Shown: piece by piece, positions 1-64,000 of the stretch
Position numbering within the stretch: the stretch's first letter is position 1
Layout: each line of letters begins with the position of its first letter
Assembly (NCBI GenBank): GCA_018660685.1
Contig: JABJJW010000001.1
Span: 1-64,000 of the forward strand
Length of the DNA stretch: 64,000 nt
Source: Flavobacteriales bacterium
Lineage (GTDB): Bacteria; Bacteroidota; Bacteroidia; Flavobacteriales_G; Salibacteraceae
Direction: 5' to 3'
Notes under the pieces: model-generated
Told to the model about the DNA's origin: nothing
Database searches by the model: none
Seen by the model: only the letters and a program-made list of their open reading frames with translations
Made by a program: the position numbers and the translations under genes

Positions 1-1
1 T

Positions 2-43
2 AGGGTTATCACTTCAATCGAGGCCCTTTTGGCTGGATCATAG
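2..43 (+). CDS. possible 3' end of a CDS cut by the window edge
   Basis: An open frame enters from the left edge and ends at TAG (41-43), encoding only RVITSIEALLAGS. It ends 21 bases before the tRNA. This is too short to identify, and an open frame of this length can arise by chance, so it is recorded only as a possible gene tail. Confidence 0.2.
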   Translation, partial: RVITSIEALLAGS

Positions 44-64
44 TTACTATATTCGCCGGCTCAA

Positions 65-139
<75 letters not shown>

Positions 140-145
140 AATATT

Positions 146-187
146 AAGATGTAACACACTGTTTAATAGCGCGTTACATCTTTTTTA
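146..187 (+). terminator. intrinsic terminator of tRNA-Ala
   Basis: AAGATGTAAC (146-155) and GTTACATCTT (173-182) form a perfect 10-bp inverted repeat running into a T-tract. It starts 8 bases after the tRNA and would end its transcript. Confidence 0.85.
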
Positions 188-635
188 TTTGTACAAAAGA
201 CAACCATAAGTTTTTTATTCCTCTGTTCTTGCTTTTGAGTCAAGGAATTCGGATGTAATACATCTCATTATTCTCTCCAGTCCTTATCAGACTTAATTCT
301 TGTGCAGTATCTTAAAGACTACCGCATTAGGGGCTGGAAGCATTAGTTATCTGAACAGGGTATAACACCTCTGTTACATCTGCCTACTTGCCTAATTATT
401 GGATTTGAATTGATTGGGGGCCATTCCAGAATTCGACTTTTCCTCTCGAATTGGTACGGGCCACAATCACGCTATTATACCCCCGCAGTATCTACACGGG
501 CAATTTCTTATTTTTAGCATGCTGTTGACCTATCGAACTGTTAGTATCAGCATTAATTTAACAAAATAGGAACCCCTAACACCAACGTGCCAAGCCATTT
601 TGCTTCTTCGTTGGTCGTATTTAACATAAACCATC
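188..635. other. gene-poor stretch with small palindromes
   Basis: I see no convincing gene here. The stretch holds a 13-nt palindrome (GATGTA-A-TACATC, 252-264), one more copy of GTTACATC (373-380, same octamer as the terminator arm), and a nested hairpin at 581-615 (ACCAACG/CGTTGGT around AAGC/GCTT) that lies 20 bases before the ORF at 636. It is AT-rich and looks like decayed accessory DNA. Confidence 0.5.
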
Positions 636-854
636 ATGACTGACAAAAAGCTAATTAAAATTATATTGGGACTGCTAATTGCCATTCTAGCTCATAATAT
701 CTATTTGAATTTCGAAATTCTGCAAGTAAAGGAGGATGGAGAAGCGGCCATAAACTATGCAAGTTCAGCTGAATACTTCGCCAGAGAAGCAGCTGACCAT
801 GCAAGTGATGCAGCAGACAACGCATTCGCAAATAACTGTAGCTATTGTCCTTGA
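636..854 (+). CDS. small membrane-anchored hypothetical protein
   Basis: This 72-residue product is of unknown function. After a short basic start (MTDKK) it has one hydrophobic helix (about residues 7-27, LIKIILGLLIAILAH). Then follows an Ala-rich, acidic amphipathic segment (about 36-65) with repeated AxxYA/EAAxxAsDAA spacing that could form a coiled coil, and the tail NNCSYCP. An N-terminal anchor with a helical extracytoplasmic or cytoplasmic tail is therefore plausible. A second frame (757-951) overlaps its 3' half but has less protein-like composition at its start. No family is recognised. It lies in the accessory stretch, so it may be a remnant. Confidence 0.45.
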   Translation: MTDKKLIKIILGLLIAILAHNIYLNFEILQVKEDGEAAINYASSAEYFAREAADHASDAADNAFANNCSYCP

Positions 855-964
855 AGGGCTTAAAATTTCGACGTTCGGAATTGTCTTTAAAGACAAGTCT
901 GAATTAGTCCAACAAATCGCCGACTGGGAATACCTTGAAAATAACAAATAGGAATTAGACACCT

Positions 965-1132
965 GTGGACTACCTCAAGCAATATATTGCTTTAATCCAC
1001 AAGGCTCAATTTGAAGAACGAACTGGGTACCTAGAACTTCATCATATTGTTCCGAGGTGCATCTTCGGTGAAAATCTCTTGAATCTAAACGCCACAAAAG
1101 ATGTAGATCAAGAATCAAATCTTTTCAGCTGA
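965..1132 (+). pseudogene. remnant of an HNH endonuclease
   Basis: Translation from GTG 965 gives 55 residues containing YLELHHIVPR followed by GENLLNLNA. This resembles the first half of small phage-type HNH nucleases, where an E-x-HHIxPR core is followed by a glycine turn and an NL-x-LT segment. The frame stops at TGA 1130-1132 just where the second catalytic half (usually NLVxLTxxEHFxxH) should begin; the -1 frame there reads FQLT before closing. The C-terminal histidine/asparagine part is absent. I infer a truncated, frameshifted remnant of a mobile-element nuclease. A functional small protein is unlikely. Confidence 0.5.
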
Positions 1133-1349
1133 CTATTTGCAATTTTGATTAATTAATTCGAATGCTGTAATAGCAATCATCTGGGAACAGGTTTTACGAG
1201 GCTAGGGAAAACCGAACGATAAACCGCCAGTATTCATATTGATGGGCTTTGGATTAATTAAATTGCTTCCTCCTGAACCCGATCGTACGAGAATTGCGTC
1301 TAACTAAATAATTTTTTGGTGTTGATGTTTATGTTGAAAATGAGTTAAG

Positions 1350-2147
1350 TTGACACAAATAGAAAAAACAATCTATAAATACATTGATGAGTTTGGTGTG
1401 CCATTTATATTAATGGCCTCATTCTCAGCCGAGGTCGACCAGAAAGACCTCCCATTCTTGAATTCCCTAATGCTGGATTCTAGTATTTTGGATTGGAGGG
1501 TTATAGGCTGGGAGTCAGAGATCAAAATCAGCTTTCCATTTGATACGGAATCAGTTGATGTTCAATCCTTGGTATCCAATTATGTCTATGAAACAATTGG
1601 GATAGAAATACCCTCAATTAGGAAGCTGCCATCACTCGCAAATCTAGACGGAAAACCATTTTTCTTAGTACTTAATGAACATGAGCATATTAAGCTGCTC
1701 TCAGTCGCCAAGCCCAAACTAAATGGTAGTCTAATAACAAGGTCAGGGAAGTGGAATTTTGGATTTTCATCTCTGGGACGAATACGCGAAATTCAAGGGG
1801 ATTTTGGAGTTGATTCTGTCCTTTCAGATTTTGGGTCTCTGTGTCTCATTAAAGGTGATCTATGGTTCTCCAATTATGTTGAACATAAACTCAAATCATT
1901 GTCTCCGTTGCAAAAAATAACAGGAAATGCAAATTTCAAAAACCTTGGAGCATCTTTAGAATCATTGGAATACGTTGGAGGGAATCTGAATCTCAGAAAG
2001 TCAAACGTTTCAAATCTTATTAAACTTAACTACGTAGGGGGGAATATTTTACTTTCTAAGTACCAAGAATCCGTTTTTAATTTTTCAAACGTTGATGTGA
2101 GAGGGAAAGTGAAAGTGTTTAATGATGATCAACCTGAAATGTTTTGA
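1350..2147 (+). CDS. hypothetical protein with C-terminal solenoid-like repeats
   Basis: This is a 265-residue protein with no signal peptide. The frame opens at TTG 1350, just after an in-frame stop (1341-1343); a later ATG at residue 22 is an alternative start. The N-terminal half is of unrecognised type. From about residue 125 the sequence becomes a run of units of the form L-x-x-I-x-G-x-x-x-F/L (KLNGSLI, LIKGDLWF, KITGNANF, YVGGNLNL, YVGGNILL), spaced about 20-25 residues. This spacing is like leucine-rich or receptor-L-domain beta solenoids, which are usually protein-binding. It is AT-rich and isolated between mobile-element remnants, which suggests horizontal origin. Function cannot be assigned. 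Confidence 0.65.
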   Translation: MTQIEKTIYKYIDEFGVPFILMASFSAEVDQKDLPFLNSLMLDSSILDWRVIGWESEIKISFPFDTESVDVQSLVSNYVYETIGIEIPSIRKLPSLANLDGKPFFLVLNEHEHIKLLSVAKPKLNGSLITRSGKWNFGFSSLGRIREIQGDFGVDSVLSDFGSLCLIKGDLWFSNYVEHKLKSLSPLQKITGNANFKNLGASLESLEYVGGNLNLRKSNVSNLIKLNYVGGNILLSKYQESVFNFSNVDVRGKVKVFNDDQPEMF

Positions 2148-2183
2148 AATTGGTAACTTCCATTGAGTCCAGTTCTCTTCCCC

Positions 2184-2561
2184 CTACAAGTGCCAAAGCT
2201 TCGCTAGCTGCAAACTATAATCAATTGATTCTTTCCCTATATATTCCAAGAACTGCTTCTCTGTACTATGAGCAGTGATGTTCATTAGGATGGGGGTAGG
2301 GTAATTCTCTTCAGCGTAGAAGTTGGAAGCAAACGACCTTCTACAGGTATGAGAGCTAATCAATTTCCATTTAGGATAGGTACCGTTTTCCGATCGCCCT
2401 GTCTTAGGGTTCATCAACTTCACTCTGTGACTGGTATTGAATGCATAACCTATACCACCTAGATGGTAAGGTCGTTTCTTGCGAGGAATAATTAGCCGCA
2501 GATCATTGCAGGCTCGGTTAAATTATTTGAATCTCGAAAGGGGGTACGGGGTTTCAATAAG
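2184..2561 (-). pseudogene. tyrosine recombinase (integrase) C-terminal remnant
   Basis: The last 79 codons encode a clear catalytic end of a phage-type tyrosine recombinase: HTCRRSFA (the H-x-x-R box), TAHS (the second H/K box) and FLEYIG carrying the nucleophilic tyrosine. Upstream on the minus strand the same frame continues as PRKKRPYHLGG and NRACNDLR, interrupted by an in-frame TAA (2523-2525); before it ETPYPLSRFK reads on. The N-terminal arm-binding and core-binding domains and the first catalytic Arg are missing. It is a decayed integrase, probably from the element that brought the neighbouring accessory ORFs, possibly targeting the tRNA-Ala gene at 65-138. Confidence 0.7.
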
Positions 2562-2780
2562 TGGTTTTCTTCTCTAAAATTTGCCAGGGGTGTTTGTAGG
2601 TATAATTCCGACCGCATCCGTACAGGTACAAATCGCATTTCGTGACAATCTTTACCTTTAATCAATTCACTCGCAATGATCGGCAGTGCATTAACAAATC
2701 CACTATGGAGAACACGAGGTTATCTAGGGCTGTGTTAGGATTCGTCCCACGATAAAACGAGTTGATGTAAGAAAACGGAA
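2562..2780. other. no recognisable gene
   Basis: A minus-strand frame stays open for about 75 codons (roughly 2510-2735), but its translation resembles nothing I know and it overlaps the integrase remnant out of frame. Taken with that remnant, this is best read as eroded DNA. Confidence 0.35.
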
Positions 2781-2972
2781 ATGATTCGAATCGTATCATA
2801 CACCTTGATCTGTCTCATGCTGATTCTTGGCAGTTGTGGGAAAGAAGTATGCGATGACACGTGCTATTGGGCTATGGATGGTGAATGTGATGACGGCGGA
2901 GACGATTCGCTCAACGATTTTTGTGAAATTGGCACCGACTGCGCGGACTGTGGAACTAGAACGGTGAAATAG
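2781..2972 (+). CDS. small Cys-rich lipoprotein
   Basis: This 63-residue protein has a lipoprotein signal peptide. A basic start and a hydrophobic core end at LILGSC (lipobox; Cys at residue 19). The mature part is almost entirely one compact Cys-rich, acidic module: six Cys spaced C-D-D-T-C, D-G-E-C-D-D-G-G, F-C-E-x-G-T-D-C-A-D-C-G. This CxxxC...DGxCDDGG...CxxGTDCxDCG pattern recurs, from memory, in secreted proteins of algae, oomycetes and some bacteria, where it is usually a disulfide-bonded extracellular module that may bind Ca2+ through its Asp residues. Here it stands alone, tethered to the membrane. The role is unknown. Confidence 0.7.
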   Translation: MIRIVSYTLICLMLILGSCGKEVCDDTCYWAMDGECDDGGDDSLNDFCEIGTDCADCGTRTVK

Positions 2973-3031
2973 CCCTTCCCCACTACCATTTTTTAAGATT
3001 TCACTAACAATTCCTAGGGGTTATTTATTCC

Positions 3032-3039
3032 TAATTTTG
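3032..3039 (+). promoter_or_regulatory. Bacteroidota -7 promoter element of panD
   Basis: TAATTTTG matches TAnnTTTG and ends only 7 bases before the panD start codon at 3047. The transcript would have a very short leader or none. No clear TTTG -33 element is visible. Confidence 0.5.
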
Positions 3040-3046
3040 CCGCGCA

Positions 3047-3400
3047 ATGAGAGTAGAGGTTCTAAAATCTAAGATCCATCGGGTTAAGATCACGGATGCA
3101 CATCTTGATTATATAGGCAGCATCGAGATTGACGAAAGCTTGATGGATGCAGCTAATCTTATCGAAGGTGAAAAGGTAACCGTGGTGAACATCAACAATG
3201 GTGAACGCCTAGAGACTTATGTGATCAAAGGAGGTAAAAACTCTGGAACCGTTAGTCTAAATGGACCCGCTGCTCGCAAGGCTCAAGCTGGTGATATTGT
3301 CATCATTATCTCATACGCCTCCATGGAGTTTGAAGAAGCTAAATCTTTCAAGCCAACAGTGATTTTTCCAGACGAAACCTCGAATACAATTCCTGTTTGA
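3047..3400 (+). CDS. panD: aspartate 1-decarboxylase
   Basis: This enzyme decarboxylates L-aspartate to beta-alanine for pantothenate and coenzyme A synthesis in the cytoplasm. At 117 residues it has the normal length. The self-processing site YIGSIEID is intact, with cleavage between Gly24 and Ser25; Ser25 becomes the pyruvoyl cofactor. Lys9, Tyr22 and Arg57-type residues of the family fall where expected ([22 protein letters not shown]). It is the first gene of an operon of six; the next gene starts on a TTG that overlaps its stop by 3 nt. Other pantothenate genes are not in the window. Confidence 0.95.
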
Positions 3401-4404
3401 ATAAGCGAATAAAGTCTCTGCTTCAAGTGCTTTTTTCTCTGGCACTGGGCGTTTTTCTCATTTGGATCATTTATAAAGATCTAACAGAAGAAGACAAGGC
3501 ACACATTATTGAATCGTTCAGTGAAGCAAATTATTGGTGGATCGGTGCTTCTTCCGTCGTTGCGATTTTCAGTCATATTTTCCGAGCATACCGATGGAAA
3601 TACCCTCTAGAATCCTTAAATATTAAAATAGATCTTCCGAACAGGTTTGCAGCTGTGATGATAGGATATCTTGCTAATTTGGCATTTCCAAGACTCGGTG
3701 AAGTGAGTCGATGTGCCGTCCTTGCGAGATATCAGAAGAAACCATTTGAAGTATTGTTTGGCACCGTACTAGCAGAAAGATTAGTTGACATGCTCCTACT
3801 CATAGCATTCATTTTTCTTGCAATTATTTTACAATTCAACATCCTTAGAGATTTCCTCGATGAATCTTTTGGATCGATCTTGAACAATAGCAGTTCTCTT
3901 TGGATACTTGGGGTTACTGGATTGTTTGGATGTGCTGTGGTATATGTACTCTGGACGTACATCCAGCGAAGTGAAATTCCAGTTTTCGCAAGGGTTAGAA
4001 AGATCCTTAGAGGGTTGTTTGAAGGCTTCGCCACGTTGAAAACCATGGATGGCCAACTGGGGTTCTACTTTCACACAGCCCTTATTTGGGTTTGTTATAT
4101 ACTGATGTTCATGCTAACGTTTCAAGCTTTTCCTGAGACATCGAGTGTTCCGTTTGGAGGCATGCTCGCAGCTTTTGTGCTTGGAGGGATTTCAATTGTT
4201 GCTGTTCAAGGTGGGCTGGGAGCCTACCCACTGGCCATCATGATAATTCTTGTTCTTTATGGCGTACCTGAAACTCGAGGTTACGCATTTGGATGGATCG
4301 TGTGGTCTGCACAGACAGCGATGATTATCTTAGTTGGATTCCTGTCTATCCTAGTAATGCCGTTACTGAACCCATCAACTCAAAATGAAGAGGCTTCCGC
4401 TTGA
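3397..4404 (+). CDS. flippase-like integral membrane protein (LPG synthase-like/UPF0104)
   Basis: This 335-residue multi-pass protein has about eight hydrophobic segments and the family features of the lysylphosphatidylglycerol synthase transmembrane / UPF0104 (AglD-like) group: SHIFRAYRW early, [16 protein letters not shown] and [12 protein letters not shown] in the middle, and GGLGAYPL near the C-terminus. Members are putative lipid or glycolipid flippases or lack a known substrate. The frame begins at TTG 3397 overlapping the panD stop, indicating translational coupling; no better start is visible nearby. The following gene begins 20 nt before its end. There is no attached aminoacyl-phosphatidylglycerol synthase catalytic domain. 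Confidence 0.85.
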
Positions 4405-4876
4405 TAATGTGCTGACTTTGGATGAATTGATGGCACTCCGCCAGCAATTTAAATCTGAAAACCGCATCGTGGTTTTCACGAATGGAGTATTTGACATTAT
4501 ACACCCGGGTCATGTTGCTTATTTGACTGAAGCCAAAGAATTAGGTTCCGTTTTAATCGTAGGATTAAACTCCGATGAGAGCGTAAAGATGTTGGATAAA
4601 GGAACGAATCGACCAATTCAAAATGAAGATGCCCGAGCTGTCGTGCTCAGCGCTCTCAAACCAGTTGATTTTGTGGTTTGTTTCGACGATGAAACACCCG
4701 AAAATTTGATCACCTCTATCACACCAGACATACTTGTCAAAGGTGGTGACTATGCCATTGAAGATATAGTTGGATCAGACCATGTTCTAAAAAGTGGTGG
4801 CGAGGTAAAACAGCTTCAGTTCATTGAGGGTTATTCTACTTCAGCCATCGAACGGAAAATTAAGAATGCTGACTAA
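4385..4876 (+). CDS. rfaE2: D-glycero-beta-D-manno-heptose 1-phosphate adenylyltransferase-like
   Basis: This is a cytidylyltransferase-like enzyme of 163 residues equivalent to the C-terminal half of HldE. It carries TNGVFDIIHPGH (HxGH nucleotide-binding motif, His40/His43), GLNSDESV and the terminal GYSTSAI that contacts ATP. The family forms ADP-heptose from heptose-1-phosphate for lipopolysaccharide core synthesis. The kinase domain (RfaE1) is not fused and not in the window. The product could have another phosphosugar or alditol phosphate substrate. The start at ATG 4385 overlaps the flippase-like gene by 20 nt. Coupling with a putative lipid flippase fits an envelope role. Confidence 0.85.
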   Translation: MKRLPLDNVLTLDELMALRQQFKSENRIVVFTNGVFDIIHPGHVAYLTEAKELGSVLIVGLNSDESVKMLDKGTNRPIQNEDARAVVLSALKPVDFVVCFDDETPENLITSITPDILVKGGDYAIEDIVGSDHVLKSGGEVKQLQFIEGYSTSAIERKIKNAD

Positions 4877-4881
4877 GCGTT

Positions 4882-5310
4882 GTGAAGACTATTGACGAAA
4901 TACAGGCTGAGGTAATCGACGAATTTTCCTTTTTTGACAATTGGATGGACAAGTATGAGCACATCATTGAAATGGGAAAAGACCTAAGTGGGCTGGATGA
5001 ATCTCTCAAAATCGATGACAACATTGTCAGAGGTTGTCAAAGCCGAGTATGGCTTGATGCAAAACAGGAAGAAGGCAAGCTACTCTTTAGCGCAGATAGT
5101 GATGCAATTATCACCAAAGGGCTTGTTAGTCTCATGGTTAGGGTTCTGTCCAACCATAAGGCCGAGGAAATTGCAAATGCTAACTTGCACTTTGTAGATG
5201 AAATTGGTCTCAACCAACAATTATCACCCAACCGAGCCAATGGGTTGGCGTCCATGATTAAGAAGATGAAGATGTATGCATTGGCATATCAAGCAAAAGA
5301 TGCTCAGTAA
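4882..5310 (+). CDS. sufE: cysteine desulfuration protein SufE
   Basis: SufE accepts persulfide sulfur from the desulfurase SufS and passes it to the SufBCD scaffold for Fe-S cluster assembly. The 142-residue product has the family fold signature and the acceptor cysteine in NIVRGCQSRVWL (Cys52). The C-terminal half (VSLMVRVLSNH, LSPNRANGL) also matches SufE. The start is GTG 4882, 5 nt after the preceding stop; no ATG in frame is closer. It overlaps the next gene by 1 nt. The SufBCDS core is not in this window, but the neighbour encodes a SufT-like protein. Confidence 0.93.
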   Translation: MKTIDEIQAEVIDEFSFFDNWMDKYEHIIEMGKDLSGLDESLKIDDNIVRGCQSRVWLDAKQEEGKLLFSADSDAIITKGLVSLMVRVLSNHKAEEIANANLHFVDEIGLNQQLSPNRANGLASMIKKMKMYALAYQAKDAQ

Positions 5311-5630
5311 TGGAATTGCAAGAGAAAAAACATATGGAAAATGTGGTTATAGATGCACTTAAGTCGGTCTATGACCCTGAAATTCCTGTAGATATCTACG
5401 AGCTAGGTTTGATCTATGAAATCAAGATCAATCCAGAAAAAGAGGTTACGGTTTTTATGACCCTAACTTCCCCAAGTTGCCCAGTAGCTGAGTCCCTTCC
5501 AGTAGAAGTTGAAGATAAGATCAAGGGCATTGAAGGCGTAAAAGACGCCACCGTTGAAATTACCTGGGATCCACCATGGGATAAGGACATGATGAGCGAA
5601 GAAGCGCTTGTCGAATTAGGGATGATCTGA
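5310..5630 (+). CDS. SufT-like DUF59 (MIP18 family) Fe-S assembly protein
   Basis: This 106-residue single-domain protein is of the DUF59/MIP18 family. It has the hallmarks SVYDPEIPVDIYELGLIYEI near the N-terminus, the SPSCPVAESLP loop with the conserved cysteine, and a C-terminal VEITWDPPWDKDMMSEEA tail. Members (SufT, the Bacteroidota PaaD-like stand-alone proteins, eukaryotic CIA2) assist Fe-S cluster delivery. Its start overlaps the sufE stop by 1 nt and its stop overlaps the DUF2480 start, so the three are almost certainly co-translated. It is annotated in some genomes as phenylacetate PaaD, but the sufE context argues for Fe-S maturation. Confidence 0.9.
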   Translation: MELQEKKHMENVVIDALKSVYDPEIPVDIYELGLIYEIKINPEKEVTVFMTLTSPSCPVAESLPVEVEDKIKGIEGVKDATVEITWDPPWDKDMMSEEALVELGMI

Positions 5631-6136
5631 TGTCAGACACGATCGAAAATAAAATTCAAAAGAGCGGTCTCGCTACACTAGACTTAGAAGAAATTAAGCC
5701 AAGTTGGGAGGTCACCGGATTTGATCTTGCCCCTGTTCTTTGGGAAGGCCTGGTCTTAAAAGAAAAAGATTTTCGGGACTTTCTTAAGGACAATGACTGG
5801 AGTGTCTACAATGGAAATCATGTCTATATATTCTGCTCCACAGAGGCCATTATTCCCACTTGGGCCTACATGCTTTTAACCGATGCGCTTAGGCACCATG
5901 CAAGCCTCATTCATATTGGTGAAGAGGCAGGCCTCATTCACCAGCTGTGGTTGGACTTCATCAGTAAGTTCGACGTCGCAGATTACAAGGATAAAAGAGT
6001 GGTAGTAAAGGGCTGCGGTGACGAAGCAATTCCGAATGATGTATATGCACAACTTTCATCAAAACTGCTGCCCGTTGTAAAGTCGCTCATGTTTGGGGAA
6101 CCGTGTGCAACGGTTCCTGTTTTCAAGCGACCCTGA
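5630..6136 (+). CDS. DUF2480 family protein
   Basis: This 168-residue cytoplasmic protein belongs to DUF2480, a family restricted largely to Bacteroidota. Recognisable features are WEGLVLKEKDFRDFL, the STEAIIPTWAYML segment, KRVVVKGCGD with a conserved cysteine, and the ending FGEPCATVPVFKRP. Function is not known. Position directly after sufE and sufT, with a 1-nt overlap, suggests a part in Fe-S cluster metabolism, and the two conserved cysteines fit that idea. It is the last gene of the panD operon; the next gene is convergent 4 nt later, with no terminator visible. Confidence 0.88.
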   Translation: MSDTIENKIQKSGLATLDLEEIKPSWEVTGFDLAPVLWEGLVLKEKDFRDFLKDNDWSVYNGNHVYIFCSTEAIIPTWAYMLLTDALRHHASLIHIGEEAGLIHQLWLDFISKFDVADYKDKRVVVKGCGDEAIPNDVYAQLSSKLLPVVKSLMFGEPCATVPVFKRP

Positions 6137-6140
6137 ATTA

Positions 6141-6809
6141 TTATTCTATCCAGTCGAGGTAGGCATAAAATTGCTCCTCGTCAACCATGGCAACCTTTTG
6201 TCCGTTCAGATATTTGTTCACTTCAGCATATTGGTATCCACGACTCCGTAAAAACTCTGCGTAGACCTTCGCTTCATCAACACTTCTAAAAACTCCAGCG
6301 GAGTAAGCAAAATTGTAGTTTGATGTAATCTCAAAACTGAGCTCCTCTTCAATGACCTCGAAGGAACTCATTGATGTTGGTTGATCAAACGTTTCAAAAT
6401 AGACTGTGAAAGAAACTGATTCACGCTCGATCTCCATCCCCAGTCGATCAAACTCATTCAAGTTACCAAGAAGTGCAAATGCCATTACGGGCGATACACT
6501 ACTGCGATTAAAAAAAGGCATCAACGACACATCTGACCTGTTAACTCCTTCTGGAAGCTCTGGCAGTGAGCTTAAGGCTTGATCCAATGTGCGGTATTGA
6601 CCATAGAAAATTTCGAGTCCATTTGGTCCACGGGTGACGTACATGTCGTCATTATTCCATGAAGCATGAACTTCATCTGTTTTGATCTTCCACTGAAAGA
6701 CAAGGTGAGTAGGGAGGTTTGGATTGTAAACTTTGGTTTGTGCGTTTACGACACTGACGAAGGCGAGAATCGCAATCATCACTATTATTACTGGGGCTAT
6801 ATTTTTCAT
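6141..6809 (-). CDS. secreted protein with a C-terminal SPOR-like domain
   Basis: This 222-residue protein has a signal peptide ending near VNAQ (residue 24). The central part is unassigned. The last 70 residues (NFAYSAGVFRSVDEAKVYAEFLRSRG followed by YAEVNKYLNG) have the beta-alpha-beta spacing of a SPOR domain, which binds denuded peptidoglycan glycans; a weaker similar pattern (IFYGQYRTLDQALSSLPEL, about residues 68-86) suggests a second copy. The domain assignment is by pattern only. It would act in the periplasm or at the outer membrane. It is divergent from the TonB receptor at 7051 and convergent with the panD operon. Confidence 0.7.
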   Translation of the reverse strand: MKNIAPVIIVMIAILAFVSVVNAQTKVYNPNLPTHLVFQWKIKTDEVHASWNNDDMYVTRGPNGLEIFYGQYRTLDQALSSLPELPEGVNRSDVSLMPFFNRSSVSPVMAFALLGNLNEFDRLGMEIERESVSFTVYFETFDQPTSMSSFEVIEEELSFEITSNYNFAYSAGVFRSVDEAKVYAEFLRSRGYQYAEVNKYLNGQKVAMVDEEQFYAYLDWIE

Positions 6810-7050
6810 GACATCAGTTTTAAAAGGTTAAACTTCCAGTTAGCGGAGACCTGTGTCGATGGTCATGAGTGAACGTGAGTTCTAAAGGATAGACTTAAGT
6901 ATTCGTAATTGAGTTGCCTGATGTTTCGAAATGAGGGTATTTTGTAGAATAATATTCGGATTTCTTCGCTGAATGGCCGATTTCTATCGATGTAACAAGA
7001 AGGTGAGAACTGATACGACTTGATTTAGGAACTTTGAATTCACATTATAT
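6810..7050. promoter_or_regulatory. divergent intergenic region
   Basis: This 241-bp gap separates the SPOR-like gene (minus) and the TonB receptor (plus). It must hold both promoters. I see only a loose -7-like AACTTTG 20 nt before the receptor start, and no repeat or operator that stands out. Confidence 0.3.
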
Positions 7051-9474
7051 ATGAAGCAATTTCTCTCTCTCATCTTCTTCCTCGGAGCTCTTCACTTACA
7101 CGCTCAGGATTATTCATCCAGCATCCGAGGAAGAGTAATCGACAAGGACACCCGACAACCTATTCCGGGCGTCAACGTGGCCCTCCTTGATAATCCGGAC
7201 GATCTAACTGGATCAAGCACGGATGCTGATGGCCGATACGAGCTCGTGAATCTTTCAATTGGTCGGCACGAACTCCAATTCAGCTTCGTTGGATTCTTCC
7301 CACAGGTCATCAACAACGTCGAGGTCAATTCTGGTAGACAAACCATCTTGAACATTGAGCTGCAAGAATCTGCCATCGAAATGGAAATGGTCGAGGTTTC
7401 TGCTACGCGTGATGGAGGGCCGCTAAATGAAATGGCATTGATAAGCGCTCGACAATTCAACGTTTCAGAAACGGAACGATACGCTGGAAGTCGGGGTGAG
7501 CCTTCAAGAATGGCCTCAAACTTTGCGGGTGTACAAGGAGCGGATGACTCAAGAAATGACATTGTAATTCGAGGCAATTCTCCTCAGGCCATTCTTTGGC
7601 GAATTGAAGACCTACCAATCTCCAATCCCAATCACTTCAATATTCCCGGCACTGCGGGTGGTTCTATCAGCATTCTAAACAACAAAACGTTGTCTAACAG
7701 TGACTTTTACACGGGTGCGTTTCCTGCCGAATTTGGAAATGCCACTGCTGGAGTTTTCGATTTGAATGTTCGAAATGGAAATAATCAAAAACATGAATTT
7801 ATCGGTCAATTCGGTTTCCTCGGTACGGAAGCAATGATCGAAGGACCAATCTCTAAGGAGAAAAACATCACCTACTTGGCGGCCTACAGGTATTCAACGC
7901 TCGCCATGGTTGGGGGATTGGGCATCGAGTACGGAACCGACGCTATTCCGCGGTACCAAGATTTGACGTTCAAAATCAACTTCCCTGGTAAGGGCGCGTC
8001 ATCGTTCTCCATATTCGGTGTAGGAGGAATGAGTGATATTGATATTCTCATAAGCGATCAAGAAACACCGGAGGACAGAAACATTTATGGAGACAACGAC
8101 CGGGACCAGCACTTCGGTTCCAAAATGGGGATGATTGGAGGGACATTTACCCGTTCCCTATCGGAGAATACCTATTGGAAAACAGTTGTCGGATACAACT
8201 ACAGCGAGGTTACCTCCTATCACGAATTAGTTTACAGACATATTGATGCAGATGGCTCGTATGTCGTGGACTCGCTGAATGACCTACTCCGATATCAGTT
8301 CAAAGAAGAGAAGATCACAGGTCACTCTTTTATCAACTCTAAGCTCAATCGCAAAACGGTTTTGAAAGCCGGAGTGGTGGTGGATCAATTGTTCCTTGAT
8401 TATCGAGATAGTACGTGGGTGTTTGATTCCTCCTCAGCGGACTTCGATTCTTGGAGGGTAAGATGGAACTCCACTTCAGATCCAATGCTCGTTCAACCTT
8501 ATGTTCAATGGAAGTATCGACCGAATAATGATTGGACAATAACCGCTGGCCTTCATTCACAATACTTCTCCTTGAGCAGGGCCGGAAGTTGGATCGAACC
8601 CAGAGCAGCCGTTCGAAAGTCATTTAAAGATGGATCGAGTTTCAATCTTGGAGCGGGCTTGCATAGTCAAACCCAGCCCATGTATCTCTACCATTATTCA
8701 GATGAAAAGCTAAGCGATGGCCGCCCTTCATTGTACAATAAGAAAATGGACTTCACCAAGGCTATCCATTCTGTCGTAGGCTACGAGCGAATACTAAACG
8801 ACAATCTCAAAATCAAAACGGAGGCCTACTTCCAGTGGGTTTATGACATTCCTCTCGACAAAAACTCGCTCAGTTTTTCATTGGCCAATACAGGTTCCGG
8901 CTTCGAAAGATTCTTTCCAGATACACTCGTTAACGCTGGTTATCAGAGAAATTATGGGATTGAGGTAACCTTGGAAAAGTACTTCGCAAAGTCGTACTAC
9001 TTTCTCATCACTGGTTCTGTCTTCGACAGTAAGTATCAAGGAAATGACGGTCTGTGGAGAAATACCGACTTCAACGGACGCTATGCGATAAACACCCTGT
9101 TTGCTAAGGAATTTAGAATCAATAAGAAAAACATGATCAGTCTAGGAGGCAAGCTCACTGCTGTTGGTGGTAAGTGGTATGGCCCAGCAGACATTATGGA
9201 AAGCAACCTACAAAGAGAACTTGTTGTCGTTGATAGCTTGCGAAATACCCGACAATTTCGTGACTACTTCCGAGCAGACATTAAAGTGAATTACCGACTA
9301 AACACCAAGAAAATCACACATGAAATTGGAATTGATTTGGTGAATGTGCTGGATACACGAAATGTTCTGAGTCTTACCTATGCTCCAGATGAGAACAATG
9401 ATCCCAATGAATCAATAAGAAAAGAATATCAATTGGGAAGGCTGCCGTTGTTCTATTATAGAATCGCGTTCTAG
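7051..9474 (+). CDS. TonB-dependent receptor with CarboxypepD_reg-like domain
   Basis: This outer-membrane receptor has 807 residues. A signal peptide (MKQFLSLIFFLGALHLHAQ) is followed by a CarboxypepD_reg-like beta-sandwich (about 25-105, RGRVIDKDTRQPIPGVNV), then a plug domain (about 120-235: SRMASNFAGVQGADDSRNDIVIRG) and a beta-barrel ending in an aromatic residue (YYRIAF), as outer-membrane barrels require for BAM insertion. The plug lacks an obvious SusC-type signature and no SusD-like gene is nearby, so the ligand is unknown; a metal-chelate or small-peptide importer is as likely as a glycan one. Its stop overlaps the convergent amidotransferase gene by 4 nt (CTAG). Confidence 0.92.
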   Translation: MKQFLSLIFFLGALHLHAQDYSSSIRGRVIDKDTRQPIPGVNVALLDNPDDLTGSSTDADGRYELVNLSIGRHELQFSFVGFFPQVINNVEVNSGRQTILNIELQESAIEMEMVEVSATRDGGPLNEMALISARQFNVSETERYAGSRGEPSRMASNFAGVQGADDSRNDIVIRGNSPQAILWRIEDLPISNPNHFNIPGTAGGSISILNNKTLSNSDFYTGAFPAEFGNATAGVFDLNVRNGNNQKHEFIGQFGFLGTEAMIEGPISKEKNITYLAAYRYSTLAMVGGLGIEYGTDAIPRYQDLTFKINFPGKGASSFSIFGVGGMSDIDILISDQETPEDRNIYGDNDRDQHFGSKMGMIGGTFTRSLSENTYWKTVVGYNYSEVTSYHELVYRHIDADGSYVVDSLNDLLRYQFKEEKITGHSFINSKLNRKTVLKAGVVVDQLFLDYRDSTWVFDSSSADFDSWRVRWNSTSDPMLVQPYVQWKYRPNNDWTITAGLHSQYFSLSRAGSWIEPRAAVRKSFKDGSSFNLGAGLHSQTQPMYLYHYSDEKLSDGRPSLYNKKMDFTKAIHSVVGYERILNDNLKIKTEAYFQWVYDIPLDKNSLSFSLANTGSGFERFFPDTLVNAGYQRNYGIEVTLEKYFAKSYYFLITGSVFDSKYQGNDGLWRNTDFNGRYAINTLFAKEFRINKKNMISLGGKLTAVGGKWYGPADIMESNLQRELVVVDSLRNTRQFRDYFRADIKVNYRLNTKKITHEIGIDLVNVLDTRNVLSLTYAPDENNDPNESIRKEYQLGRLPLFYYRIAF

Positions 9475-11372
9475 TAAGCTCGAACTCTCTTTCCTTCGAA
9501 GTAGTTCACAAAAGACCTATTCACCACGCGGTTCCCACCGGTAGTTGGATAGTTTCCTGTGAAATACCAGTCTCCAGTGTGGTTCGGAATTGATTCATGA
9601 AGACCATCCACGCTTTGGTAGATGATTTCAAGATCTGCTTTTAAGCCCTCTGGCCTGAGTAACTCCGCAATTTTTGCGGATACCTCTTCGTCGGTGAACG
9701 GTTCGTAAATCTTCTTCACGTGATTCACTGCATTATGACTTGAGGAAGCCTCTAACTCATCAATACAAAGCTGGTACACATCCTTTATCACATGCTCCCT
9801 TCCAGTTTCCTTGAGAAGTGCAATTGCAGCCTGAAAGGCAATGAAGTCCTGAAAAAGACTCATGTCAATTCCATAACAATCAGGAAATCGAATTTGGGGA
9901 GCACTCGAAACAACCACAATTTTCTTGGGCCCGAGGCGATCAAGAATTCGTAGGATGCTTCTCTTTAACGTTGTTCCTCGAACGATAGAGTCATCGATGA
10001 CAACGAGATTATCTTTCCCTGGGACGACCGTTCCGTACGTGATATCATACACATGCTCAACGAGGTCGTTTCGGTCACTATCTTGAGTGATGAAGGTCCT
10101 GAGCTTGGCATCTTTAATGGCAACCTTTTCCATCCTGACACGCTCTCGCAAGATCTTCAACTTGGCTTCTTTGTCGTCTTTTCCAAGTTTGTCCAGTTCA
10201 TCAATCTGACGCTCGATATGAAAGTCTTCTAGCCCCTTGGTCATCCCATAATATGAGACCTCAGCGGTATTCGGGATAAATGAAAAGACTGAATGATCGA
10301 GGTCATCATTAATTGCTCCCAACACCTTCGGAACCACCTTTCGCCCTAATGCTAATCGTTCTCTGTAGATATCTTGGTCACTTCCCCGAGAGAAATAAAT
10401 TCTCTCAAATGAGCAGGAACGTTTTTCACCCGGCTTCCGGATTTTATCCATGCTCACTGTACCATCTTTCTTAATGATCAGTGCATGGCCCGGATCAATT
10501 TCCTTCACTGTTTCAACTTTCACGTTGAATGCAGTCTGAATTACCGGCCGTTCGCTCGCCACTACCACTACCTCATCATCCTGATAATAGAATGCAGGCC
10601 GAATGCCATTAGGATCACGGAGCACGAAGGCATCACCATTGCCAATCATTCCAGCCATAGCGTAGCCACCGTCAAAATCTGTTGCGGAACGTTTCAAGAT
10701 GCGTTTCACATTCAGCTGTCTAGAAATCTTATCAGTAATCTCAGTACTATGATATCCAAGCTTCTTGTACTTTCTAAAAAGCTCTTCGTTCTCCTCATCC
10801 AAGAAGTGACCAATTTTCTCCAGCACGGTTACCGTATCTGCCTTCTTTTTTGGATGCTGTCCTAAAGAAAGAAGGATGTCAAATTGTTCATCGACATTGG
10901 TCATATTGAAATTCCCGGCCAAGACCAAATTTCGAGACATCCAATTATTCTGCCTTAAGAATGGATGACACGCCTCGATGCTATTCTCACCATAGGTTCC
11001 ATACCTGAGGTGTCCTAGAAATAATTCCCCCGTGAATGGCGCGTGGTCTTTCAGCCACATTGGGTCCGCCAGTTTTTCCGGATCGGAATCAGCTCGCTCC
11101 TCTATTCTAGAGTATACTCGATCGAAAATGTCTTGAAGCGGTTGTTGTTCGTTCGAACGATACCTACTTATATACCGATACCCTGGTTTTACATCCAATT
11201 TTACATTGGCCAAACCTGCGCCATCCTGACCACGATTGTGCTGCTTCTCCATGAGGAGATACATTTTGTTGAGGGCGTAGAAGGATGTTCCGTATTTCTC
11301 TCGGTAATACGTGAGTGGTTTGAGAAGGCGAATAAGTGCTATGCCGCACTCGTGCTTGATGTTGTCGCTCAT
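9471..11372 (-). CDS. amidophosphoribosyltransferase family protein (long Bacteroidota form)
   Basis: This is a class II glutamine amidotransferase joined to a phosphoribosyltransferase. The likely catalytic Cys is residue 9 (KHECGIAL), so an eight-residue leader must be removed. Next come QHNRGQDGAG (46-53), GHLRYGTYG (120-128) and LAGNFN (151-156), which bind glutamine. The PRPP loop VVIDDSIVRGTT lies at 457-468. PurF catalyses the first step of purine synthesis and is usually about 470-510 residues; this one has 633, with a helical charged insert (about 385-425) and a 60-residue C-terminal tail. It is either the working PurF of this lineage or a paralog. It is not in a purine operon. Confidence 0.85.
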   Translation of the reverse strand: MSDNIKHECGIALIRLLKPLTYYREKYGTSFYALNKMYLLMEKQHNRGQDGAGLANVKLDVKPGYRYISRYRSNEQQPLQDIFDRVYSRIEERADSDPEKLADPMWLKDHAPFTGELFLGHLRYGTYGENSIEACHPFLRQNNWMSRNLVLAGNFNMTNVDEQFDILLSLGQHPKKKADTVTVLEKIGHFLDEENEELFRKYKKLGYHSTEITDKISRQLNVKRILKRSATDFDGGYAMAGMIGNGDAFVLRDPNGIRPAFYYQDDEVVVVASERPVIQTAFNVKVETVKEIDPGHALIIKKDGTVSMDKIRKPGEKRSCSFERIYFSRGSDQDIYRERLALGRKVVPKVLGAINDDLDHSVFSFIPNTAEVSYYGMTKGLEDFHIERQIDELDKLGKDDKEAKLKILRERVRMEKVAIKDAKLRTFITQDSDRNDLVEHVYDITYGTVVPGKDNLVVIDDSIVRGTTLKRSILRILDRLGPKKIVVVSSAPQIRFPDCYGIDMSLFQDFIAFQAAIALLKETGREHVIKDVYQLCIDELEASSSHNAVNHVKKIYEPFTDEEVSAKIAELLRPEGLKADLEIIYQSVDGLHESIPNHTGDWYFTGNYPTTGGNRVVNRSFVNYFEGKRVRAY

Positions 11373-11517
11373 TCTTTCAAGGCCTCAAAGGTATCAACAT
11401 TTTGAGCACCGTTATAATCAGTTATTAACTACCCTCCACAGCAACTATTCACTGCTTCAAAGCGTCTTAGTCATTACCTTCAAGACTGCTTGCAGTACCT
11501 TAGAACGTTATTAAACA

Positions 11518-14500
11518 TTGAAGCCACTAATTTCATACATGATGCTGACGCTCGTCTGGTTAATTCAGGTGCAAGCCCACGAACACGATGTTCAGCATGG
11601 AACCCTGAAATTTCAGGAGAATCTCGGCCAATGGCCAGACCATGTGGACTTTGGGGCGAAGTTGCCCAATGCGATGATATTCTTGGAAGGGCAAACCATC
11701 ACCTTCAATCTTGATGACCCATCTGAAACAGAGCTTTTCTCTCTTTACAAGCACCATCAAATTGACTCATTACCGTCAGCCTATCACAGCCATGCTTTCC
11801 GAATTCATTTGAGGAATAGTCAAACCCCGACTTCTATCCAAGCAAATGATTCGTACTCCGACTGGATTAATTATTACTACGGAAATGACCCTGCTAATTG
11901 GCAAACTGGAGTTCGTCAGTATGGCTCCATAACTTACGAAGACATATACCCAGGCATCGACCTCCGATTCTATAGCCTCGATCAAAACTTCAAGTACGAA
12001 TTCATTGTAGAACCGGGAATTGATCCATCCATCATCTCAATGGAATATGAAGGGCTTGATGACATCAAACTGGGTGTAGAAAATTTGCTCTTAGAAACCT
12101 CTGTGCAAAGCTTGGTTGACCAAAAACCTGTCAGTTGGGAATTAAATGAAGATCAGAAGACATTTATTTCAAGCGGGTTTTCCTTGGACAGCAACACCGT
12201 CTCTTTTCAGCTTGAATCCTATGATTCCTCTCAAACGCTCGTAATTGACCCAACATTAATTTTTTCTACCTATTCAGGCTCGACCGTCAATAATTGGGGG
12301 TCAACAGCAACGTACGATTCGTTGGGCAACATGTATGCAGGTGGTTATGTGGTTGTGACCGGATCTGGTTCAGGTGGTGGCTATCCGACGAGTTCAGGAG
12401 CATATCAAACTACATTCTCTGGAGGATCAGGGACCTTTAAGACGGATATGACAATTTCCAAGTTCAACGCTTCAGGAACGAATATTATCTACTCTACTTA
12501 CATCGGTGGAAACGGGAATGAAATTCCACATAGTCTGGTAGTGAATGACAATAATCAACTCTACGTATTGGGCACCACCTCGAGCAGCAACTTTCCGACT
12601 TCCTCTGGTGCTTTCGATGGTACATTTAACGGCGGCTCGACCATAAATGGAGGCACGACTGGAAATACAAATTCCAGCCAAATTCAATATGCGAACGGCT
12701 CGGATATTATTGTCTCAAAATTCAACGCAAGTGGTACTGCGCTTCTCGCGAGCACTTACATAGGAGGAAGCGGAAATGACGGAATAAATCTCAGCGACAC
12801 ATTGCAAAAGGCATATGCCGATGAGTTTAGGGGAGAAATTATTGTCGATGGAAACGACAATTGCTATGTCGCCACAACAAGTGCAAGTTCCAACTTTCCA
12901 ATTGTCAACGGATTTCAAGCCAGTTATGGCGGAGGATTGACTGACGGAATCGTATTTAAGTTTAATTCAAGTCTCACGAGCCTGTTATGGTCAACATTCA
13001 TCGGCGGCGATGATGCTGATGCAGCTTACTCTGTACAATTCGATCCAAATTTTGATGTCTTTGTTACAGGAGGTACAATTTCGACTGACTTCCCAACATC
13101 CACTGGAGCTCTCCATACCAGTTTTCAAGGAGGGTCAACTGATGGCTGGGTTTCGAAAATTAGCAACAATGGACAGTCGCTTCTTGCCTCTACCTATCTG
13201 GGTACAAACAGCTATGATCAGAGCTTTTTTGTTCAATTGGATTTGAGTGGAGACGTCTATGTTGTTGGGCAAACTCTAGGTAATTACCCAATCGGACCAA
13301 ACTGGGTTTATTCTGTAGCTAATTCAGGGCAGTTCTTACACAAACTGAACAACAGCCTGAGTTCTACAGTGTTTTCTACAAGATGGGGTTCTGGCAACAG
13401 CGCAATCAACCTCTCCATGACAGCATTTCTGGTCAATGAATGCAATCACATTTTCGTTTCTGGCTGGGGCGGAAATCTATTTGGAATTGGGGCGCCAACT
13501 TCCAGTGGCGGAACTACCACAAACGGCCTGCCGACAACCAATAATGCAGTTCAAACCACAACCGACGGTCAAGACTTCTACTTCATTGTTTTTGAAGACA
13601 GCGCGAAGAGTATCCTCTTCGCCAGCTTCTTTGGCGGGAACACTACCAGCGGATTTGGTGGCGAACACGTAGACGGCGGGACCAGCAGATTTGACAAGAA
13701 AGGCATCATCTACCAAGCGGCATGTGCCAGCTGCGGGACGGGCAGCACCTTCCCCACGACTTCAGGTTCTTATTCCACCACGAAAGGAACAGGCGCCTCA
13801 TGCAACATGGCGGCGATGAAATATGATCTCATCACTCTCGAAGCCGAGGCTGATGTCGATGGGCCCTTGACTTTTTGTATCGATGACAGCATACAATTTC
13901 AAAATGAAAGTTTCGGTGGTTCTCAATACCTCTGGGATTTTGGGGATGGGAATAACTCAGATGAATTCGAACCAAAACATGCGTATTCTGTAGCAGGCGT
14001 ATATGAAGTTGTTCTCATTATTTACGATTCGGTTTCGTGCATATTTTCAGACACAGACTCCATTCAAGTGACAATACTTCCTGGTCCCGAAGCAATTGTT
14101 CCGAGTTACCCGAGGTTTTGCCCTGGAGAGCAGGTACAGCTTACCGCCTCGGGAGGCGACACATATCAATGGGGACCTTCGACAGGACTTAATGATCCTA
14201 CTCTTCAAAATCCAATTGCTATTGTTGGACAAAACCAAATTACATACACCGTTTCTGTGTCTGACAGCTGTGGAACCGACACGGCCCAAGTCACTTTGAG
14301 GGTGCATCCCGATAACACCGATGCGATTGATGACACAGCTTTGTGCGATGGACTATCCGGAAAACTGTGGGCGACCGGTGGATCAAGTTATTCTTGGAGT
14401 CCAACCTTTTATTTAAACAATCCGAGTTTTGCAAATCCAACCGTGGCTCCGGATTCAACCGTACATTATACTGTCACAATTGTCGACTCCTTTAACTGTG

Positions 14501-15495
14501 TCAGAACGCATGAAGTGACTGTGTTTGTTGAAGGGTTTGTCCCTCAAGTGGAGGCATGGGGAGACACCACCATTTGCTCAGGGGACCGCGTGATGCTACG
14601 AGCAAAAGGTACGAACGGCTACGAATGGTTTCCAAAAACCGGCATTCTCGACCCGTTTTTTAATAATACGCCTGCTTATCCAACGCAATCAACGACATAC
14701 GTAGTCGTAACCTTCAACTCGTGTGGCGAAGCTTCCGATTCTGTGGTTATTACGATTGATCCCATTAGCATTGAGGTAAACAGTGACTCTTCTCTTTGCG
14801 AAGGAGACACTGCTTATTTAAAAGCAGATGGAGCGTTGGTCTATCAATGGTCTGGACCGGGAATTGATGGCATAAGTTACAGTCGAAACCCTAGTGTAAT
14901 CCCAAATGAAAGTGGATGGTTTAAGGTTGAAGCAAAGAACATTACTGGTTGCTCGGCATTCGACAGCCTCTTCCTTACCGTGAACAGGAGACCAAAACTT
15001 GACATCCTCACAAATGAAGACACGATCACCGGGTTGGAAAATGTCTTGTTAATTGCTTCGAGCGATCATGTCACTCGATGGAGCAGTTCGGGATTTATCC
15101 CTTGCGAATTCTGTGATAGCATTGTAGTCTACCCCGCAATTCGAACGCAGTACTTTGTTCAAGCGATTGATTCCTTCGGGTGTCACAAGTTTGATTCCAT
15201 AGTAGTAGCTCCGATCAGCAAGATTTTCGTACCGAACTCATTCACTCCTGATGGAGATGGAATCAATGACATCCACTACGTGAGAGGACACAATATCTCC
15301 AACTATGAAATCAGCATTCGCAATCGCTGGGGCAACGAAGTGTACAAAAGCAACGATATCAATATAGGCTGGGACGGTACGAAGTTTAACGATGGCAAAA
15401 AAGCCCAAATTGACGTGTATACCTATGTTATCAAGTACACTGTTAAACCAGATGAAGAATTATTTCAGGTTGGTGAAATCAGCCTGATCAGATAA
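11518..15495 (+). CDS. giant secreted SBBP/PKD protein with T9SS type B C-terminal domain
   Basis: This 1325-residue cell-surface or secreted protein starts at TTG 11518 (signal peptide from MKPLISYMMLTLVWLIQVQA); ATG 11539 is the alternative. The N-terminal module (about 25-240, KFQENLGQWPDHV) is common in Bacteroidota SBBP proteins. Residues about 245-780 are repeated SBBP beta-propeller units (STYIGGNGNE, STYIGGSGND). Then comes a PKD domain (LWDFGDGNNS, near 810-820), several Ig-like units beginning with a Cys (ICSGD, LCEGD), and the gliding-motility C-terminal domain IFVPNSFTPDGDGINDIHYV, the type B T9SS signal. The role is probably adhesion. Its end overlaps the convergent nbaC by 8 nt. 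Confidence 0.9.
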   Translation: MKPLISYMMLTLVWLIQVQAHEHDVQHGTLKFQENLGQWPDHVDFGAKLPNAMIFLEGQTITFNLDDPSETELFSLYKHHQIDSLPSAYHSHAFRIHLRNSQTPTSIQANDSYSDWINYYYGNDPANWQTGVRQYGSITYEDIYPGIDLRFYSLDQNFKYEFIVEPGIDPSIISMEYEGLDDIKLGVENLLLETSVQSLVDQKPVSWELNEDQKTFISSGFSLDSNTVSFQLESYDSSQTLVIDPTLIFSTYSGSTVNNWGSTATYDSLGNMYAGGYVVVTGSGSGGGYPTSSGAYQTTFSGGSGTFKTDMTISKFNASGTNIIYSTYIGGNGNEIPHSLVVNDNNQLYVLGTTSSSNFPTSSGAFDGTFNGGSTINGGTTGNTNSSQIQYANGSDIIVSKFNASGTALLASTYIGGSGNDGINLSDTLQKAYADEFRGEIIVDGNDNCYVATTSASSNFPIVNGFQASYGGGLTDGIVFKFNSSLTSLLWSTFIGGDDADAAYSVQFDPNFDVFVTGGTISTDFPTSTGALHTSFQGGSTDGWVSKISNNGQSLLASTYLGTNSYDQSFFVQLDLSGDVYVVGQTLGNYPIGPNWVYSVANSGQFLHKLNNSLSSTVFSTRWGSGNSAINLSMTAFLVNECNHIFVSGWGGNLFGIGAPTSSGGTTTNGLPTTNNAVQTTTDGQDFYFIVFEDSAKSILFASFFGGNTTSGFGGEHVDGGTSRFDKKGIIYQAACASCGTGSTFPTTSGSYSTTKGTGASCNMAAMKYDLITLEAEADVDGPLTFCIDDSIQFQNESFGGSQYLWDFGDGNNSDEFEPKHAYSVAGVYEVVLIIYDSVSCIFSDTDSIQVTILPGPEAIVPSYPRFCPGEQVQLTASGGDTYQWGPSTGLNDPTLQNPIAIVGQNQITYTVSVSDSCGTDTAQVTLRVHPDNTDAIDDTALCDGLSGKLWATGGSSYSWSPTFYLNNPSFANPTVAPDSTVHYTVTIVDSFNCVRTHEVTVFVEGFVPQVEAWGDTTICSGDRVMLRAKGTNGYEWFPKTGILDPFFNNTPAYPTQSTTYVVVTFNSCGEASDSVVITIDPISIEVNSDSSLCEGDTAYLKADGALVYQWSGPGIDGISYSRNPSVIPNESGWFKVEAKNITGCSAFDSLFLTVNRRPKLDILTNEDTITGLENVLLIASSDHVTRWSSSGFIPCEFCDSIVVYPAIRTQYFVQAIDSFGCHKFDSIVVAPISKIFVPNSFTPDGDGINDIHYVRGHNISNYEISIRNRWGNEVYKSNDINIGWDGTKFNDGKKAQIDVYTYVIKYTVKPDEELFQVGEISLIR

Positions 15496-16015
15496 ACCGA
15501 GGATCGGTTTCCATGACATGCCCACAACTCTTGCAGGTTCGCAGGTCTTCTGAAGCATAATACTCTCTAAATCTTGGCAGAAAATCCTGCTCAACATCTT
15601 TTAGCTTAAAGAAGGTTTCATGTAACTTGGTATTGCAATTGTCGCAAAACCACATCAATCCATCGGTGTGGTCTTCTTCTCTTTTCCTTTCCACAACTAA
15701 GCCGATCGATCCTTCTGACCTTCCTGGGCTATGAGGAATTTTTCCTGGCAGCAAAAACATATCTCCAGGGCCGAGGGGAATATCGACGGACTTCCCATCT
15801 TCCTGAATACGCACATTTATGTCTCCCTCGAGCTGGTAAAATAACTCTTCAGTCTCATTAAAATGGTAGTCCTTTCTAGCGTTTGGACCGCCAACGATCA
15901 TGACGATATAGTCGCCCGACTCTACGTATAAATTTTTGTTTGCAACTGGAGGCTTAAGAAGATCACGATTTTCCTCGATCCATTTGTCCAGGTTAAATGG
16001 TCTTATTACGCTCAT
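15488..16015 (-). CDS. nbaC: 3-hydroxyanthranilate 3,4-dioxygenase
   Basis: This Fe(II) cupin opens the ring of 3-hydroxyanthranilate to 2-amino-3-carboxymuconate semialdehyde, in tryptophan degradation by the kynurenine route or in de novo quinolinate/NAD synthesis. The 175 residues keep the iron ligands His51, Glu57 and His95 and the substrate-binding Arg47 and Arg99. The C-terminal rubredoxin-like pair of CxxC motifs (CDNC 124-127, CKSC 161-164) of the bacterial form is also kept. It is a single gene here; the next pathway enzyme found, a 2-aminomuconate semialdehyde dehydrogenase, lies 5 kb away on the other strand. The aminocarboxymuconate decarboxylase is not in the window. Confidence 0.96.
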   Translation of the reverse strand: MSVIRPFNLDKWIEENRDLLKPPVANKNLYVESGDYIVMIVGGPNARKDYHFNETEELFYQLEGDINVRIQEDGKSVDIPLGPGDMFLLPGKIPHSPGRSEGSIGLVVERKREEDHTDGLMWFCDNCNTKLHETFFKLKDVEQDFLPRFREYYASEDLRTCKSCGHVMETDPRFI

Positions 16016-16056
16016 ACTCTACTAGATTAATCGTAAATATAAGAGCAAGACAATTA

Positions 16057-18027
16057 CTACTGAAGAATGATTGCTTTCTCCTTAACCAGCGTCTCCCCTT
16101 CTAGTTTTAAGCTGTATGCTCCTCTGGCCAACGTTGAAAGGTCCAAGAGCTCGAGTTCTCCGACTTTAAAATCATGCACCGAACGATAAACGAGGCTGCC
16201 ATGGGAATCAAATAAACTCACTACAACATCGGTAGCGACCCCATTATAGCTGAGTTGGACAAGGTCCTTTGAGGGATTTGGATACACAAGAAGCTCACCA
16301 CTTGAACGTTCATCGATTCCAACAGGTATAATCTTAACATTTATCGTGTCACCAGACGGGCATGTGTTTGAATCAACCACCACGACAGAGTACTCACCTG
16401 CGAAAACAACCGAGATCGTTTGATTGCTTGAACCCGTGCTCCATTGATAATTTGTGTATTGCGAACCAGCATCTAAGGTGATAGGTGCATAATCTGTCAC
16501 GTTTGGTCCAAGGTCCACATAGTCTGGAAGAACTTCGACCACGGTAATTTCATCAGAACCGATGCAGCCAGCGGTTGAGGTAACCGTCACGCTATAAGTA
16601 CCAGGCTGATTAATGAATAAAGAGTTACTAGTTGAACCGTCACTCCATTCATACAGCGCAAATCCAGGTGGAGCAATTAAGGCCTTTGTCTGTCCTGGGC
16701 AAATTTGTAAATCCGCACCTAAATCAACAGAAGGCGTCGCGTTATCGAAACCAAGATTTTCGGTCAAAGCAATTTCACAGTCGTTCGCATCAGTAATTGT
16801 CACTACATATGATCCTGCCGATATACCTGCATTCGCGGCGGTAGTAACTCCATTGCTCCATAAGTATGAATACGGAGCAACTCCCCCACTGGCTGAAAGC
16901 GTTATGGATCCGTCATCGGTATTCGCACAAGATGAATTTACCGAAGTGAACCCGGCCTGAATTGGCTGTGGCGAATAAATAAATAAGTCGCCTTCCGAAG
17001 AGCAGCCATCGTCATCAGTGACAGTAACGGAAACGTTGACTAATCCACCTAAACTTGCTGCAGTGCTAAACGTTGAACCCGTCGACCATTCATAACTAAA
17101 TGGGCTCACACCTGTAGCAGTGACGGTGGCTGTCGAATTAGAATCACCAAAGCAAACATTTAAACTGTCTTCAGTGAGCGCGAGGTCTGGGCCATCACTG
17201 ACCACAGTCCAAAACGTATCCCCGCAGTTCGGCTCAAAGGCGACAAAATCACTTGAAATTGTCCAACTCGAGGCATTTCTTCCTGAAACAGGAAAAGCAG
17301 TGCTTCCATTAGAATTTTCAATTCCCATAGTATGGCTACCACCGTCACTCGGCATGCTTGTGGTGTGAATTTCTATGAGTCCACATCCTTCAAATAGTTT
17401 GACTTGAGCTGTAACTGGATATCCGCCACCGTAATGCTGGATGCTCGAAAAGGTCACTAGAAGTTGTTTGTTTGGAGAAGTTCCTATTGTTCTATATCCA
17501 ATTGTACCACCATATGCAGGGTTCAGGTCTTCCCAAGCAAATGCAATTATGTTGTTTGGCGTGCCCGAATTCGGAAGACTTTGTCCAGAACAGCAACCGT
17601 TTGGCATTCCATTCGCAAAACCTATGAATCCATTTGATGAAATATAGAACTCATCATAATTATTTTCGAAAAAATTAAAGTCGAACCCGATAGGTAATGC
17701 ACTACTAACAGCATCATCAGATAAAGACACGAGTGTATCGCCGGTTGTTGACTGAGGAAGGAAATTACCTGACTGGGAGATGGAGTATAAATCTCCTCCG
17801 ATCACTGTGATTGCTACGCTGTCTGTCCCAGCATTGGCCGGATTAAAATATCCTAATCCATTAACACCTGGGCCACTAATCGTTGGGCTACCGCCAGTGC
17901 ATGAAGCACTAAGTTGGGACCCAGTATCAGAACTGCAATAGAACGAATTGAGGCCTGTCAATGTGCACTGTGCGCTCAACGAAAATGACGCGCAAAGTGA
18001 TAGCAAAAATAGAGAGAGATTTTTCAT
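16057..18027 (-). CDS. secreted SprB-repeat protein with T9SS type A sorting domain
   Basis: This 656-residue secreted protein has a signal peptide ending at SLSAQ (residue 19). The N-terminal half (about 80-275) resembles a Bacteroidota lectin-like or MAM-like module with conserved cysteines (GCCSGQ, GCGLIEIH). It is followed by two or three SprB repeats (GVSPFSYEWSTG, GVAPYSYLWSNG), the motif named after the gliding adhesin SprB. Then comes an Ig-like stretch and a type A T9SS C-terminal domain (VYPNPSKDLV ... LARGAYSLKL). It is probably displayed on the cell surface for adhesion or gliding. The partner machinery is not in the window. Confidence 0.9.
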   Translation of the reverse strand: MKNLSLFLLSLCASFSLSAQCTLTGLNSFYCSSDTGSQLSASCTGGSPTISGPGVNGLGYFNPANAGTDSVAITVIGGDLYSISQSGNFLPQSTTGDTLVSLSDDAVSSALPIGFDFNFFENNYDEFYISSNGFIGFANGMPNGCCSGQSLPNSGTPNNIIAFAWEDLNPAYGGTIGYRTIGTSPNKQLLVTFSSIQHYGGGYPVTAQVKLFEGCGLIEIHTTSMPSDGGSHTMGIENSNGSTAFPVSGRNASSWTISSDFVAFEPNCGDTFWTVVSDGPDLALTEDSLNVCFGDSNSTATVTATGVSPFSYEWSTGSTFSTAASLGGLVNVSVTVTDDDGCSSEGDLFIYSPQPIQAGFTSVNSSCANTDDGSITLSASGGVAPYSYLWSNGVTTAANAGISAGSYVVTITDANDCEIALTENLGFDNATPSVDLGADLQICPGQTKALIAPPGFALYEWSDGSTSNSLFINQPGTYSVTVTSTAGCIGSDEITVVEVLPDYVDLGPNVTDYAPITLDAGSQYTNYQWSTGSSNQTISVVFAGEYSVVVVDSNTCPSGDTINVKIIPVGIDERSSGELLVYPNPSKDLVQLSYNGVATDVVVSLFDSHGSLVYRSVHDFKVGELELLDLSTLARGAYSLKLEGETLVKEKAIILQ

Positions 18028-18070
18028 AGGATAGTGACTTAGAAATCTAAGGTATACTTCTTCATCGAAA

Positions 18071-18787
18071 TTAAGGAAGAATTAAACGAAATCCTCTGCC
18101 ATGCTCATTGATAATTTTCACTCGCTCATCTTCCTTGAGGTACTTTCTCAACTTGGCGATGTACACATCCATGCTACGAGAGTTGAAATAACTGTCATCT
18201 CCCCAAATGGCCAACAGTGCTTGGGATCTATCGAGCAACTGGTTCGAATGTTGGCTCAGCATTTTGAGTAATGCGTTTTCCTTAGAAGTCAAATGGCGCT
18301 CATCACCATTCGATTTAAGGACTTGATTCTTAAAGTCGAATTTCATCTCGCCAAGTTCAAACACCGTTTTCTCAGGAGTTTTTTCTTCCCCTTTTGTACG
18401 TCTCAGAATCGCTTTTAGCCTAAGCAGCAATTCTTCCATTGAAAAGGGCTTCGTGATATAATCATCTCCACCACTCTTAAAGCCTTCAATGGTGTCATCT
18501 TTCATGGACTTGGCGGTCAAGAAAATGATCGGAATACTTTCATCTGCCGTCCTGATTTCCTTCGCTAAAGTGAATCCGTCTTTCTCAGGCATCATGACAT
18601 CCAAAATGCAGCAATCAAACTCACCATTTGCGAACTGTTTCCAACCTTCCACACCATTAATAGCTAAGCTAGTCTTGTAGCCTTTCGCTTCTAGAAATTC
18701 CTTGAGTATCGTTCCTAAATTAGGGTCGTCTTCGGCCACGAGGACTCTAATCGGTTCAAGCTGCTTTGTTTGATTGTCCATGTTCAA
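18071..18787 (-). CDS. OmpR-family response regulator (RprY-like)
   Basis: This 238-residue DNA-binding response regulator has a receiver domain (about 13-130) with the acidic pocket EDD (19-21), phospho-acceptor Asp63 in ILDVMMP, and the switch Lys in ITKPFS. A winged-helix domain (about 145-235, LTSKENALLKMLSQH, RSMDVYIAKLRKYL) completes it. It is translated from an ATG lying inside the end of the histidine kinase gene (32-nt overlap), so the two are coupled. OmpR-type regulators bind pairs of direct repeats one helical turn apart. The TTAAC array at 20450-20485 in the operon's own control region has exactly that form and is its likely target. Confidence 0.93.
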   Translation of the reverse strand: MNMDNQTKQLEPIRVLVAEDDPNLGTILKEFLEAKGYKTSLAINGVEGWKQFANGEFDCCILDVMMPEKDGFTLAKEIRTADESIPIIFLTAKSMKDDTIEGFKSGGDDYITKPFSMEELLLRLKAILRRTKGEEKTPEKTVFELGEMKFDFKNQVLKSNGDERHLTSKENALLKMLSQHSNQLLDRSQALLAIWGDDSYFNSRSMDVYIAKLRKYLKEDERVKIINEHGRGFRLILP

Positions 18788-20405
18788 ATTGTTTTAATGG
18801 CAGTTCAATGAAAAATGTACTTCCTTTTCCTAACTCACTTTCTACATAAACTCTTCCGCCATGTCTTTCAGTAATGATCTTTACGTAGCTCAGTCCGAGT
18901 CCAAAACCTTTTACATTATGCACATTTCCAGTAGGAACGCGGTAAAGTCTATCGAATATTTTCTTGAGGTTTTCAGCTGAGATTCCTATTCCATAATCAC
19001 GAACAGACACTCTTAACGAATCTTCAATTATTTCGGTTCTCAAATCAATTCTTGGTTTTGTTCTTGAATACTTAGCGGCGTTATCTAGAAGGTTATAAAT
19101 AACATTGGTGAGATGATTCTTATCGGCCACTACCCACAGCGAATCCTCGGATGCCCTGAAAGTAACCTCTCCTTTTTTCTCTCGAACTTGAATTTGGAAT
19201 TTATCCAGCACGTCTTGTAATAACGAGTTCACCTCGAGGTCTTCTCGCTTGAGTTTGAAATCACCCTTGTCTAAAACGGCACTCTGTAGTACTTCTTCAA
19301 CCAGCAATCCCAGTCGCTTGTTTTCGGTATTAATGATTCCCAAGTAGCGGTTTTTGACGCTCTCCATCTGACCAACTTCCGGATCACTTAACGCCTCACA
19401 AGCCAAACTGATTGTCGAGATAGGAGTTTTTAACTCATGCGTCATGTTGTTGATGAAGTCATTTTTGATCTGGCTGCTCTTCTTTTGGGTAAAGATTGTT
19501 TTGACCGACGAATAAGATGTCCAAATCAGAACGATCATCAGGATGACTGATACCAAAAGCATCATCCAGATACTTTGGAAAATGTAACCGTATTCATTTG
19601 GAAAGTAGATCCTCAAATAATATGGCAATTGAATAACGTCATTCGGAAACAATTTGGCATTGCTAACAGAAACTCGAAGTTGATCCTCATGATCTTCACT
19701 CCCCAACACCATCTTTCCTCCTTGATCAAATACTCCGAGCAAATAAGTCAGCTCCAAGCCGTGTTTCTTCAATGCAATCTGCATCAAGCTATCCAATATG
19801 CGCGGGTCTATTCTTTCATCAATCGGCTGATCTAAATTGACCTCGATCAGACTTTTTACAATGTCCCCAAGAAATGCTTTCTTATTCTCGACCCGTTCGC
19901 GGATATGGGTAAGGTCCTCGGCAAGAGGATCATTGTCATGGTGTAGCTCTAGGTCTATGGAATCTGCGGTCATCAGCCTGAGTTCGAGATCCTGCTCAAA
20001 GTCGCTGGAATACGGAAGATCCCCAACACTGTGGGTAAATTGCTTCTCCTCCTTTTGGTCTCCAGCTTCTTTCTCAACCTTCAATTCAATCTTATCTCCA
20101 ACTCTTTGAATGTTCTTCTTGACCACATATTGCACCAAGGAATCATCTGGTGGAAAGGCTGTGGGTTCTTTCCCCTCTTCCTCAAAAAACAAATATTTGG
20201 CCTGCTGGTGAGATCGAATTTTGGTGAGCGTCTCATGTCTTTCAAGAAGCTCTACCACTTCGTTAAGCGCTTGCGTGGCGGCTCTGTCAATTCTGTCGCC
20301 CTCAAGTTCGAAGGCATTATTGATCCAATAGATCTGAATACCAATCAAACCGACAAGCGCGATAGCAATTACAATTACAAAACCTCTGAGCTGAGTTCGA
20401 TTCAT
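18756..20405 (-). CDS. sensor histidine kinase (RprX-like)
   Basis: This 549-residue inner-membrane kinase pairs with the overlapping response regulator. It has an N-terminal helix (about 7-27), a periplasmic region of about 245 residues with long charged helical segments, a second helix (about 277-300, WMMLLVSVILMIVLIW), the H-box FINNMTHELKTP carrying the phosphorylated His, the N-box VIYNLLDNAAKYS, and the ATP-lid glycine boxes DYGIGIS and GFGLGLS. No PAS or HAMP domain is evident. Its size and order match RprX of Bacteroidota. A -7 element, TATTTTTG on the minus strand (20415-20422), lies just upstream, followed by the TTAAC array. Confidence 0.93.
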   Translation of the reverse strand: MNRTQLRGFVIVIAIALVGLIGIQIYWINNAFELEGDRIDRAATQALNEVVELLERHETLTKIRSHQQAKYLFFEEEGKEPTAFPPDDSLVQYVVKKNIQRVGDKIELKVEKEAGDQKEEKQFTHSVGDLPYSSDFEQDLELRLMTADSIDLELHHDNDPLAEDLTHIRERVENKKAFLGDIVKSLIEVNLDQPIDERIDPRILDSLMQIALKKHGLELTYLLGVFDQGGKMVLGSEDHEDQLRVSVSNAKLFPNDVIQLPYYLRIYFPNEYGYIFQSIWMMLLVSVILMIVLIWTSYSSVKTIFTQKKSSQIKNDFINNMTHELKTPISTISLACEALSDPEVGQMESVKNRYLGIINTENKRLGLLVEEVLQSAVLDKGDFKLKREDLEVNSLLQDVLDKFQIQVREKKGEVTFRASEDSLWVVADKNHLTNVIYNLLDNAAKYSRTKPRIDLRTEIIEDSLRVSVRDYGIGISAENLKKIFDRLYRVPTGNVHNVKGFGLGLSYVKIITERHGGRVYVESELGKGSTFFIELPLKQFEHGQSNKAA

Positions 20406-20414
20406 GTCTCAGGC

Positions 20415-20422
20415 CAAAAATA
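20415..20422 (-). promoter_or_regulatory. -7 element for the histidine kinase operon
   Basis: On the minus strand this reads TATTTTTG (TAnnTTTG), 9 nt before the kinase start codon. No TTTG -33 box is evident; the TTAAC array begins 27 nt upstream. Confidence 0.5.
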
Positions 20423-20448
20423 GAGCGCCATTCAGCGGTAAGGCACTG

Positions 20449-20485
20449 TTTAACAGTAGTTAACATTGCTTAACCACGCATTAAC
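20449..20485. promoter_or_regulatory. operator array: four phased TTAAC direct repeats
   Basis: TTAAC occurs at 20450, 20460, 20470 and 20481: four direct repeats at 10, 10 and 11 bp, i.e. on one face of the helix. They sit in the 127-bp divergent region between the kinase gene and the secreted-protein gene at 20533. Tandem pentamers or hexamers at one-turn spacing are typical sites of OmpR/PhoP-type regulators, and one is encoded by this operon. The last box ends 22 nt before the -7 element of the rightward promoter, where a -33 box should be. Confidence 0.7.
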
Positions 20486-20507
20486 AGCGGGATTCAGGGC
20501 CCACTTC

Positions 20508-20515
20508 TATGTTTG
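20508..20515 (+). promoter_or_regulatory. -7 element for the gene at 20533
   Basis: TATGTTTG is an exact TAnnTTTG match 17 nt before the ATG. The -33 position holds the fourth TTAAC box instead of TTTG, which suggests dependence on an activator. Confidence 0.6.
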
Positions 20516-20532
20516 AAACTTAGTTCAGAGCA

Positions 20533-20997
20533 ATGAAAAAACTATCCTTACTCACCATCCTCATCGCCACATTTTCGTTCGTTGGGACAGCACAAGAGAC
20601 AGAATCTAAAGTCAACAAATCAATCTCAATCAATATTGACGGCGAAGAAACCGTAGTCAACATTGAAGAGGAAGTTGATGGTAACGTAACCACAATTCAC
20701 CTGGAAGGAGAGGAAGCCGAGGCTTGGATAGAGTCCAACCAAACCGGCTACAGTTATGCCTATGGAACCAATTGTTCTTCAAAACATATTTCGAAGAGAG
20801 ACAAGGAAGAAATCAAAAAGGAATTGCGTCAAGTAGGAGTTGAACTAGAAGAAGGACTGGACGATATCTCAAAATACATTGATGAGATCGACGTCGAGAG
20901 CTTGGTTGATGAAATTCAAAAAAGCGTTGACGCCATCCAAAAAGAAATTGAAATAAACATCAGGACCAGTTCTGATGACGATAGAGCGGTGATTTAG
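20533..20997 (+). CDS. secreted acidic protein, probable target of the two-component system
   Basis: This 154-residue protein has a signal peptide (MKKLSLLTILIATFSFVGTAQ). The mature part begins with two beta-strand-rich stretches (ISINIDGEETVVNIEEE, NVTTIHLEGEEAEAW), is very acidic, and ends in a helical segment (KKELRQVGVELEEGLDDISKYIDEIDV) that may form a coiled coil. There is a single cysteine (NCSS). I recognise no family. It is transcribed divergently from the kinase/regulator operon and shares the TTAAC array; a periplasmic stress or sensor-accessory role, by analogy with CpxP-type proteins, is possible but is inference only. A terminator follows at 21041. Confidence 0.75.
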   Translation: MKKLSLLTILIATFSFVGTAQETESKVNKSISINIDGEETVVNIEEEVDGNVTTIHLEGEEAEAWIESNQTGYSYAYGTNCSSKHISKRDKEEIKKELRQVGVELEEGLDDISKYIDEIDVESLVDEIQKSVDAIQKEIEINIRTSSDDDRAVI

Positions 20998-21040
20998 AAA
21001 CACTTAGCGCTGAAAGGTTCATTTGCTGTTTAGTTAGGTC

Positions 21041-21073
21041 GCCTCGATACTCTCTCGGTATCGGGGCTTTTTT
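21041..21073 (+). terminator. intrinsic terminator after the gene at 20533
   Basis: GCCTCGATAC (21041-21050) pairs with GTATCGGGGC (21058-21067), a 10-bp stem with one wobble pair, followed by TTTTTT. It separates the gene at 20533 from the aldehyde dehydrogenase. Confidence 0.88.
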
Positions 21074-21106
21074 ATTTGATCCTATTTTTGGCACAACTAA
21101 GGTGAA

Positions 21107-22549
21107 ATGGAGAAGCTGCTGAATTACATTGATGGGAAACTGGTCCAACCAATAAAAGGAGACTACTTTGAAAATATAGAACCCGCAAAAGGAGAGGCAT
21201 ATTCACTCATTCCTGATAGCGATGAGTCTGATGTAAATCTCGCAGTGGCGGCCGCGAAGCGTGCTTTTCCGATATGGTCAAAAATGAGTGCACAAAGGCG
21301 CTCGGCAATTTTAGTCCGAATCGCCAATTTGATCACGGAGAACCTCGATGAGCTTGCGCAGGCTGAAAGCCGAGATAATGGCAAGCCGTTAAAATTGGCT
21401 CGGAGTATTGACATTCCAAGAGCTAGTTCTAACTTCCATTTTTACGGGACAGCGATTCTGCACTATGCCTCTGAATCTCATTCCATGGAAGATCTCGCGC
21501 TCAATTACACCCTGCGACAGCCGATTGGTGTTGCCGGATGCATCTCACCTTGGAACCTACCGCTCTATCTTTTTTCGTGGAAAATTGCGCCAGCGCTCGC
21601 TGCTGGAAACACCGTGGTAGCTAAGCCTTCTGAAGTAACTCCATATACCGCATACTTGCTGTCTCGAATCTGTATCGAAGCCGGGTTACCCGACGGGGTA
21701 TTGAATATTGTTCATGGTTATGGTCCGAAAGCCGGAGCATCGATAATTGAACATGAAGATGTTCCAATGATCAGTTTTACTGGAGGCACCGCCACCGGCG
21801 AGTGGATCGCTAGAACCGCAGCTCCAAAATTCAAAAAACTAAGTCTTGAATTGGGTGGCAAAAACCCAAACATCATTTTTGCCGATTGTGATTTTGATGA
21901 TATGATGGACACGACATTGAGATCCTCATTTTCGAATCAAGGTCAAATCTGTCTCTGTGGTTCCCGAATTTTAATCGAACGCTCAATTTATAATAAGTTC
22001 AAAACCGAATTTGTCAAGCGCGTCTCAAAATTGAAAGTTGGCGACCCAAATGACTCTAAAACTAATCTTGGTGCCGTAGTCAGCGAGTCGCACATGGAAA
22101 AAGTTCTTGAGTATGTTGAACTTGCCAAAGAAGAAGGTGGAACAGTTCTGACGGGAGGACACAGAGTTGAACTTGAAGGGGAATTTGCAAAGGGATACTT
22201 CCTTGCTCCAACTGTGATCGAGGGCTTGCCCCATACTTGCCGGACGAATCAAGAAGAGATCTTCGGCCCAGTGGTAACACTCATTCCATTTGACACGGAA
22301 GAGGAAGCTATCACGATGGCAAACAGCACGAAGTATGGATTAGCTAGCTCCACTTGGACAAGTGATTTGAAAAGAGCACACAGAGTAGCGCGAGAACTTC
22401 ACACCGGAATCGCATGGATTAATTGTTGGCTATTGCGAGACTTGAGAACGCCGTTTGGAGGTGTCAAAAATTCAGGAGTCGGTAGAGAAGGCGGTTTCGA
22501 AGCTCTTCAGTTCTTTACCGAACCTAAAAATGTATGCATTAAGTACTAA
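21107..22549 (+). CDS. aldehyde dehydrogenase, probably 2-aminomuconate semialdehyde dehydrogenase
   Basis: This NAD-dependent aldehyde dehydrogenase has 480 residues. The oxyanion Asn149 (SPWN), Glu248 (LELGG) and catalytic Cys282 (GQICLCGSR) are present. The C-terminal NCWLLRDLRTPFGGVKNSG, ending in GVGREGG, marks the 2-hydroxymuconate / 2-aminomuconate semialdehyde dehydrogenase (ALDH8-like) subgroup. With 3-hydroxyanthranilate dioxygenase nearby, oxidation of 2-aminomuconate semialdehyde in the kynurenine pathway is the best reading. Hydroxymuconate semialdehyde remains possible, but no catechol meta-cleavage genes are seen. A TATTTTTG -7 element lies 20 nt upstream. It ends in a 4-nt overlap with the convergent ABM gene. 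Confidence 0.88.
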   Translation: MEKLLNYIDGKLVQPIKGDYFENIEPAKGEAYSLIPDSDESDVNLAVAAAKRAFPIWSKMSAQRRSAILVRIANLITENLDELAQAESRDNGKPLKLARSIDIPRASSNFHFYGTAILHYASESHSMEDLALNYTLRQPIGVAGCISPWNLPLYLFSWKIAPALAAGNTVVAKPSEVTPYTAYLLSRICIEAGLPDGVLNIVHGYGPKAGASIIEHEDVPMISFTGGTATGEWIARTAAPKFKKLSLELGGKNPNIIFADCDFDDMMDTTLRSSFSNQGQICLCGSRILIERSIYNKFKTEFVKRVSKLKVGDPNDSKTNLGAVVSESHMEKVLEYVELAKEEGGTVLTGGHRVELEGEFAKGYFLAPTVIEGLPHTCRTNQEEIFGPVVTLIPFDTEEEAITMANSTKYGLASSTWTSDLKRAHRVARELHTGIAWINCWLLRDLRTPFGGVKNSGVGREGGFEALQFFTEPKNVCIKY

Positions 22550-22890
22550 GGCAGCTCGTGATAATGAGCACTCTCGATCTTGACCACTTTGGAGTGGTAG
22601 TATTGGTACCAGCGCTTCTTGCCTTCTGATTTTGCTTGGGCGTGAGTGGCGTTTCTCCGCCAGTTATCCATGGCTTCTAAGTCTCGCCAATAGCTGATGA
22701 ATAGTCCACGTCCATCAGCGTTGCTGCTCTCATAACCAAGATAGCCATCGAATCCGGCAACCAGTCTGAGAGTGAGCTCATCCATTTCATCGTAACCATC
22801 TCGATCCTCCCCGATCAGGTAGCTGAATATATTAGCATAATAAGGAGGTTCAGGGGTAATTCCTTCTTTCCAAGCGATCAATGCATTCAT
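22546..22890 (-). CDS. antibiotic biosynthesis monooxygenase (ABM) family protein
   Basis: This 114-residue protein has the ferredoxin-like ABM fold: a strand (ANIFSYLIG), a helix (YDEMDELTLRLVAGFDG), the strand FISYWRDLEAMDNWR with the conserved W, and HAQAKSEGKKRWYQYYH. Such proteins are heme- or quinol-type cofactor-free monooxygenases or small dimeric ligand binders. Its start overlaps the paaZ stop by 4 nt, so it is translated together with paaZ as the last gene of that operon. A role in side-oxidation or clearance of an aromatic intermediate is inference from position. Confidence 0.85.
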   Translation of the reverse strand: MNALIAWKEGITPEPPYYANIFSYLIGEDRDGYDEMDELTLRLVAGFDGYLGYESSNADGRGLFISYWRDLEAMDNWRRNATHAQAKSEGKKRWYQYYHSKVVKIESAHYHELP

Positions 22891-24935
22891 GACTGATCAA
22901 TCTTCTTGACCATGGTCAGAATAGTCGCAATTGCCACGGTCTCACCCTCTTCATCATACATATCGACTAGAAACTTGACGATGCCTTTTGCGATATCATC
23001 CTCATCTCTTTTCTCCTGTTCAATTTTCTCCTTTACGGTGAAGCGAACTCCAAGTGTTGCACCCGGATAAACTGGTTTCGTAAATCGCGCTTGCTCAACG
23101 CCATAGTTGAGTAGTACGGGACCCTTTTTAGGATCGACAAATAGCCCAGCCGCTTTACTCAAGAGAAAGTAACCATGCGCAACGCGTTGCTCAAAAATTG
23201 TCCCTTCCAGTGACGTAGCATCCATGTGGGCATAAAAATTATCCCCGCTCACATTCGCGAAGTTTACGATGTCAGCATCGGTCACAGTGTGCTTGTGTGT
23301 GAACACGGTATCACCAACTCTGAGTTCTTCAAAATGCTGCCTGAATACGTGTGGATTTGCTTCTGGCTGGTCAGCACCAACCTGAAATTGTTCCGTTATT
23401 CTGGTAATAGTTTCTGGATGACCTTGAATCGCCGTCCGCTGCATGTAGTGTTTTACCCCGCGCACACCGCCCATCTCTTCGCCACCACCAGCTCGACCTG
23501 GACCACCATGGCTCAGCAGAGGAAGTGGTGAGCCATGACCCGTGCTTTCTTTAGCGCATCGCTCGTTAAGAACCAATATTCTTCCGTGCATATGAGCAGT
23601 GTTCAGCACAAACTCTTTGGCCAGTTCATCATTCGCGGTAGTGATCGAGGTGACCAATGAACCCTTTCCCATCTCAGCGATTCGAACTGCTTCGTCCATG
23701 TCCTTATATGGCATCAACGTACTCACAGGGCCAAACGCCTCAATTTCATGAACTCTCGTTTTTTCAAATGGAGCGTCATTTCTAAATAGAATCGGGCTGA
23801 AGAATGCGCCCTTCTCCTTATCTCCTCCAACAATGTCAAAGTTGTCCATGTCACCATAAACCACTTCCTGTTCCTTCATCAAAAGCTCAACGTTTTCGCG
23901 GACGCGATCTACTTGAGTTCTGCTCGCTAATGGTCCCATGCGCACTCCTTCCACAGAAGGATCGCCAATGGTCGTTTTTGCAAGCTGCTTACCGAGCGCG
24001 ATCTGCACATCTTCCATGTACTTTTCGGGAACTAATATTCTCCGGATTGCGGTACACTTTTGTCCAGCCTTGACCGTAATTTCTGCTCTTGTAGATTTAA
24101 CGAATAGATCAAATTCTGCCGTTCCTGGACCTGAGTCTTCTCCGAGCATTGTCGCATTCAAAGAATCCGCTTCAAGGTTAAACGGCACACTGTTCTCTAG
24201 GATGTTGGGCAGAGCCTTTAATTTTTTGCCCGTGTGAGCCGATCCAGTAAACGTAATTACATCTTCGCTGGTCACATAATCTAAAATTCCTCTTCCCAGA
24301 CCACTGACCATTTGAATTGACCCGTCAGGAAGAATGCCTGAATCAATGATTTCTTTCAACATCAATTCTGTGAGGTAGCTGGTATATTCAGATGGCTTGA
24401 CAACGGCAGGAATACCGGCAAGCAGATTGACGGCCACCTTTTCAAGCATTCCCCAAATTGGGAAATTGAATGCGTTTATGTGAACTGCGACACCACGCTT
24501 GGGAACAAGAATATGATGGCCAATAAACGAACCTCCTTTTGATAACGGAACAGTTTCGCCTTCCACAGCGTATGGCAAATCTGGGAATTGACGTCTCAGG
24601 GAAGCATTCGCAAAGAGGTTGCCAATTCCACCTTCAATATCGATCCAACTATCAGTCCGAGTCGCCCCAGTTGCAGCGCTCAATTCGTAAAACTTATCCT
24701 TGCGCCCCATGAGGTGAAGGGCAAGTGCTTTCAGCATCAATCCTCTCTCTTGGAAGGTCATTTTGCGAAGGGCAGGACCTCCGACTTCACGTCCATAAGT
24801 TAGGATGGCATTGTAATCTAATCCCGCACTCGAAAGTGCACCAATTTCGTCACCATTTATGGCGTTGTAAGCCACAAGCTCTTCTCCATCACCCGTGATC
24901 CAAGAGCCCTGAACGTAGTTCTCAATTTTTCTCAT
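22887..24935 (-). CDS. paaZ: bifunctional aldehyde dehydrogenase / enoyl-CoA hydratase PaaZ
   Basis: PaaZ hydrolyses the ring of oxepin-CoA and oxidises the resulting aldehyde in phenylacetate degradation. The 682 residues match the two-domain form. The N-terminal ALDH (about 1-520) has catalytic Cys in AGQKCTAIRR and HINAFNFPIWG for the nucleotide. The C-terminal MaoC-like hot-dog hydratase (about 535-680) has SGDNFYAHMD and VAHGYFLLS with the catalytic Asp/His. Its start overlaps the stop of the preceding small gene (TGATG). No paaABCDE monooxygenase genes are in the window, so they must lie elsewhere. Confidence 0.95.
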   Translation of the reverse strand: MRKIENYVQGSWITGDGEELVAYNAINGDEIGALSSAGLDYNAILTYGREVGGPALRKMTFQERGLMLKALALHLMGRKDKFYELSAATGATRTDSWIDIEGGIGNLFANASLRRQFPDLPYAVEGETVPLSKGGSFIGHHILVPKRGVAVHINAFNFPIWGMLEKVAVNLLAGIPAVVKPSEYTSYLTELMLKEIIDSGILPDGSIQMVSGLGRGILDYVTSEDVITFTGSAHTGKKLKALPNILENSVPFNLEADSLNATMLGEDSGPGTAEFDLFVKSTRAEITVKAGQKCTAIRRILVPEKYMEDVQIALGKQLAKTTIGDPSVEGVRMGPLASRTQVDRVRENVELLMKEQEVVYGDMDNFDIVGGDKEKGAFFSPILFRNDAPFEKTRVHEIEAFGPVSTLMPYKDMDEAVRIAEMGKGSLVTSITTANDELAKEFVLNTAHMHGRILVLNERCAKESTGHGSPLPLLSHGGPGRAGGGEEMGGVRGVKHYMQRTAIQGHPETITRITEQFQVGADQPEANPHVFRQHFEELRVGDTVFTHKHTVTDADIVNFANVSGDNFYAHMDATSLEGTIFEQRVAHGYFLLSKAAGLFVDPKKGPVLLNYGVEQARFTKPVYPGATLGVRFTVKEKIEQEKRDEDDIAKGIVKFLVDMYDEEGETVAIATILTMVKKIDQS

Positions 24936-25447
24936 CAGTCGTAATTAACTCGGCGAACCTTCGGGTTCTTGCGCTCCTTCACGAACTCCTTCAACCGGAG
25001 GTTCGCTTTCTTGGTAAAGTCCAAATCATAGATGAACTGTGAACCAGAAAACCGAATTTTTCCAACTGGTCGTTCGAGATCCTCATGTGAGGGAATGCGC
25101 CCAACTGGATAAAGGTCAATAAAAAATGGGAAGACGAAGCTTTGATGCTTCTTTCGATCATTGACCTTCGTATCCACAAACACGGTCTTGGAAACATAAT
25201 TTTCGGCCATAACGACAAATGCAATCGAATCATTTAGATCCACTTCAAACTGGAATTTCCCAATGCGAGAGGTTTCTAACTCATCAATAAATTCAGTCGA
25301 TCTATAAATGCGAATTTTTGACTCTAGCCCTTTCTTTTTCTCGTTTACCACTTTACCTGATAGCAACAGTTTGCCCAACTTTTTGTTAGACTGACTGAAT
25401 CCACTCAGTGATAAAATCACGATTAGTACTAGGCAAACATGTTTCAT
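24935..25447 (-). CDS. secreted hypothetical protein with carboxypeptidase-regulatory-like domain
   Basis: This 170-residue exported protein has a signal peptide ending near GFSQS. Residues about 25-105 resemble a CarboxypepD_reg-like beta-sandwich (LLLSGKVVNEKKKGLESKIRIYR, FQFEVDLNDSIAFVVMAENYV). The end is basic (KERKNPKVRRVNYD). Such proteins in Bacteroidota are often small outer-membrane or periplasmic proteins of unknown role. It is inside the paaY-paaZ operon, 57 nt after the YciI-like gene and overlapping paaZ by 1 nt, so it is co-expressed with aromatic catabolism genes without an evident enzymatic role. Confidence 0.7.
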   Translation of the reverse strand: MKHVCLVLIVILSLSGFSQSNKKLGKLLLSGKVVNEKKKGLESKIRIYRSTEFIDELETSRIGKFQFEVDLNDSIAFVVMAENYVSKTVFVDTKVNDRKKHQSFVFPFFIDLYPVGRIPSHEDLERPVGKIRFSGSQFIYDLDFTKKANLRLKEFVKERKNPKVRRVNYD

Positions 25448-25504
25448 AACAGGCGAAGGGTCAATTTCGCGAGGAGTGCGAATATAATATGTTGGGCATT
25501 GATT

Positions 25505-25915
25505 TTAGGGCAATTCGGTGCCTTTTGCCAGCCAAAGCGGATGACATTCAAAATCGAGTCGATTTGCCTTGACCGCCGGATCATCGCCAACCAGCTCCGA
25601 AGCTTCTTCTACTGTCTCCAAATCGAAGAGTAATATTCCCCTCTTTTCAGTGTCATCACCAAATGGGCCGGCCATGATCAAGTGGTGTTCCTCTTCGAGT
25701 TTACCGAGATGTGCAAGATGGTTTTCTTGTATAGCGGCGCCTTCTTCTTCGCCTTGGGATCGGTCAGTACCGCTCAAATACATGCAAAAAACATATTGCT
25801 TCATGGTATAAGTCACTCCGTTTTCTTCATGCGTGAATTCTCTGGGATTGTCTGTTTGTGCACTGATGCTTAAACTTAAAAGCATCGATGCGACAACTAG
25901 GATTGATTTTTCCAT
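25505..25915 (-). CDS. exported YciI-related protein
   Basis: This 136-residue protein has an N-terminal signal peptide (MEKSILVVASMLLSLSISAQ) and a YciI/YCII-like domain (about 40-130). The domain signature includes KQYVFCMYLSG, ENHLAHLGKLEEEHHLIMAGPF, the His/Asp pair of the family (HLAHL, FDLETVEEA) and DPAVKANRLDFECHPL. Export is unusual; most YciI proteins are cytoplasmic. The family is linked to muconolactone isomerase-type folds and to chloride/peroxide chemistry, but function is unproven. It overlaps the preceding paaY by 19 nt, showing that it belongs to the same operon. Confidence 0.82.
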   Translation of the reverse strand: MEKSILVVASMLLSLSISAQTDNPREFTHEENGVTYTMKQYVFCMYLSGTDRSQGEEEGAAIQENHLAHLGKLEEEHHLIMAGPFGDDTEKRGILLFDLETVEEASELVGDDPAVKANRLDFECHPLWLAKGTELP

Positions 25916-26487
25916 ATGTCAATTAGCTTGTCTTGTTCTGGCCGGTTTTCTTCTTCTTCCCTATGTGGTTCACATTCTCGGAGTGTCTTCATGCAATCTT
26001 CGGGCAGCTGCTGATAAAGTCCAGTTCCTTTGGATTTCCATGCAATCATTTCGTCCGTTACTTCCTTGATGACTTTAGCTGGATTACCCGCGACCACCTT
26101 TCTCTTAGGAATCTTGAATTTGGCAGGCACAAAGGAAAGTGCGCCTACGATGGATTCATCCCCTACTTCAACCTCATCCATGAGAACGGCATTCATTCCA
26201 ATCAAACAATTTCGACCAAGGGTAGCGCCATGAACCACGGCACCATGGCCGACATGGGCACCCTCACGAAGTCGAACTTCGACAGCTGGAAACATGTGAA
26301 TGGTGCAATTCTCTTGAACATTGCATCCATCTTCGATGACAACCTTTCCCCAGTCGCCTCGAATGGCTGCTCCCGGCCCAATGTAAACTTTGGCTCCGAT
26401 GAAAACATTTCCCGTCACGTTCGCCTGAGGGTGAACAAAGGCACTTTCGTGCACTACGGGCCTAAATCCGTTGAATTCGTAAATCAC
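25897..26487 (-). CDS. paaY: PaaY-like hexapeptide-repeat thioesterase / gamma-carbonic anhydrase family
   Basis: This 196-residue left-handed beta-helix protein has hexapeptide repeats from about residue 20 to 125 (VTGNVFIGAKVYIGPGAAIRGD, HVGHGAVVHGATLG, LIGMNAVLMDEVEVG) and a C-terminal helix with VVAGNPAKVIKEV. His residues at HMF, HVGH and HG are placed as the metal ligands of the gamma-carbonic anhydrase fold. PaaY is a thioesterase that removes dead-end CoA thioesters in phenylacetate degradation. Its length (196, longer than plain gamma-CAs) and the paaZ downstream in the same operon support PaaY over a housekeeping anhydrase. Confidence 0.9.
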   Translation of the reverse strand: MIYEFNGFRPVVHESAFVHPQANVTGNVFIGAKVYIGPGAAIRGDWGKVVIEDGCNVQENCTIHMFPAVEVRLREGAHVGHGAVVHGATLGRNCLIGMNAVLMDEVEVGDESIVGALSFVPAKFKIPKRKVVAGNPAKVIKEVTDEMIAWKSKGTGLYQQLPEDCMKTLRECEPHREEEENRPEQDKLIDIWKNQS

Positions 26488-26590
26488 AGTTGATTGAGTT
26501 TCAACAAATATGTGAAAGGCTTTGGAGAACTCATTAAGGATTGGCCAGATTGACTCCTTGTCTGGACAACTCCCTTCAAACCTTTAAATG

Positions 26591-26621
26591 AAAAAAGCCT
26601 CAGAGTAAATCCAAGGCTTCT
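26591..26621 (-). terminator. intrinsic terminator, copy A
   Basis: On the minus strand GAAGCCTTGG and CTGAGGCTT form a stem followed by T6. It is closely similar to copy B at 26736-26766, sharing the internal ATTTACTCT/ATTACTCT loop, so the two come from a duplication. Confidence 0.7.
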
Positions 26622-26735
26622 TCTATGTTGCGCCTGTCCGTCCGAAACGAAGTGGAGGCGGAGGGGCCAGACTGACTCACCTCGACTAGCTCGGCACAGG
26701 CTTCTCGTACAGCCAGGGTTCAAAGAAATTTTGAA

Positions 26736-26766
26736 ATGAAAAAGCCCCAGAGTAATTCCGAGGCTT
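26736..26766 (-). terminator. intrinsic terminator of tRNA-fMet, copy B
   Basis: On the minus strand AAGCCTCGG and CTGGGGCTT pair with wobble, followed by TTTTTCA. It lies 9 nt after the 3' end of the tRNA. Confidence 0.75.
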
Positions 26767-26774
26767 CGTCTTAG

Positions 26775-26847
<73 letters not shown>

Positions 26848-26891
26848 ATATTATGAGTGCAAAGGTAAAACCAATTTTGATTTTATCAACT

Positions 26892-29318
26892 TTATCTAAG
26901 CTCAGCGCCGACTTCACGCTTGAATCTCTCCATAAGTCGATTCATGGTCTTCTCAACCTCCTTGTCCGTCAAGGTTTTGTTGGCATCTCTGAGCGTAAAT
27001 GACAATGCGTAGCTCTTCTTTCCTTTCGGCAATCCCTTGCCTTCGTATACGTCGAACAAACCAACAGTCTGAAGGAGCTTCCGTTCCGTCTGATAGGCAA
27101 GCTTTTCAAGCTCTGAATACTTCACCGCCTCATCCACCAAAAGTGCGAGGTCTCGCTTCACCGCTGGATACTTTGGTAACTCACCAATGAGAATATCGTC
27201 GTTGCGAAGCTTCAAAAGCTCATTCCATCTGAGTTCTAAATGGTAGACATCGCGTTTCAAATCGAAATTCTTGAGTAGGTCACCATTGACTTTCCCTCCT
27301 GAAATAACGACTTTGTCTCCAAGCTTCCAGTCAAGTCCAAAGCTGAACCAATCGTTGTGAGTTTCCGTCAGGGTGAGCTTAGCCGTTTCAATACCCAGTC
27401 TTGAAAATACGCCCTCAACAGATTCTTTCAGCTGATACCAGTCGGCGTCCAGGTCTTGATTTCTCCATTGTCCTGAAATGGACTTCCCCCCTATTGTAAG
27501 TGCAAGTCGTTCTTCCTCGAAGTAGCCTTCCTTGGCGTTCCGATATATATTACCGAATTCGAAGAGGGCAATATTGTGTTGCTGTCGATTGATGTTTCGA
27601 GCCGCACTGGTAAGCCCTGAAAAGATAAGAGCAGGTCTCAAAATTCCAAGATCCGTGCTCAACGGATTGTTTATTCGTACGATGTCCTCCTCCTTCCATT
27701 CGGAAGAGTAACCAGCATACTTCTCATCCACGAGCGAATTGGACATGCACTCTAAATAGCCTTGCGCAACCAACATTTGGGTGACAGCTCCTTTTCCTCG
27801 GGTGGACAGTGATGGTTTTACATCTTTCACCACTGATTTGATCTGATTAGAAAAAGGAACGGCATCGTATCCGTAAATCCTTAGGACTTCTTCGATGACA
27901 TCCGCTTCTCTCGTCACATCTACCTTGAAAGGTGGAACACTCAACTTCCATTGATCTCCCTTGCTCTTGACTTCTACATCAAGATCATTTAGAATTGATT
28001 CGGAAGTGTCTTCTTCAATGTCTATTCCTATAAGTTGATTGGCTCTACTTGGGCGATAATTCACCTCAAAATCTTCGAACATCTCTGGATGTGTATCAAC
28101 CAGGGGGCTCGATACTTTTCCGCCAGCAATTTCTGAAATCAAAAGAGCTGCCTGCTTCGCTGCATAGGCACAGCCATTTGGGTCAATTCCTCTCTCGAAT
28201 CGAAATGATGCATCCGTGTTCAGGGCGTGACGTTTAGCTGTCTTTCGAATCCAAACAGGATTGAAGTAAGCGCTTTCTAGAAAAATTGATGTCGTCTTTT
28301 CGGTTACTCCAGACTTGATTCCTCCGAACACACCGGCGATGCACATTCCACCATTTTCATTGCAGATCATGAGGTCACGATCGTCCAGCTCTCGCTCAAC
28401 TTCGTCGAGTGTGGTGAACTTGCTCTTATTGGGCAGTGTCTTGATTGAAACCTTGTCCCCTTCTATCTGATCAGCGTCAAATGCATGCAGCGGCTGACCA
28501 AAGGCGTGGTTAATGTAATTCGTGATGTCGACTACGTTGTTGATCGGGCGAATGCCAATTGCATTCAATCTATTCAGAAGCCATTGAGGTGACTTCTTCA
28601 CTTCTACGTTAGTCAACGTAACTCCCACATATCGAGGGCAAGCTTCTTCATTTTCGACGGTAAAGGGAATCTCTCTTCCACTGCCTTCTTTGAATGCCTC
28701 GTCTGAAGGTTTTGTCAGCTCAAATCCACCGCCCTTTTTGTGGTTCAGTGCAGCTCTTAAATCTCGGGCGACACCAAAGTGACTCGCAGCATCCGCTCGA
28801 TTTGGAGTTAATCCAATCTCATAAACATGATCGATTTCAATGTCGAAAATCTCAGCGGCCGGTGTTCCAATTTTAGTTGCTGGATCTAAAACCATGATTC
28901 CATCATGCCCTGTTCCCATGCCAATTTCGTCTTCGGCACAAATCATTCCTTGGGAAACTTCACCCCTGATTTTTGCTTTCTTGATTTCGAATCCAGAACC
29001 TTCAGGAGAATACAGCATGGTACCTAAGGTAGCGACGATGACTTTCTGGCCAGCTTCGACGTTGGGAGCACCACAGACAATGGGTAAAAGCTCATCTTCT
29101 CCGATATCGACTTTGGTGCAGCTAAGCTTATCGGCGTTTTCGTGTTGCCACTTCTCTTTTACCTCGCCAACAACAAGCCCCTGAAGACCGCCTTTGATCG
29201 ACTCAAACTTCTCAAGTCCCTCCACTTCAAGGCCGATGGCCGTAAGGATTTCTCCAATCTCTTCTGGACTTTCTTCAAATGCGATGTACTGGCGTAGCCA
29301 GTTGTACGAAATCTTCAT
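26892..29318 (-). CDS. pheT: phenylalanyl-tRNA synthetase beta subunit
   Basis: The beta chain of the tetrameric synthetase that charges tRNA-Phe, with 808 residues, the normal length of the bacterial form. In order: an OB-fold tRNA-binding EMAP domain (about 40-150, VVGEVKEKWQHENADKL), the B3/B4 editing domain (about 215-380), the B5 winged region, a catalytic-like core and the C-terminal anticodon-binding FDX-ACB domain (about 715-808, KYPAVKRDLALLVDE). No pheS is adjacent, which is common in Bacteroidota. A promoter element TACTTTTG lies on the minus strand about 20 nt upstream of the start. Confidence 0.96.
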   Translation of the reverse strand: MKISYNWLRQYIAFEESPEEIGEILTAIGLEVEGLEKFESIKGGLQGLVVGEVKEKWQHENADKLSCTKVDIGEDELLPIVCGAPNVEAGQKVIVATLGTMLYSPEGSGFEIKKAKIRGEVSQGMICAEDEIGMGTGHDGIMVLDPATKIGTPAAEIFDIEIDHVYEIGLTPNRADAASHFGVARDLRAALNHKKGGGFELTKPSDEAFKEGSGREIPFTVENEEACPRYVGVTLTNVEVKKSPQWLLNRLNAIGIRPINNVVDITNYINHAFGQPLHAFDADQIEGDKVSIKTLPNKSKFTTLDEVERELDDRDLMICNENGGMCIAGVFGGIKSGVTEKTTSIFLESAYFNPVWIRKTAKRHALNTDASFRFERGIDPNGCAYAAKQAALLISEIAGGKVSSPLVDTHPEMFEDFEVNYRPSRANQLIGIDIEEDTSESILNDLDVEVKSKGDQWKLSVPPFKVDVTREADVIEEVLRIYGYDAVPFSNQIKSVVKDVKPSLSTRGKGAVTQMLVAQGYLECMSNSLVDEKYAGYSSEWKEEDIVRINNPLSTDLGILRPALIFSGLTSAARNINRQQHNIALFEFGNIYRNAKEGYFEEERLALTIGGKSISGQWRNQDLDADWYQLKESVEGVFSRLGIETAKLTLTETHNDWFSFGLDWKLGDKVVISGGKVNGDLLKNFDLKRDVYHLELRWNELLKLRNDDILIGELPKYPAVKRDLALLVDEAVKYSELEKLAYQTERKLLQTVGLFDVYEGKGLPKGKKSYALSFTLRDANKTLTDKEVEKTMNRLMERFKREVGAELR

Positions 29319-29411
29319 GCTGCGCTAATGGTGGCGGCAAAAGTAGTACGGAGACGACAACCAAAGCTCATAAATTCAAATCGCCGGTTCAGTACAGTGA
29401 AGTAGTTCTAA

Positions 29412-29837
29412 TTATACCTCTAGTTTCAAATTGTAGTCCACCGAATGTTTGCCTGAACCTACAACGAACAGGTACATTCCTGACAAAAACGCATAAAGAG
29501 CCAATGCCGCTTCGAGCGTTCCTTCTTGACCGCCTCCACTGACGATAACGGCACCAACCAAGATTGGAATCTGGACGGCAATTACCCATCTCGTGAGTAA
29601 TCCAAGCACGATGAATATTCCTCCAGCGAGATGTACAAAAGCAATGTAATGGACCAAAACGATCGTCAACAAATCCCTGCTTTGAGGGTTAATGATGTCG
29701 ACCAGATAAGAAGTGTTCATCATGAATTGAACGCCTTTAAAGAACAGAAGCACGCCCAATGCCCATCTGAGCAAGTCTAAAACATAGTATTGACTGTGAC
29801 CATTTCCAACTTTATTGAATTTCTTAATTATCTCCAT
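29412..29837 (-). CDS. DoxX family membrane protein
   Basis: This 141-residue protein has four hydrophobic helices (about 20-42, 57-78, 85-105, 112-130) and the DoxX family pattern: LRWALGVLLFFKGVQF at the first helix, VHLAGGIFIVLGLLTRW at the second, and GTLEAALALYAFLSGMYLFVVGSGKHSVD at the end. DoxX proteins are inner-membrane proteins of unclear function, some linked to quinone or thiosulfate redox. It is monocistronic, between pheT (also minus) and a divergent lipoprotein gene, and shows nothing that fixes a substrate. Confidence 0.9.
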   Translation of the reverse strand: MEIIKKFNKVGNGHSQYYVLDLLRWALGVLLFFKGVQFMMNTSYLVDIINPQSRDLLTIVLVHYIAFVHLAGGIFIVLGLLTRWVIAVQIPILVGAVIVSGGGQEGTLEAALALYAFLSGMYLFVVGSGKHSVDYNLKLEV

Positions 29838-30090
29838 GGCTTCATTTTCCGAAAAAGATACTATTTCATTGATTTACAGACAACTGCGAATTAAATATGG
29901 TATTCCCCGAATAATATTTCATTTATACTAATGGCAAGGACAATTGTATGCTTGACGGAATTCATTTCGGATTGAATAACGTCGACGATTTCAATCCATG
30001 ATCTTCGAAGAGCCAGCCACGAATCAATTCGAAATCTCCCAACAATAATTTGAGGTTGTGCGATTCATTCATGCGACTATTTTTGGCCGC

Positions 30091-30546
30091 ATGAAATTGA
30101 GATCGCAATTGACCCTGCTGATCACTTTATTTCTGGTTTCATGTGAGCCAGACCTTGAGCGTATCGTTGAGCTTTCTTGGAACGATGAGCAACCAAAACT
30201 GGTAGGCTACTATTCTGTAACGGAATCCGAAAACGTCAAAGTCAAGGAGGAAAAGTTCTACGAGGATGGCCAATTGGAATACATTGGCGGTTTGGATTCC
30301 GAAGGACTTCGCCACGAAGTGTGGAAGTACTACTATCCCAATGGCCAACTTTGGAGCTTGGGCGAATACGAACACGGCTTGATGGAAGGTAAAAAGGAAG
30401 TTTACTGGCCTGATGGAACCATGCGATATCAGGGACAATTCACCCAAGATGAGAAAAGTGGTACGTGGATTTTTTACAACGTTGATGGCACTATTCTGGA
30501 AGAACGAGAATTTACTCCAAAAGCATCAGACAATCCAAAAAATTGA
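30091..30546 (+). CDS. MORN-repeat lipoprotein
   Basis: This 151-residue lipoprotein has the signal peptide MKLRSQLTLLITLFLVSC with Cys18 as the lipidated residue (frame also open upstream to GTG 30058, but ATG 30091 gives the proper signal). The rest is four MORN-like / YwqK-type repeats of about 22 residues (EKFYEDGQLEYIGG, YYYPNGQLWSLGEY, VYWPDGTMRYQGQF, FYNVDGTILEE). Similar proteins are widespread in Bacteroidota and often annotated as toxin-antitoxin YwqK; no toxin gene is adjacent. It is followed 26 nt later by dnaG. Role unknown, probably outer-membrane tethered. Confidence 0.82.
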   Translation: MKLRSQLTLLITLFLVSCEPDLERIVELSWNDEQPKLVGYYSVTESENVKVKEEKFYEDGQLEYIGGLDSEGLRHEVWKYYYPNGQLWSLGEYEHGLMEGKKEVYWPDGTMRYQGQFTQDEKSGTWIFYNVDGTILEEREFTPKASDNPKN

Positions 30547-30572
30547 TCTGCGGAATTATACTTTCGTAGGGA

Positions 30573-32525
30573 ATGATTCCTCCTCACAAAGTCGACGAAA
30601 TTTTAAGTGCTGCCCGCATCGATGAGGTTATTGGTGAATTTGTAAATCTTAAAAAATCTGGGTCGAGTTTAAAAGGCTTGAGTCCTTGGACGGATGAAAA
30701 GTCTCCTTCGTTCATGGTTTCACCGGCCAAAGGAATTTTCAAAGATTTCAGTTCGGGAAAAGGAGGCAATGTTGTGTCGTTCATCATGGAGCACGAGCAC
30801 TTCACTTATCCGGAAGCACTTCGATGGCTTGCCAAACGATACAGCATTGAAATTGAAGAGGAAAAACCCTCTCCAGAAATGGAAGAGGCGCGCAACGAAC
30901 GCGAAAGCCTCTATGTAATCAACGAATTTGCAAGAGATTGGTTTGCAGAACAGATGTGGGAGTCTGATGAAGGGCAAAACGTTGGGCTGAGCTACTTCAA
31001 AGAGCGGGGATTCACCGAAACCATCATCAAGAAATTTCAGCTTGGATACAATCCAGATGATTTCCAAGCATTTACCGACGTCGCACTAGCTAAAGGATAC
31101 AAGGATGAATACCTCCTTGCGACGGCCTTAGTAAAAGAGAAAAACGACAAGAAGTACGACGGTTACAAAGGGCGTGTAATTTTCCCGATTCACAATCTGA
31201 GCGGAAGGGTAATCGGTTTCGGTGGGCGGACGCTGAAGGCGGATAAGAACATTCCCAAGTACATCAATTCGCCGGAGAATGCGATCTACAACAAGAGTGC
31301 ATCACTGTACGGACTTTACTATGCGAAACAAGCGATTGCGAAAGGCGACGTATGTTATCTAGTGGAAGGATATACGGACGTCATTTCGTTCCATCAAAAG
31401 GGAGTTGAAAATACAGTTGCCTCATCTGGGACCGCATTGACTCGAGGCCAAATCAAGCTGATCTCTCGATACACACAGAACATCACCTTGGTTTATGACG
31501 GCGATCCTGCTGGAATCAAGGCTAGTTTAAGGGGAATCGACCTAATCCTTGAAGAGGGAATGCATGTGAAAGTGGTGCTTCTTCCAGATGGTCACGACCC
31601 AGATTCCTTTAGCAAAGAGCACGATGGCATTGCAATCAAAGAACATCTAGAAGGTAACGCTCGTGACTTCATCGGCTTCAAAGCCGACTTGCTGATGACC
31701 GAAGCTGCCGGTGATCCAATCAAGACCAACGATGTCATTCACGCCATGGTTGATTCCATCGCGTTGATTCCAGACACAATTCTCCGGTCCTTGTACATTA
31801 CGGAATGTAGCCGTTTGATGGACGTCTCAGAAACGGCGCTAATCAGCGAACTGAATAAGGTTCTTCGGAAAAATCACCGAACCAAGTTCCGAGGAGATCG
31901 ACGACGTGAGGAGATTCCGGAAGCTCCACTCATTGAAAATGACTTCAAGAAGGAGGAGCAGTTTGTTGAGGATACCGTAGAGCACCAAGAACGAGATCTA
32001 TTGAGGATCATGGTCAATTACTACGACCAAGCTTTCCAAATGGAAGATCCCACCGGTGAAGACGAAGAAGTTGAGCAACTCAATATTCTTGAATTTCTAA
32101 TCGATGAAATACAAGGAGACGACATAAGCTTTGAGACCGAATCCTATCAGAAGTTGTTTTCGGAGGTCGCTAAGAATTTTAATGAAACCAAAGATTTTCA
32201 ACCATCGACCTACATCCATCATGAGGACGAGGTCATCAGAAATCTCTTCATTGACCTTATGTCATTTCCGTACAACTTGGACAATTGGGAGCGCAAAGAC
32301 ATTTGGGTTAGCAGCGAAGAAAAGAAGCTTCGCAGGGCTGTGATCGAATCGATCTATGCTTATAAATCCAAACGAATAGAGCGCATGATTAAGAACAATC
32401 AAGAGTTGATGAAAGACCAGGTTCTACTGGGTGCAGATCCGGATGACTTCCTAATCACGCAGATGAAGCTGGAAGAGGTAAAGCTCCAAATTAACAAGAC
32501 ATTAGGCCGTACAATCTTACACTGA
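30573..32525 (+). CDS. dnaG: DNA primase DnaG with degenerate zinc-binding domain
   Basis: This primase makes RNA primers for replication. The 650 residues have the expected order: zinc-binding domain (1-95), primase core with RVIFPIHNLSGRVIGFGGR (201-219), TOPRIM motifs with Glu265 (LVEGYTDV) and Asp309/Asp311 (VYDGDPAG), and a helicase-interaction C-terminus (about 490-650). In the N-terminal domain all four zinc ligands are substituted. The normal GLCPFHNEKTPSF and CFGC segments read GLSPWTDEKSPSF (Ser37, Thr40) and DFSSG (Asp58, Ser61), while the fold-shaping residues around them are kept. A TACTTTCG element ends 6 nt before the ATG, giving a leaderless or near-leaderless transcript. Confidence 0.94.
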   Translation: MIPPHKVDEILSAARIDEVIGEFVNLKKSGSSLKGLSPWTDEKSPSFMVSPAKGIFKDFSSGKGGNVVSFIMEHEHFTYPEALRWLAKRYSIEIEEEKPSPEMEEARNERESLYVINEFARDWFAEQMWESDEGQNVGLSYFKERGFTETIIKKFQLGYNPDDFQAFTDVALAKGYKDEYLLATALVKEKNDKKYDGYKGRVIFPIHNLSGRVIGFGGRTLKADKNIPKYINSPENAIYNKSASLYGLYYAKQAIAKGDVCYLVEGYTDVISFHQKGVENTVASSGTALTRGQIKLISRYTQNITLVYDGDPAGIKASLRGIDLILEEGMHVKVVLLPDGHDPDSFSKEHDGIAIKEHLEGNARDFIGFKADLLMTEAAGDPIKTNDVIHAMVDSIALIPDTILRSLYITECSRLMDVSETALISELNKVLRKNHRTKFRGDRRREEIPEAPLIENDFKKEEQFVEDTVEHQERDLLRIMVNYYDQAFQMEDPTGEDEEVEQLNILEFLIDEIQGDDISFETESYQKLFSEVAKNFNETKDFQPSTYIHHEDEVIRNLFIDLMSFPYNLDNWERKDIWVSSEEKKLRRAVIESIYAYKSKRIERMIKNNQELMKDQVLLGADPDDFLITQMKLEEVKLQINKTLGRTILH

Positions 32526-33394
32526 TGGACACGCTCGTTGATATTCTAGACTTCGAACTCTTTCACTTTCACAACTTTTCCATAACCGTGATGAACATCG
32601 GAATGATCGTGTTCATCTACTTTATAACCTGGCTTCTACTTCGAATGGTCAAGGCGATTATGACCCGCAGTTTTCGACGGCGCGAATGGATGGAACAAAG
32701 CACGCTCTATGCGTTGCGAAAGCTTGTCTCCTACTTTGCCTATTCGATTGCTACGGCCATCGCCCTCGAATCGATCGGTCTCGATTTGACCCTTCTAATT
32801 GCTGGATCAGCAGCTTTGTTAGTTGGAATTGGGCTAGGAATTCAACAAATATTCAACGACTTCACTAGTGGGCTAATCATCCTTTTCGGTGGTACAGTCA
32901 AGGTTGGTGACATTGTTGAGTTCAATCAGACAGTAGGAAAGATTATTGAAATAGACTTTCGGACAAGTAAAATCACGACAAGAGACAACATCACGATCAT
33001 TGTCCCGAACAGCAAACTGGTTTCAGACAACGTCATCAATTGGACCACGATGGATTACCTCACCCGATTCAATGTAGAGGTTCAGGTGGCATATGGTTCC
33101 GATACCAATTTGGTAAGGGACATCCTTTTAGAGGTGGTGAAAAATCATCCCGGCACGAGAAACCCCAAGAATGTCAGTGTCCAGTTTAGAGATTTTGGTG
33201 AATCAGGTCTTCTATTTCGTGTCCTATTTTGGGCCACAAGCAATTGGGAAATTGAATTCATGAAGAGCGACATTCGATTCGCAATCGACGATGAATTCCG
33301 CAAAAATGAAATTAGAATTCCATTTCCCCAGCGAGATATTCATCTATTTCAAGATGGAAAGAGACCCGATCAGCCTCCTTCCTCTTCTAAATAA
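32525..33394 (+). CDS. small-conductance mechanosensitive channel (MscS family)
   Basis: This 289-residue inner-membrane channel is of MscS type. Three hydrophobic helices lie at about 20-45, 62-84 and 90-118; the third is the pore helix with alternating Gly/Ala (IAGSAALLVGIGLGIQQIFNDF), followed by the beta domain (LFGGTVKVGDIVEF, VGKIIEIDFRTSKI, IIVPNSKLVSDNVINW) and a C-terminal mixed domain. It releases solutes on hypo-osmotic shock. Its ATG overlaps the dnaG stop by 1 nt, so it is co-translated with primase; this pairing is probably incidental. Its end is 3 nt from the convergent T9SS gene. Confidence 0.93.
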   Translation: MDTLVDILDFELFHFHNFSITVMNIGMIVFIYFITWLLLRMVKAIMTRSFRRREWMEQSTLYALRKLVSYFAYSIATAIALESIGLDLTLLIAGSAALLVGIGLGIQQIFNDFTSGLIILFGGTVKVGDIVEFNQTVGKIIEIDFRTSKITTRDNITIIVPNSKLVSDNVINWTTMDYLTRFNVEVQVAYGSDTNLVRDILLEVVKNHPGTRNPKNVSVQFRDFGESGLLFRVLFWATSNWEIEFMKSDIRFAIDDEFRKNEIRIPFPQRDIHLFQDGKRPDQPPSSSK

Positions 33395-33396
33395 TT

Positions 33397-34521
33397 CTAA
33401 TGGATTATTTGAACTTTTTGAAGTTCAATCAGCCTTCCTGATTCATCCTTGATTTGCAGCAAATACGCTCCTGATGGAAGAGAGCTAACATCCGAGTTCA
33501 TCGTAGAACCAATGGATTGCTCATTCCAAACATTTCTCATGTTCACATCCATCATGCTAACCGAAAACGATTCGACTCCTTCAACTGTAATGGTCATTAC
33601 ATCCGATGCTGGATTTGGAAATAATTGAACGTTAATATCGCTCCCCATTCTCAACCCGAGTGGCGGTTCTGGAACTCCTTTTAGAAAAGAAACCGTGCTG
33701 TCTGGATTACCAAGACTATCGGTTTCAATTTCGGCCAAGAAGAAATTGGCAGCCGGGTTGTCTCCCCACCAACGATAGGATACATCTCCAGTGTCGTATG
33801 TGACCGAGTCGATGAACAAAGAAAGAAATGAAGACTCAGAAATTGGCCTCCAAGCGCTATCACCGTACCAATCAACCTCGATTCTCAGAATGTTAACCAC
33901 TCGGTGGCGTAGACTCATCCAATTTCCTGCTGGCAATTGTAATTCTCCCCAAGCGTCAATTTCATTTTCGAATCCGAAATAAACTCTAGATCGCAAAGAG
34001 TCAATCGTCGGATGTGGGCCTAAGCTATCTGGATCCACTCCAAGATGCTCTGACTGCTCTTGACCTAATTCGGAAGAACTCCAGCTGTCCTGGAACTCCG
34101 CAGGGAATTGCATGAACCTCCACGACAGGCTAAGAAATGGAATCGTTGGATTCCCTGTGCTGTCATACTCAACAAGACCGATAACGTCAAGATAATCATC
34201 TGTTTGCTTGAAGAATAAGTGCATGCTGTCTTCTTCGAGATCATTCACGACAAAATCCGCTTCCGGAAAATTGCTGGATAACGGTGCGGTTGATGGGTCC
34301 TCCAGAAATGCGCCATCGGGCTCGTGTTCGATAAGAGATGTGAAATCCCAGACTTGGTTTCCTGCAGCGGAACCTAAGTCCAAGCTCGCTCCATTTAAGG
34401 TGTCTTCAGACATAAACACCGTATCACCTAAAGTGGCAATGTAGTCATGGGTTAATGTAATCTGAGCGGTGGCAAAAAGGCAACTTATACCCCCAGCCAT
34501 TGATAGTAAAATTCTTTTCAT
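33397..34521 (-). CDS. secreted protein with T9SS type A sorting domain
   Basis: This 374-residue secreted protein of unknown role has a signal peptide ending at FATAQ (residue 19). The body (about 20-285) is rich in Asp, Ser and Trp, with no cysteine and no enzyme motif I recognise. It ends in a type A C-terminal domain (LFPNPASDVMTITVEGVES ... LPSGAYLLQI) that directs export through T9SS and attachment to the surface. A hydrophobic C-terminal strand VQIIH follows. It is convergent with the MscS gene and divergent from the aldehyde dehydrogenase. Confidence 0.85.
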   Translation of the reverse strand: MKRILLSMAGGISCLFATAQITLTHDYIATLGDTVFMSEDTLNGASLDLGSAAGNQVWDFTSLIEHEPDGAFLEDPSTAPLSSNFPEADFVVNDLEEDSMHLFFKQTDDYLDVIGLVEYDSTGNPTIPFLSLSWRFMQFPAEFQDSWSSSELGQEQSEHLGVDPDSLGPHPTIDSLRSRVYFGFENEIDAWGELQLPAGNWMSLRHRVVNILRIEVDWYGDSAWRPISESSFLSLFIDSVTYDTGDVSYRWWGDNPAANFFLAEIETDSLGNPDSTVSFLKGVPEPPLGLRMGSDINVQLFPNPASDVMTITVEGVESFSVSMMDVNMRNVWNEQSIGSTMNSDVSSLPSGAYLLQIKDESGRLIELQKVQIIH

Positions 34522-34611
34522 AACGGTTGATTTTTGAATAATTGAAACTAGTGTGAATTGTTCGTCACGAGCCTCTCCGGGCTATTACTTTTGCGCAAAA
34601 TCTTGTTAACG

Positions 34612-36138
34612 ATGAAAGACTTCCTAGAAGCACTCGAATTAAACGATATCAACGAAGGCACTTCCACTGGTTCTACATGGCTAACCTCTAATGGACAGAC
34701 ATACGAATCATTCTCTCCAACAGACGGAAAACTCATTGGAAAAGTAAAGGGCAGCACAGTTGAAAATTATGAAGCTGTTGTTCAAAAAGCACAAGAAGCC
34801 TTTAAAGAATGGAGAATGGTACCTGCTCCTCTGCGAGGTGAAGTGGTAAGACAGATTGGTGAAGCCCTCCGCGAAAAGAAGGAAGCTCTCGGAAAACTGG
34901 TGAGCTACGAAATGGGCAAGAGCTACCAAGAAGGTCTTGGCGAAGTACAAGAGATGATTGACATCTGTGATTTTGCAGTCGGCCTTTCGAGACAGCTTCA
35001 TGGCCTGACGATGCACAGCGAACGCCCGATGCACCGGATGTACGAACAGTATCATCCACTCGGAATCGTTGGAATCATTTCAGCATTCAATTTCCCAGTA
35101 GCTGTGTGGGCATGGAATAGCATGATCGCGTGGGTTTGTGGGGATGTCTGCATTTGGAAGCCATCTGAGAAAGTTCCTCTTTGTGCGGTTGCTTGTATGA
35201 AAATCGCCGCTGGAGTTTTTGAAAAGAACAACGTTCCTGAAGGAGTGAATGGCCTCGTTGTAGGAGACTACAACATTGGAGAACTCATGACAAATGACCT
35301 TCGAGTTCCGTTGATTTCAGCTACCGGTTCGATCCGAATGGGAAAGAAAGTTGGAGAGGCTGTAGGAAAACGACTTGGGAAAAGCATCCTTGAACTTGGT
35401 GGAAACAACGCCATCATCATTACGGAGCATGCCGATCTCAAAGTGGCAATTCCAGGAATTGTATTCGGAGCAGTCGGTACGGCTGGTCAGCGATGCACGT
35501 CAACGCGCAGATTGATCATTCATGAATCACTGTACGATGAAATTAGAGAAACATTGGTCAAGGCCTACAAACAACTTCGCATCGGTGACCCACTCGATTC
35601 AAACAACCACGTCGGCCCACTCATCGATAAGGATGCCGTGGCAAGTTATGAAGCAGCACTCAACACCATCGTCGAATCCGGAGGGAAAATCGCTGTGGAA
35701 GGTGGTGTTCTAGAAGGAGAAGGATATGAAAGTGGTTGCTACGTTAAGCCCGCAATTGCTGAAGTCAATAATGAGTGGGAAATCGTACAAGAAGAAACCT
35801 TTGCTCCAATTCTTTACTTGATTAAGTACAGTGATTTTGATGAGGCACTTGCAATTCAAAACGGCGTTAGACAGGGGTTGAGTTCGGCAATTATGACCAC
35901 GAACATGAGGCAAAGTGAAATCTTCCTCTCACACCATGGTTCAGATTGTGGAATAGCCAATGTGAATATTGGAACCAGCGGTGCCGAGATAGGTGGAGCA
36001 TTTGGTGGCGAAAAGGAAACGGGTGGTGGACGCGAAAGTGGATCTGATGCTTGGAAGGCTTACATGAGACGTCAAACGAATACCACTAATTGGGGTACTG
36101 AGTTACCTCTTGCTCAGGGAATCAAATTTGATCTTTAA
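34612..36138 (+). CDS. amaB: ALDH7-type aldehyde dehydrogenase (aminoadipate semialdehyde / piperidine-6-carboxylate dehydrogenase)
   Basis: This 508-residue NAD-dependent aldehyde dehydrogenase is placed in the ALDH7 family by length and by the segments GIISAFNFPVAVWAWN, LELGGNNAIIITEH and the catalytic Cys in AGQRCTSTRRL, and by the C-terminal IGGAFGGEKETGGGRESGSDAWKAYMRRQ, a family hallmark. It oxidises alpha-aminoadipate semialdehyde, the last step of the lysine catabolism branch. The open frame extends to TTG 34558, but ATG 34612 is the better start: it gives the family's N-terminus (MKDFLEALEL), and a TACTTTTG promoter element lies just before it. No other lysine gene is adjacent. Confidence 0.9.
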   Translation: MKDFLEALELNDINEGTSTGSTWLTSNGQTYESFSPTDGKLIGKVKGSTVENYEAVVQKAQEAFKEWRMVPAPLRGEVVRQIGEALREKKEALGKLVSYEMGKSYQEGLGEVQEMIDICDFAVGLSRQLHGLTMHSERPMHRMYEQYHPLGIVGIISAFNFPVAVWAWNSMIAWVCGDVCIWKPSEKVPLCAVACMKIAAGVFEKNNVPEGVNGLVVGDYNIGELMTNDLRVPLISATGSIRMGKKVGEAVGKRLGKSILELGGNNAIIITEHADLKVAIPGIVFGAVGTAGQRCTSTRRLIIHESLYDEIRETLVKAYKQLRIGDPLDSNNHVGPLIDKDAVASYEAALNTIVESGGKIAVEGGVLEGEGYESGCYVKPAIAEVNNEWEIVQEETFAPILYLIKYSDFDEALAIQNGVRQGLSSAIMTTNMRQSEIFLSHHGSDCGIANVNIGTSGAEIGGAFGGEKETGGGRESGSDAWKAYMRRQTNTTNWGTELPLAQGIKFDL

Positions 36139-36198
36139 GCCGCGTTAAACTGATTTTGATCATTTAACCAAGTCCTTCATGCTCACTACATTGTAAGC

Positions 36199-37044
36199 AT
36201 GTTTACTAGAGAAGACCTAAGTTCTTTCAAAACAAGAAAGGACATCGTAGAGGTTGCCAAGGCCAAGAAAATTAACATTGCTAAACCTCTCGAGGTGGTG
36301 CAGTATGAGGCAGAGCTGAAAATTCTGCAGGAGCAACTTGTTAATCTCCAACAGCATATTCAAACGAATGGACTGCGTGTTGCCATTCTTTTCGAAGGCC
36401 GAGATGCCGCTGGAAAAGGAGGGTCCATCAAACGATTCATGGAACACCTGAATCCGAGATTAGCTCGGGTTGTAGCGTTATCGAAGCCTACAGAGGTCGA
36501 GCGTGGGCAGTGGTATTTCCGGCGCTATATCAAAGAAATGCCTAACCCCGGTGAGATTGTATTCTTCGACCGCAGTTGGTACAACCGAGCTGTTGTTGAA
36601 CCCGTGATGGGTTTTTGCTCCGAACAACAGTACAGTCAATTTATGGTTCAAGTTCCTGAATTTGAACACATGTTAGCCGAAGATGGAATCAAGGTGATTA
36701 AGTTCTGGTTCTCCATCTCAAAATCGGAACAAAACGAGCGCTTTGAAGCCCGGCTCAACAATCCATTGAAAGTTTGGAAATTCAGCCCAGTAGACCGAAA
36801 GGGCCAGGAACTTTGGGAGAGCTACACCCACTATAAGCAGCTAATGTTTGCTCGCACACACACCACATTTTGTCCATGGATAATAGTCAAAGGAAACACC
36901 AAGCGGCAAGCCCGTTTAGAAAGCATGCGCTACGTTATTTCACAGTTTCGATTTGACGATAAACAGGCAGCCAATCCGATGCTTTTACCCGACCCGAACA
37001 TCGTGATGCGATACCATAGAGAAATTGATCAACTAGATATTTAA
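36199..37044 (+). CDS. polyphosphate kinase 2 family protein (first copy)
   Basis: PPK2 uses polyphosphate to phosphorylate nucleotides, or the reverse. This 281-residue product has Walker A GRDAAGKGG (67-75), the lid region QWYFRRYIKEMP and Walker B VFFDRSWYNRAVVEPVMGFC (121-140). The usual motif after NR is AGVERV or AGVEHV; here it is AVVEPV. It begins with a short non-homologous leader (about 1-30). It is the first of two tandem PPK2 genes that overlap by 1 nt; the two differ in the leader and in the C-terminus, so they are probably partners with distinct nucleotide preference and not a fresh duplication. Confidence 0.92.
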   Translation: MFTREDLSSFKTRKDIVEVAKAKKINIAKPLEVVQYEAELKILQEQLVNLQQHIQTNGLRVAILFEGRDAAGKGGSIKRFMEHLNPRLARVVALSKPTEVERGQWYFRRYIKEMPNPGEIVFFDRSWYNRAVVEPVMGFCSEQQYSQFMVQVPEFEHMLAEDGIKVIKFWFSISKSEQNERFEARLNNPLKVWKFSPVDRKGQELWESYTHYKQLMFARTHTTFCPWIIVKGNTKRQARLESMRYVISQFRFDDKQAANPMLLPDPNIVMRYHREIDQLDI

Positions 37045-37820
37045 TGATGAATCCAGAAGATCTCACAGATGAAGATGTGGAGTTACTCAACTCCAAAGTC
37101 GGATTGAAATACCTCTTTGCTGAGAAAAAAGTCAACCTCGAAAAAGTTCTTTATCAGGCCAACTACGAGGCTGAATTGAGAGCCATGCAGGCCAAACTTA
37201 TCAAGCTTCAAGAATGGGTGATTCAAGAACGACAGCGAGTTATAATCATTTTTGAAGGGCGCGATGCGGCGGGAAAGGGCGGAGCAATCCGAAGAATTAC
37301 GGCCCACATTAATCCACGGCACTACCGAATTGTTGCCCTACCAAGGCCTACTGCAGACGAAACTGACCAGTGGTATTTCAAACGATATGTAGACAAGCTA
37401 CCAAAGCCTGGGGAAATCGTATTCTTTGATCGGAGCTGGTACAATCGAGCAGTCGTAGAACCAGTTAATGGCTTTTGTACTGACAAAGAGTACAAGACAT
37501 TTATGGGTCAGGTCAACGACTTCGAAAGGATGATTACAGAATCGGGGGCGCACCTCGTTAAAATATACTTCTCCATTTCGAAAGACGAGCAGGCAAAACG
37601 GTTCGAAGAAATCAAGGCCAGTCCTCTCAAGAAATGGAAAATGACCAAAGTCGATGAAGAAGCTCAACGCCTTTGGGACAATTACACGTCCTATAAAGAG
37701 GAAATGTTCAATCATACAAACAACGACTATGCTGAGTGGAAAATAATCCACGCGGACAAAAAGACCCTCGCGAGAATTGAAGCCGCAACCTATATCTTAG
37801 ACAGCATTCCGTATGAGTAA
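37044..37820 (+). CDS. polyphosphate kinase 2 family protein (second copy)
   Basis: This 258-residue PPK2 paralog follows the first copy directly; its ATG overlaps the upstream TAA by 1 nt. It carries Walker A GRDAAGKGG (72-80), the lid RPTADETDQWYFKRY and Walker B VFFDRSWYNRAVVEPVNGFC (126-145). It shares the AVVEPV variant with the first copy, so both come from one lineage-specific ancestor. Identity between the two is high through residues 70-190 and falls outside. It overlaps the following SDR gene by 8 nt. The substrate (ADP, AMP or GDP) cannot be decided from motifs alone. Confidence 0.92.
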   Translation: MMNPEDLTDEDVELLNSKVGLKYLFAEKKVNLEKVLYQANYEAELRAMQAKLIKLQEWVIQERQRVIIIFEGRDAAGKGGAIRRITAHINPRHYRIVALPRPTADETDQWYFKRYVDKLPKPGEIVFFDRSWYNRAVVEPVNGFCTDKEYKTFMGQVNDFERMITESGAHLVKIYFSISKDEQAKRFEEIKASPLKKWKMTKVDEEAQRLWDNYTSYKEEMFNHTNNDYAEWKIIHADKKTLARIEAATYILDSIPYE

Positions 37821-38505
37821 ATTAGCACTAGTCACCGGAGGAAACCGAGGCATCGGTCTCGAGGTTGTCAAACAACTTTCAAAAGCTGGCATTGAAGTAG
37901 TCTTGACTGCCCGATCAGAAGATAAAGGTCTGGAAGCCCTGGCAAGTTTGGGCTCGAATAATGTGAAGTTTCATCAACTTGACATTAGCGATCGAGAAAG
38001 TATTCAGCAGATTTCTAGCTGGTTGGAGAATGAGTACGGGAGCCTCGACATTCTTATTAATAATGCTGGCATCAACTACGATAAATGGAATAAGGCCATA
38101 AATCCGAACATGGAAAATGTTCGGCGAACTTTTGAAACTAACTTTTTCGGAACTTGGAATATGTGCATCGCCCTGATTCCACTCCTTAAAAAAAGTGACG
38201 CTGGTAGAATTGTCAACGTGTCGAGCGGCGCGGGTTCACTGAATGAAATGATTGCCGAAGCACCAGGCTATTCATTTTCTAAATCAGCGTTGAATGGTCT
38301 GACTATTCAGCTTGCTCAAGAGTTAAAAATGGACAAGATTTTAGTGAATTCTGTCTGTCCTGGTTGGGTGAAAACGGACATGGGTGGAATTATGGCGCCG
38401 AGAAGTCTAGAGGAAGGGGCTTCAAGCGTTCTTCAAACTGCATTGATTCCGAGTGATGGCCCTTCTGGCGGATTCTTCCGAGATGGTGCACCAATAGATT
38501 GGTAG
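37813..38505 (+). CDS. short-chain dehydrogenase/reductase
   Basis: This 230-residue Rossmann oxidoreductase is of the classical SDR type. It has the nucleotide-binding loop TGGNRGIG (about 8-15), the NNAG structural motif (INNAGIN, near 83), the catalytic Ser in NVSSGAG and the YxxxK pair (YSFSKSA). The sequence from RSEDKGL to QLDIS and the tail PGWVKTDMGG resemble carbonyl reductase-like members that act on ketones, but substrate cannot be fixed. It is the third gene of the PPK2 operon, overlapping the second kinase by 8 nt. The following gene is convergent and 2 nt away. Confidence 0.92.
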   Translation: MSKLALVTGGNRGIGLEVVKQLSKAGIEVVLTARSEDKGLEALASLGSNNVKFHQLDISDRESIQQISSWLENEYGSLDILINNAGINYDKWNKAINPNMENVRRTFETNFFGTWNMCIALIPLLKKSDAGRIVNVSSGAGSLNEMIAEAPGYSFSKSALNGLTIQLAQELKMDKILVNSVCPGWVKTDMGGIMAPRSLEEGASSVLQTALIPSDGPSGGFFRDGAPIDW

Positions 38506-38506
38506 T

Positions 38507-39346
38507 CTAGGGCTGAGCCTCAAACAACATCGAATTAATTACTGGTGTTACGGAATCATCCTCGTCTGTGATGAATGCGATAATACTGTATGCCTCCAGA
38601 GACTCGGATAATTCGCTCAGATCAATGGATTGGGACCACATTCCACTCGTTCCGTCTAAATCAACCATGTCTCCATCGTAATCACTCAAGACGTGACGAA
38701 TCACATTCGTATGTTCAAATCCTACGATGTACTCACCTTGGCCGTAGTATGGATGATCAGGATCATTGTCTCCATAATTGCGCTGGTCATAGCCACTGCC
38801 TTGACCCGTAACAACCTTCTCAACCACAAAAACTTGAAGACGAAAAGACGCATTGCTGAACTTGTCAATCGCCGACAACTCTATTTCAACATTCAGCATT
38901 GTTCCATCTGAAGATGTTTCTCCAGTTAAGCCAATTGGCGCGTCTGAAAGCCTCTCTCCTTCGAGCATTTCCTCCAGCCGGTCCACCATATAATATACAG
39001 TGCCCTCACCTTCATCCTTTCGTTGAATATGGGCCACGGGGGTGTATACGGTCTTGTTGATTTTGTTAATAAAGTGGTCTGTATAATCATGATGAAGCGG
39101 TCCATGGATATAGTGCGACATATGGAATACATCGCTCAATGAATCTTCAATGACGTCGAGGTTATGATGAGCTATTGGGCATGCTCCACAACTCACGCTT
39201 ACCGTTGGCTCGATCAAAATAGTCTTGGCGTAACCCTCAACTATTACTTCTTCTGGTTCAGGATCATTGACAATTTCCGGATCATCCTTTTTACAGGCAG
39301 ATATTGACACCGCTAGGATTGAAAGAAAAATAAGGTGCTTTTTCAT
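38507..39346 (-). CDS. Omp28-related outer-membrane lipoprotein
   Basis: This 279-residue lipoprotein is of the Omp28 family. The true start is MKKHLIFLSILAVSISAC at 39346 (Cys18 lipidated); the frame is open 9 codons further but without a signal. The mature protein has a thioredoxin-like fold with a CxxC motif, SCGACP (Cys53, Cys56), followed by the family pattern HNLDVIEDSLSDVFHMSHYIHGPLHHDYTD, and ends in a beta-rich domain. It may be a disulfide-exchange or redox protein at the outer membrane or a cysteine scavenger; function is unproven. It precedes no operon partner in the same direction. Confidence 0.88.
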   Translation of the reverse strand: MKKHLIFLSILAVSISACKKDDPEIVNDPEPEEVIVEGYAKTILIEPTVSVSCGACPIAHHNLDVIEDSLSDVFHMSHYIHGPLHHDYTDHFINKINKTVYTPVAHIQRKDEGEGTVYYMVDRLEEMLEGERLSDAPIGLTGETSSDGTMLNVEIELSAIDKFSNASFRLQVFVVEKVVTGQGSGYDQRNYGDNDPDHPYYGQGEYIVGFEHTNVIRHVLSDYDGDMVDLDGTSGMWSQSIDLSELSESLEAYSIIAFITDEDDSVTPVINSMLFEAQP

Positions 39347-39408
39347 GGTAAAAGATAGAAGAACAGAGTTCAAATTCCTTGCACTAACGATGAGGATGAC
39401 GAAATGTT

Positions 39409-39897
39409 TTAATTGGCCGACATGAGAGGACTCATGAAGATGGTATAGTCGGTTTGCTGACCCGCATTTGGATTCTGTGAGAATTCAAGTGTGAGCAAAC
39501 CATCCGACAACTGATACTCAATTACTCCTTCTGGATTCTGATGTTGAGTATCTGCAGCGTTGTAAACTCTGATGGAACCTTCATTGGCTTCGAAGTTGGT
39601 GGACGATATATCAACCGTTTCCACTCCAGCATAATTAAAATAACTGAGCATGAGGGATCCGGGTTCTCCGCAAGTAATATTCAAATAATAAAATAGCGCT
39701 GGCCCTTCTTCTACAATGAGCGAGTCGAGCGTATCGACATCTGTAACTATCCGAATCGAATCGCTTATCCACTCTCCGAGCAAATTGTCATTTACAAGAC
39801 AATACTCTACCTCTATCGGGTATGGATCATTGATATCCACTTGCTTCTCACAACTCGTGAAACTCAAAAACGCAATTATGACAACTAAATATCTCAT
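39409..39897 (-). CDS. lipoprotein of unknown function
   Basis: This 162-residue lipoprotein has signal peptide MRYLVVIIAFLSFTSC (lipidated Cys16). The mature region has Asp/Ser-rich strands, one more Cys pair (YCLV, ITCGEP), and a beta-sandwich-like pattern, but no family I recognise. Its ATG overlaps the stop of a smaller upstream lipoprotein gene (ATGA), so the two are coupled. With the Omp28-like gene it forms a run of three lipoproteins transcribed leftward. Confidence 0.75.
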   Translation of the reverse strand: MRYLVVIIAFLSFTSCEKQVDINDPYPIEVEYCLVNDNLLGEWISDSIRIVTDVDTLDSLIVEEGPALFYYLNITCGEPGSLMLSYFNYAGVETVDISSTNFEANEGSIRVYNAADTQHQNPEGVIEYQLSDGLLTLEFSQNPNAGQQTDYTIFMSPLMSAN

Positions 39898-40061
39898 TTG
39901 AATCGCTTGTAAACCTCCTCGCAGTCAAGAGAGTCTAAAGGTGATTCTCCTGGATCACAAAACGTAAAAACATTGCCCCCATTGTCTCTACAATCAATAC
40001 ATTCTATCCTTTGGCAAGAAAACAGAACTACGAGGGCCGACATTGACATGATTACACGCAC
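39894..40061 (-). CDS. small Cys-rich lipoprotein
   Basis: This 55-residue product starts at GTG 40061 (ATG at 40049 is the alternative). It has a short lipoprotein signal (MRVIMSMSALVVLFSC) followed by CRD, CD and C pairs (IECIDCRDNG, TFCDPGE, LDCEEV): five cysteines in 40 mature residues. Its stop overlaps the start of the next lipoprotein (ATGA at 39894-39897), which argues that it is a real gene. No family is known. It resembles other minimal disulfide-rich lipoproteins that are easily missed by gene callers. Confidence 0.6.
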   Translation of the reverse strand: MRVIMSMSALVVLFSCQRIECIDCRDNGGNVFTFCDPGESPLDSLDCEEVYKRFK

Positions 40062-40233
40062 GCACCGAAAGTAACGAGAGGATTTGGAAGAGTTCTGCTA
40101 AAATTTATCGCTAACAACCTTGCACGGCATTTTCAAATCCTTAATTTTCATCATTCGACGACTTCAGGTTCATTGCCAGACATCAGGCCAATTGAACAGC
40201 ATGGACGTTTTCAAGGCGAATTAATATCAACCT
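40062..40233. promoter_or_regulatory. divergent intergenic gap
   Basis: 172 bp between the small lipoprotein (minus) and a truncated ORF (plus). Nothing recognisable besides scattered AT-rich tracts. Confidence 0.3.
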
Positions 40234-40371
40234 ATGAACAGCAAATTATCTTCCCTTATTCTGATAAGCACGCTCCTCACATATTGGAGTAGTGCACAAA
40301 CAACTGTGATGGGAAAGGTCACCAATGAACTCACAGGAGAAGGGCTCGTCGGCGCCAAAATTTCATTCTGA
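40234..40371 (+). pseudogene. truncated exported CarboxypepD_reg-like protein
   Basis: The frame from ATG 40234 encodes a convincing signal peptide (MNSKLSSLILISTLLTYWSSAQ) and then TTVMGKVTNELTGEGLVGAKISF, which is the first strand-turn-strand of a CarboxypepD_reg-like domain as found at the start of TonB receptors and T9SS proteins. It ends at TGA 40369-40371 after 45 residues. The downstream bases encode the next gene instead, so the rest of the parent gene has been lost. I read it as the 5' remnant of a deleted surface protein. Confidence 0.6.
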
Positions 40372-40419
40372 TCTAGCACGTTATAATTTGAAGATGCCCC
40401 TATCTTGGGCGTATCAATT

Positions 40420-40860
40420 ATGGATTGGATTGAACTCGGATATCTAGGCCTATTTCTAGCAACTTTTCTCGCCGCTACCATCATCCCATTTACTTCTGAA
40501 GCCGTGGTAGGTGCAATGATTCTAGCCGGTTTTGATCCCTTGATTTGTCTACTGATTGCTTCCTCTGGTAACACCTTGGGTGGAATGTCAAGCTATGGTC
40601 TGGGATGGCTTGGAGACTGGAATAAATTGCATCGGTGGCTGCGTGTGCATAAAGAGAAGGTTGAATTTTGGAAAGTTCGAATAGATCGGTTTGGAGCGTA
40701 CTTAGCCTTGCTCTGCTGGGCCCCATTTATTGGTGACATCATCGCCGTAGCTCTAGGAGTCTTTCGGACCAAACCACTTCCAGTATTTTCCTACATGTTG
40801 ATTGGTAAAGCTGCTCGCTATGCCATTCTCATTTGGGTCCTAGAGCCGATGTCAACTTAA
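40420..40860 (+). CDS. YqaA-family (DedA/SNARE-associated superfamily) membrane protein
   Basis: This 146-residue membrane protein belongs to the YqaA branch of the VTT/DedA superfamily. It has the family core GLFLATFLAATIIPFTSEAVVGAMI, the SSGNTLGGMSSYGLGWLGD loop and the reentrant-helix segment RFGAYLALLCWAPFIGDIIAVALG, then GKAARYAILIWVL. Superfamily members scramble or flip phospholipids; the substrate of YqaA is unknown. An upstream in-frame TTG (40405) is possible, but ATG 40420 matches the family start (MDWIELGYLGLF). It ends in a 9-nt overlap with the convergent sulfotransferase. Confidence 0.9.
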   Translation: MDWIELGYLGLFLATFLAATIIPFTSEAVVGAMILAGFDPLICLLIASSGNTLGGMSSYGLGWLGDWNKLHRWLRVHKEKVEFWKVRIDRFGAYLALLCWAPFIGDIIAVALGVFRTKPLPVFSYMLIGKAARYAILIWVLEPMST

Positions 40861-41679
40861 GGTGCTGATCGAGGTAACTCTGCTTAGGGCAAATTCCCAA
40901 TCTTCCTGATAGTGCGCTTTCACCTGTTCGAGATAGTCCTTGTCCACTAGCGCTTCGTCGCTCACCAAAAACCCAGGAACAAACTGTGCAAGAAACGCCA
41001 CGATATGCAGCAAGAATTCTCTGTACTTGTACCACAACTTATTCCAGAAACGACTTTTGGAGCCCAAGTGTTCATACTTGTACAGCTTATTGAATGCCAT
41101 CAATACTCGATTCTGCTTTACGCTGAATGCCCGCTTTCTTCTCTTGTGCAAGTCAACGCCCGGCTTGAGCTTAGCTCCACAGTAATCTAAAATGAGTTGG
41201 ACATATTGTTCTGGACTCTTCTTCAGCTCATCGTAATTCAAGAACAAAATAGGAGTGGTAAAATGACTCTCTAAGTATTCAATTTTAGGTCGAAGTAGAA
41301 ACTCCTCCTTCTCCCATTCGCCTTCTCCAGTTTCGAGATTAAAGAATTCTTTGAGCGTTTTAAATCCATGCTTTCGAATGTGGTAGTAATACTTCGAAGA
41401 CAGCCAGCTATCTTGTCTTCTCAGAATGAGAATGACCTTAGCGTCTGGTCTCGTCTTCACAATCTTGTCAATGGAAGGAAAGAGCTCACGGTCAGTTTCA
41501 AAAGTGAATAAGTGGTTTGCTTCAGGATAATCCGCGACGATTTTTTCAAAGAGCTTAAATCGACTCTTGCGATGATAAGAAACGCCTTCTAGATTCTGAA
41601 ATACAGTGAGTTGCAAGAAAGTAGATCCAGTCTTTTCCAGACCAAGATGAAAGCACAGATTGGGATGATTGTCATTCAT
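40852..41679 (-). CDS. sulfotransferase domain protein
   Basis: This 275-residue enzyme is of the PAPS-dependent sulfotransferase fold. It has the 5'-phosphosulfate loop LGLEKTGSTFLQ (about 13-24) and the 3'-phosphate loop LILRRQDSWLSSKYYYHIR (about 83-101). Its C-terminal part has SVKQNRVLMAFNKLYKYEH and a hydrophobic helix (about 222-238). It would transfer sulfate to a sugar, lipid or cell-surface polymer; the acceptor cannot be read from sequence. It lies 4 nt downstream of mfd and is probably in the same transcript. A role in capsule or exopolysaccharide modification is possible but unproven. Confidence 0.85.
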   Translation of the reverse strand: MNDNHPNLCFHLGLEKTGSTFLQLTVFQNLEGVSYHRKSRFKLFEKIVADYPEANHLFTFETDRELFPSIDKIVKTRPDAKVILILRRQDSWLSSKYYYHIRKHGFKTLKEFFNLETGEGEWEKEEFLLRPKIEYLESHFTTPILFLNYDELKKSPEQYVQLILDYCGAKLKPGVDLHKRRKRAFSVKQNRVLMAFNKLYKYEHLGSKSRFWNKLWYKYREFLLHIVAFLAQFVPGFLVSDEALVDKDYLEQVKAHYQEDWEFALSRVTSISTLS

Positions 41680-41683
41680 AATC

Positions 41684-44600
41684 CTAGTCGTCAGATGGTA
41701 TATTCATCAATGCTTGGAGCAAATTAACCGCCTCGTCCAAAGTTGAAACATTCGTAAAGACCAAGGACAGTCGATCGTTTCTTTCTCTGATTTGAACTTT
41801 GGTTGAATGGGATTGAACATATCTCAAGACCTGTCCAAATTTGGCTGACTCAAAAAACCTTGATGTCTTATCTCCAATGAAGTAGCCGATCAATTTTTTC
41901 TGTTTGTATACGACCTTTTCCATACCGGAATCTTTTCCTGCCCAAATCAATCGCTTGGACTTTAGCATTCTCTCGACTGGTGGAGTTAGAGGGCCAAAAC
42001 GATCTATCATTCCTTCCTTGAACTCGGTTAATTGTTCCTCGGTATTCACATCCGCTAGGTTACGATATATGCTCATCCGCTCAGTGATGTTGTTGACATA
42101 GTCGTCTGGTATGTGAACTTCTAAGTCAGATTCCAATTGGCAGTCGGCAACGAAATTCTTGTCCTTCTCCTCCTTGAATAGTTCTTTGAATTCGGTCTCT
42201 TTCAGTTCTTCAATGGCCTCTTGTAAAATCTTCTGGTAAGTCTCATAACCAATATCTGTAATAAATCCGCTCTGTTCTCCGCCAAGAAGATTTCCTGCGC
42301 CTCTAATATCTAAATCTCTCATCGCAATGCTAAACCCAGAACCGAGATCGCTGAATTGTTCAATCGCATTCAATCTCTTCCGCGCTTCAGTGGTAACCGA
42401 ACTGAGTGGTGGACACAATAGATAGCAGAACGCCTTCTTGTTCGATCGACCTACTCGACCACGCATCTGGTGCAAGTCACTCAACCCGAAGTTCTGAGCT
42501 TGATTGATGATGATTGTATTGGCATTGGGAATATCCAATCCACTCTCGATTATTGTCGTTGAGACGAGTACGTCAAAATCACCCTCGATGAATCGAAGCA
42601 TGATGTCCTCAAGCAACTTACCTTCCATCTGCCCGTGCGCAAATTCAACGGATGCTTCGGGTACAATTTTCTTGATCATGTTGCCGACATCTGCAATGTT
42701 CTGAATTCGGTTGTGGATGAAGAATATCTGTCCATTCCGAGTCAACTCCGCATAAATAGCGTCCTTGATCACGGCTTCATTAAATGTATGTAACTCTGTC
42801 TGAACCGGATACCGATTTGGGGGAGGCGTGTTAATAATACTCAAGTCTCGGGCGCCCAGGAGAGAAAACTGTAACGTTCGAGGAATCGGTGTGGCGGTTA
42901 AAGTGAGGGTGTCCACGTTGATCTTAATCATTTTGAGTTTGTCCTTCACCGCTACACCAAACTTCTGTTCCTCGTCCACGATCATCAGACCGAGATCTTT
43001 GAATTTAATGTCTTTACTCACGAGTCGATGCGTCCCGATAAGGATGTCAATCTTGCCTTCAGCAAGGCGCTTAAGGATATCTTTTTGCTCTTTAGTCGAT
43101 CTGAACCGATTGATGTAATCCACCGTAACTGGGAATTGTTCCAACCTGCTTTGGAAAGTCTTAAAGTGCTGAAGCGTAAGAATGGTGGTCGGAGCAAGAA
43201 CAGCAACCTGCTTTCCATCTGTCGCGGCCTTGAACGCCGCTCGAATAGCTATCTCCGTTTTCCCAAAACCCACATCGCCGCATACAAGTCGATCCATTGG
43301 GTATGGCTTTTCCATGTCAGCCTTCACAGCAGCCGTGGACTTCACCTGGTCGGGAGTGTCTTCGTAGATGAATGAAGATTCTAGCTCTGTCTGCAAATAG
43401 GTATCAGGTGTGAACCCAAATCCTTCTTTCATTTTTCGCTCTGCATACAACTTGATTAAGTCATACGCCACTTCCTTAACCTTCTTCTTAGTCTTATTCT
43501 TCAGACTCTGCCAAGCATTGCTCCCAAGCTTATTGATCTTCGGTGGGGTACCGTCCTTCCCAATGTATTTCGAGATGCGATGAAGTGAATGAATGCTAAC
43601 GTAGAGCACATCGCCTCCTTTGTAGATTAGTCTAATAGCTTCCTGCATCTTGCCATTGACCTCAATTTTCTGGATGCCGCTGTACTCTCCTACTCCGTGA
43701 TCAATATGAACGACAAAATCCCCAGTTTTCAGGCTGGTGAGTTCCTTGAGATTGATCTGTCGTTCTGCATCAGCAAACCCTTCCTTGAGTCTATAGCGAT
43801 GATATCGCTCAAATATTTGATGATCTGTATAACAGATAAGTTTCAGGTCATGATCAATAAATCCCTCGTGGATGGCTGAATTGATCCCTTCGAAATCGAA
43901 CGGTTTTTCTGTCGATTCTCGATTTTCAAGAATGTCAGAAAAGATTTGATGAAGCCGTGTAATCTGCTTTGGATTCGCAGCGAAGAGGTAGTTGTAGAAC
44001 CCGTTTTTGGTGTGGTTGGTGAGGTCTGTAATGAGCAGGTCAAAGTTCTTGTTGAACGCCGTTTGCGGAGTCTGATTAAAGCGAACTTCAACATCCGGTT
44101 TGAACAAGCTGGGCCGATCAAATTCAATTTGAGAAAATGCCGAGAGTTGATTCAGAAAGTCACCTTCCGAGAAGAACAATTCGTCTGGAGCAAGTTGAAC
44201 TACACCAGTACCCACTTCTGCATATCGTTCTTCTGCCTTTTTGAACTCATCGGCAATCCGCTCTTGAATGAGCTCAAAATTCTTTACCCAAACTGCCGTA
44301 GTACTAGGAATGAATTCCAAAAAGGATTGACGAAGTTCTTTGGCTGCCTGCTTTTGAACATCCGGAACCACCGTGATGTATTGATGATCCTGAATACTCA
44401 GTTGATTGACTGGGTCGAAAGTCCTCAGACTATCTACCTCTTCTCCAAAAAGCTCAACACGATATGGCTTTTCATTCGAATAGCTCCAGATGTCCACAAT
44501 ACCTCCTCGAATGGCGAACTGTCCCGGCTCATGCACAAAGTCTACGCGCTCAAAGTCCAACTCGAAAAGCATTTCATTGATAAATTCCTGACTTAGGTTG

Positions 44601-45142
44601 TCTCCGATCTGAACGGCCAAAGTGTTCTTTACCAGACTTTGCTTCGTGATCACCTTCTCTGACAACGCCTCTGGATAAGTGACAATTAAAATTGGTCGTT
44701 TTCGGACATTTAAGGCATTGAGAACCTCGGCTCTCATGAGGCCATTTTCGGAATCGCGCTGCTTGCCTCTGTACTCCTCTTCAAGATCCTGCTCCTGATA
44801 GGGCTTGCGATCGCTGTGCGGAAAGAAGAAAACTCGATTCCCAGCAATTACATTTTGGACATCATTGAAAAAGTAGGCCGCCTCTTCCCTATCATTGAAA
44901 ATGGCAACGTGATGAACCTTATTTTTCTTGAATACGGAGGATAATATTAAGCTGATCGAAGAACCAGCCACGCCTTTCAGACGGTAACGTATGGGCGCAG
45001 CTAGATCAGGCCCAAAGTCAAATTCAGCGACTTGTGGACTAGTGTCAAAACGTTTTTGAATATCGTCAATCCCCACTTTTCGTCGGCGGTTGCGAATGTA
45101 CTCAGAGCGTGCAAACAAATCGTATCCACGCTTGATACCCAC
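41684..45142 (-). CDS. mfd: transcription-repair coupling factor Mfd
   Basis: This ATP-dependent translocase removes RNA polymerase stalled at DNA lesions and recruits UvrA. The 1152 residues match the full-length family. An N-terminal UvrB-like module (about 60-330) is followed by the RNA polymerase-interaction region (about 490-560, LKTGDFVVHIDHGVGEYSGI). Then come the helicase domains with Walker A GDVGFGKTE, the DEEQ box (MIVDEEQKFGV), TATPIPRTL and the Q-R-GRVGRS motif. The C-terminal D7 domain (TRCF) ends the protein. The start is GTG 45142; no upstream ATG is in frame, and upstream is a 106-bp gap to the divergent gene. Confidence 0.96.
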   Translation of the reverse strand: MGIKRGYDLFARSEYIRNRRRKVGIDDIQKRFDTSPQVAEFDFGPDLAAPIRYRLKGVAGSSISLILSSVFKKNKVHHVAIFNDREEAAYFFNDVQNVIAGNRVFFFPHSDRKPYQEQDLEEEYRGKQRDSENGLMRAEVLNALNVRKRPILIVTYPEALSEKVITKQSLVKNTLAVQIGDNLSQEFINEMLFELDFERVDFVHEPGQFAIRGGIVDIWSYSNEKPYRVELFGEEVDSLRTFDPVNQLSIQDHQYITVVPDVQKQAAKELRQSFLEFIPSTTAVWVKNFELIQERIADEFKKAEERYAEVGTGVVQLAPDELFFSEGDFLNQLSAFSQIEFDRPSLFKPDVEVRFNQTPQTAFNKNFDLLITDLTNHTKNGFYNYLFAANPKQITRLHQIFSDILENRESTEKPFDFEGINSAIHEGFIDHDLKLICYTDHQIFERYHRYRLKEGFADAERQINLKELTSLKTGDFVVHIDHGVGEYSGIQKIEVNGKMQEAIRLIYKGGDVLYVSIHSLHRISKYIGKDGTPPKINKLGSNAWQSLKNKTKKKVKEVAYDLIKLYAERKMKEGFGFTPDTYLQTELESSFIYEDTPDQVKSTAAVKADMEKPYPMDRLVCGDVGFGKTEIAIRAAFKAATDGKQVAVLAPTTILTLQHFKTFQSRLEQFPVTVDYINRFRSTKEQKDILKRLAEGKIDILIGTHRLVSKDIKFKDLGLMIVDEEQKFGVAVKDKLKMIKINVDTLTLTATPIPRTLQFSLLGARDLSIINTPPPNRYPVQTELHTFNEAVIKDAIYAELTRNGQIFFIHNRIQNIADVGNMIKKIVPEASVEFAHGQMEGKLLEDIMLRFIEGDFDVLVSTTIIESGLDIPNANTIIINQAQNFGLSDLHQMRGRVGRSNKKAFCYLLCPPLSSVTTEARKRLNAIEQFSDLGSGFSIAMRDLDIRGAGNLLGGEQSGFITDIGYETYQKILQEAIEELKETEFKELFKEEKDKNFVADCQLESDLEVHIPDDYVNNITERMSIYRNLADVNTEEQLTEFKEGMIDRFGPLTPPVERMLKSKRLIWAGKDSGMEKVVYKQKKLIGYFIGDKTSRFFESAKFGQVLRYVQSHSTKVQIRERNDRLSLVFTNVSTLDEAVNLLQALMNIPSDD

Positions 45143-45247
45143 CGCAACGTTGAAAACTTGCGTTTTACCACTAACTACGTATGTGCACAGTTAGTTATAT
45201 TGCATCCAATCGGGATGCTAGGTGCTCACAACAAAACAATACGGATT

Positions 45248-45565
45248 ATGAGGAGATTCGCTTTACTATTTGCCTTTAGTCTTTGCGCCGGATCCGCTCT
45301 GTATGCGCAAGAGTCAGCCCTTTCCGTTGAGTGGGAATCTGAAGACAGCTTCCAGTTGGTATTAAACGATCCAGCTGCTGGTCCCAAGAAAGGAGCCATC
45401 GAAATATCACGAGATGGGCTAAACCCTGTTTTTTATCGCGAGTTTGAAATCAGCCCTGAGAAACCGCTACTTGCCGCAAAAACGAACAGGTTCAACAAAG
45501 GATCCTATGTCGTCAAGCTAAAAACGCGAGGTGTCGTCTATGAGACTTCGCTCTTGATCGATTAG
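45248..45565 (+). CDS. small exported hypothetical protein
   Basis: This 105-residue protein starts at ATG 45248 with a signal peptide (MRRFALLFAFSLCAGSALYAQ). The frame is open a further 72 codons upstream, but that part overlaps mfd and has no gene character. The mature 84 residues are beta-rich (SVEWESEDSFQLVLND, GAIEISRDGLNPVFYREFEI, GSYVVKLKTRGVVYETSLL), resembling a small immunoglobulin-like or T9SS-type C-terminal module without the sorting consensus. No family is recognised. It is 60 bp upstream of the beta-helix T9SS gene on the same strand and may be transcribed with it. Confidence 0.65.
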   Translation: MRRFALLFAFSLCAGSALYAQESALSVEWESEDSFQLVLNDPAAGPKKGAIEISRDGLNPVFYREFEISPEKPLLAAKTNRFNKGSYVVKLKTRGVVYETSLLID

Positions 45566-45625
45566 ACGCTAGTCATTTTCAGATTTGGGGGTGGATTAAT
45601 TAACTTGTCCATTAAATCTCCCGCG

Positions 45626-48058
45626 ATGAAGCCTATCGTCCTCTCAATTTTACTTGCTCTCCCCCTTTCACTTTTATCTCAAACCACATGGTACGTCAAT
45701 GATGACGCTTCTGGCGCCAATGATGGAACGAGTTGGACGCATGCATTAACGAATTTGCAAGAAGCCCTAGACACTGCAAATACTATTGATTCAATTTTCG
45801 TGGCTGCTGGTACGTACTACCCAAATTCCAATCCCTATAATTCAGCTAACTCTAGGTTAAACACATTCTACTTTGATTACGCTTCGGCGTTGAGAATTTA
45901 TGGAGGTTTTGCAGGAAGTGAATCTAGCTTAGCTGATCGAGCAGAAGACAGCGTTTCATTGCATGTAACTAATGTCTCGATTCTCTCTGGAGATCTTGGA
46001 GTCGCTGGAGATTCGTCTGACAACTCATACCACGTGATTACAGTGGATCACGGTGGGGCCAACTTACTTTTTAATGGGATTACCATTATGCACGGGAGCG
46101 CTAATGACACAACGTCGCAACTGCTCGGAAGCTCATCTACTGGGACATTGATTTATAACGACTATGGAGCTGGAGCTTATGTTTTTGGCGCTCAGAATCT
46201 ATTCCAAAATGTTGTCTTTGAAAATAACATTGCAAAGAGAGGAGGTGCTGGAATGTTTATGACCGAGCAACCAATCCTTATGCAAAGTATCCTGAGGCTT
46301 TATGGTTGTTCTTTTCATAACAACCGAGTTCAGCACACTGAATCCCAAGATTCACATTCAGGTGGTGCAGGGATTCTATTCATAAGCTACAGCGGAGCCA
46401 TAATCAATCACACATCATTCACGGCAAATAGTGAAATTGGAAGTCAAGGAGGCGGAGCTGTGCGCTGCATCACCGCCAAACCCTTTTTCCGTGGCTGTCT
46501 ATTCAAAGATAATAGCGCAATAAATGGGGATGGTGGAGGAGCAGTTTACTGCGCGATAAATAGCACACCAGAATTTGATTCTTGCTCCTTTGTCTCCAAC
46601 ATTGCAAATGACCAAGGAGGCGCTGTTTATTGTGATAATAGCATCCCTACTTTTTCGAATTGCTCCTTTATCGAAAATATTGGTCAAGGTGGAGCTGGAG
46701 CTATGGAACTTGATGGTGGAAGCGATGCCGTAATTGAAAACTCAGAATTCGCTGGTAACAGCACAAATGCCGATGGTGGCGCCATACAAAATTGGAAGAG
46801 TAGTCCAGTGATTAAAAGAACGCTCTTTCGAGACAACAGCGCAGGAGGCGATGGTGGTGCGATCTTCAACTATACCGAATGCAATCCGTGGTTAGAAAAT
46901 GTCACCCTCGAATACAACGAAGCTGACAGCAACGGCGGTGCGATCTACAATCGACGTGACTGCAGCCCGATCATCTCGAACTCATTAATTCACAACAATG
47001 CGGCTGGGCTTCGAGGCGGCGGTGTTTATTCGATAATGAGCAACAGTGCTCCGTGCAGCCCCATCTTGACCAACGTTACGATGACTGAAAACTCTGCCTT
47101 CATTAGTGGCGGCGGTGGATTCGATGATGGGAGCGGAAATACTTTGGTTCGCAACACCATTATTTATAACAATAATGCCCCTCTAAACGCTGAAGTCGAA
47201 GCACCAACGTCATCAATCGCAACCGCACTTCACAGAGTGATAATAGGTTCTGAGTATTATGCCACAGGCGTCGATCCGCCATTGGTTTTTACAACTGGAG
47301 TTTTCGTTGACCCGCTTAATGATGATTTCCGACCAATGGCTGGTTCGATGGCAATCGACATTGGGGATTCAACGGTTTACAACACTTCCTCCACACCAAA
47401 TATTTCTGGAATGACGGTCGATCTGGGAGGCAAGCCAAGGATCATGGGCTCTCAAATCGAGCTCGGTGCATATGAAGTTTGCTCTGATACCTTGACACCA
47501 ATTGTATCCATTGATGTTTTCGCTAATGACACCGTTGATTCGGGAACAGTGATCCATTTTGAAGCATCATTTCTTAACGGCGTATCGTCATCGTTCTTGT
47601 ATAGTTGGTTGCACAATAGTGACTCTCTCAGTTCCGGTGACAGCCTTGAACTTTCGCTTACAGCTGGAATCGATTTTCAAGACGGTGATTCATTCTCGTA
47701 TTCCATGACAGTCAACGACCCCTGTTTGGAAACGGGTTTCGCGATCAGCAATACGATTATTATGAACGTAATCTATCATGCGGATACAACATCGGAAGAT
47801 TCTACCATTGGATTTCGCAGCCCAGACGTCAGCAACTTTATGATCTATCCGAACCCGGTTACTAAGAACGGAGTGCTCAATTTGAACCTAGCTGACCCGT
47901 ATTATATTACAATGACTGATTTATTCGGACGCGTTGTCCTCCAGACTACAGCGGAACATACCATCCAACTGAATGGAGTCACGTCAGGGACCTATTTTGT
48001 TCGGCTTGAAAACGAGAACGGGTATTCAACGGTGCGCAAGTTGATAATCTCGGACTAG
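45626..48058 (+). CDS. secreted right-handed beta-helix protein with T9SS type A sorting domain
   Basis: This 810-residue surface protein starts at ATG 45626 (signal [19 protein letters not shown]). Residues about 22-520 are a right-handed parallel beta-helix: repeated coils of about 22-26 residues with stacked Asn/Gly ([73 protein letters not shown]). The first part matches choice-of-anchor or pectate-lyase-like polymorphic outer membrane proteins. A beta-sandwich (about 630-710) precedes the type A C-terminal domain ([14 protein letters not shown] ... GTYFVRL). The helix probably binds or cleaves a polysaccharide; no catalytic residues can be named with confidence. Its end overlaps fbp by 4 nt. 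Confidence 0.88.
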
Positions 48059-49020
48059 CCTTTCATCACCTCATCCATCATGACTGGACTGCCAACAAAG
48101 AACGGGCAGCGCTGATGTAATTCGGTCGGCACGATGTCGAGTGTTCGTGTCACCCCGTCAGTTCCGTAACCCCCTGCTTGCTCTACTAAAAAGCTCATCG
48201 GGTTGCACTCATATAACAATCGCAGCTTTCCTTTTGGCGCTTCCACTGTTGATGGATAAACATAGATTCCTCCTTTGAGTAAGTTTCGATGGAAGTCAGC
48301 GACCAAGGAACCGATGTAACGGCCGGTGTATTTTCTAGTACCGTCTCCCTTCCGCTTGTCTCGGCAATACTGCACAAACTCTTGAAGGTTTTGATCGAAG
48401 TCATCATAGTTCACTTCATTGATTGAGTAGACTTTTCCATCGCTTGGAATGCGAACATTTTCGCTCACCAAATGATAATCTCCATGTTTTGGATCCAATG
48501 TGAAAATGTGAAGCCCTTCACCAACACTGAAGACCATTTGAGTAGAAACGCTGTAGCTAACATAACCTGCTGCGACCATTTCATTTCCTGGCTGTAGAAA
48601 GTCATCCTCACTCACAGGACCCCCGATCGGAGAACGTCTCTTGTAGATGGCGAAAATCGTCCCAATGGCGACATTGACATCGATGTTAGAAGAACCGTCT
48701 AGAGGATCAATCATGATGACGTAATCACTCTCTGCATTTTCCTCAAAGAATAAGGCGTCATCCACTTCTTCACTAGCAAGACCTACAATTTGACCTGACT
48801 TCCGAAAAGCCTCAGCAAAGACTTCATCGGCATAGACATCTAACTTATGTTGTTGCTCACCTTGTACGTTCTCGGTTCCTTTGGCACCGTAAATGTCTGC
48901 TCCTAGCCCAGCCCGATTTACTTCAGCTGATACGATAATCGACGCATCTTTAATCGCTCCGAAAACAGCATTGAGCTCAGTTGGCGCTCTCGATTCAAGA
49001 AAACTTAGCAGAGTTGGCAT
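48055..49020 (-). CDS. fbp: fructose-1,6-bisphosphatase class 1
   Basis: This gluconeogenic phosphatase removes the 1-phosphate of fructose-1,6-bisphosphate. The 321 residues match class I. Metal ligands and catalytic acids are in LASEE (82-86) and [13 protein letters not shown] (104-116, with Asp105 and Asp108). The substrate pocket contains [36 protein letters not shown] and [17 protein letters not shown], the last carrying the metal-binding Glu. It is followed 3 nt downstream (in transcription sense, preceded) by the exported protein at 49024, so the two probably share a transcript. Confidence 0.95.
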
Positions 49021-49023
49021 GCG

Positions 49024-49956
49024 CTAATTTTTGCGCAAAGTTGGCAAATCAGGAAGGTTTAAGCCCATCGTTTTTTTCTCTTCCTCTTTGATTGGGTTGA
49101 GACCCGCTTGGAGAAAGCGATAGCTGTCCAATGAATAAATGATTTCGTAGCCCAATGGCAAGTAATGAGACCTAATAATGGTTGCCAAGTCATTCTCAGT
49201 TGACCTAAATGCTCTCTTCTTAATCAGAGAATACAGCTCATTTCCTTCTGCATCAAACACAGTGAAATGAACCTTGATCAATCGACCATAGTTATCCTGC
49301 TCAAAATCGCGATAGTCAGTTGAGGTCGCGACCATGTCAAGCTCATTCATAATGACGAAATAATCCGCTTCATATTTTGGAGTGAGCGAGTCGATCAAAA
49401 TTGGATTCAAGATTTTACAAGTAGTGATCAATTCTCTGGTTTCCTCATGGCTGATCAACTGCCCTTTTTCTACTCGAGTGCCTGGCTCAGGTTCTTCGAT
49501 CATTTCAGACTGCAGTTTCACCCAATAGGAAGACAGCCTCTTCTTAAATCCTTTATCATCCTCAATTACAGGAGCCACATAGGGTATGATTGGGTTCTTC
49601 GTCACCTTGTATAGGAAGTCCAAATCCATATTCAACTCAGGATTATCAGCATGAAGATTCACATAGTTATTGTGCTCCTTGGCTGCAATGATGATGGCAT
49701 TGTCCAATCCTTTTCTGAAAAATCCGCGAGTATGTTGATAGGTATAGTTAGTTCCCTTAGCAATTTCATGATCGATTTGAGACATGTAGCGATCGGGATG
49801 GAACGGAGCAATCAAGAGTTTAGGTCGCTCCAACATGGCAATGCTATCACGATAAAACCCAAGGTAGAGTGAGTCATTGGTCGGGCCGTAATCAGTGACC
49901 TGAGCGACACTCCCAAATCCTATCAATAACATCAACCCCGAAAGGAATTTCTTCAT
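49024..49956 (-). CDS. exported hypothetical protein
   Basis: This 310-residue protein has a signal peptide ending near GSVAQ (residue 19). The body has no enzyme or repeat motif I recognise: mixed helix and strand, one block KLLIAPFHPDRYMSQIDHEIAKGTN, and an ending with many Lys/Glu. No lipobox is present and there is no T9SS domain, so it is likely periplasmic or outer-membrane associated. It is 3 nt from fbp, in the same direction and first in that transcript. Homologs, from memory, are Bacteroidota-specific hypothetical proteins; no role can be given. Confidence 0.7.
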   Translation of the reverse strand: MKKFLSGLMLLIGFGSVAQVTDYGPTNDSLYLGFYRDSIAMLERPKLLIAPFHPDRYMSQIDHEIAKGTNYTYQHTRGFFRKGLDNAIIIAAKEHNNYVNLHADNPELNMDLDFLYKVTKNPIIPYVAPVIEDDKGFKKRLSSYWVKLQSEMIEEPEPGTRVEKGQLISHEETRELITTCKILNPILIDSLTPKYEADYFVIMNELDMVATSTDYRDFEQDNYGRLIKVHFTVFDAEGNELYSLIKKRAFRSTENDLATIIRSHYLPLGYEIIYSLDSYRFLQAGLNPIKEEEKKTMGLNLPDLPTLRKN

Positions 49957-50084
49957 GCTACTAAGCTAGCCTCATCCTCGATCTGTTCTCAGAATTTGCA
50001 TCTGCTTTTACAACACTCAATTGTGAACTGATTCGAGACAGTTTAGGCCTTGATTTCGGCAATGATCGAAGTGTTTCGGCTTTA

Positions 50085-50092
50085 TACCTTTG
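50085..50092 (+). promoter_or_regulatory. -7 promoter element of the hmgA-hpd operon
   Basis: TACCTTTG is an exact match to TAnnTTTG, 19 nt before the hmgA ATG. A possible -33 box is TTTCGG at 50074-50079, but its spacing is short. Confidence 0.5.
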
Positions 50093-50111
50093 CGTAACAA
50101 AATTCAACTGA

Positions 50112-51269
50112 ATGCCTTTTTATCACAAGCTAGGAAAGATTCCACCGAAGAGACACACCCAGTTTCGCCAAGAAGATGGATCTCTCTATCAGGAACAACT
50201 GTTCGGCACCGTAGGTTTCGATGGAATGTCAAGCAATCTCTACCATGTACACGCCCCAACACGCGTAACCGCTGTTGATGAACCGATTAGCATGAAGCCT
50301 GAAATTGCAGTTGAAAACAACATGACTTCGCGCATGCTTCGTGGCTGGGATGTAGAGCCAAAGGATGACTATCTCGAAAGCCGAGTACCAATGTTGGTCA
50401 ATAAGGATGTGCAGTTAATCCTTTCAGCTCCTAGAAAGTCGCTCACAGAATACTTCTACAAAAACACGGACAGCGACGAGTTAATCTTCATACACAAAGG
50501 CACTGGGAAGCTCAGAACATTTATGGGCAACATCGATTTTAAATACGGTGACTATCTTCTCATTCCTCGTGGAATGATTTATCAGATTCAATTTGATGGT
50601 GAAGACAACCGGTTATTCATCACTGAATCACGCCAGCCGATTTATACTCCTAAGCGATATCGGAATTGGTTTGGACAATTGTTAGAACATTCTCCATTCT
50701 GTGAGAGGGACATGCGTGCACCGACTGAGTTGGAAACATTCAATGAAAAAGGGGAATTCATCCTCAAGGTTAAAAAACAAGATGCTCTGCATACCTTAAC
50801 CTATGATCGTCATCCTTTTGATGTCGTTGGTTGGGACGGTTACAATTTCCCATATGCGTTCAGCATACATGACTTTGAACCCCTCACGGGTAGAGTGCAC
50901 CAACCACCCCCCGTACACCAAACATTTGAGACATCAACTTTCGTGGTTTGCTCTTTTGTGCCGAGATTATACGACTACCATCCAGAGGCCATTCCAGCTC
51001 CTTACAATCACAGCAACATTGACTCCGACGAAGTTCTTTACTATGTTGATGGAGACTTCATGAGCCGAAATCATGTGGAAAAAGGGTATATTTCCTTGCA
51101 TCCAGCTGGAATTCCACATGGTCCACATCCTGGCGCAATGGAAAGGAGCATTGGGCAAAAAGAAACTGGAGAACTAGCCGTCATGGTGGATACGTTTGCA
51201 CCTCTTCAAGTGACGAAGCAAGCCCTCGGCATCAATGATGACACTTATTGGAATAGTTGGATTGATTGA
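50112..51269 (+). CDS. hmgA: homogentisate 1,2-dioxygenase
   Basis: This non-heme Fe(II) enzyme opens homogentisate to maleylacetoacetate in tyrosine and phenylalanine degradation. The 385 residues give the shorter Bacteroidota form (proteobacterial enzymes have about 430-440). The C-terminal cupin holds the iron ligands: His and Glu in YNHSNIDSDEVLYYVDGDF and His in LHPAGIPHGPHPG. The N-terminal beta-sandwich has YLLIPRGMIYQI. The next enzyme gene downstream, hpd, makes its substrate, and a four-helix-bundle ORF lies between the two. Maleylacetoacetate isomerase and fumarylacetoacetase genes are not in the window. Confidence 0.95.
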   Translation: MPFYHKLGKIPPKRHTQFRQEDGSLYQEQLFGTVGFDGMSSNLYHVHAPTRVTAVDEPISMKPEIAVENNMTSRMLRGWDVEPKDDYLESRVPMLVNKDVQLILSAPRKSLTEYFYKNTDSDELIFIHKGTGKLRTFMGNIDFKYGDYLLIPRGMIYQIQFDGEDNRLFITESRQPIYTPKRYRNWFGQLLEHSPFCERDMRAPTELETFNEKGEFILKVKKQDALHTLTYDRHPFDVVGWDGYNFPYAFSIHDFEPLTGRVHQPPPVHQTFETSTFVVCSFVPRLYDYHPEAIPAPYNHSNIDSDEVLYYVDGDFMSRNHVEKGYISLHPAGIPHGPHPGAMERSIGQKETGELAVMVDTFAPLQVTKQALGINDDTYWNSWID

Positions 51270-51286
51270 TAATTTGAGGATGAGTA

Positions 51287-51302
51287 GATTAGATGATTAG
51301 AA
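51287..51302 (+). repeat. left arm of an RNA-level inverted repeat flanking the four-helix-bundle gene
   Basis: GATTAGATGATTAGAA pairs along its whole length (16 of 16 positions, five of them G-U) with 51723-51738. It ends 1 nt before the GTG start codon of the ORF and contains the doublet GATTAG. Confidence 0.6.
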
Positions 51303-51303
51303 T

Positions 51304-51717
51304 GTGAGTGCTGAGAATGAAAATATAGATTCAAAAGAATTGGTCAGAGAACCATTGAATGATCGATACAGTAACAATGCGATAATCAAACGATGTTTGG
51401 ATTTTTCGGTCAACTTAGTTGGGTATTGCGAGCTTTTGGAGAAGGACCGAAAGTTTGTGATTTCAAAACAGTTGTTAGCATCAGGAACGAGTATAGGAGC
51501 CAATTCGATAGAGGCCCAAAATGCTGAAAGCACAAAGCACTTCATCAGCAAATTCAAGATCGCAATACGTGAAGCAGACGAAACAGCCTATTGGCTAGAG
51601 ATTTGTCTCAGATCAAAATCATATCAATCACCGCCTGCTGATCTCTCGCTTGAGTTGGAGGCAAATACAAGAATGATAAACAAGATAATATCGACTTCTA
51701 CAAAACATTTAAAATGA
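51304..51717 (+). CDS. four-helix bundle protein (23S rRNA intervening-sequence / S23 type)
   Basis: This 137-residue, all-helical protein is of the family encoded in the intervening sequences (IVS) of some 23S rRNA genes. Family markers are the helix LVREPLNDRYSNNAIIKRCLDF, KQLLASGTSIGANSIEAQNAES, FISKFKIAIREADETAYWLEI and the final helix LELEANTRMINKIISTS. The start is GTG 51304. The proteins form pentamers that bind nucleic acid; the bAvd protein of diversity-generating retroelements is a relative. It is flanked by complementary arms at 51287-51302 and 51723-51738, making the ORF the loop of a stem. It sits between hmgA and hpd, where it has no metabolic reason to be. Confidence 0.85.
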   Translation: MSAENENIDSKELVREPLNDRYSNNAIIKRCLDFSVNLVGYCELLEKDRKFVISKQLLASGTSIGANSIEAQNAESTKHFISKFKIAIREADETAYWLEICLRSKSYQSPPADLSLELEANTRMINKIISTSTKHLK

Positions 51718-51722
51718 CAATT

Positions 51723-51738
51723 TTCTGATTGTCTGATT
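51723..51738 (+). repeat. right arm of the inverted repeat flanking the four-helix-bundle gene
   Basis: TTCTGATTGTCTGATT begins 5 nt after the ORF's stop codon and pairs with the left arm at 51287-51302. A further CTGATT follows at 51748-51753. All mismatches to a perfect DNA inverted repeat are transitions that keep pairing as G-U in RNA. Confidence 0.6.
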
Positions 51739-51758
51739 AATAATAATCTGATTTAAAA

Positions 51759-52907
51759 ATGGACACAGCCAAACTCCGCAACGTTACCTACGGAACGGAC
51801 AAGATTTTCGAAGATGCAAAAGACTTCCTACCTCTACTCGGTACTGACTATGTCGAGCTCATAGTTGGAAACGCAAAACAATCTGCTCTTTTTTATAAAA
51901 CTGCCTTCGGCTTTCAATCACATGCATACGCTGGCCTTGAAACCGGTGTAACTGACCGCACATCGTACGTCCTAAAGCAGGACAAGATTCGATTAGTGCT
52001 CACTACGCCAATGGAGCAAGATGGTTGGATGAACGAACATCTCAACAAGCATGGTGATGGCGTGAAAGTCGTCGCTCTTTGGGTTGATGACGCGACCAAG
52101 GCTTGGGAAGAAACAACATCTCGAGGCGCGAAAAGCTTCTTGGAACCAGTCAGAGAAGAAGACGAGAACGGATTCGTAGTTCGATCCGGAATCCATACTT
52201 ATGGCGAGACCATTCACATTTTTGTAGAAAGAGGAGAATATAATGGAGTATTCCTCCCTGGTTTCAAGAAATGGGAGTCGCATTATAATCCAGCGCCAGT
52301 TGGACTGAAGTTCATCGATCACATGGTTGGCAATGTTGACTGGGGTGAGATGAATACGTGGGTTGACTTTTACGCCAAAGTGATGGGATTCGCCCAGATT
52401 GTCACCTTCGATGACAAAGACATTTCAACGGAATACACAGCCTTGATGAGTAAGGTCATGTCCAACGGAAATGGCCGTATTAAGTTCCCAATCAACGAAC
52501 CGGCTGAAGGCCGCAAGAAGTCTCAAATCGAAGAGTACATTGAGTTCTATAAAGGAGCGGGTGTCCAACATATTGCCGTGGCAACAGATGACATTGTAAC
52601 GACCGTTACTGCCATGAGAGATCGTGGTGTGGAATTCCTCTATGTTCCAGATAATTATTATGATGATCTGAAAGATCGGGTCGGAGAAATTGATGAAGAC
52701 ATCAATGTGCTTAAGGAACATGGCATCTTAGTCGATCGAGACGATGAAGGCTACTTGCTTCAGCTCTTTACAAAACCGGTCGTCGATAGGCCGACCATGT
52801 TCTTTGAAATCATTCAGAGAAAAGGGGCATGGAGTTTTGGAAAAGGAAACTTTCAGGCCTTGTTTGAAGCTATTGAAAGAGAACAAGAAAACAGAGGCAC
52901 ACTCTAA
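51759..52907 (+). CDS. hpd: 4-hydroxyphenylpyruvate dioxygenase
   Basis: This Fe(II) enzyme converts 4-hydroxyphenylpyruvate to homogentisate. The 382 residues form two vicinal-oxygen-chelate halves. Iron ligands are His188 (KFIDHMVGN), His271 (GVQHIAVAT) and Glu350 (MFFEIIQRKG). The C-terminal gate helix has GNFQALFEAIEREQ. It follows hmgA in the same direction, with the four-helix-bundle ORF between, and together they make the tyrosine degradation operon. The gap before the start is 41 nt and contains the right arm of the inverted repeat. An intrinsic terminator ends the operon at 52915. Confidence 0.96.
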   Translation: MDTAKLRNVTYGTDKIFEDAKDFLPLLGTDYVELIVGNAKQSALFYKTAFGFQSHAYAGLETGVTDRTSYVLKQDKIRLVLTTPMEQDGWMNEHLNKHGDGVKVVALWVDDATKAWEETTSRGAKSFLEPVREEDENGFVVRSGIHTYGETIHIFVERGEYNGVFLPGFKKWESHYNPAPVGLKFIDHMVGNVDWGEMNTWVDFYAKVMGFAQIVTFDDKDISTEYTALMSKVMSNGNGRIKFPINEPAEGRKKSQIEEYIEFYKGAGVQHIAVATDDIVTTVTAMRDRGVEFLYVPDNYYDDLKDRVGEIDEDINVLKEHGILVDRDDEGYLLQLFTKPVVDRPTMFFEIIQRKGAWSFGKGNFQALFEAIEREQENRGTL

Positions 52908-52914
52908 ACTACGA

Positions 52915-52938
52915 CCCCGGCACTGACCGGGGTTTTTT
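52915..52938 (+). terminator. intrinsic terminator of the hmgA-hpd operon
   Basis: CCCCGG (52915-52920) and CCGGGG (52927-52932) form a GC-rich stem with a 6-nt loop, followed by TTTTTT. Its T-tract touches the end of the convergent ClC gene. Confidence 0.9.
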
Positions 52939-54784
52939 ATTCGTTATAAAATTCCTTGAGCATATTGCGATAGGCACTAAACAACTTGGATTTCGAGACG
53001 AATCCCATGTAGTGTCCTTGATCATCGAGAACGGGTAAGTTCCAAGCCCCGCTCTGCTCAAATTTGTTCATCACAATTTCCATTGTGTCTTCTTTCCTCA
53101 CGTATTCAGGTGCATCGTTCATTAGATCATGAACGTATGTCGTATCGTACAACTCTTGATTGAAGATGATTTGCCGCACCTCGTTCAAGTTGACAACGCC
53201 TATGAAGTTTCGATTGTCGTCAATAACTGGAAAGAGGTTTCTTTTTGATGTCGAAATAACCTTCACCAAATCTCGTAGCTTGCTGTATGGGTCCACTGTG
53301 GTAAAGTCGGTTTCAATTTCTCTATGCAAACGCATCAAGGTTAGAACGGCTTGATCCTTATCGTGGGTGATTAATTCGCCTCTCCGTGCGAGCTGTGCGG
53401 TATATATGCTGTGTGGGGTGAACTGCTTCACCGTAACAAATGCAATGGAAGCTGTGATCATCAATGGCACGAAAAGTTCATATCCTCCTGTGATTTCTGC
53501 GATGAGGAATATTGCCGTCAACGGTGCATGTAGGTTTCCTGCCATCATGCCTGCCATAGCGACTAGGGTAAAATTCGCCTCGGGCAAGTCCCCAAGCTCG
53601 AAGTAATTGACTGTGCGAGAAAAGAAGAAACCATACATCGCTCCCATAAAGAGGGTTGGTCCAAAGGTTCCTCCAACACCGCCTGCCTGGAATGTGAGTG
53701 TAGTCGCAACAATTTTCATTAGGCCTAACAGAAGGACAAAAGCGAGTAAAACAAAAATATTTTCGGAATATGAAGAGAATAGCGAACTGGCCATGATCTG
53801 CTCTGGATGACCTCCGATAATGGCATTGACAGCTTCGTATCCCTCACCATACAACGGTGGCAAGAGAAACAAAAGGCCGCCTAGGAGAGAACCGGCAATC
53901 ATGGTTTTATTGCGCTGTCTCTTCATCTTGTCCATGATCTTGTTCACCTGAGTATAGGAACGGAAGAAGAGGATAGACGTTAGCCCTGTAAACACACCCA
54001 ATCCTAAGTAAAATGGGATGTGGCCGAATTCAAACTCTTCCGTAATATCAAAGTGAAAGAGAATGGTATCACCTAAAAAGAACATGGACGTAATGGCTGC
54101 TGAAGCACTCGCAAGTAACAATGGAATCAGCGAGGCCGTCGTCAAATCAAGCATAATCACCTCAATTGCAAATACAATCGCCGCCACTGGAGCGTTGAAG
54201 AGCGAAGCCATTGCGCCAGCAGCTGCACACCCAATCAATAATGTTCGGGTTTTATAAGGTAGCTTGAATAGCGTCCCAAGATTTGCGCCCCACGCAGAGG
54301 TAGTTCCAACGGTTGGACCCTCGAGACCAACACTACCTCCAAAGCCAACGGTTGCGGCCGCAGCTACTATGGATGACCACAAATTGTGCTTCCTTATTAA
54401 TGCGTTTTTTCTTGAAATGGCGTGAAGCGTATTCGGAATTCCGTGGTTGATTCGCTGCTTGACTACTTTTCTAACAAGCCATTGTACGATGAGAATGCCA
54501 ACAACTGGGTAGAATATATAGAGCACAAACTCGTAGCGTTGGAAGAAGCTCTTCGTAAGAATGAGCTGAATAAAGTGGACAGAGTTCTTAATGATCAATG
54601 CAACAATTCCCGAGAGAAACCCGACTGCGATAGCCAGTACATAAGTGAATTGCTTTTCACTTAGATTATCTCGCCTCCATTTGTTGAATGCCCCAATGAA
54701 ACGATAGAAACCGGTGTTGGCTCCCCTCAGATAAGGATGAACCTGGGATTTGGTTTTATCGTAAAATTCGGATGCTTTAGACAC
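52937..54784 (-). CDS. ClC-type chloride channel/transporter with C-terminal CBS domains
   Basis: This 615-residue inner-membrane protein is of the ClC family with about ten to twelve hydrophobic helices (about 45-440) and a cytoplasmic CBS pair (about 470-600). The selectivity and gating motif GSVGLEGPTVG keeps the external gating Glu. PLTAIFLIAEITGGYELFVPL is the later conserved helix. CBS1 (DFTTVDPYSKLRDLVKVI) and CBS2 (EYVRKEDTMEIVMNKF) could bind adenine nucleotides. Whether it is a Cl-/H+ exchanger or a channel cannot be told. It is convergent with hpd and is followed, upstream in transcription, by aspS 10 nt away, so it is probably co-transcribed after aspS. Confidence 0.93.
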   Translation of the reverse strand: MSKASEFYDKTKSQVHPYLRGANTGFYRFIGAFNKWRRDNLSEKQFTYVLAIAVGFLSGIVALIIKNSVHFIQLILTKSFFQRYEFVLYIFYPVVGILIVQWLVRKVVKQRINHGIPNTLHAISRKNALIRKHNLWSSIVAAAATVGFGGSVGLEGPTVGTTSAWGANLGTLFKLPYKTRTLLIGCAAAGAMASLFNAPVAAIVFAIEVIMLDLTTASLIPLLLASASAAITSMFFLGDTILFHFDITEEFEFGHIPFYLGLGVFTGLTSILFFRSYTQVNKIMDKMKRQRNKTMIAGSLLGGLLFLLPPLYGEGYEAVNAIIGGHPEQIMASSLFSSYSENIFVLLAFVLLLGLMKIVATTLTFQAGGVGGTFGPTLFMGAMYGFFFSRTVNYFELGDLPEANFTLVAMAGMMAGNLHAPLTAIFLIAEITGGYELFVPLMITASIAFVTVKQFTPHSIYTAQLARRGELITHDKDQAVLTLMRLHREIETDFTTVDPYSKLRDLVKVISTSKRNLFPVIDDNRNFIGVVNLNEVRQIIFNQELYDTTYVHDLMNDAPEYVRKEDTMEIVMNKFEQSGAWNLPVLDDQGHYMGFVSKSKLFSAYRNMLKEFYNE

Positions 54785-54794
54785 CGCGCAAAGA

Positions 54795-56546
54795 TTAAGA
54801 TTCGCTTTTGACCTGAAGGTGAAGCTCTTTCAATTGCTCATCACTTATTTCAGAGGGAGAGTCAATCATAAGATCCCGACCTGCGTTGTTCTTAGGAAAT
54901 GCGATGTAATCTCGAATGCTATCAGTCCCCCCAAAAAGAGCCGCAATTCTATCAAAGCCAAAGGCTATTCCTCCATGTGGCGGTGCACCATATTTAAATG
55001 CCCCCATTAAAAATCCAAATTGAGCCTTCGCCTCCTCATCACTGAAACCAAGAATTCTGAACATTTGTTTTTGCAATTCCTCGTCGTGAATTCTAATCGA
55101 TCCTCCACCGAGCTCCACTCCATTGATCACCATGTCATATGCATTTGCATTGACTGAACCTGGACTGGATTCAAGGAATCCCATTTGATCCGCCTTCGGT
55201 GATGTAAACGGGTGGTGCATAGCATGAAAATCTCCCGTTTCCTCGTCTTGTTCAAAAAGTGGAAAGTCAACAACCCAAAGTGGACTGTACTCATCAGGAT
55301 TTCTCAATCCCAACTCCCCACCGACATATAAACGAAGTTCATTAAGCTGCTTTCTCACCTTGTTCGTTGGGCCGGCGAGAACCAGCATTAAATCACCTGG
55401 CTTTGAATCAAACTTGGAAGCCCAAGAATTCAATTGATTCTGATCGAAAAATTTGTCAACCGAAGATTTGAAAGTTCCATCCTCGTTGTGCTTGCAATAG
55501 ATCAGTCCTTGTGCACCTACCTGCGGTCGTCTAACGAAATCCGTCAGGGCATCAAGTTGTTTTCTAGACCAGCCAGCTGCACCTTCAGCGCAGACACCCA
55601 CCACTAATTCCGCGTCGTCAAATACTTTGAAACCTTTCTTTTGAACGGTGTCGTTAAGCTCCACGAATTCCATTCCAAACCGTGTATCGGGTTTATCAGA
55701 CCCGAATCGAGCCATGGCATCAGCGTAAGTCATTCTTGGGAATTCAGGGAGATCAACTCCTTTAATTTCCTTGAAAAAATGCTTCATCAACCCTTCGAAA
55801 GTTTGTAGAACATCTTCCTGTTCCACAAATGCCATTTCGCAGTCAATCTGCGTAAATTCGGGTTGACGATCTGCTCTCAAATCTTCATCTCTAAAGCAGC
55901 GTACAATTTGAAAATACCGATCGTATCCTCCAATCATCAGCAGTTGCTTGAAGGTCTGCGGGGATTGCGGAAGGGCATAGAACTCTCCTCCATGCATCCT
56001 GGATGGAACGACAAAGTCACGCGCTCCTTCTGGAGTGCTTTTGATCAAATATGGAGTTTCAATTTCCATGAACTCATTTTGATCAAGAAACTTGCGCGTC
56101 TCTAGAGCCAGTTGATGTCTGAGCTTCAAATTTTTGAGAAGAGGTTTTCTTCTCAAATCAAGATAACGATAACGCATGCGCAGTTCTTCTCCGCCGTCAG
56201 TCTCATCTTCGATTGTGAACGGAGGGACTTCAGACGGACTAAAAACCTTCAAGGAGGTCACGAGAATCTCGACATCCCCGGTCTCCAATTTAGGGTTCTT
56301 GCTTTCCCTCTCCACGACTTTTCCAGTGGCCTTAACCACAAATTCTCGTCCGAGTTTTCGAGCTTTCGAACAAAGCTTTTCATTCTCATCAATGCTAAAG
56401 CTAAGTTGAGTGATTCCGTATCGATCTCGAAGATCTACGAAGGTCATTCCCCCCATATCCCTTGTCCGCTGAACCCAGCCAGCCAAGTTTACTTCTTGAC
56501 CTACATTCTCAATCCTTAATTCACCACATGTATGTGATCTGTGCAT
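54795..56546 (-). CDS. aspS: aspartyl-tRNA synthetase
   Basis: This class II synthetase charges tRNA-Asp. The 583 residues match the bacterial-type enzyme with its extra GAD insertion domain. In order: an OB-fold anticodon domain (about 1-105, [21 protein letters not shown]), motif 1 (about 150-180), motif 2 ([18 protein letters not shown], about 212-229), the GAD domain (about 290-405) and motif 3 ([15 protein letters not shown], about 530-545). Promoter: TACCTTCG on the minus strand about 25 nt upstream fits the TAnnTTCG variant. It probably leads an operon with the ClC gene downstream. Confidence 0.96.
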
Positions 56547-56706
56547 CGCTTACTAATTAAGGGCGCGAAGGTAGTTCAAGGCCCTGAATTTATTGCCTGG
56601 ACAAATCCAGCTGTTTGGCTAATGATTCAAATCAAAAATCCGGATGATAGCCATCATATTTAAATGACCTCAGGTCTGCCTCCTTTGTTATATAAATCAA
56701 GACCAA

Positions 56707-57114
56707 ATGAAGACAGAAAGCTTGGCTGGCCGAGTGCACCTCGAGGATTTGCACTTCGAACACAAAAGATGGATTAGTGAACTAGAATTCTTTAAAACCG
56801 AATTGCAGTTCTTCCGAGCACGATTGGAAGAAATTGCCACCCGCTACACTTCAAATGAAGTGATGAAGGAATTAGAGCATTTCCAAAATATATTTTACAT
56901 CGAAGGCAATGCGATTGACGTGTTAATACATGATGTAAATCAGCACGAGCATGGCTTAGCCCAATATGCAGAAGAGCATCCGATTGCAATTGACCATGTG
57001 CTTTTTGAAGATCACAAACCACTACGAGATAGAATCGAGAGAAACAGGTTAATGATGAACGAAATGAAGCGTGATTATCAACGCTATTTAGCTAAATGGA
57101 TGTATAAATTATGA
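56707..57114 (+). CDS. hypothetical helical protein
   Basis: This 135-residue cytoplasmic protein has no signal and no known domain. It is highly helical and charged, with long heptad-like stretches (LEFFKTELQFFRARLEEIATRY, KPLRDRIERNRLMMNEMKRDYQRYLAKW) suggesting a coiled coil, and several His in the middle (HDVNQHEHGLAQYAEEHP). It overlaps the next gene by 4 nt (ATGA), so the two are coupled. No partner of known role is near; aspS upstream is divergent. Confidence 0.75.
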   Translation: MKTESLAGRVHLEDLHFEHKRWISELEFFKTELQFFRARLEEIATRYTSNEVMKELEHFQNIFYIEGNAIDVLIHDVNQHEHGLAQYAEEHPIAIDHVLFEDHKPLRDRIERNRLMMNEMKRDYQRYLAKWMYKL

Positions 57115-57476
57115 CTGAAATCAACATAACCGACAGAAAAACGATCGCTGAAATTCAAGAAGATTTTCATGGTCACTTCCCATTCCTCAAGCTTGAGTTT
57201 TACACGGCTGAACACGAAATGGGTCAAGGCTCAGGTAAGGATGCAATGCTTGATCCTTTAAAGTCAATTGGAGAAGTACGAACAGTCCACAACGCTGGAG
57301 AAGTCAGCATTCACGGCAATCAAAAAGTGAGCACATTGGAGACCACTTTCCACGATGCATATGGCTTGAACGTCCAAGTTTTCAGGAAGAGCGGCGAGCT
57401 GTGGCTTCAAACCACTACAACGGATGAATGGACGTTAAGTGAACAAAACGAAACAGCAAAAGAGTTTACCCACTAA
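57111..57476 (+). CDS. hypothetical protein, Bacteroidota-type
   Basis: This 121-residue cytoplasmic protein is of unknown function. The pattern TIAEIQEDFHGHFPFLKLEFY, followed by a Gly-rich loop, VSTLETTFHDAYGLNVQVFRKSGELWLQTTTTDEWTLSEQNE, is one I associate with a conserved Bacteroidota family without a name. The C-terminal part looks like a ubiquitin-like or beta-grasp fold, but this is a guess. It is translated together with the coiled-coil protein before it and is followed by a hairpin near the end of lgt. Confidence 0.75.
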   Translation: MTEINITDRKTIAEIQEDFHGHFPFLKLEFYTAEHEMGQGSGKDAMLDPLKSIGEVRTVHNAGEVSIHGNQKVSTLETTFHDAYGLNVQVFRKSGELWLQTTTTDEWTLSEQNETAKEFTH

Positions 57477-57509
57477 CTGAAGATCCTGGCTTTTTTTGTT
57501 TGGCTTGAG

Positions 57510-57545
57510 ACCGGCCCTCGAACTCACTGTAGTTCAGGGTCGGTT
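57510..57545. terminator. hairpin terminator between convergent genes
   Basis: ACCG, CCCT and GAACT on the left pair with AGTTC, AGGG and CGGT on the right around a 6-nt loop, followed by TTTTCTTATTT. It overlaps the last codons of lgt and could end the rightward transcript. Confidence 0.5.
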
Positions 57546-58342
57546 TTCTTATTTCTGAAGCTTCGAATAATGAAGAACAACCCTCCCAAGACTAGTGGTA
57601 TACTCAACCATTGGCCCATGTTCAATGCCATGGTCTGCTCGAAAGAGACCTGAATTTCTTTGTAAAACTCTAACACAAATCGAGCTCCAAAAATCATCAC
57701 TAGGAAGGTTCCAAAGAGAAGGCCTTGTCGAGTCCCCGCTTCTCTTTTCAGATACAGGAAGCCAAGGAAAATGAATATCAGAACATAAGCGATTGCTTCG
57801 TAAATCTGAGCTGGATGTCTAGGAACTAGCTCGGCAAATCCGGCATGAGTAAAAAGGAATGCCCAACTTACATCGGTAGGCGCACCAACGATTTCATGGT
57901 TCATCAAATTTCCCAAACGGATAAACATCCCTGCTAACGCTACCGTAATTACGATCCTATCCAAAATCCATAACAGCGATTTTTTCGAAACTTTACGGCT
58001 CCATAAAAAGAGCGACAGGATGATGCCAATGGCAGCTCCGTGGCTGGCCAATCCACCCTTCCAGACCTGCAGAATTTCTCCTAAATTGTCCTGATAATAA
58101 TCCCACTGATAGAAGAAAACATGACCGAGTCTGGCTCCGAGAATGGTACCGACCATCATGTAAAGCAGCAGGCTATCCATCCACTCTTTGCTGAAGCCTT
58201 CCCGATCCAGTATTTTCTGCATAATGAAATGGCCGCAAAAGAATCCTGATGCAAACAGCAATCCGTACCAACGGATACTTAAAGGACCTACTTCAAATAA
58301 GATTGGATCAACGTTCCAGGTGATGTAGAGTAAACTATTCAT
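57524..58342 (-). CDS. lgt: prolipoprotein diacylglyceryl transferase
   Basis: This inner-membrane enzyme attaches diacylglycerol to the lipobox cysteine of lipoprotein precursors. From ATG 58342 the product has 272 residues, the family norm; the longer frame (to 58507) would run through the hemB gene and adds no homologous sequence. It has seven hydrophobic segments. Family motifs are RWYGLLFASGFF (about 22-33), SHGAAIGI with the essential His, and RLGNLMNHEIVG, close to the usual GRxGNFxNGE with Arg and Asn kept. Several lipoproteins in this window would be its substrates. It is divergent from hemB with a 45-bp gap. Confidence 0.94.
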   Translation of the reverse strand: MNSLLYITWNVDPILFEVGPLSIRWYGLLFASGFFCGHFIMQKILDREGFSKEWMDSLLLYMMVGTILGARLGHVFFYQWDYYQDNLGEILQVWKGGLASHGAAIGIILSLFLWSRKVSKKSLLWILDRIVITVALAGMFIRLGNLMNHEIVGAPTDVSWAFLFTHAGFAELVPRHPAQIYEAIAYVLIFIFLGFLYLKREAGTRQGLLFGTFLVMIFGARFVLEFYKEIQVSFEQTMALNMGQWLSIPLVLGGLFFIIRSFRNKKTDPELQ

Positions 58343-58356
58343 GCAAGTGGTTGTCT

Positions 58357-58364
58357 TAACTTCG
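58357..58364 (+). promoter_or_regulatory. -7 element of hemB
   Basis: TAACTTCG fits the TAnnTTCG variant of the Bacteroidota -7 box, 23 nt before the hemB ATG. Confidence 0.4.
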
Positions 58365-58368
58365 CGGG

Positions 58369-58376
58369 CAAATATA
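58369..58376 (-). promoter_or_regulatory. -7 element of lgt
   Basis: On the minus strand this reads TATATTTG, an exact TAnnTTTG, 26 nt before the lgt ATG. It lies only 4 nt beyond the hemB element, on the opposite strand. Confidence 0.45.
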
Positions 58377-58387
58377 GAATTAGCAAC

Positions 58388-59356
58388 ATGCTTCGCAGAC
58401 CAAGAAGAAATCGCAAGAACGAAGTCGTTCGCAGTCAAATTCGAGAAACAAAGGTTGAGGTCGACAATCTCATCTATCCTTTGTTTATGGTGGACGGTCA
58501 GAACCATAAATCAGAGGTGAAATCCCTTCCTGGTCAATTCCGCCTTTCACTTGACAACCTACTATCTGAGGTGGAGGAATGCATGAACCTCGGAGTTCAA
58601 TGCTTCGACCTATTCCCCGCAGTAGACGATTCGCTCAAGGATGAACTTGGAACGTACAGCTATTCGAAAAACAACTTCTATTTAAAGTACATCTCTGAGG
58701 TCAAGAAGCGCTTTCCAGAAGCCGTGATCATGACGGATGTTGCAATGGACCCTTACAGCAGTGATGGCCATGACGGCATTGTTAGAGATGGCAAAATCAT
58801 CAACGACGAGACATTGGATGTGCTAGCAAGAATGTCCGTTGCTCAAGCGGAGGCTGGAGCTGATATCATTGGTCCATCAGACATGATGGATGGCAGGGTT
58901 GAGCACATCCGAGATGCGTTAGATGACGCGGGGTTTAGCGATGTGAGTATTATGTCCTACACCGCGAAATATGCCAGCGCTTTCTACGGTCCATTCAGAG
59001 ATGCCTTAGATTCTGCTCCTAAATTTGGGGACAAGAAAACCTACCAAATGGATCCTGCGAACAAGCAGGAAGCCCTCATTGAGGCCGAGCTAGACTACTT
59101 CGAAGGAGCCGATTATTTAATGGTGAAACCAGCGCTATGTTATCTAGATGTCATCCACATGCTGAAGGAAGAGTATCCGGTTCCAATCGCCGCATACAAT
59201 GTAAGCGGTGAGTATGCCATGCTCAAAGCTGCTGCTCAAAATGGTTGGTTAGAATATGACCGAGCCATGACTGAAATGTTACTCAGCATTAAGCGTGCGG
59301 GTGCAGATGTCATCTTGACTTACTTCGCCAAGGATTTCGCGCAATTGCAGAAATAA
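58388..59356 (+). CDS. hemB: porphobilinogen synthase (delta-aminolevulinic acid dehydratase)
   Basis: This enzyme condenses two 5-aminolevulinate molecules to porphobilinogen for heme. The 322 residues match the family. The Schiff-base lysines are Lys194 (SYTAKYAS) and Lys247 (LMVKPAL). The metal loop at 117-130 is DVAMDPYSSDGHDG, rich in Asp where the zinc-dependent enzymes have three Cys; this type uses Mg2+ or K+ in place of catalytic zinc. Its end is 45 nt from the convergent T9SS esterase-like gene, and a shared hairpin lies between. No other heme gene is nearby. Confidence 0.96.
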   Translation: MLRRPRRNRKNEVVRSQIRETKVEVDNLIYPLFMVDGQNHKSEVKSLPGQFRLSLDNLLSEVEECMNLGVQCFDLFPAVDDSLKDELGTYSYSKNNFYLKYISEVKKRFPEAVIMTDVAMDPYSSDGHDGIVRDGKIINDETLDVLARMSVAQAEAGADIIGPSDMMDGRVEHIRDALDDAGFSDVSIMSYTAKYASAFYGPFRDALDSAPKFGDKKTYQMDPANKQEALIEAELDYFEGADYLMVKPALCYLDVIHMLKEEYPVPIAAYNVSGEYAMLKAAAQNGWLEYDRAMTEMLLSIKRAGADVILTYFAKDFAQLQK

Positions 59357-59358
59357 AA

Positions 59359-59382
59359 AAGGCCGCGCCGAAGCGCAGCCTT
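59359..59382 (-). terminator. intrinsic terminator of the esterase-like operon
   Basis: AAGGC-C-GCGC and GCGC-A-GCCTT pair around a CGAA loop. On the minus strand the stem is followed by TTTTTTATTT, so it mainly ends the leftward TonB receptor-esterase transcript; hemB may use the same stem without a T-tract. Confidence 0.8.
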
Positions 59383-59401
59383 GTGTTTAGTTAGGCGTAG
59401 G

Positions 59402-61159
59402 TTACTGTACAATAAACTTCTTAGTGATTTCCATTCCATTGTCAGCCTTAATCTTTCCGACATATAAGCCGGCTTTAAGCTGATTTGAAGGAACTTCCAC
59501 CCAAGAAGAATTCACAGTGTTGTTGAGATAGACTTGACGTCCAGACAAGTCGATCAATTCTATTTCCGTAATCTCAGTATTCGGATTGTTGGTCTTGAAT
59601 GTGATGAATGATGACGCTGGATTTGGGAACGCAACTACATCCAGTTGACCCATGTACAGCTCATCCACATTAACACTTTGCCAGTTTCCAATTTGCATCG
59701 TTTTCACCATTCTTGGAACAGCATAACCCATGATCGTATCGATGTACAGGTTTCCTTGTGTTGCACTTTGATTTGGGTTAGTGAGCAATGAATTATCGTT
59801 GATATCATCAGCGTCATAATTCCCCCCATAAGTCGCGTTGTACCACGCAACAAATGCATCCAAATCAGACTTTGACCACCAATCCCATGGAGAACCATTT
59901 GGTTCAATGTCGCCATTGCCATCTCTGACAACTATGGTAAACAGACCTTCCATTCCAGAAGAATCAATCTCGATCGGATCGTTCACATTGATAATCGGTG
60001 AATTCGCCATGTCCATCCCGTAGAAGTATCTAGCTCTTGCGGTGTACGGATCATCAGGATACTCTCCTTCGTATGCATCGTTTAATCCAAGAGAATTTGC
60101 TTTCGCCATGAAGGTGTTTGGTCCGTTCACATCAACGATATCATCACCAGTTGTTGAAACGATAACGGTTCCTGTATCAAATGGTGCAAACTGATCATAT
60201 GGTGCGTGAAATGAGACAAAAGGACCATCTCCAGCTTCCATCCAACTGATGTCACCAAGTGCACCGCCAATGTTCACAGATATGTCAACGTCATCAGACA
60301 TTCCATTGTCGGTATACAGATTTATTAGCCCACCATCGCCATTCACATCTCCGACAATTGACGGTTGGATGATACTGTTACCACCAAAAACAAACTTGTC
60401 CAATTCTGTTTCAGCTTGTTTGTCTAATGTGGCATACCCCAGCGAGACATATCCACCAGAACCTTGTCCTAACATGGCCATGTTGTCTCCGTCCATTCTA
60501 AATGGGTTTCCAGAATTGGCTGTCATGTACCTTGCTGATTTTACGGCATACTGAACATCGTGAATCGCTCTGTAAACAGCATTCATCAACGTTGCTCTTC
60601 GAATAGGCAGACCCGTTGGTCCCAAGGCTACTGGATTCCAGCCATGTCTGTAGTTAGGTGCTATCACAACGAATCCTCGCTTTGCGAATCGCTTGCAAAT
60701 TTCGACCGCAGATGAATCTTCTTTAGACCCACCAAAGCTTCCATTTACCAACGGTGGCAGGAAGTTTCCTGTGTGAACGTAGACCACAACTGGGCGTTCC
60801 ATGATCGTATCTGAAGCAGTGTCTGGCATGTAAATGTCCATTTTCAATTGGCCCACTTTCAGAACAGTAGAACTGTCCATAGATGTTGGCATAAAGAAAG
60901 CCAGAGGAATGAGGCTCGGATTTGTCGCAATCCAGTTTTGTAGAGAATCTTTCTCGGAAGTAATTTGTGCCGCATTTGTGGCGACATAGGTCGGATCCAT
61001 TAGAGATGTGTTGAGCAATGGATTTACATTAATTCCATAGATGACATCCTTTTCAATCGTTATGTCGGAGCTTGTAAAAACCTCTTCGAGATAACGATCT
61101 TGAGCCATGGCCGTTATTCCAAACGTCAAGGCTAGAGTTAGTGATATTATTGATTTCAT
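59402..61159 (-). CDS. secreted carboxylesterase-like protein with T9SS type A sorting domain
   Basis: This 585-residue secreted protein has a signal peptide (MKSIISLTLALTFGITAMAQ), an alpha/beta-hydrolase domain (about 100-430) of the carboxylesterase type, and a type A C-terminal domain (AFPNPASSFITF ... LKAGLYVGKI). The hydrolase has VVVYVHTGNF for the oxyanion strand, then DGDNMAMLGQGSGGYVSLG, which aligns without gaps with the nucleophile elbow DNVTIFGESAGG of active enzymes. Here the catalytic Ser position is Gly233 and the Ser is shifted to residue 234. It may be inactive as an esterase. It is 30 nt downstream of a TonB receptor gene in the same direction, forming an operon. Confidence 0.85.
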   Translation of the reverse strand: MKSIISLTLALTFGITAMAQDRYLEEVFTSSDITIEKDVIYGINVNPLLNTSLMDPTYVATNAAQITSEKDSLQNWIATNPSLIPLAFFMPTSMDSSTVLKVGQLKMDIYMPDTASDTIMERPVVVYVHTGNFLPPLVNGSFGGSKEDSSAVEICKRFAKRGFVVIAPNYRHGWNPVALGPTGLPIRRATLMNAVYRAIHDVQYAVKSARYMTANSGNPFRMDGDNMAMLGQGSGGYVSLGYATLDKQAETELDKFVFGGNSIIQPSIVGDVNGDGGLINLYTDNGMSDDVDISVNIGGALGDISWMEAGDGPFVSFHAPYDQFAPFDTGTVIVSTTGDDIVDVNGPNTFMAKANSLGLNDAYEGEYPDDPYTARARYFYGMDMANSPIINVNDPIEIDSSGMEGLFTIVVRDGNGDIEPNGSPWDWWSKSDLDAFVAWYNATYGGNYDADDINDNSLLTNPNQSATQGNLYIDTIMGYAVPRMVKTMQIGNWQSVNVDELYMGQLDVVAFPNPASSFITFKTNNPNTEITEIELIDLSGRQVYLNNTVNSSWVEVPSNQLKAGLYVGKIKADNGMEITKKFIVQ

Positions 61160-61189
61160 TAGTAGTTGATTTTCGTTAAACGAATATAG

Positions 61190-64000
61190 TTATTTAGCTC
61201 TATTCCAGTCAAAAAGCAAAGAGACATAGGCTAATCGGCCAACCAACGGGCCTCCATAAACCTGCCTTACTTGGTTGTTCAAAATATTTGAAGCCCCGAT
61301 TTTCAATGTCGAATGCCATTTGGGAACAGAAAAGTTTGCTTGCGCATTTAAGAGCCCATACGATTCAATGTCTCCAGTAAATTGCGGAGATCCTTCAAAT
61401 CGGAAACCTTCTACCCATCGATAGTTGATTCCATAGCCCCATCGACCAAATTTTAAGATCGGAAGCATTATGTCTCTTCCGGATATGCCGATGTTGTACT
61501 TGTGCTCAGGTGTATTATATGCAGGAATTATGGGGTCGTCAGCCCCGGAGGTTAATCTGTTGAACGAGTAGTTACCATTTAATGCGTGTTTTTTGGCATA
61601 GAAATAATTGAAGCCAGCGGAGACGCCTCTCGTTTGGACTTCATTTTCTGCGTTTGCGGCGAGTCGATACACTTGGGTGCCGCGAGGGAATCCAATTGCA
61701 TCAAACTCAGAATCGACACCGATTAGGTATCCAATAAAATCGTTGTACCAGCTTTGATAGGCCGTAATATCAAAGTATACTTTTTCCCACCAAATTCCTC
61801 TGTACCCGACCTCGATCGTCTTGACTTTTTCAGGTTGAATTGGGTCAGCGTTGAAATAGTCCAAGGTATCTCGATTCAGGGACGACAAATAATCTACAAA
61901 TGATCCGACGGTCAACAATGAATCGTAACCCTCGAGGTTTCCAAGAAGAATCGCTCTGCCAACATTGTAGTATAAGTATTGATCAGCAAGCGTAGGATTT
62001 CGAATTGCAGATGAAAAAGTAGAGCGGAAAGTGTGATTGGCGTTCGGTGAATAAACCACCGACACCGCAGGCGATAGTAGAAAGTCAAAGTTTTGATTCT
62101 TATCTACCCTCAAAGTGAAGTTGGTAAGCAGCTTTTTGTCAAAAAAGGATCGGCTCAATCCAATGTAGAAGCCAAGCTCTTCATTTTGAATTACCCGATA
62201 GTTGGAATCTGTTTTAATTACAGCTCCTGAGTCGGTCTTGGTTCGTTCATAGCTAAGTGTGTCCTGAAATATTGTCCCTCGAGAATTTGGTCTGTACCAG
62301 CGATAGTTTCCTCCAGTAGCGATTTCGATCCCTGCTAAATCAAAAATGTATTCTCCTTGGACATGATAAAGAGCGGACTTGTCATAAAATAGAGCACCAC
62401 CTTCCGTGAAATTTCTGCTCGTGATGTCTGAAAATGCGGAATCAAATCGCTGTGATCCGACTTCATAGGCCGGAATTCCTGCGCGTGGATCTTCGTCTAG
62501 CTCGTCTCGGAGTCGTTGATGCCAAATGTTGAGCGTATCGCTGTAATCCTCCATCCAAACATCGAGCGCCTCGGCCCAAAGCGTGTCATTTCCAAAATCG
62601 CCCAAATCAGGATATCCTTCATACTGTTTGAGCTCTCGAGCATAGTCTCGGCCTCCCCAAATTGTCCTGTATCTCGTGAACCAATTGTCGTTTCCGTTGA
62701 TGTCGGAAGTGATGGTTGACTCAACCATGCGCACTCCTGTGGTCACAATGTCATAGGATTGACCAGCATCTTCATTAGTAGAATATCCCCTCACGAACCA
62801 AGTTCCCTTCTTTCCAATTTCAACCTGGTTTTGCATGAATTGAATTCCTTTCAGGCTGTACCGATTATCGCCTTGATAGATTGTTGTTCCTGTTCCATAG
62901 TTGAAGGCATAGCTGATTTCAACACTATCCGTTATCCGATAGTATAAAGCAGTATTCAGTTTCAGGTTCTCGGTTCCGTAGTCTGCTAAGTCAATTTCCT
63001 TGTATCCGTCTCTGTGCACGATCCCATAGCCAGGATACTGAAACTTAGAAAGTATGTCTCGTCGATCGTCGTTTTCTTCATCTCCATAGATATTGACGGC
63101 GTCAAAACCTCCAGGATTATCCTGTTCAACATCGCCATCGTCGATTGGCTCATAGTTCTCCGCAAACCAATCGAGAGCGCTCATGTAAAACGCATTGATC
63201 TTGTAGGCGAATTTCGGTTTGCCTTCTTTGTTCTTAATGACTTGAGCCCAGCGAAACGCATATTCCTGCAGATTTCGCTCTCCAAGCTTTGTTGAGACTG
63301 CTAATCCAGGAAATACCCATGGATCTTTAGTCGTCATGTTGATGACACCGTTGAATGCTCCGGGACCATAGAATGCAGAACTAGCTCCGGCAATAATGTC
63401 GACGCGCATCACATCAAGATCTGACGTACCCAGAAAATTCCCGAGCGAGAAGTTTAAACCAGGGCTCTGATTGTCTCTCCCGTCGATGAGCTGTAATGAT
63501 CGAACAGGGCTCGTGCTGTTAAACCCACGTGTATTGATCACCTTGAATCCCAAACTAGCCGCGGTGATATCAACCCCTTTCAGTGAAGCCAATCCATCAT
63601 AAAAATTATCGGCAGGAGTTTCCTTGATGGCGATAATGTCCATTCGTTCCACTGTCAGTGGCTCTTGTCGCTGCTTCTCTGAAACTCGGAAATCGACCAC
63701 ATCAAAAGCTTCCAGCAGCTGAGCTGAGGTATTGAGTTTGATTTTAAGCTTTTGGCCATCTTGTTCATAGACGATCAATTGCTCTTCAAAACCAATAAAT
63801 GACACGACGAGATTGATGGGTAATTCTCGATTTGTTTCGAACTTGAAATTGCCATCTATATCGGTAGTAGTTCCTTCCGTGGTTCCTTGAACGACAACGG
63901 CAGCGCCAATCATAGCATCGCCGGTAGAAGGATCATAAACTGTCCCTTCTATTACCCTTTGGGCATAGATCATAACCGGCAGCAGGAAAATACAGGTTAT
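61190..64000 (-). CDS. TonB-dependent receptor, 5' end beyond the window
   Basis: This outer-membrane receptor reads through the right edge of the window: before residue 1 of the longest in-window frame (ATG 63973) the bases continue in frame as ITCIFLLPV, the hydrophobic core of a signal peptide, so the true start is beyond 64000. At least 936 residues follow: a CarboxypepD_reg-like domain (RVIEGTVYDPSTGDAMIGAAVVV), plug (NFYDGLASLKGVDITAASLGFKVINTRGFNSTSPV, LQLIDGRDNQSPG) and barrel ending FDWNRAK. The plug and barrel resemble receptors of unknown ligand. It is the first gene of an operon with the T9SS esterase-like gene. Confidence 0.9.
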   Translation of the reverse strand: MTCIFLLPVMIYAQRVIEGTVYDPSTGDAMIGAAVVVQGTTEGTTTDIDGNFKFETNRELPINLVVSFIGFEEQLIVYEQDGQKLKIKLNTSAQLLEAFDVVDFRVSEKQRQEPLTVERMDIIAIKETPADNFYDGLASLKGVDITAASLGFKVINTRGFNSTSPVRSLQLIDGRDNQSPGLNFSLGNFLGTSDLDVMRVDIIAGASSAFYGPGAFNGVINMTTKDPWVFPGLAVSTKLGERNLQEYAFRWAQVIKNKEGKPKFAYKINAFYMSALDWFAENYEPIDDGDVEQDNPGGFDAVNIYGDEENDDRRDILSKFQYPGYGIVHRDGYKEIDLADYGTENLKLNTALYYRITDSVEISYAFNYGTGTTIYQGDNRYSLKGIQFMQNQVEIGKKGTWFVRGYSTNEDAGQSYDIVTTGVRMVESTITSDINGNDNWFTRYRTIWGGRDYARELKQYEGYPDLGDFGNDTLWAEALDVWMEDYSDTLNIWHQRLRDELDEDPRAGIPAYEVGSQRFDSAFSDITSRNFTEGGALFYDKSALYHVQGEYIFDLAGIEIATGGNYRWYRPNSRGTIFQDTLSYERTKTDSGAVIKTDSNYRVIQNEELGFYIGLSRSFFDKKLLTNFTLRVDKNQNFDFLLSPAVSVVYSPNANHTFRSTFSSAIRNPTLADQYLYYNVGRAILLGNLEGYDSLLTVGSFVDYLSSLNRDTLDYFNADPIQPEKVKTIEVGYRGIWWEKVYFDITAYQSWYNDFIGYLIGVDSEFDAIGFPRGTQVYRLAANAENEVQTRGVSAGFNYFYAKKHALNGNYSFNRLTSGADDPIIPAYNTPEHKYNIGISGRDIMLPILKFGRWGYGINYRWVEGFRFEGSPQFTGDIESYGLLNAQANFSVPKWHSTLKIGASNILNNQVRQVYGGPLVGRLAYVSLLFDWNRAK

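What the first reader, a model, noticed from the sequence alone, without database searches (positions are those of the whole stretch)
51287..51738. Four-helix-bundle gene is the exact loop of a 16-bp RNA stem between hmgA and hpd, like a 23S rRNA intervening sequence moved into an mRNA
The left arm 51287-51302 and right arm 51723-51738 pair at all 16 positions, five as G-U. The arms touch the ORF: the left ends 1 nt before its GTG, the right starts 5 nt after its stop. All departures from a perfect DNA inverted repeat are transitions that preserve RNA pairing, which suggests selection on the RNA. The encoded protein is of the family found in 23S rRNA intervening sequences, which are also stem-closed insertions, and of the bAvd proteins of diversity-generating retroelements. 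It interrupts a two-gene tyrosine operon with no metabolic link. The cassette could be a mobile RNA-bounded element excised from, or processing, the hmgA-hpd transcript. The seen part is the pairing and the family; mobility and processing are inference.
Basis: partly seen in the sequence, partly recalled or inferred. Interest (0 to 1): 0.68.

Follow-up and report, generated by a model that had tools for sequence, protein, structure and literature searches.

The report
Mobile gene cassette with heptad-repeat arms
A small gene of unknown function sits between two tyrosine-breakdown genes inside paired repeat arms, and the same arrangement (a four-helix-bundle gene between inverted arrays of 7-8-letter repeats, each lineage with its own word) turns up around most members of this gene family in many bacterial phyla, which marks it as a hardly described kind of small mobile cassette.

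Summary
The stem is real: 51287-51302 and 51723-51738 pair at 16/16 positions (5 G-U), rarer than about 0.35% by shuffling. Alone it is modest; family context decides. Of 111 PF05635 (four-helix-bundle) genes, 64% have flanks that pair across the gene at a score reached by 1% of swapped flanks; samples from other phyla give 66-76%. The arms are inverted, degenerate tandem arrays with a 7-nt (sometimes 8-nt) period and lineage-specific words. The RNA-selection argument fails: G-U and A-C departures are about equal (253 vs 316), and orthologous arms show no compensatory change. The insert is a discrete unit: four genus relatives have hmgA and hpd 14-15 nt apart, others carry intact, decayed or arm-only remnants; two Treponema-group copies are 88% identical over gene plus arms with unrelated flanks; ORF-less copies share the word of the ORF-bearing copy in the same genome. 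The gene lies in sense in operons (79 vs 3), under purifying selection (dN/dS about 0.1). The Coxiella 23S rRNA IVS also has heptameric repeats before its S23p gene, so the IVS analogy is sound, but as a DNA cassette; RNA excision is untested. How it moves, and what the protein does, are inferred.

The parts
51270..51303 (+). left arm region between the hmgA stop and the first possible start: degenerate octads (GATGAGTA, GATTAGAT, GATTAGAA); paired core 51287-51302
51287..51302 (+). left arm of the 16-bp stem
51304..51717 (+). four-helix-bundle gene (PF05635 23S_rRNA_IVP / TIGR02436), 137 aa from GTG 51304; possible true start TTG 51355 by alignment with the G003 ortholog
51718..51758 (+). right arm region up to the hpd start: octads TTCTGATT, GTCTGATT, ATCTGATT
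51723..51738 (+). right arm of the 16-bp stem
50112..51269 (+). upstream host gene, homogentisate 1,2-dioxygenase family (hmgA)
51759..52907 (+). downstream host gene, 4-hydroxyphenylpyruvate dioxygenase family (hpd)

Best explanation
The window holds one copy of a widespread small mobile cassette: a four-helix-bundle (PF05635) gene between terminal inverted arrays of a degenerate 7-8 nt word that is particular to each element lineage. Shown: arms around most family members in several phyla; presence, absence, decay and arm-only states at one junction; a near-identical cassette at unrelated sites; ORF-less copies carrying the word of the resident ORF-bearing copy; sense placement inside operons; purifying selection on the protein. 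Inferred: the protein, a multimer by analogy with solved relatives, recognises its own word array at the ends and promotes movement or maintenance of the cassette and of ORF-less copies together with a host enzyme; sense placement lets the promoterless gene be read from the operon. The paired arms would fold in the mRNA as well and may be cut by RNase III as in rRNA IVSs, but pairing is not what selection is seen to keep. The window copy looks old and of low activity: its arms are weak and the same insert is decayed in a sister species.
For: Arms: score >=30 in 71/111 elements against 5/444 swapped flanks (Fisher 4e-54) and 0.6% of a geometry control; 17/30 in a phylum sample; 76% of 54 Bacteroidota and 73% of 22 others; 66% of 29 Spirochaetota. 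Period: autocorrelation at lag 7 is 0.36/0.35 against 0.25 in controls; best lag 7 in 42/66 and 8 in 13/66 paired arms. Insertion history at hmgA-hpd: 14-15 nt gap in 4 relatives, ORF (one decayed) in 4, arm relics in 2. Mobility: L431 vs L433 match only over 502 bp (88%), ORF plus arms, with unrelated flanks. ORF-less copies: junctions of 70-130 nt with arms only, the word matching the ORF-bearing copy at another locus of the same genome in 4/4 and 7/7 scored genomes, with one mixed genome, G400. Words go with proteins among flank-unrelated pairs (Mantel r 0.10, 2 of 1000 permutations). Sense orientation 79 vs 3. dN/dS medians 0.10 and 0.12.
Against: Most closely related proteins sit at orthologous sites, so movement is rare and long vertical stretches are the rule, which also fits a domesticated function. 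No target-site duplication could be read; the sites compared are too diverged. About a third of elements show no arms above threshold, and the window's own arms are weak under neutral scoring. In 416 kb of the own genome no ORF-less heptad hairpin was found. The word-class match across genomes is confounded by phylogeny. No recombinase activity is known for this fold (own knowledge).
Confidence: 0.65

Rival explanations
1. mRNA version of the 23S rRNA IVS: the arms pair in the hmgA-hpd transcript, RNase III cuts the stem and the cassette RNA is removed without ligation; the RNA stem is the selected feature.
For: All 16 pairs are in the predicted fold; the Coxiella IVS has heptameric repeats, a bordering stem and RNase III excision (PMC4990558); sense orientation.
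Against: No excess of G-U over A-C (253 vs 316) and no compensatory change between orthologs. Unlike folded rRNA, an mRNA cut there would not be held together.
Confidence: 0.17
2. Domesticated operon part: the gene has a host function (for example a regulator or RNA-binding protein for the operon) and the arms are its binding sites or an mRNA-stability hairpin.
For: Recurrent junctions over genera (fad operon, hmgA-hpd, recJ-nadD, moxR-DUF58), strong purifying selection, sense orientation.
Against: Patchy presence, pseudogenes and arm-only remnants in sister species, unrelated operons, cassette-only identity between unrelated loci.
Confidence: 0.13
3. Satellite of another mobile system: a transposase or reverse transcriptase in trans (RAYT/Y1, DGR or group II RT) moves it.
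For: REP/RAYT systems also combine palindromes with a gene; PF05635 is related by fold to bAvd (own knowledge).
Against: No RVT_1 in 12 of 13 genus genomes including the own one; no Y1_Tnp in the own genome or in most of the genus.
Confidence: 0.05

Closest known systems
23S rRNA intervening sequences (IVS) with S23p ORF (Coxiella, Leptospira; PMC4990558)
   Same: PF05635 ORF, bordering complementary stem, heptameric repeats just upstream of the ORF (reported for Coxiella) with strain-variable copy number, sporadic distribution
   Different: Here the cassette lies between protein-coding genes of an operon, not in rRNA; no Rfam match in the region; RNase III processing not shown
REP/RAYT systems (REPtrons) and MITEs
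   Same: Gene-bearing copy plus ORF-less hairpins with the same terminal sequence
   Different: No Y1 transposase in the own genome; the gene is a four-helix bundle; the ends are heptad arrays with a lineage-specific word
Diversity-generating retroelement accessory protein bAvd
   Same: Same general fold family (own knowledge)
   Different: No reverse transcriptase in the own genome; template/variable repeats were not sought
Intergenic heptamer repeats: GGGAATC in Xanthomonas (PMC4692102), TAACTGA in Beggiatoaceae and some Bacteroidetes (PMC4679880)
   Same: 7-nt tandem units in intergenic places, in Xanthomonas often as convergent pairs
   Different: No link to PF05635 genes was made there; not tested here

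Membership tests
PF05635 / TIGR02436 four-helix-bundle protein | profile score over curated cut-off | tested here: met
   60.7 bits vs 33.8; 76.9 vs 24; PDB relative 2rld, E 5e-20
23S rRNA IVS | lies inside an rRNA gene | tested here: not met
   between hmgA and hpd; no Rfam match in 49900-53200
23S rRNA IVS | bordered by complementary sequences forming a stem | tested here: met
   16/16 pairs
23S rRNA IVS | excised by RNase III without ligation | not testable with these tools
   needs RNA
23S rRNA IVS | short tandem repeats upstream of the S23p ORF (Coxiella: GACAGAT heptamers) | tested here: met
   octads in the window, heptads across the family
DGR (bAvd) | reverse transcriptase with accessory protein | tested here: not met
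   no RVT_1 in G000
REP/RAYT | Y1 (TnpA_REP) transposase in the genome | tested here: not met
   no PF01797 in G000, G003, G010, G012
Classical insertion sequence | terminal inverted repeats around a transposase gene | tested here: not met
   inverted arms present, but the only gene is PF05635
Classical insertion sequence | target-site duplication | tested here: inconclusive
   empty sites too diverged to read a duplication

The most novel reading that the evidence does not exclude
PF05635 genes are the coding part of a separate, phylum-spanning class of mobile element whose ends are inverted arrays of lineage-specific heptads read by the encoded protein; it has ORF-less satellites and includes the rRNA IVSs as copies that landed in rRNA genes. 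It would move without any known transposase of its own.
Probability: 0.4. Interest if true: 0.86.

Novelty: new variant of a known kind. Interest (0 to 1): 0.72.

Why it matters
PF05635 proteins are very common (235 of 296 genomes sampled in the phylum) and functionally unassigned. A constant architecture around them gives the family a working hypothesis (terminal-repeat-binding protein of a mobile cassette), links the free-standing genes with the puzzling rRNA intervening sequences, and makes the older suggestion that IVSs were mobile elements testable. Lineage-specific heptad words that go with the protein offer a ready protein-nucleic-acid specificity assay.

Tried and rejected
RNA-level selection on the arms: rejected by G-U/A-C symmetry and the absence of compensatory change. 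The word being copied from the end of the upstream host gene: suggested by GGGATTAG at recJ, rejected because the other word family occurs at the same junction and the same word occurs at moxR. DGR or group II RT in trans: no RVT_1 in the own genome. RAYT: no Y1 transposase in the own genome. Concerted evolution of the two arms: within-copy equals cross-ortholog. Phage carriage: no match among phage records. Calothrix plasmid pair: shares longer flanks, so no evidence of cassette-level movement. Finding rRNA-embedded copies: none in 28 loci tested with Rfam. ORF-less copies in 416 kb of the own genome: none.

Full report
OBSERVATION. The arms 51287-51302 and 51723-51738 pair at all 16 positions, five as G-U, and all 16 pairs are in the predicted minimum-energy fold. 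A run this long between the flanks is found in 8-14 of 4000 Markov shuffles and at 1-3 of 4134 window positions of the same geometry. So it is unlikely by chance, yet not overwhelming, and under scoring that treats G-U and A-C alike the window's arms fall within the control range. The enclosed ORF is a PF05635/TIGR02436 protein with a solved relative, 2rld.

THE ARMS ARE A FAMILY HALLMARK. PF05635 genes were collected from the own genome (3 copies), 60 relatives, 296 genomes of the phylum, named genomes of many phyla, and 247 genomes of the phylum of a Treponema record. For 111 loci the best duplex between upstream and downstream flank scores at least 30 in 64%, against 1.1% for flanks swapped between loci (n=444) and 0.6% for equal geometry elsewhere in the same loci (n=165). 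Further samples give 57% (30 loci), 76% of 54 Bacteroidota and 73% of 22 loci from Clostridia, CPR, Planctomycetota, Acidobacteria, Gammaproteobacteria and others, 76% of 29 loci in 14 non-Bacteroidota genomes (partly the same loci), and 66% of 29 Spirochaetota loci.

THE ARMS ARE HEPTAD ARRAYS. Flank autocorrelation peaks at lags 7, 8 and 14 (0.36/0.35 at lag 7 against 0.25 in control stretches); the best lag in paired left arms is 7 in 42 of 66 and 8 in 13 of 66. Examples: TTAGGTG-TTAGGTA-TTAGGAC with its complement (L011, 33 of 34 pairs), GGTGACT arrays (L035), a 140-nt arm in a planctomycete (L195). Words differ between lineages. Among pairs at unrelated loci, arm similarity rises with protein similarity (0.20 below 40% identity, 0.31 at 60-70%, 0.47 at 70% and over, the last with only 4 pairs; Mantel r 0.10, 2 of 1000 permutations).

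NOT AN RNA SIGNATURE. If mRNA pairing were selected, departures from perfect complementarity should favour G-U over A-C. Counts at score 30 and over are 143:161, 30:36 and 80:119, together 253:316 (p 0.009 in the other direction). In 16 orthologous groups, pairing within a copy is no better than pairing between the left arm of one species and the right arm of another (p 0.73). The arms therefore behave as DNA inverted repeats that were laid down together and then drift. The five G-U pairs in the window are best taken as chance among few changes.

A MOBILE UNIT. In the genus, hmgA and hpd are 14-15 nt apart in four genomes (G002, G005, G006, G011); G000, G003 and G012 have an ORF; G010 has a frame-broken one; G007 and G009 keep a 93-94 nt gap with right-arm words only; three others have gaps of 46-148 nt without an ORF. 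The hmgA-hpd proteins fall in one loosely supported clade together with copies at other loci in other families (84/82). In Treponema-group genomes L431 and L433 match over 502 bp only, at 88%, covering ORF and arms, with unrelated flanks. In a pair of orthologous loci at 96% identity (L430, L434) the only large difference is 39 nt in the left arm, and the hairpin plus AGGAGG stretch upstream of the ORF recurs as a direct copy before the next gene. That two-hairpin layout could give ORF-less copies by recombination; this is inference.

ORF-LESS COMPANIONS. In the genus of G267, 30 genomes at each of two junctions (recJ-nadD, moxR-DUF58; gene names by my reading of the translations) show ORF-bearing cassettes, arms-only stem-loops of 70-130 nt, right-arm remnants and short gaps. 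Genomes whose ORF-bearing copy at recJ-nadD has the word GGATTAG have arms of the same word, without ORF, at moxR (4 of 4 scored); genomes whose ORF-bearing copy at moxR has GGTWGCAG have that word, without ORF, at recJ-nadD (7 of 7 scored; G322 and G382, with one and no word hit, were left out as near-empty); G400 is mixed, G267 has an ORF at both, and shared descent confounds the count. A 400-kb stretch of G267 holds further heptad hairpins (about 11 with lag 7-8 at 0.6 or more); 416 kb of the own genome hold none.

SETTING AND SELECTION. Both neighbours are co-directional with the ORF in 79 of 111 loci and both opposite in 3. dN/dS medians are 0.10 (63 pairs) and 0.12 (31 pairs) at the two junctions. 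The same junctions recur across genera, sometimes with proteins under 60% identical between flanks about 80% identical.

MECHANISM. Most likely (0.65): a small mobile or formerly mobile DNA cassette whose protein recognises its own heptad arrays; the gene is read from the operon it sits in. The moving enzyme is unknown: no reverse transcriptase in the own genome and no Y1 transposase there. Folding and RNase III cutting of the transcript may follow as a by-product, as in rRNA IVSs, but that is untested.

COMPARISON WITH THE KNOWN. The rRNA IVS is the nearest relative: same protein family, stem-bordered, and in Coxiella three tandem GACAGAT heptamers and a variant upstream of the S23p start, with strain-variable number (PMC4990558). 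That paper also recalls an earlier suggestion that IVSs were mobile elements. IVP ORFs occur in 16S and 23S insertions of CPR bacteria (PMC11270868). Heptamer repeats have been described in Xanthomonas/Nostoc and Beggiatoaceae without this gene link. Searches of the held open-access library found no description of inverted heptad arms around free-standing four-helix-bundle genes; subscription papers and preprints were not searchable, so prior description elsewhere is possible.

VERDICT. The window copy is an ordinary, weakened member; the class is the interesting thing.

Noticed in passing
L413/L431 and L414/L432 (Treponema-group), both flanks: The ORF is flanked by two complete heptad hairpins rather than one split hairpin; in L430/L434 the upstream hairpin and AGGAGG are repeated directly before the next gene.
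   Followed up: partly
L195:2467-2869 and flanks (Planctomycetota): Arms about 140 nt long built of GGTGGAC-type heptads, paired almost throughout (score 214).
   Followed up: no
L333-L352 (G267:C1:4400001-4800000): Several ORF-less heptad hairpins with different words (e.g. 4466386, 4484553, 4675270, 4778702) and a family of GCTTCGAC..CAGCATGAC inverted repeats near 4451705.
   Followed up: partly
L241, L242 (Calothrix plasmids): Cyanobacterial plasmid copies of the gene directly follow a phage-integrase-family gene, within a longer shared segment.
   Followed up: no
PMC4692102 (Xanthomonas): GGGAATC heptamer arrays occur as convergent pairs; possibly ORF-less arms of the same class, since Xanthomonas has an S23p gene.
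   Followed up: no
window:26595-26766: Inverted repeat AAGCCTCAGAGTAAATCCAAGGCTTCTTC / GAAAAAGCCCCAGAGTAATTCCGAGGCTT, 114 nt apart, score 30 (near background).
   Followed up: no
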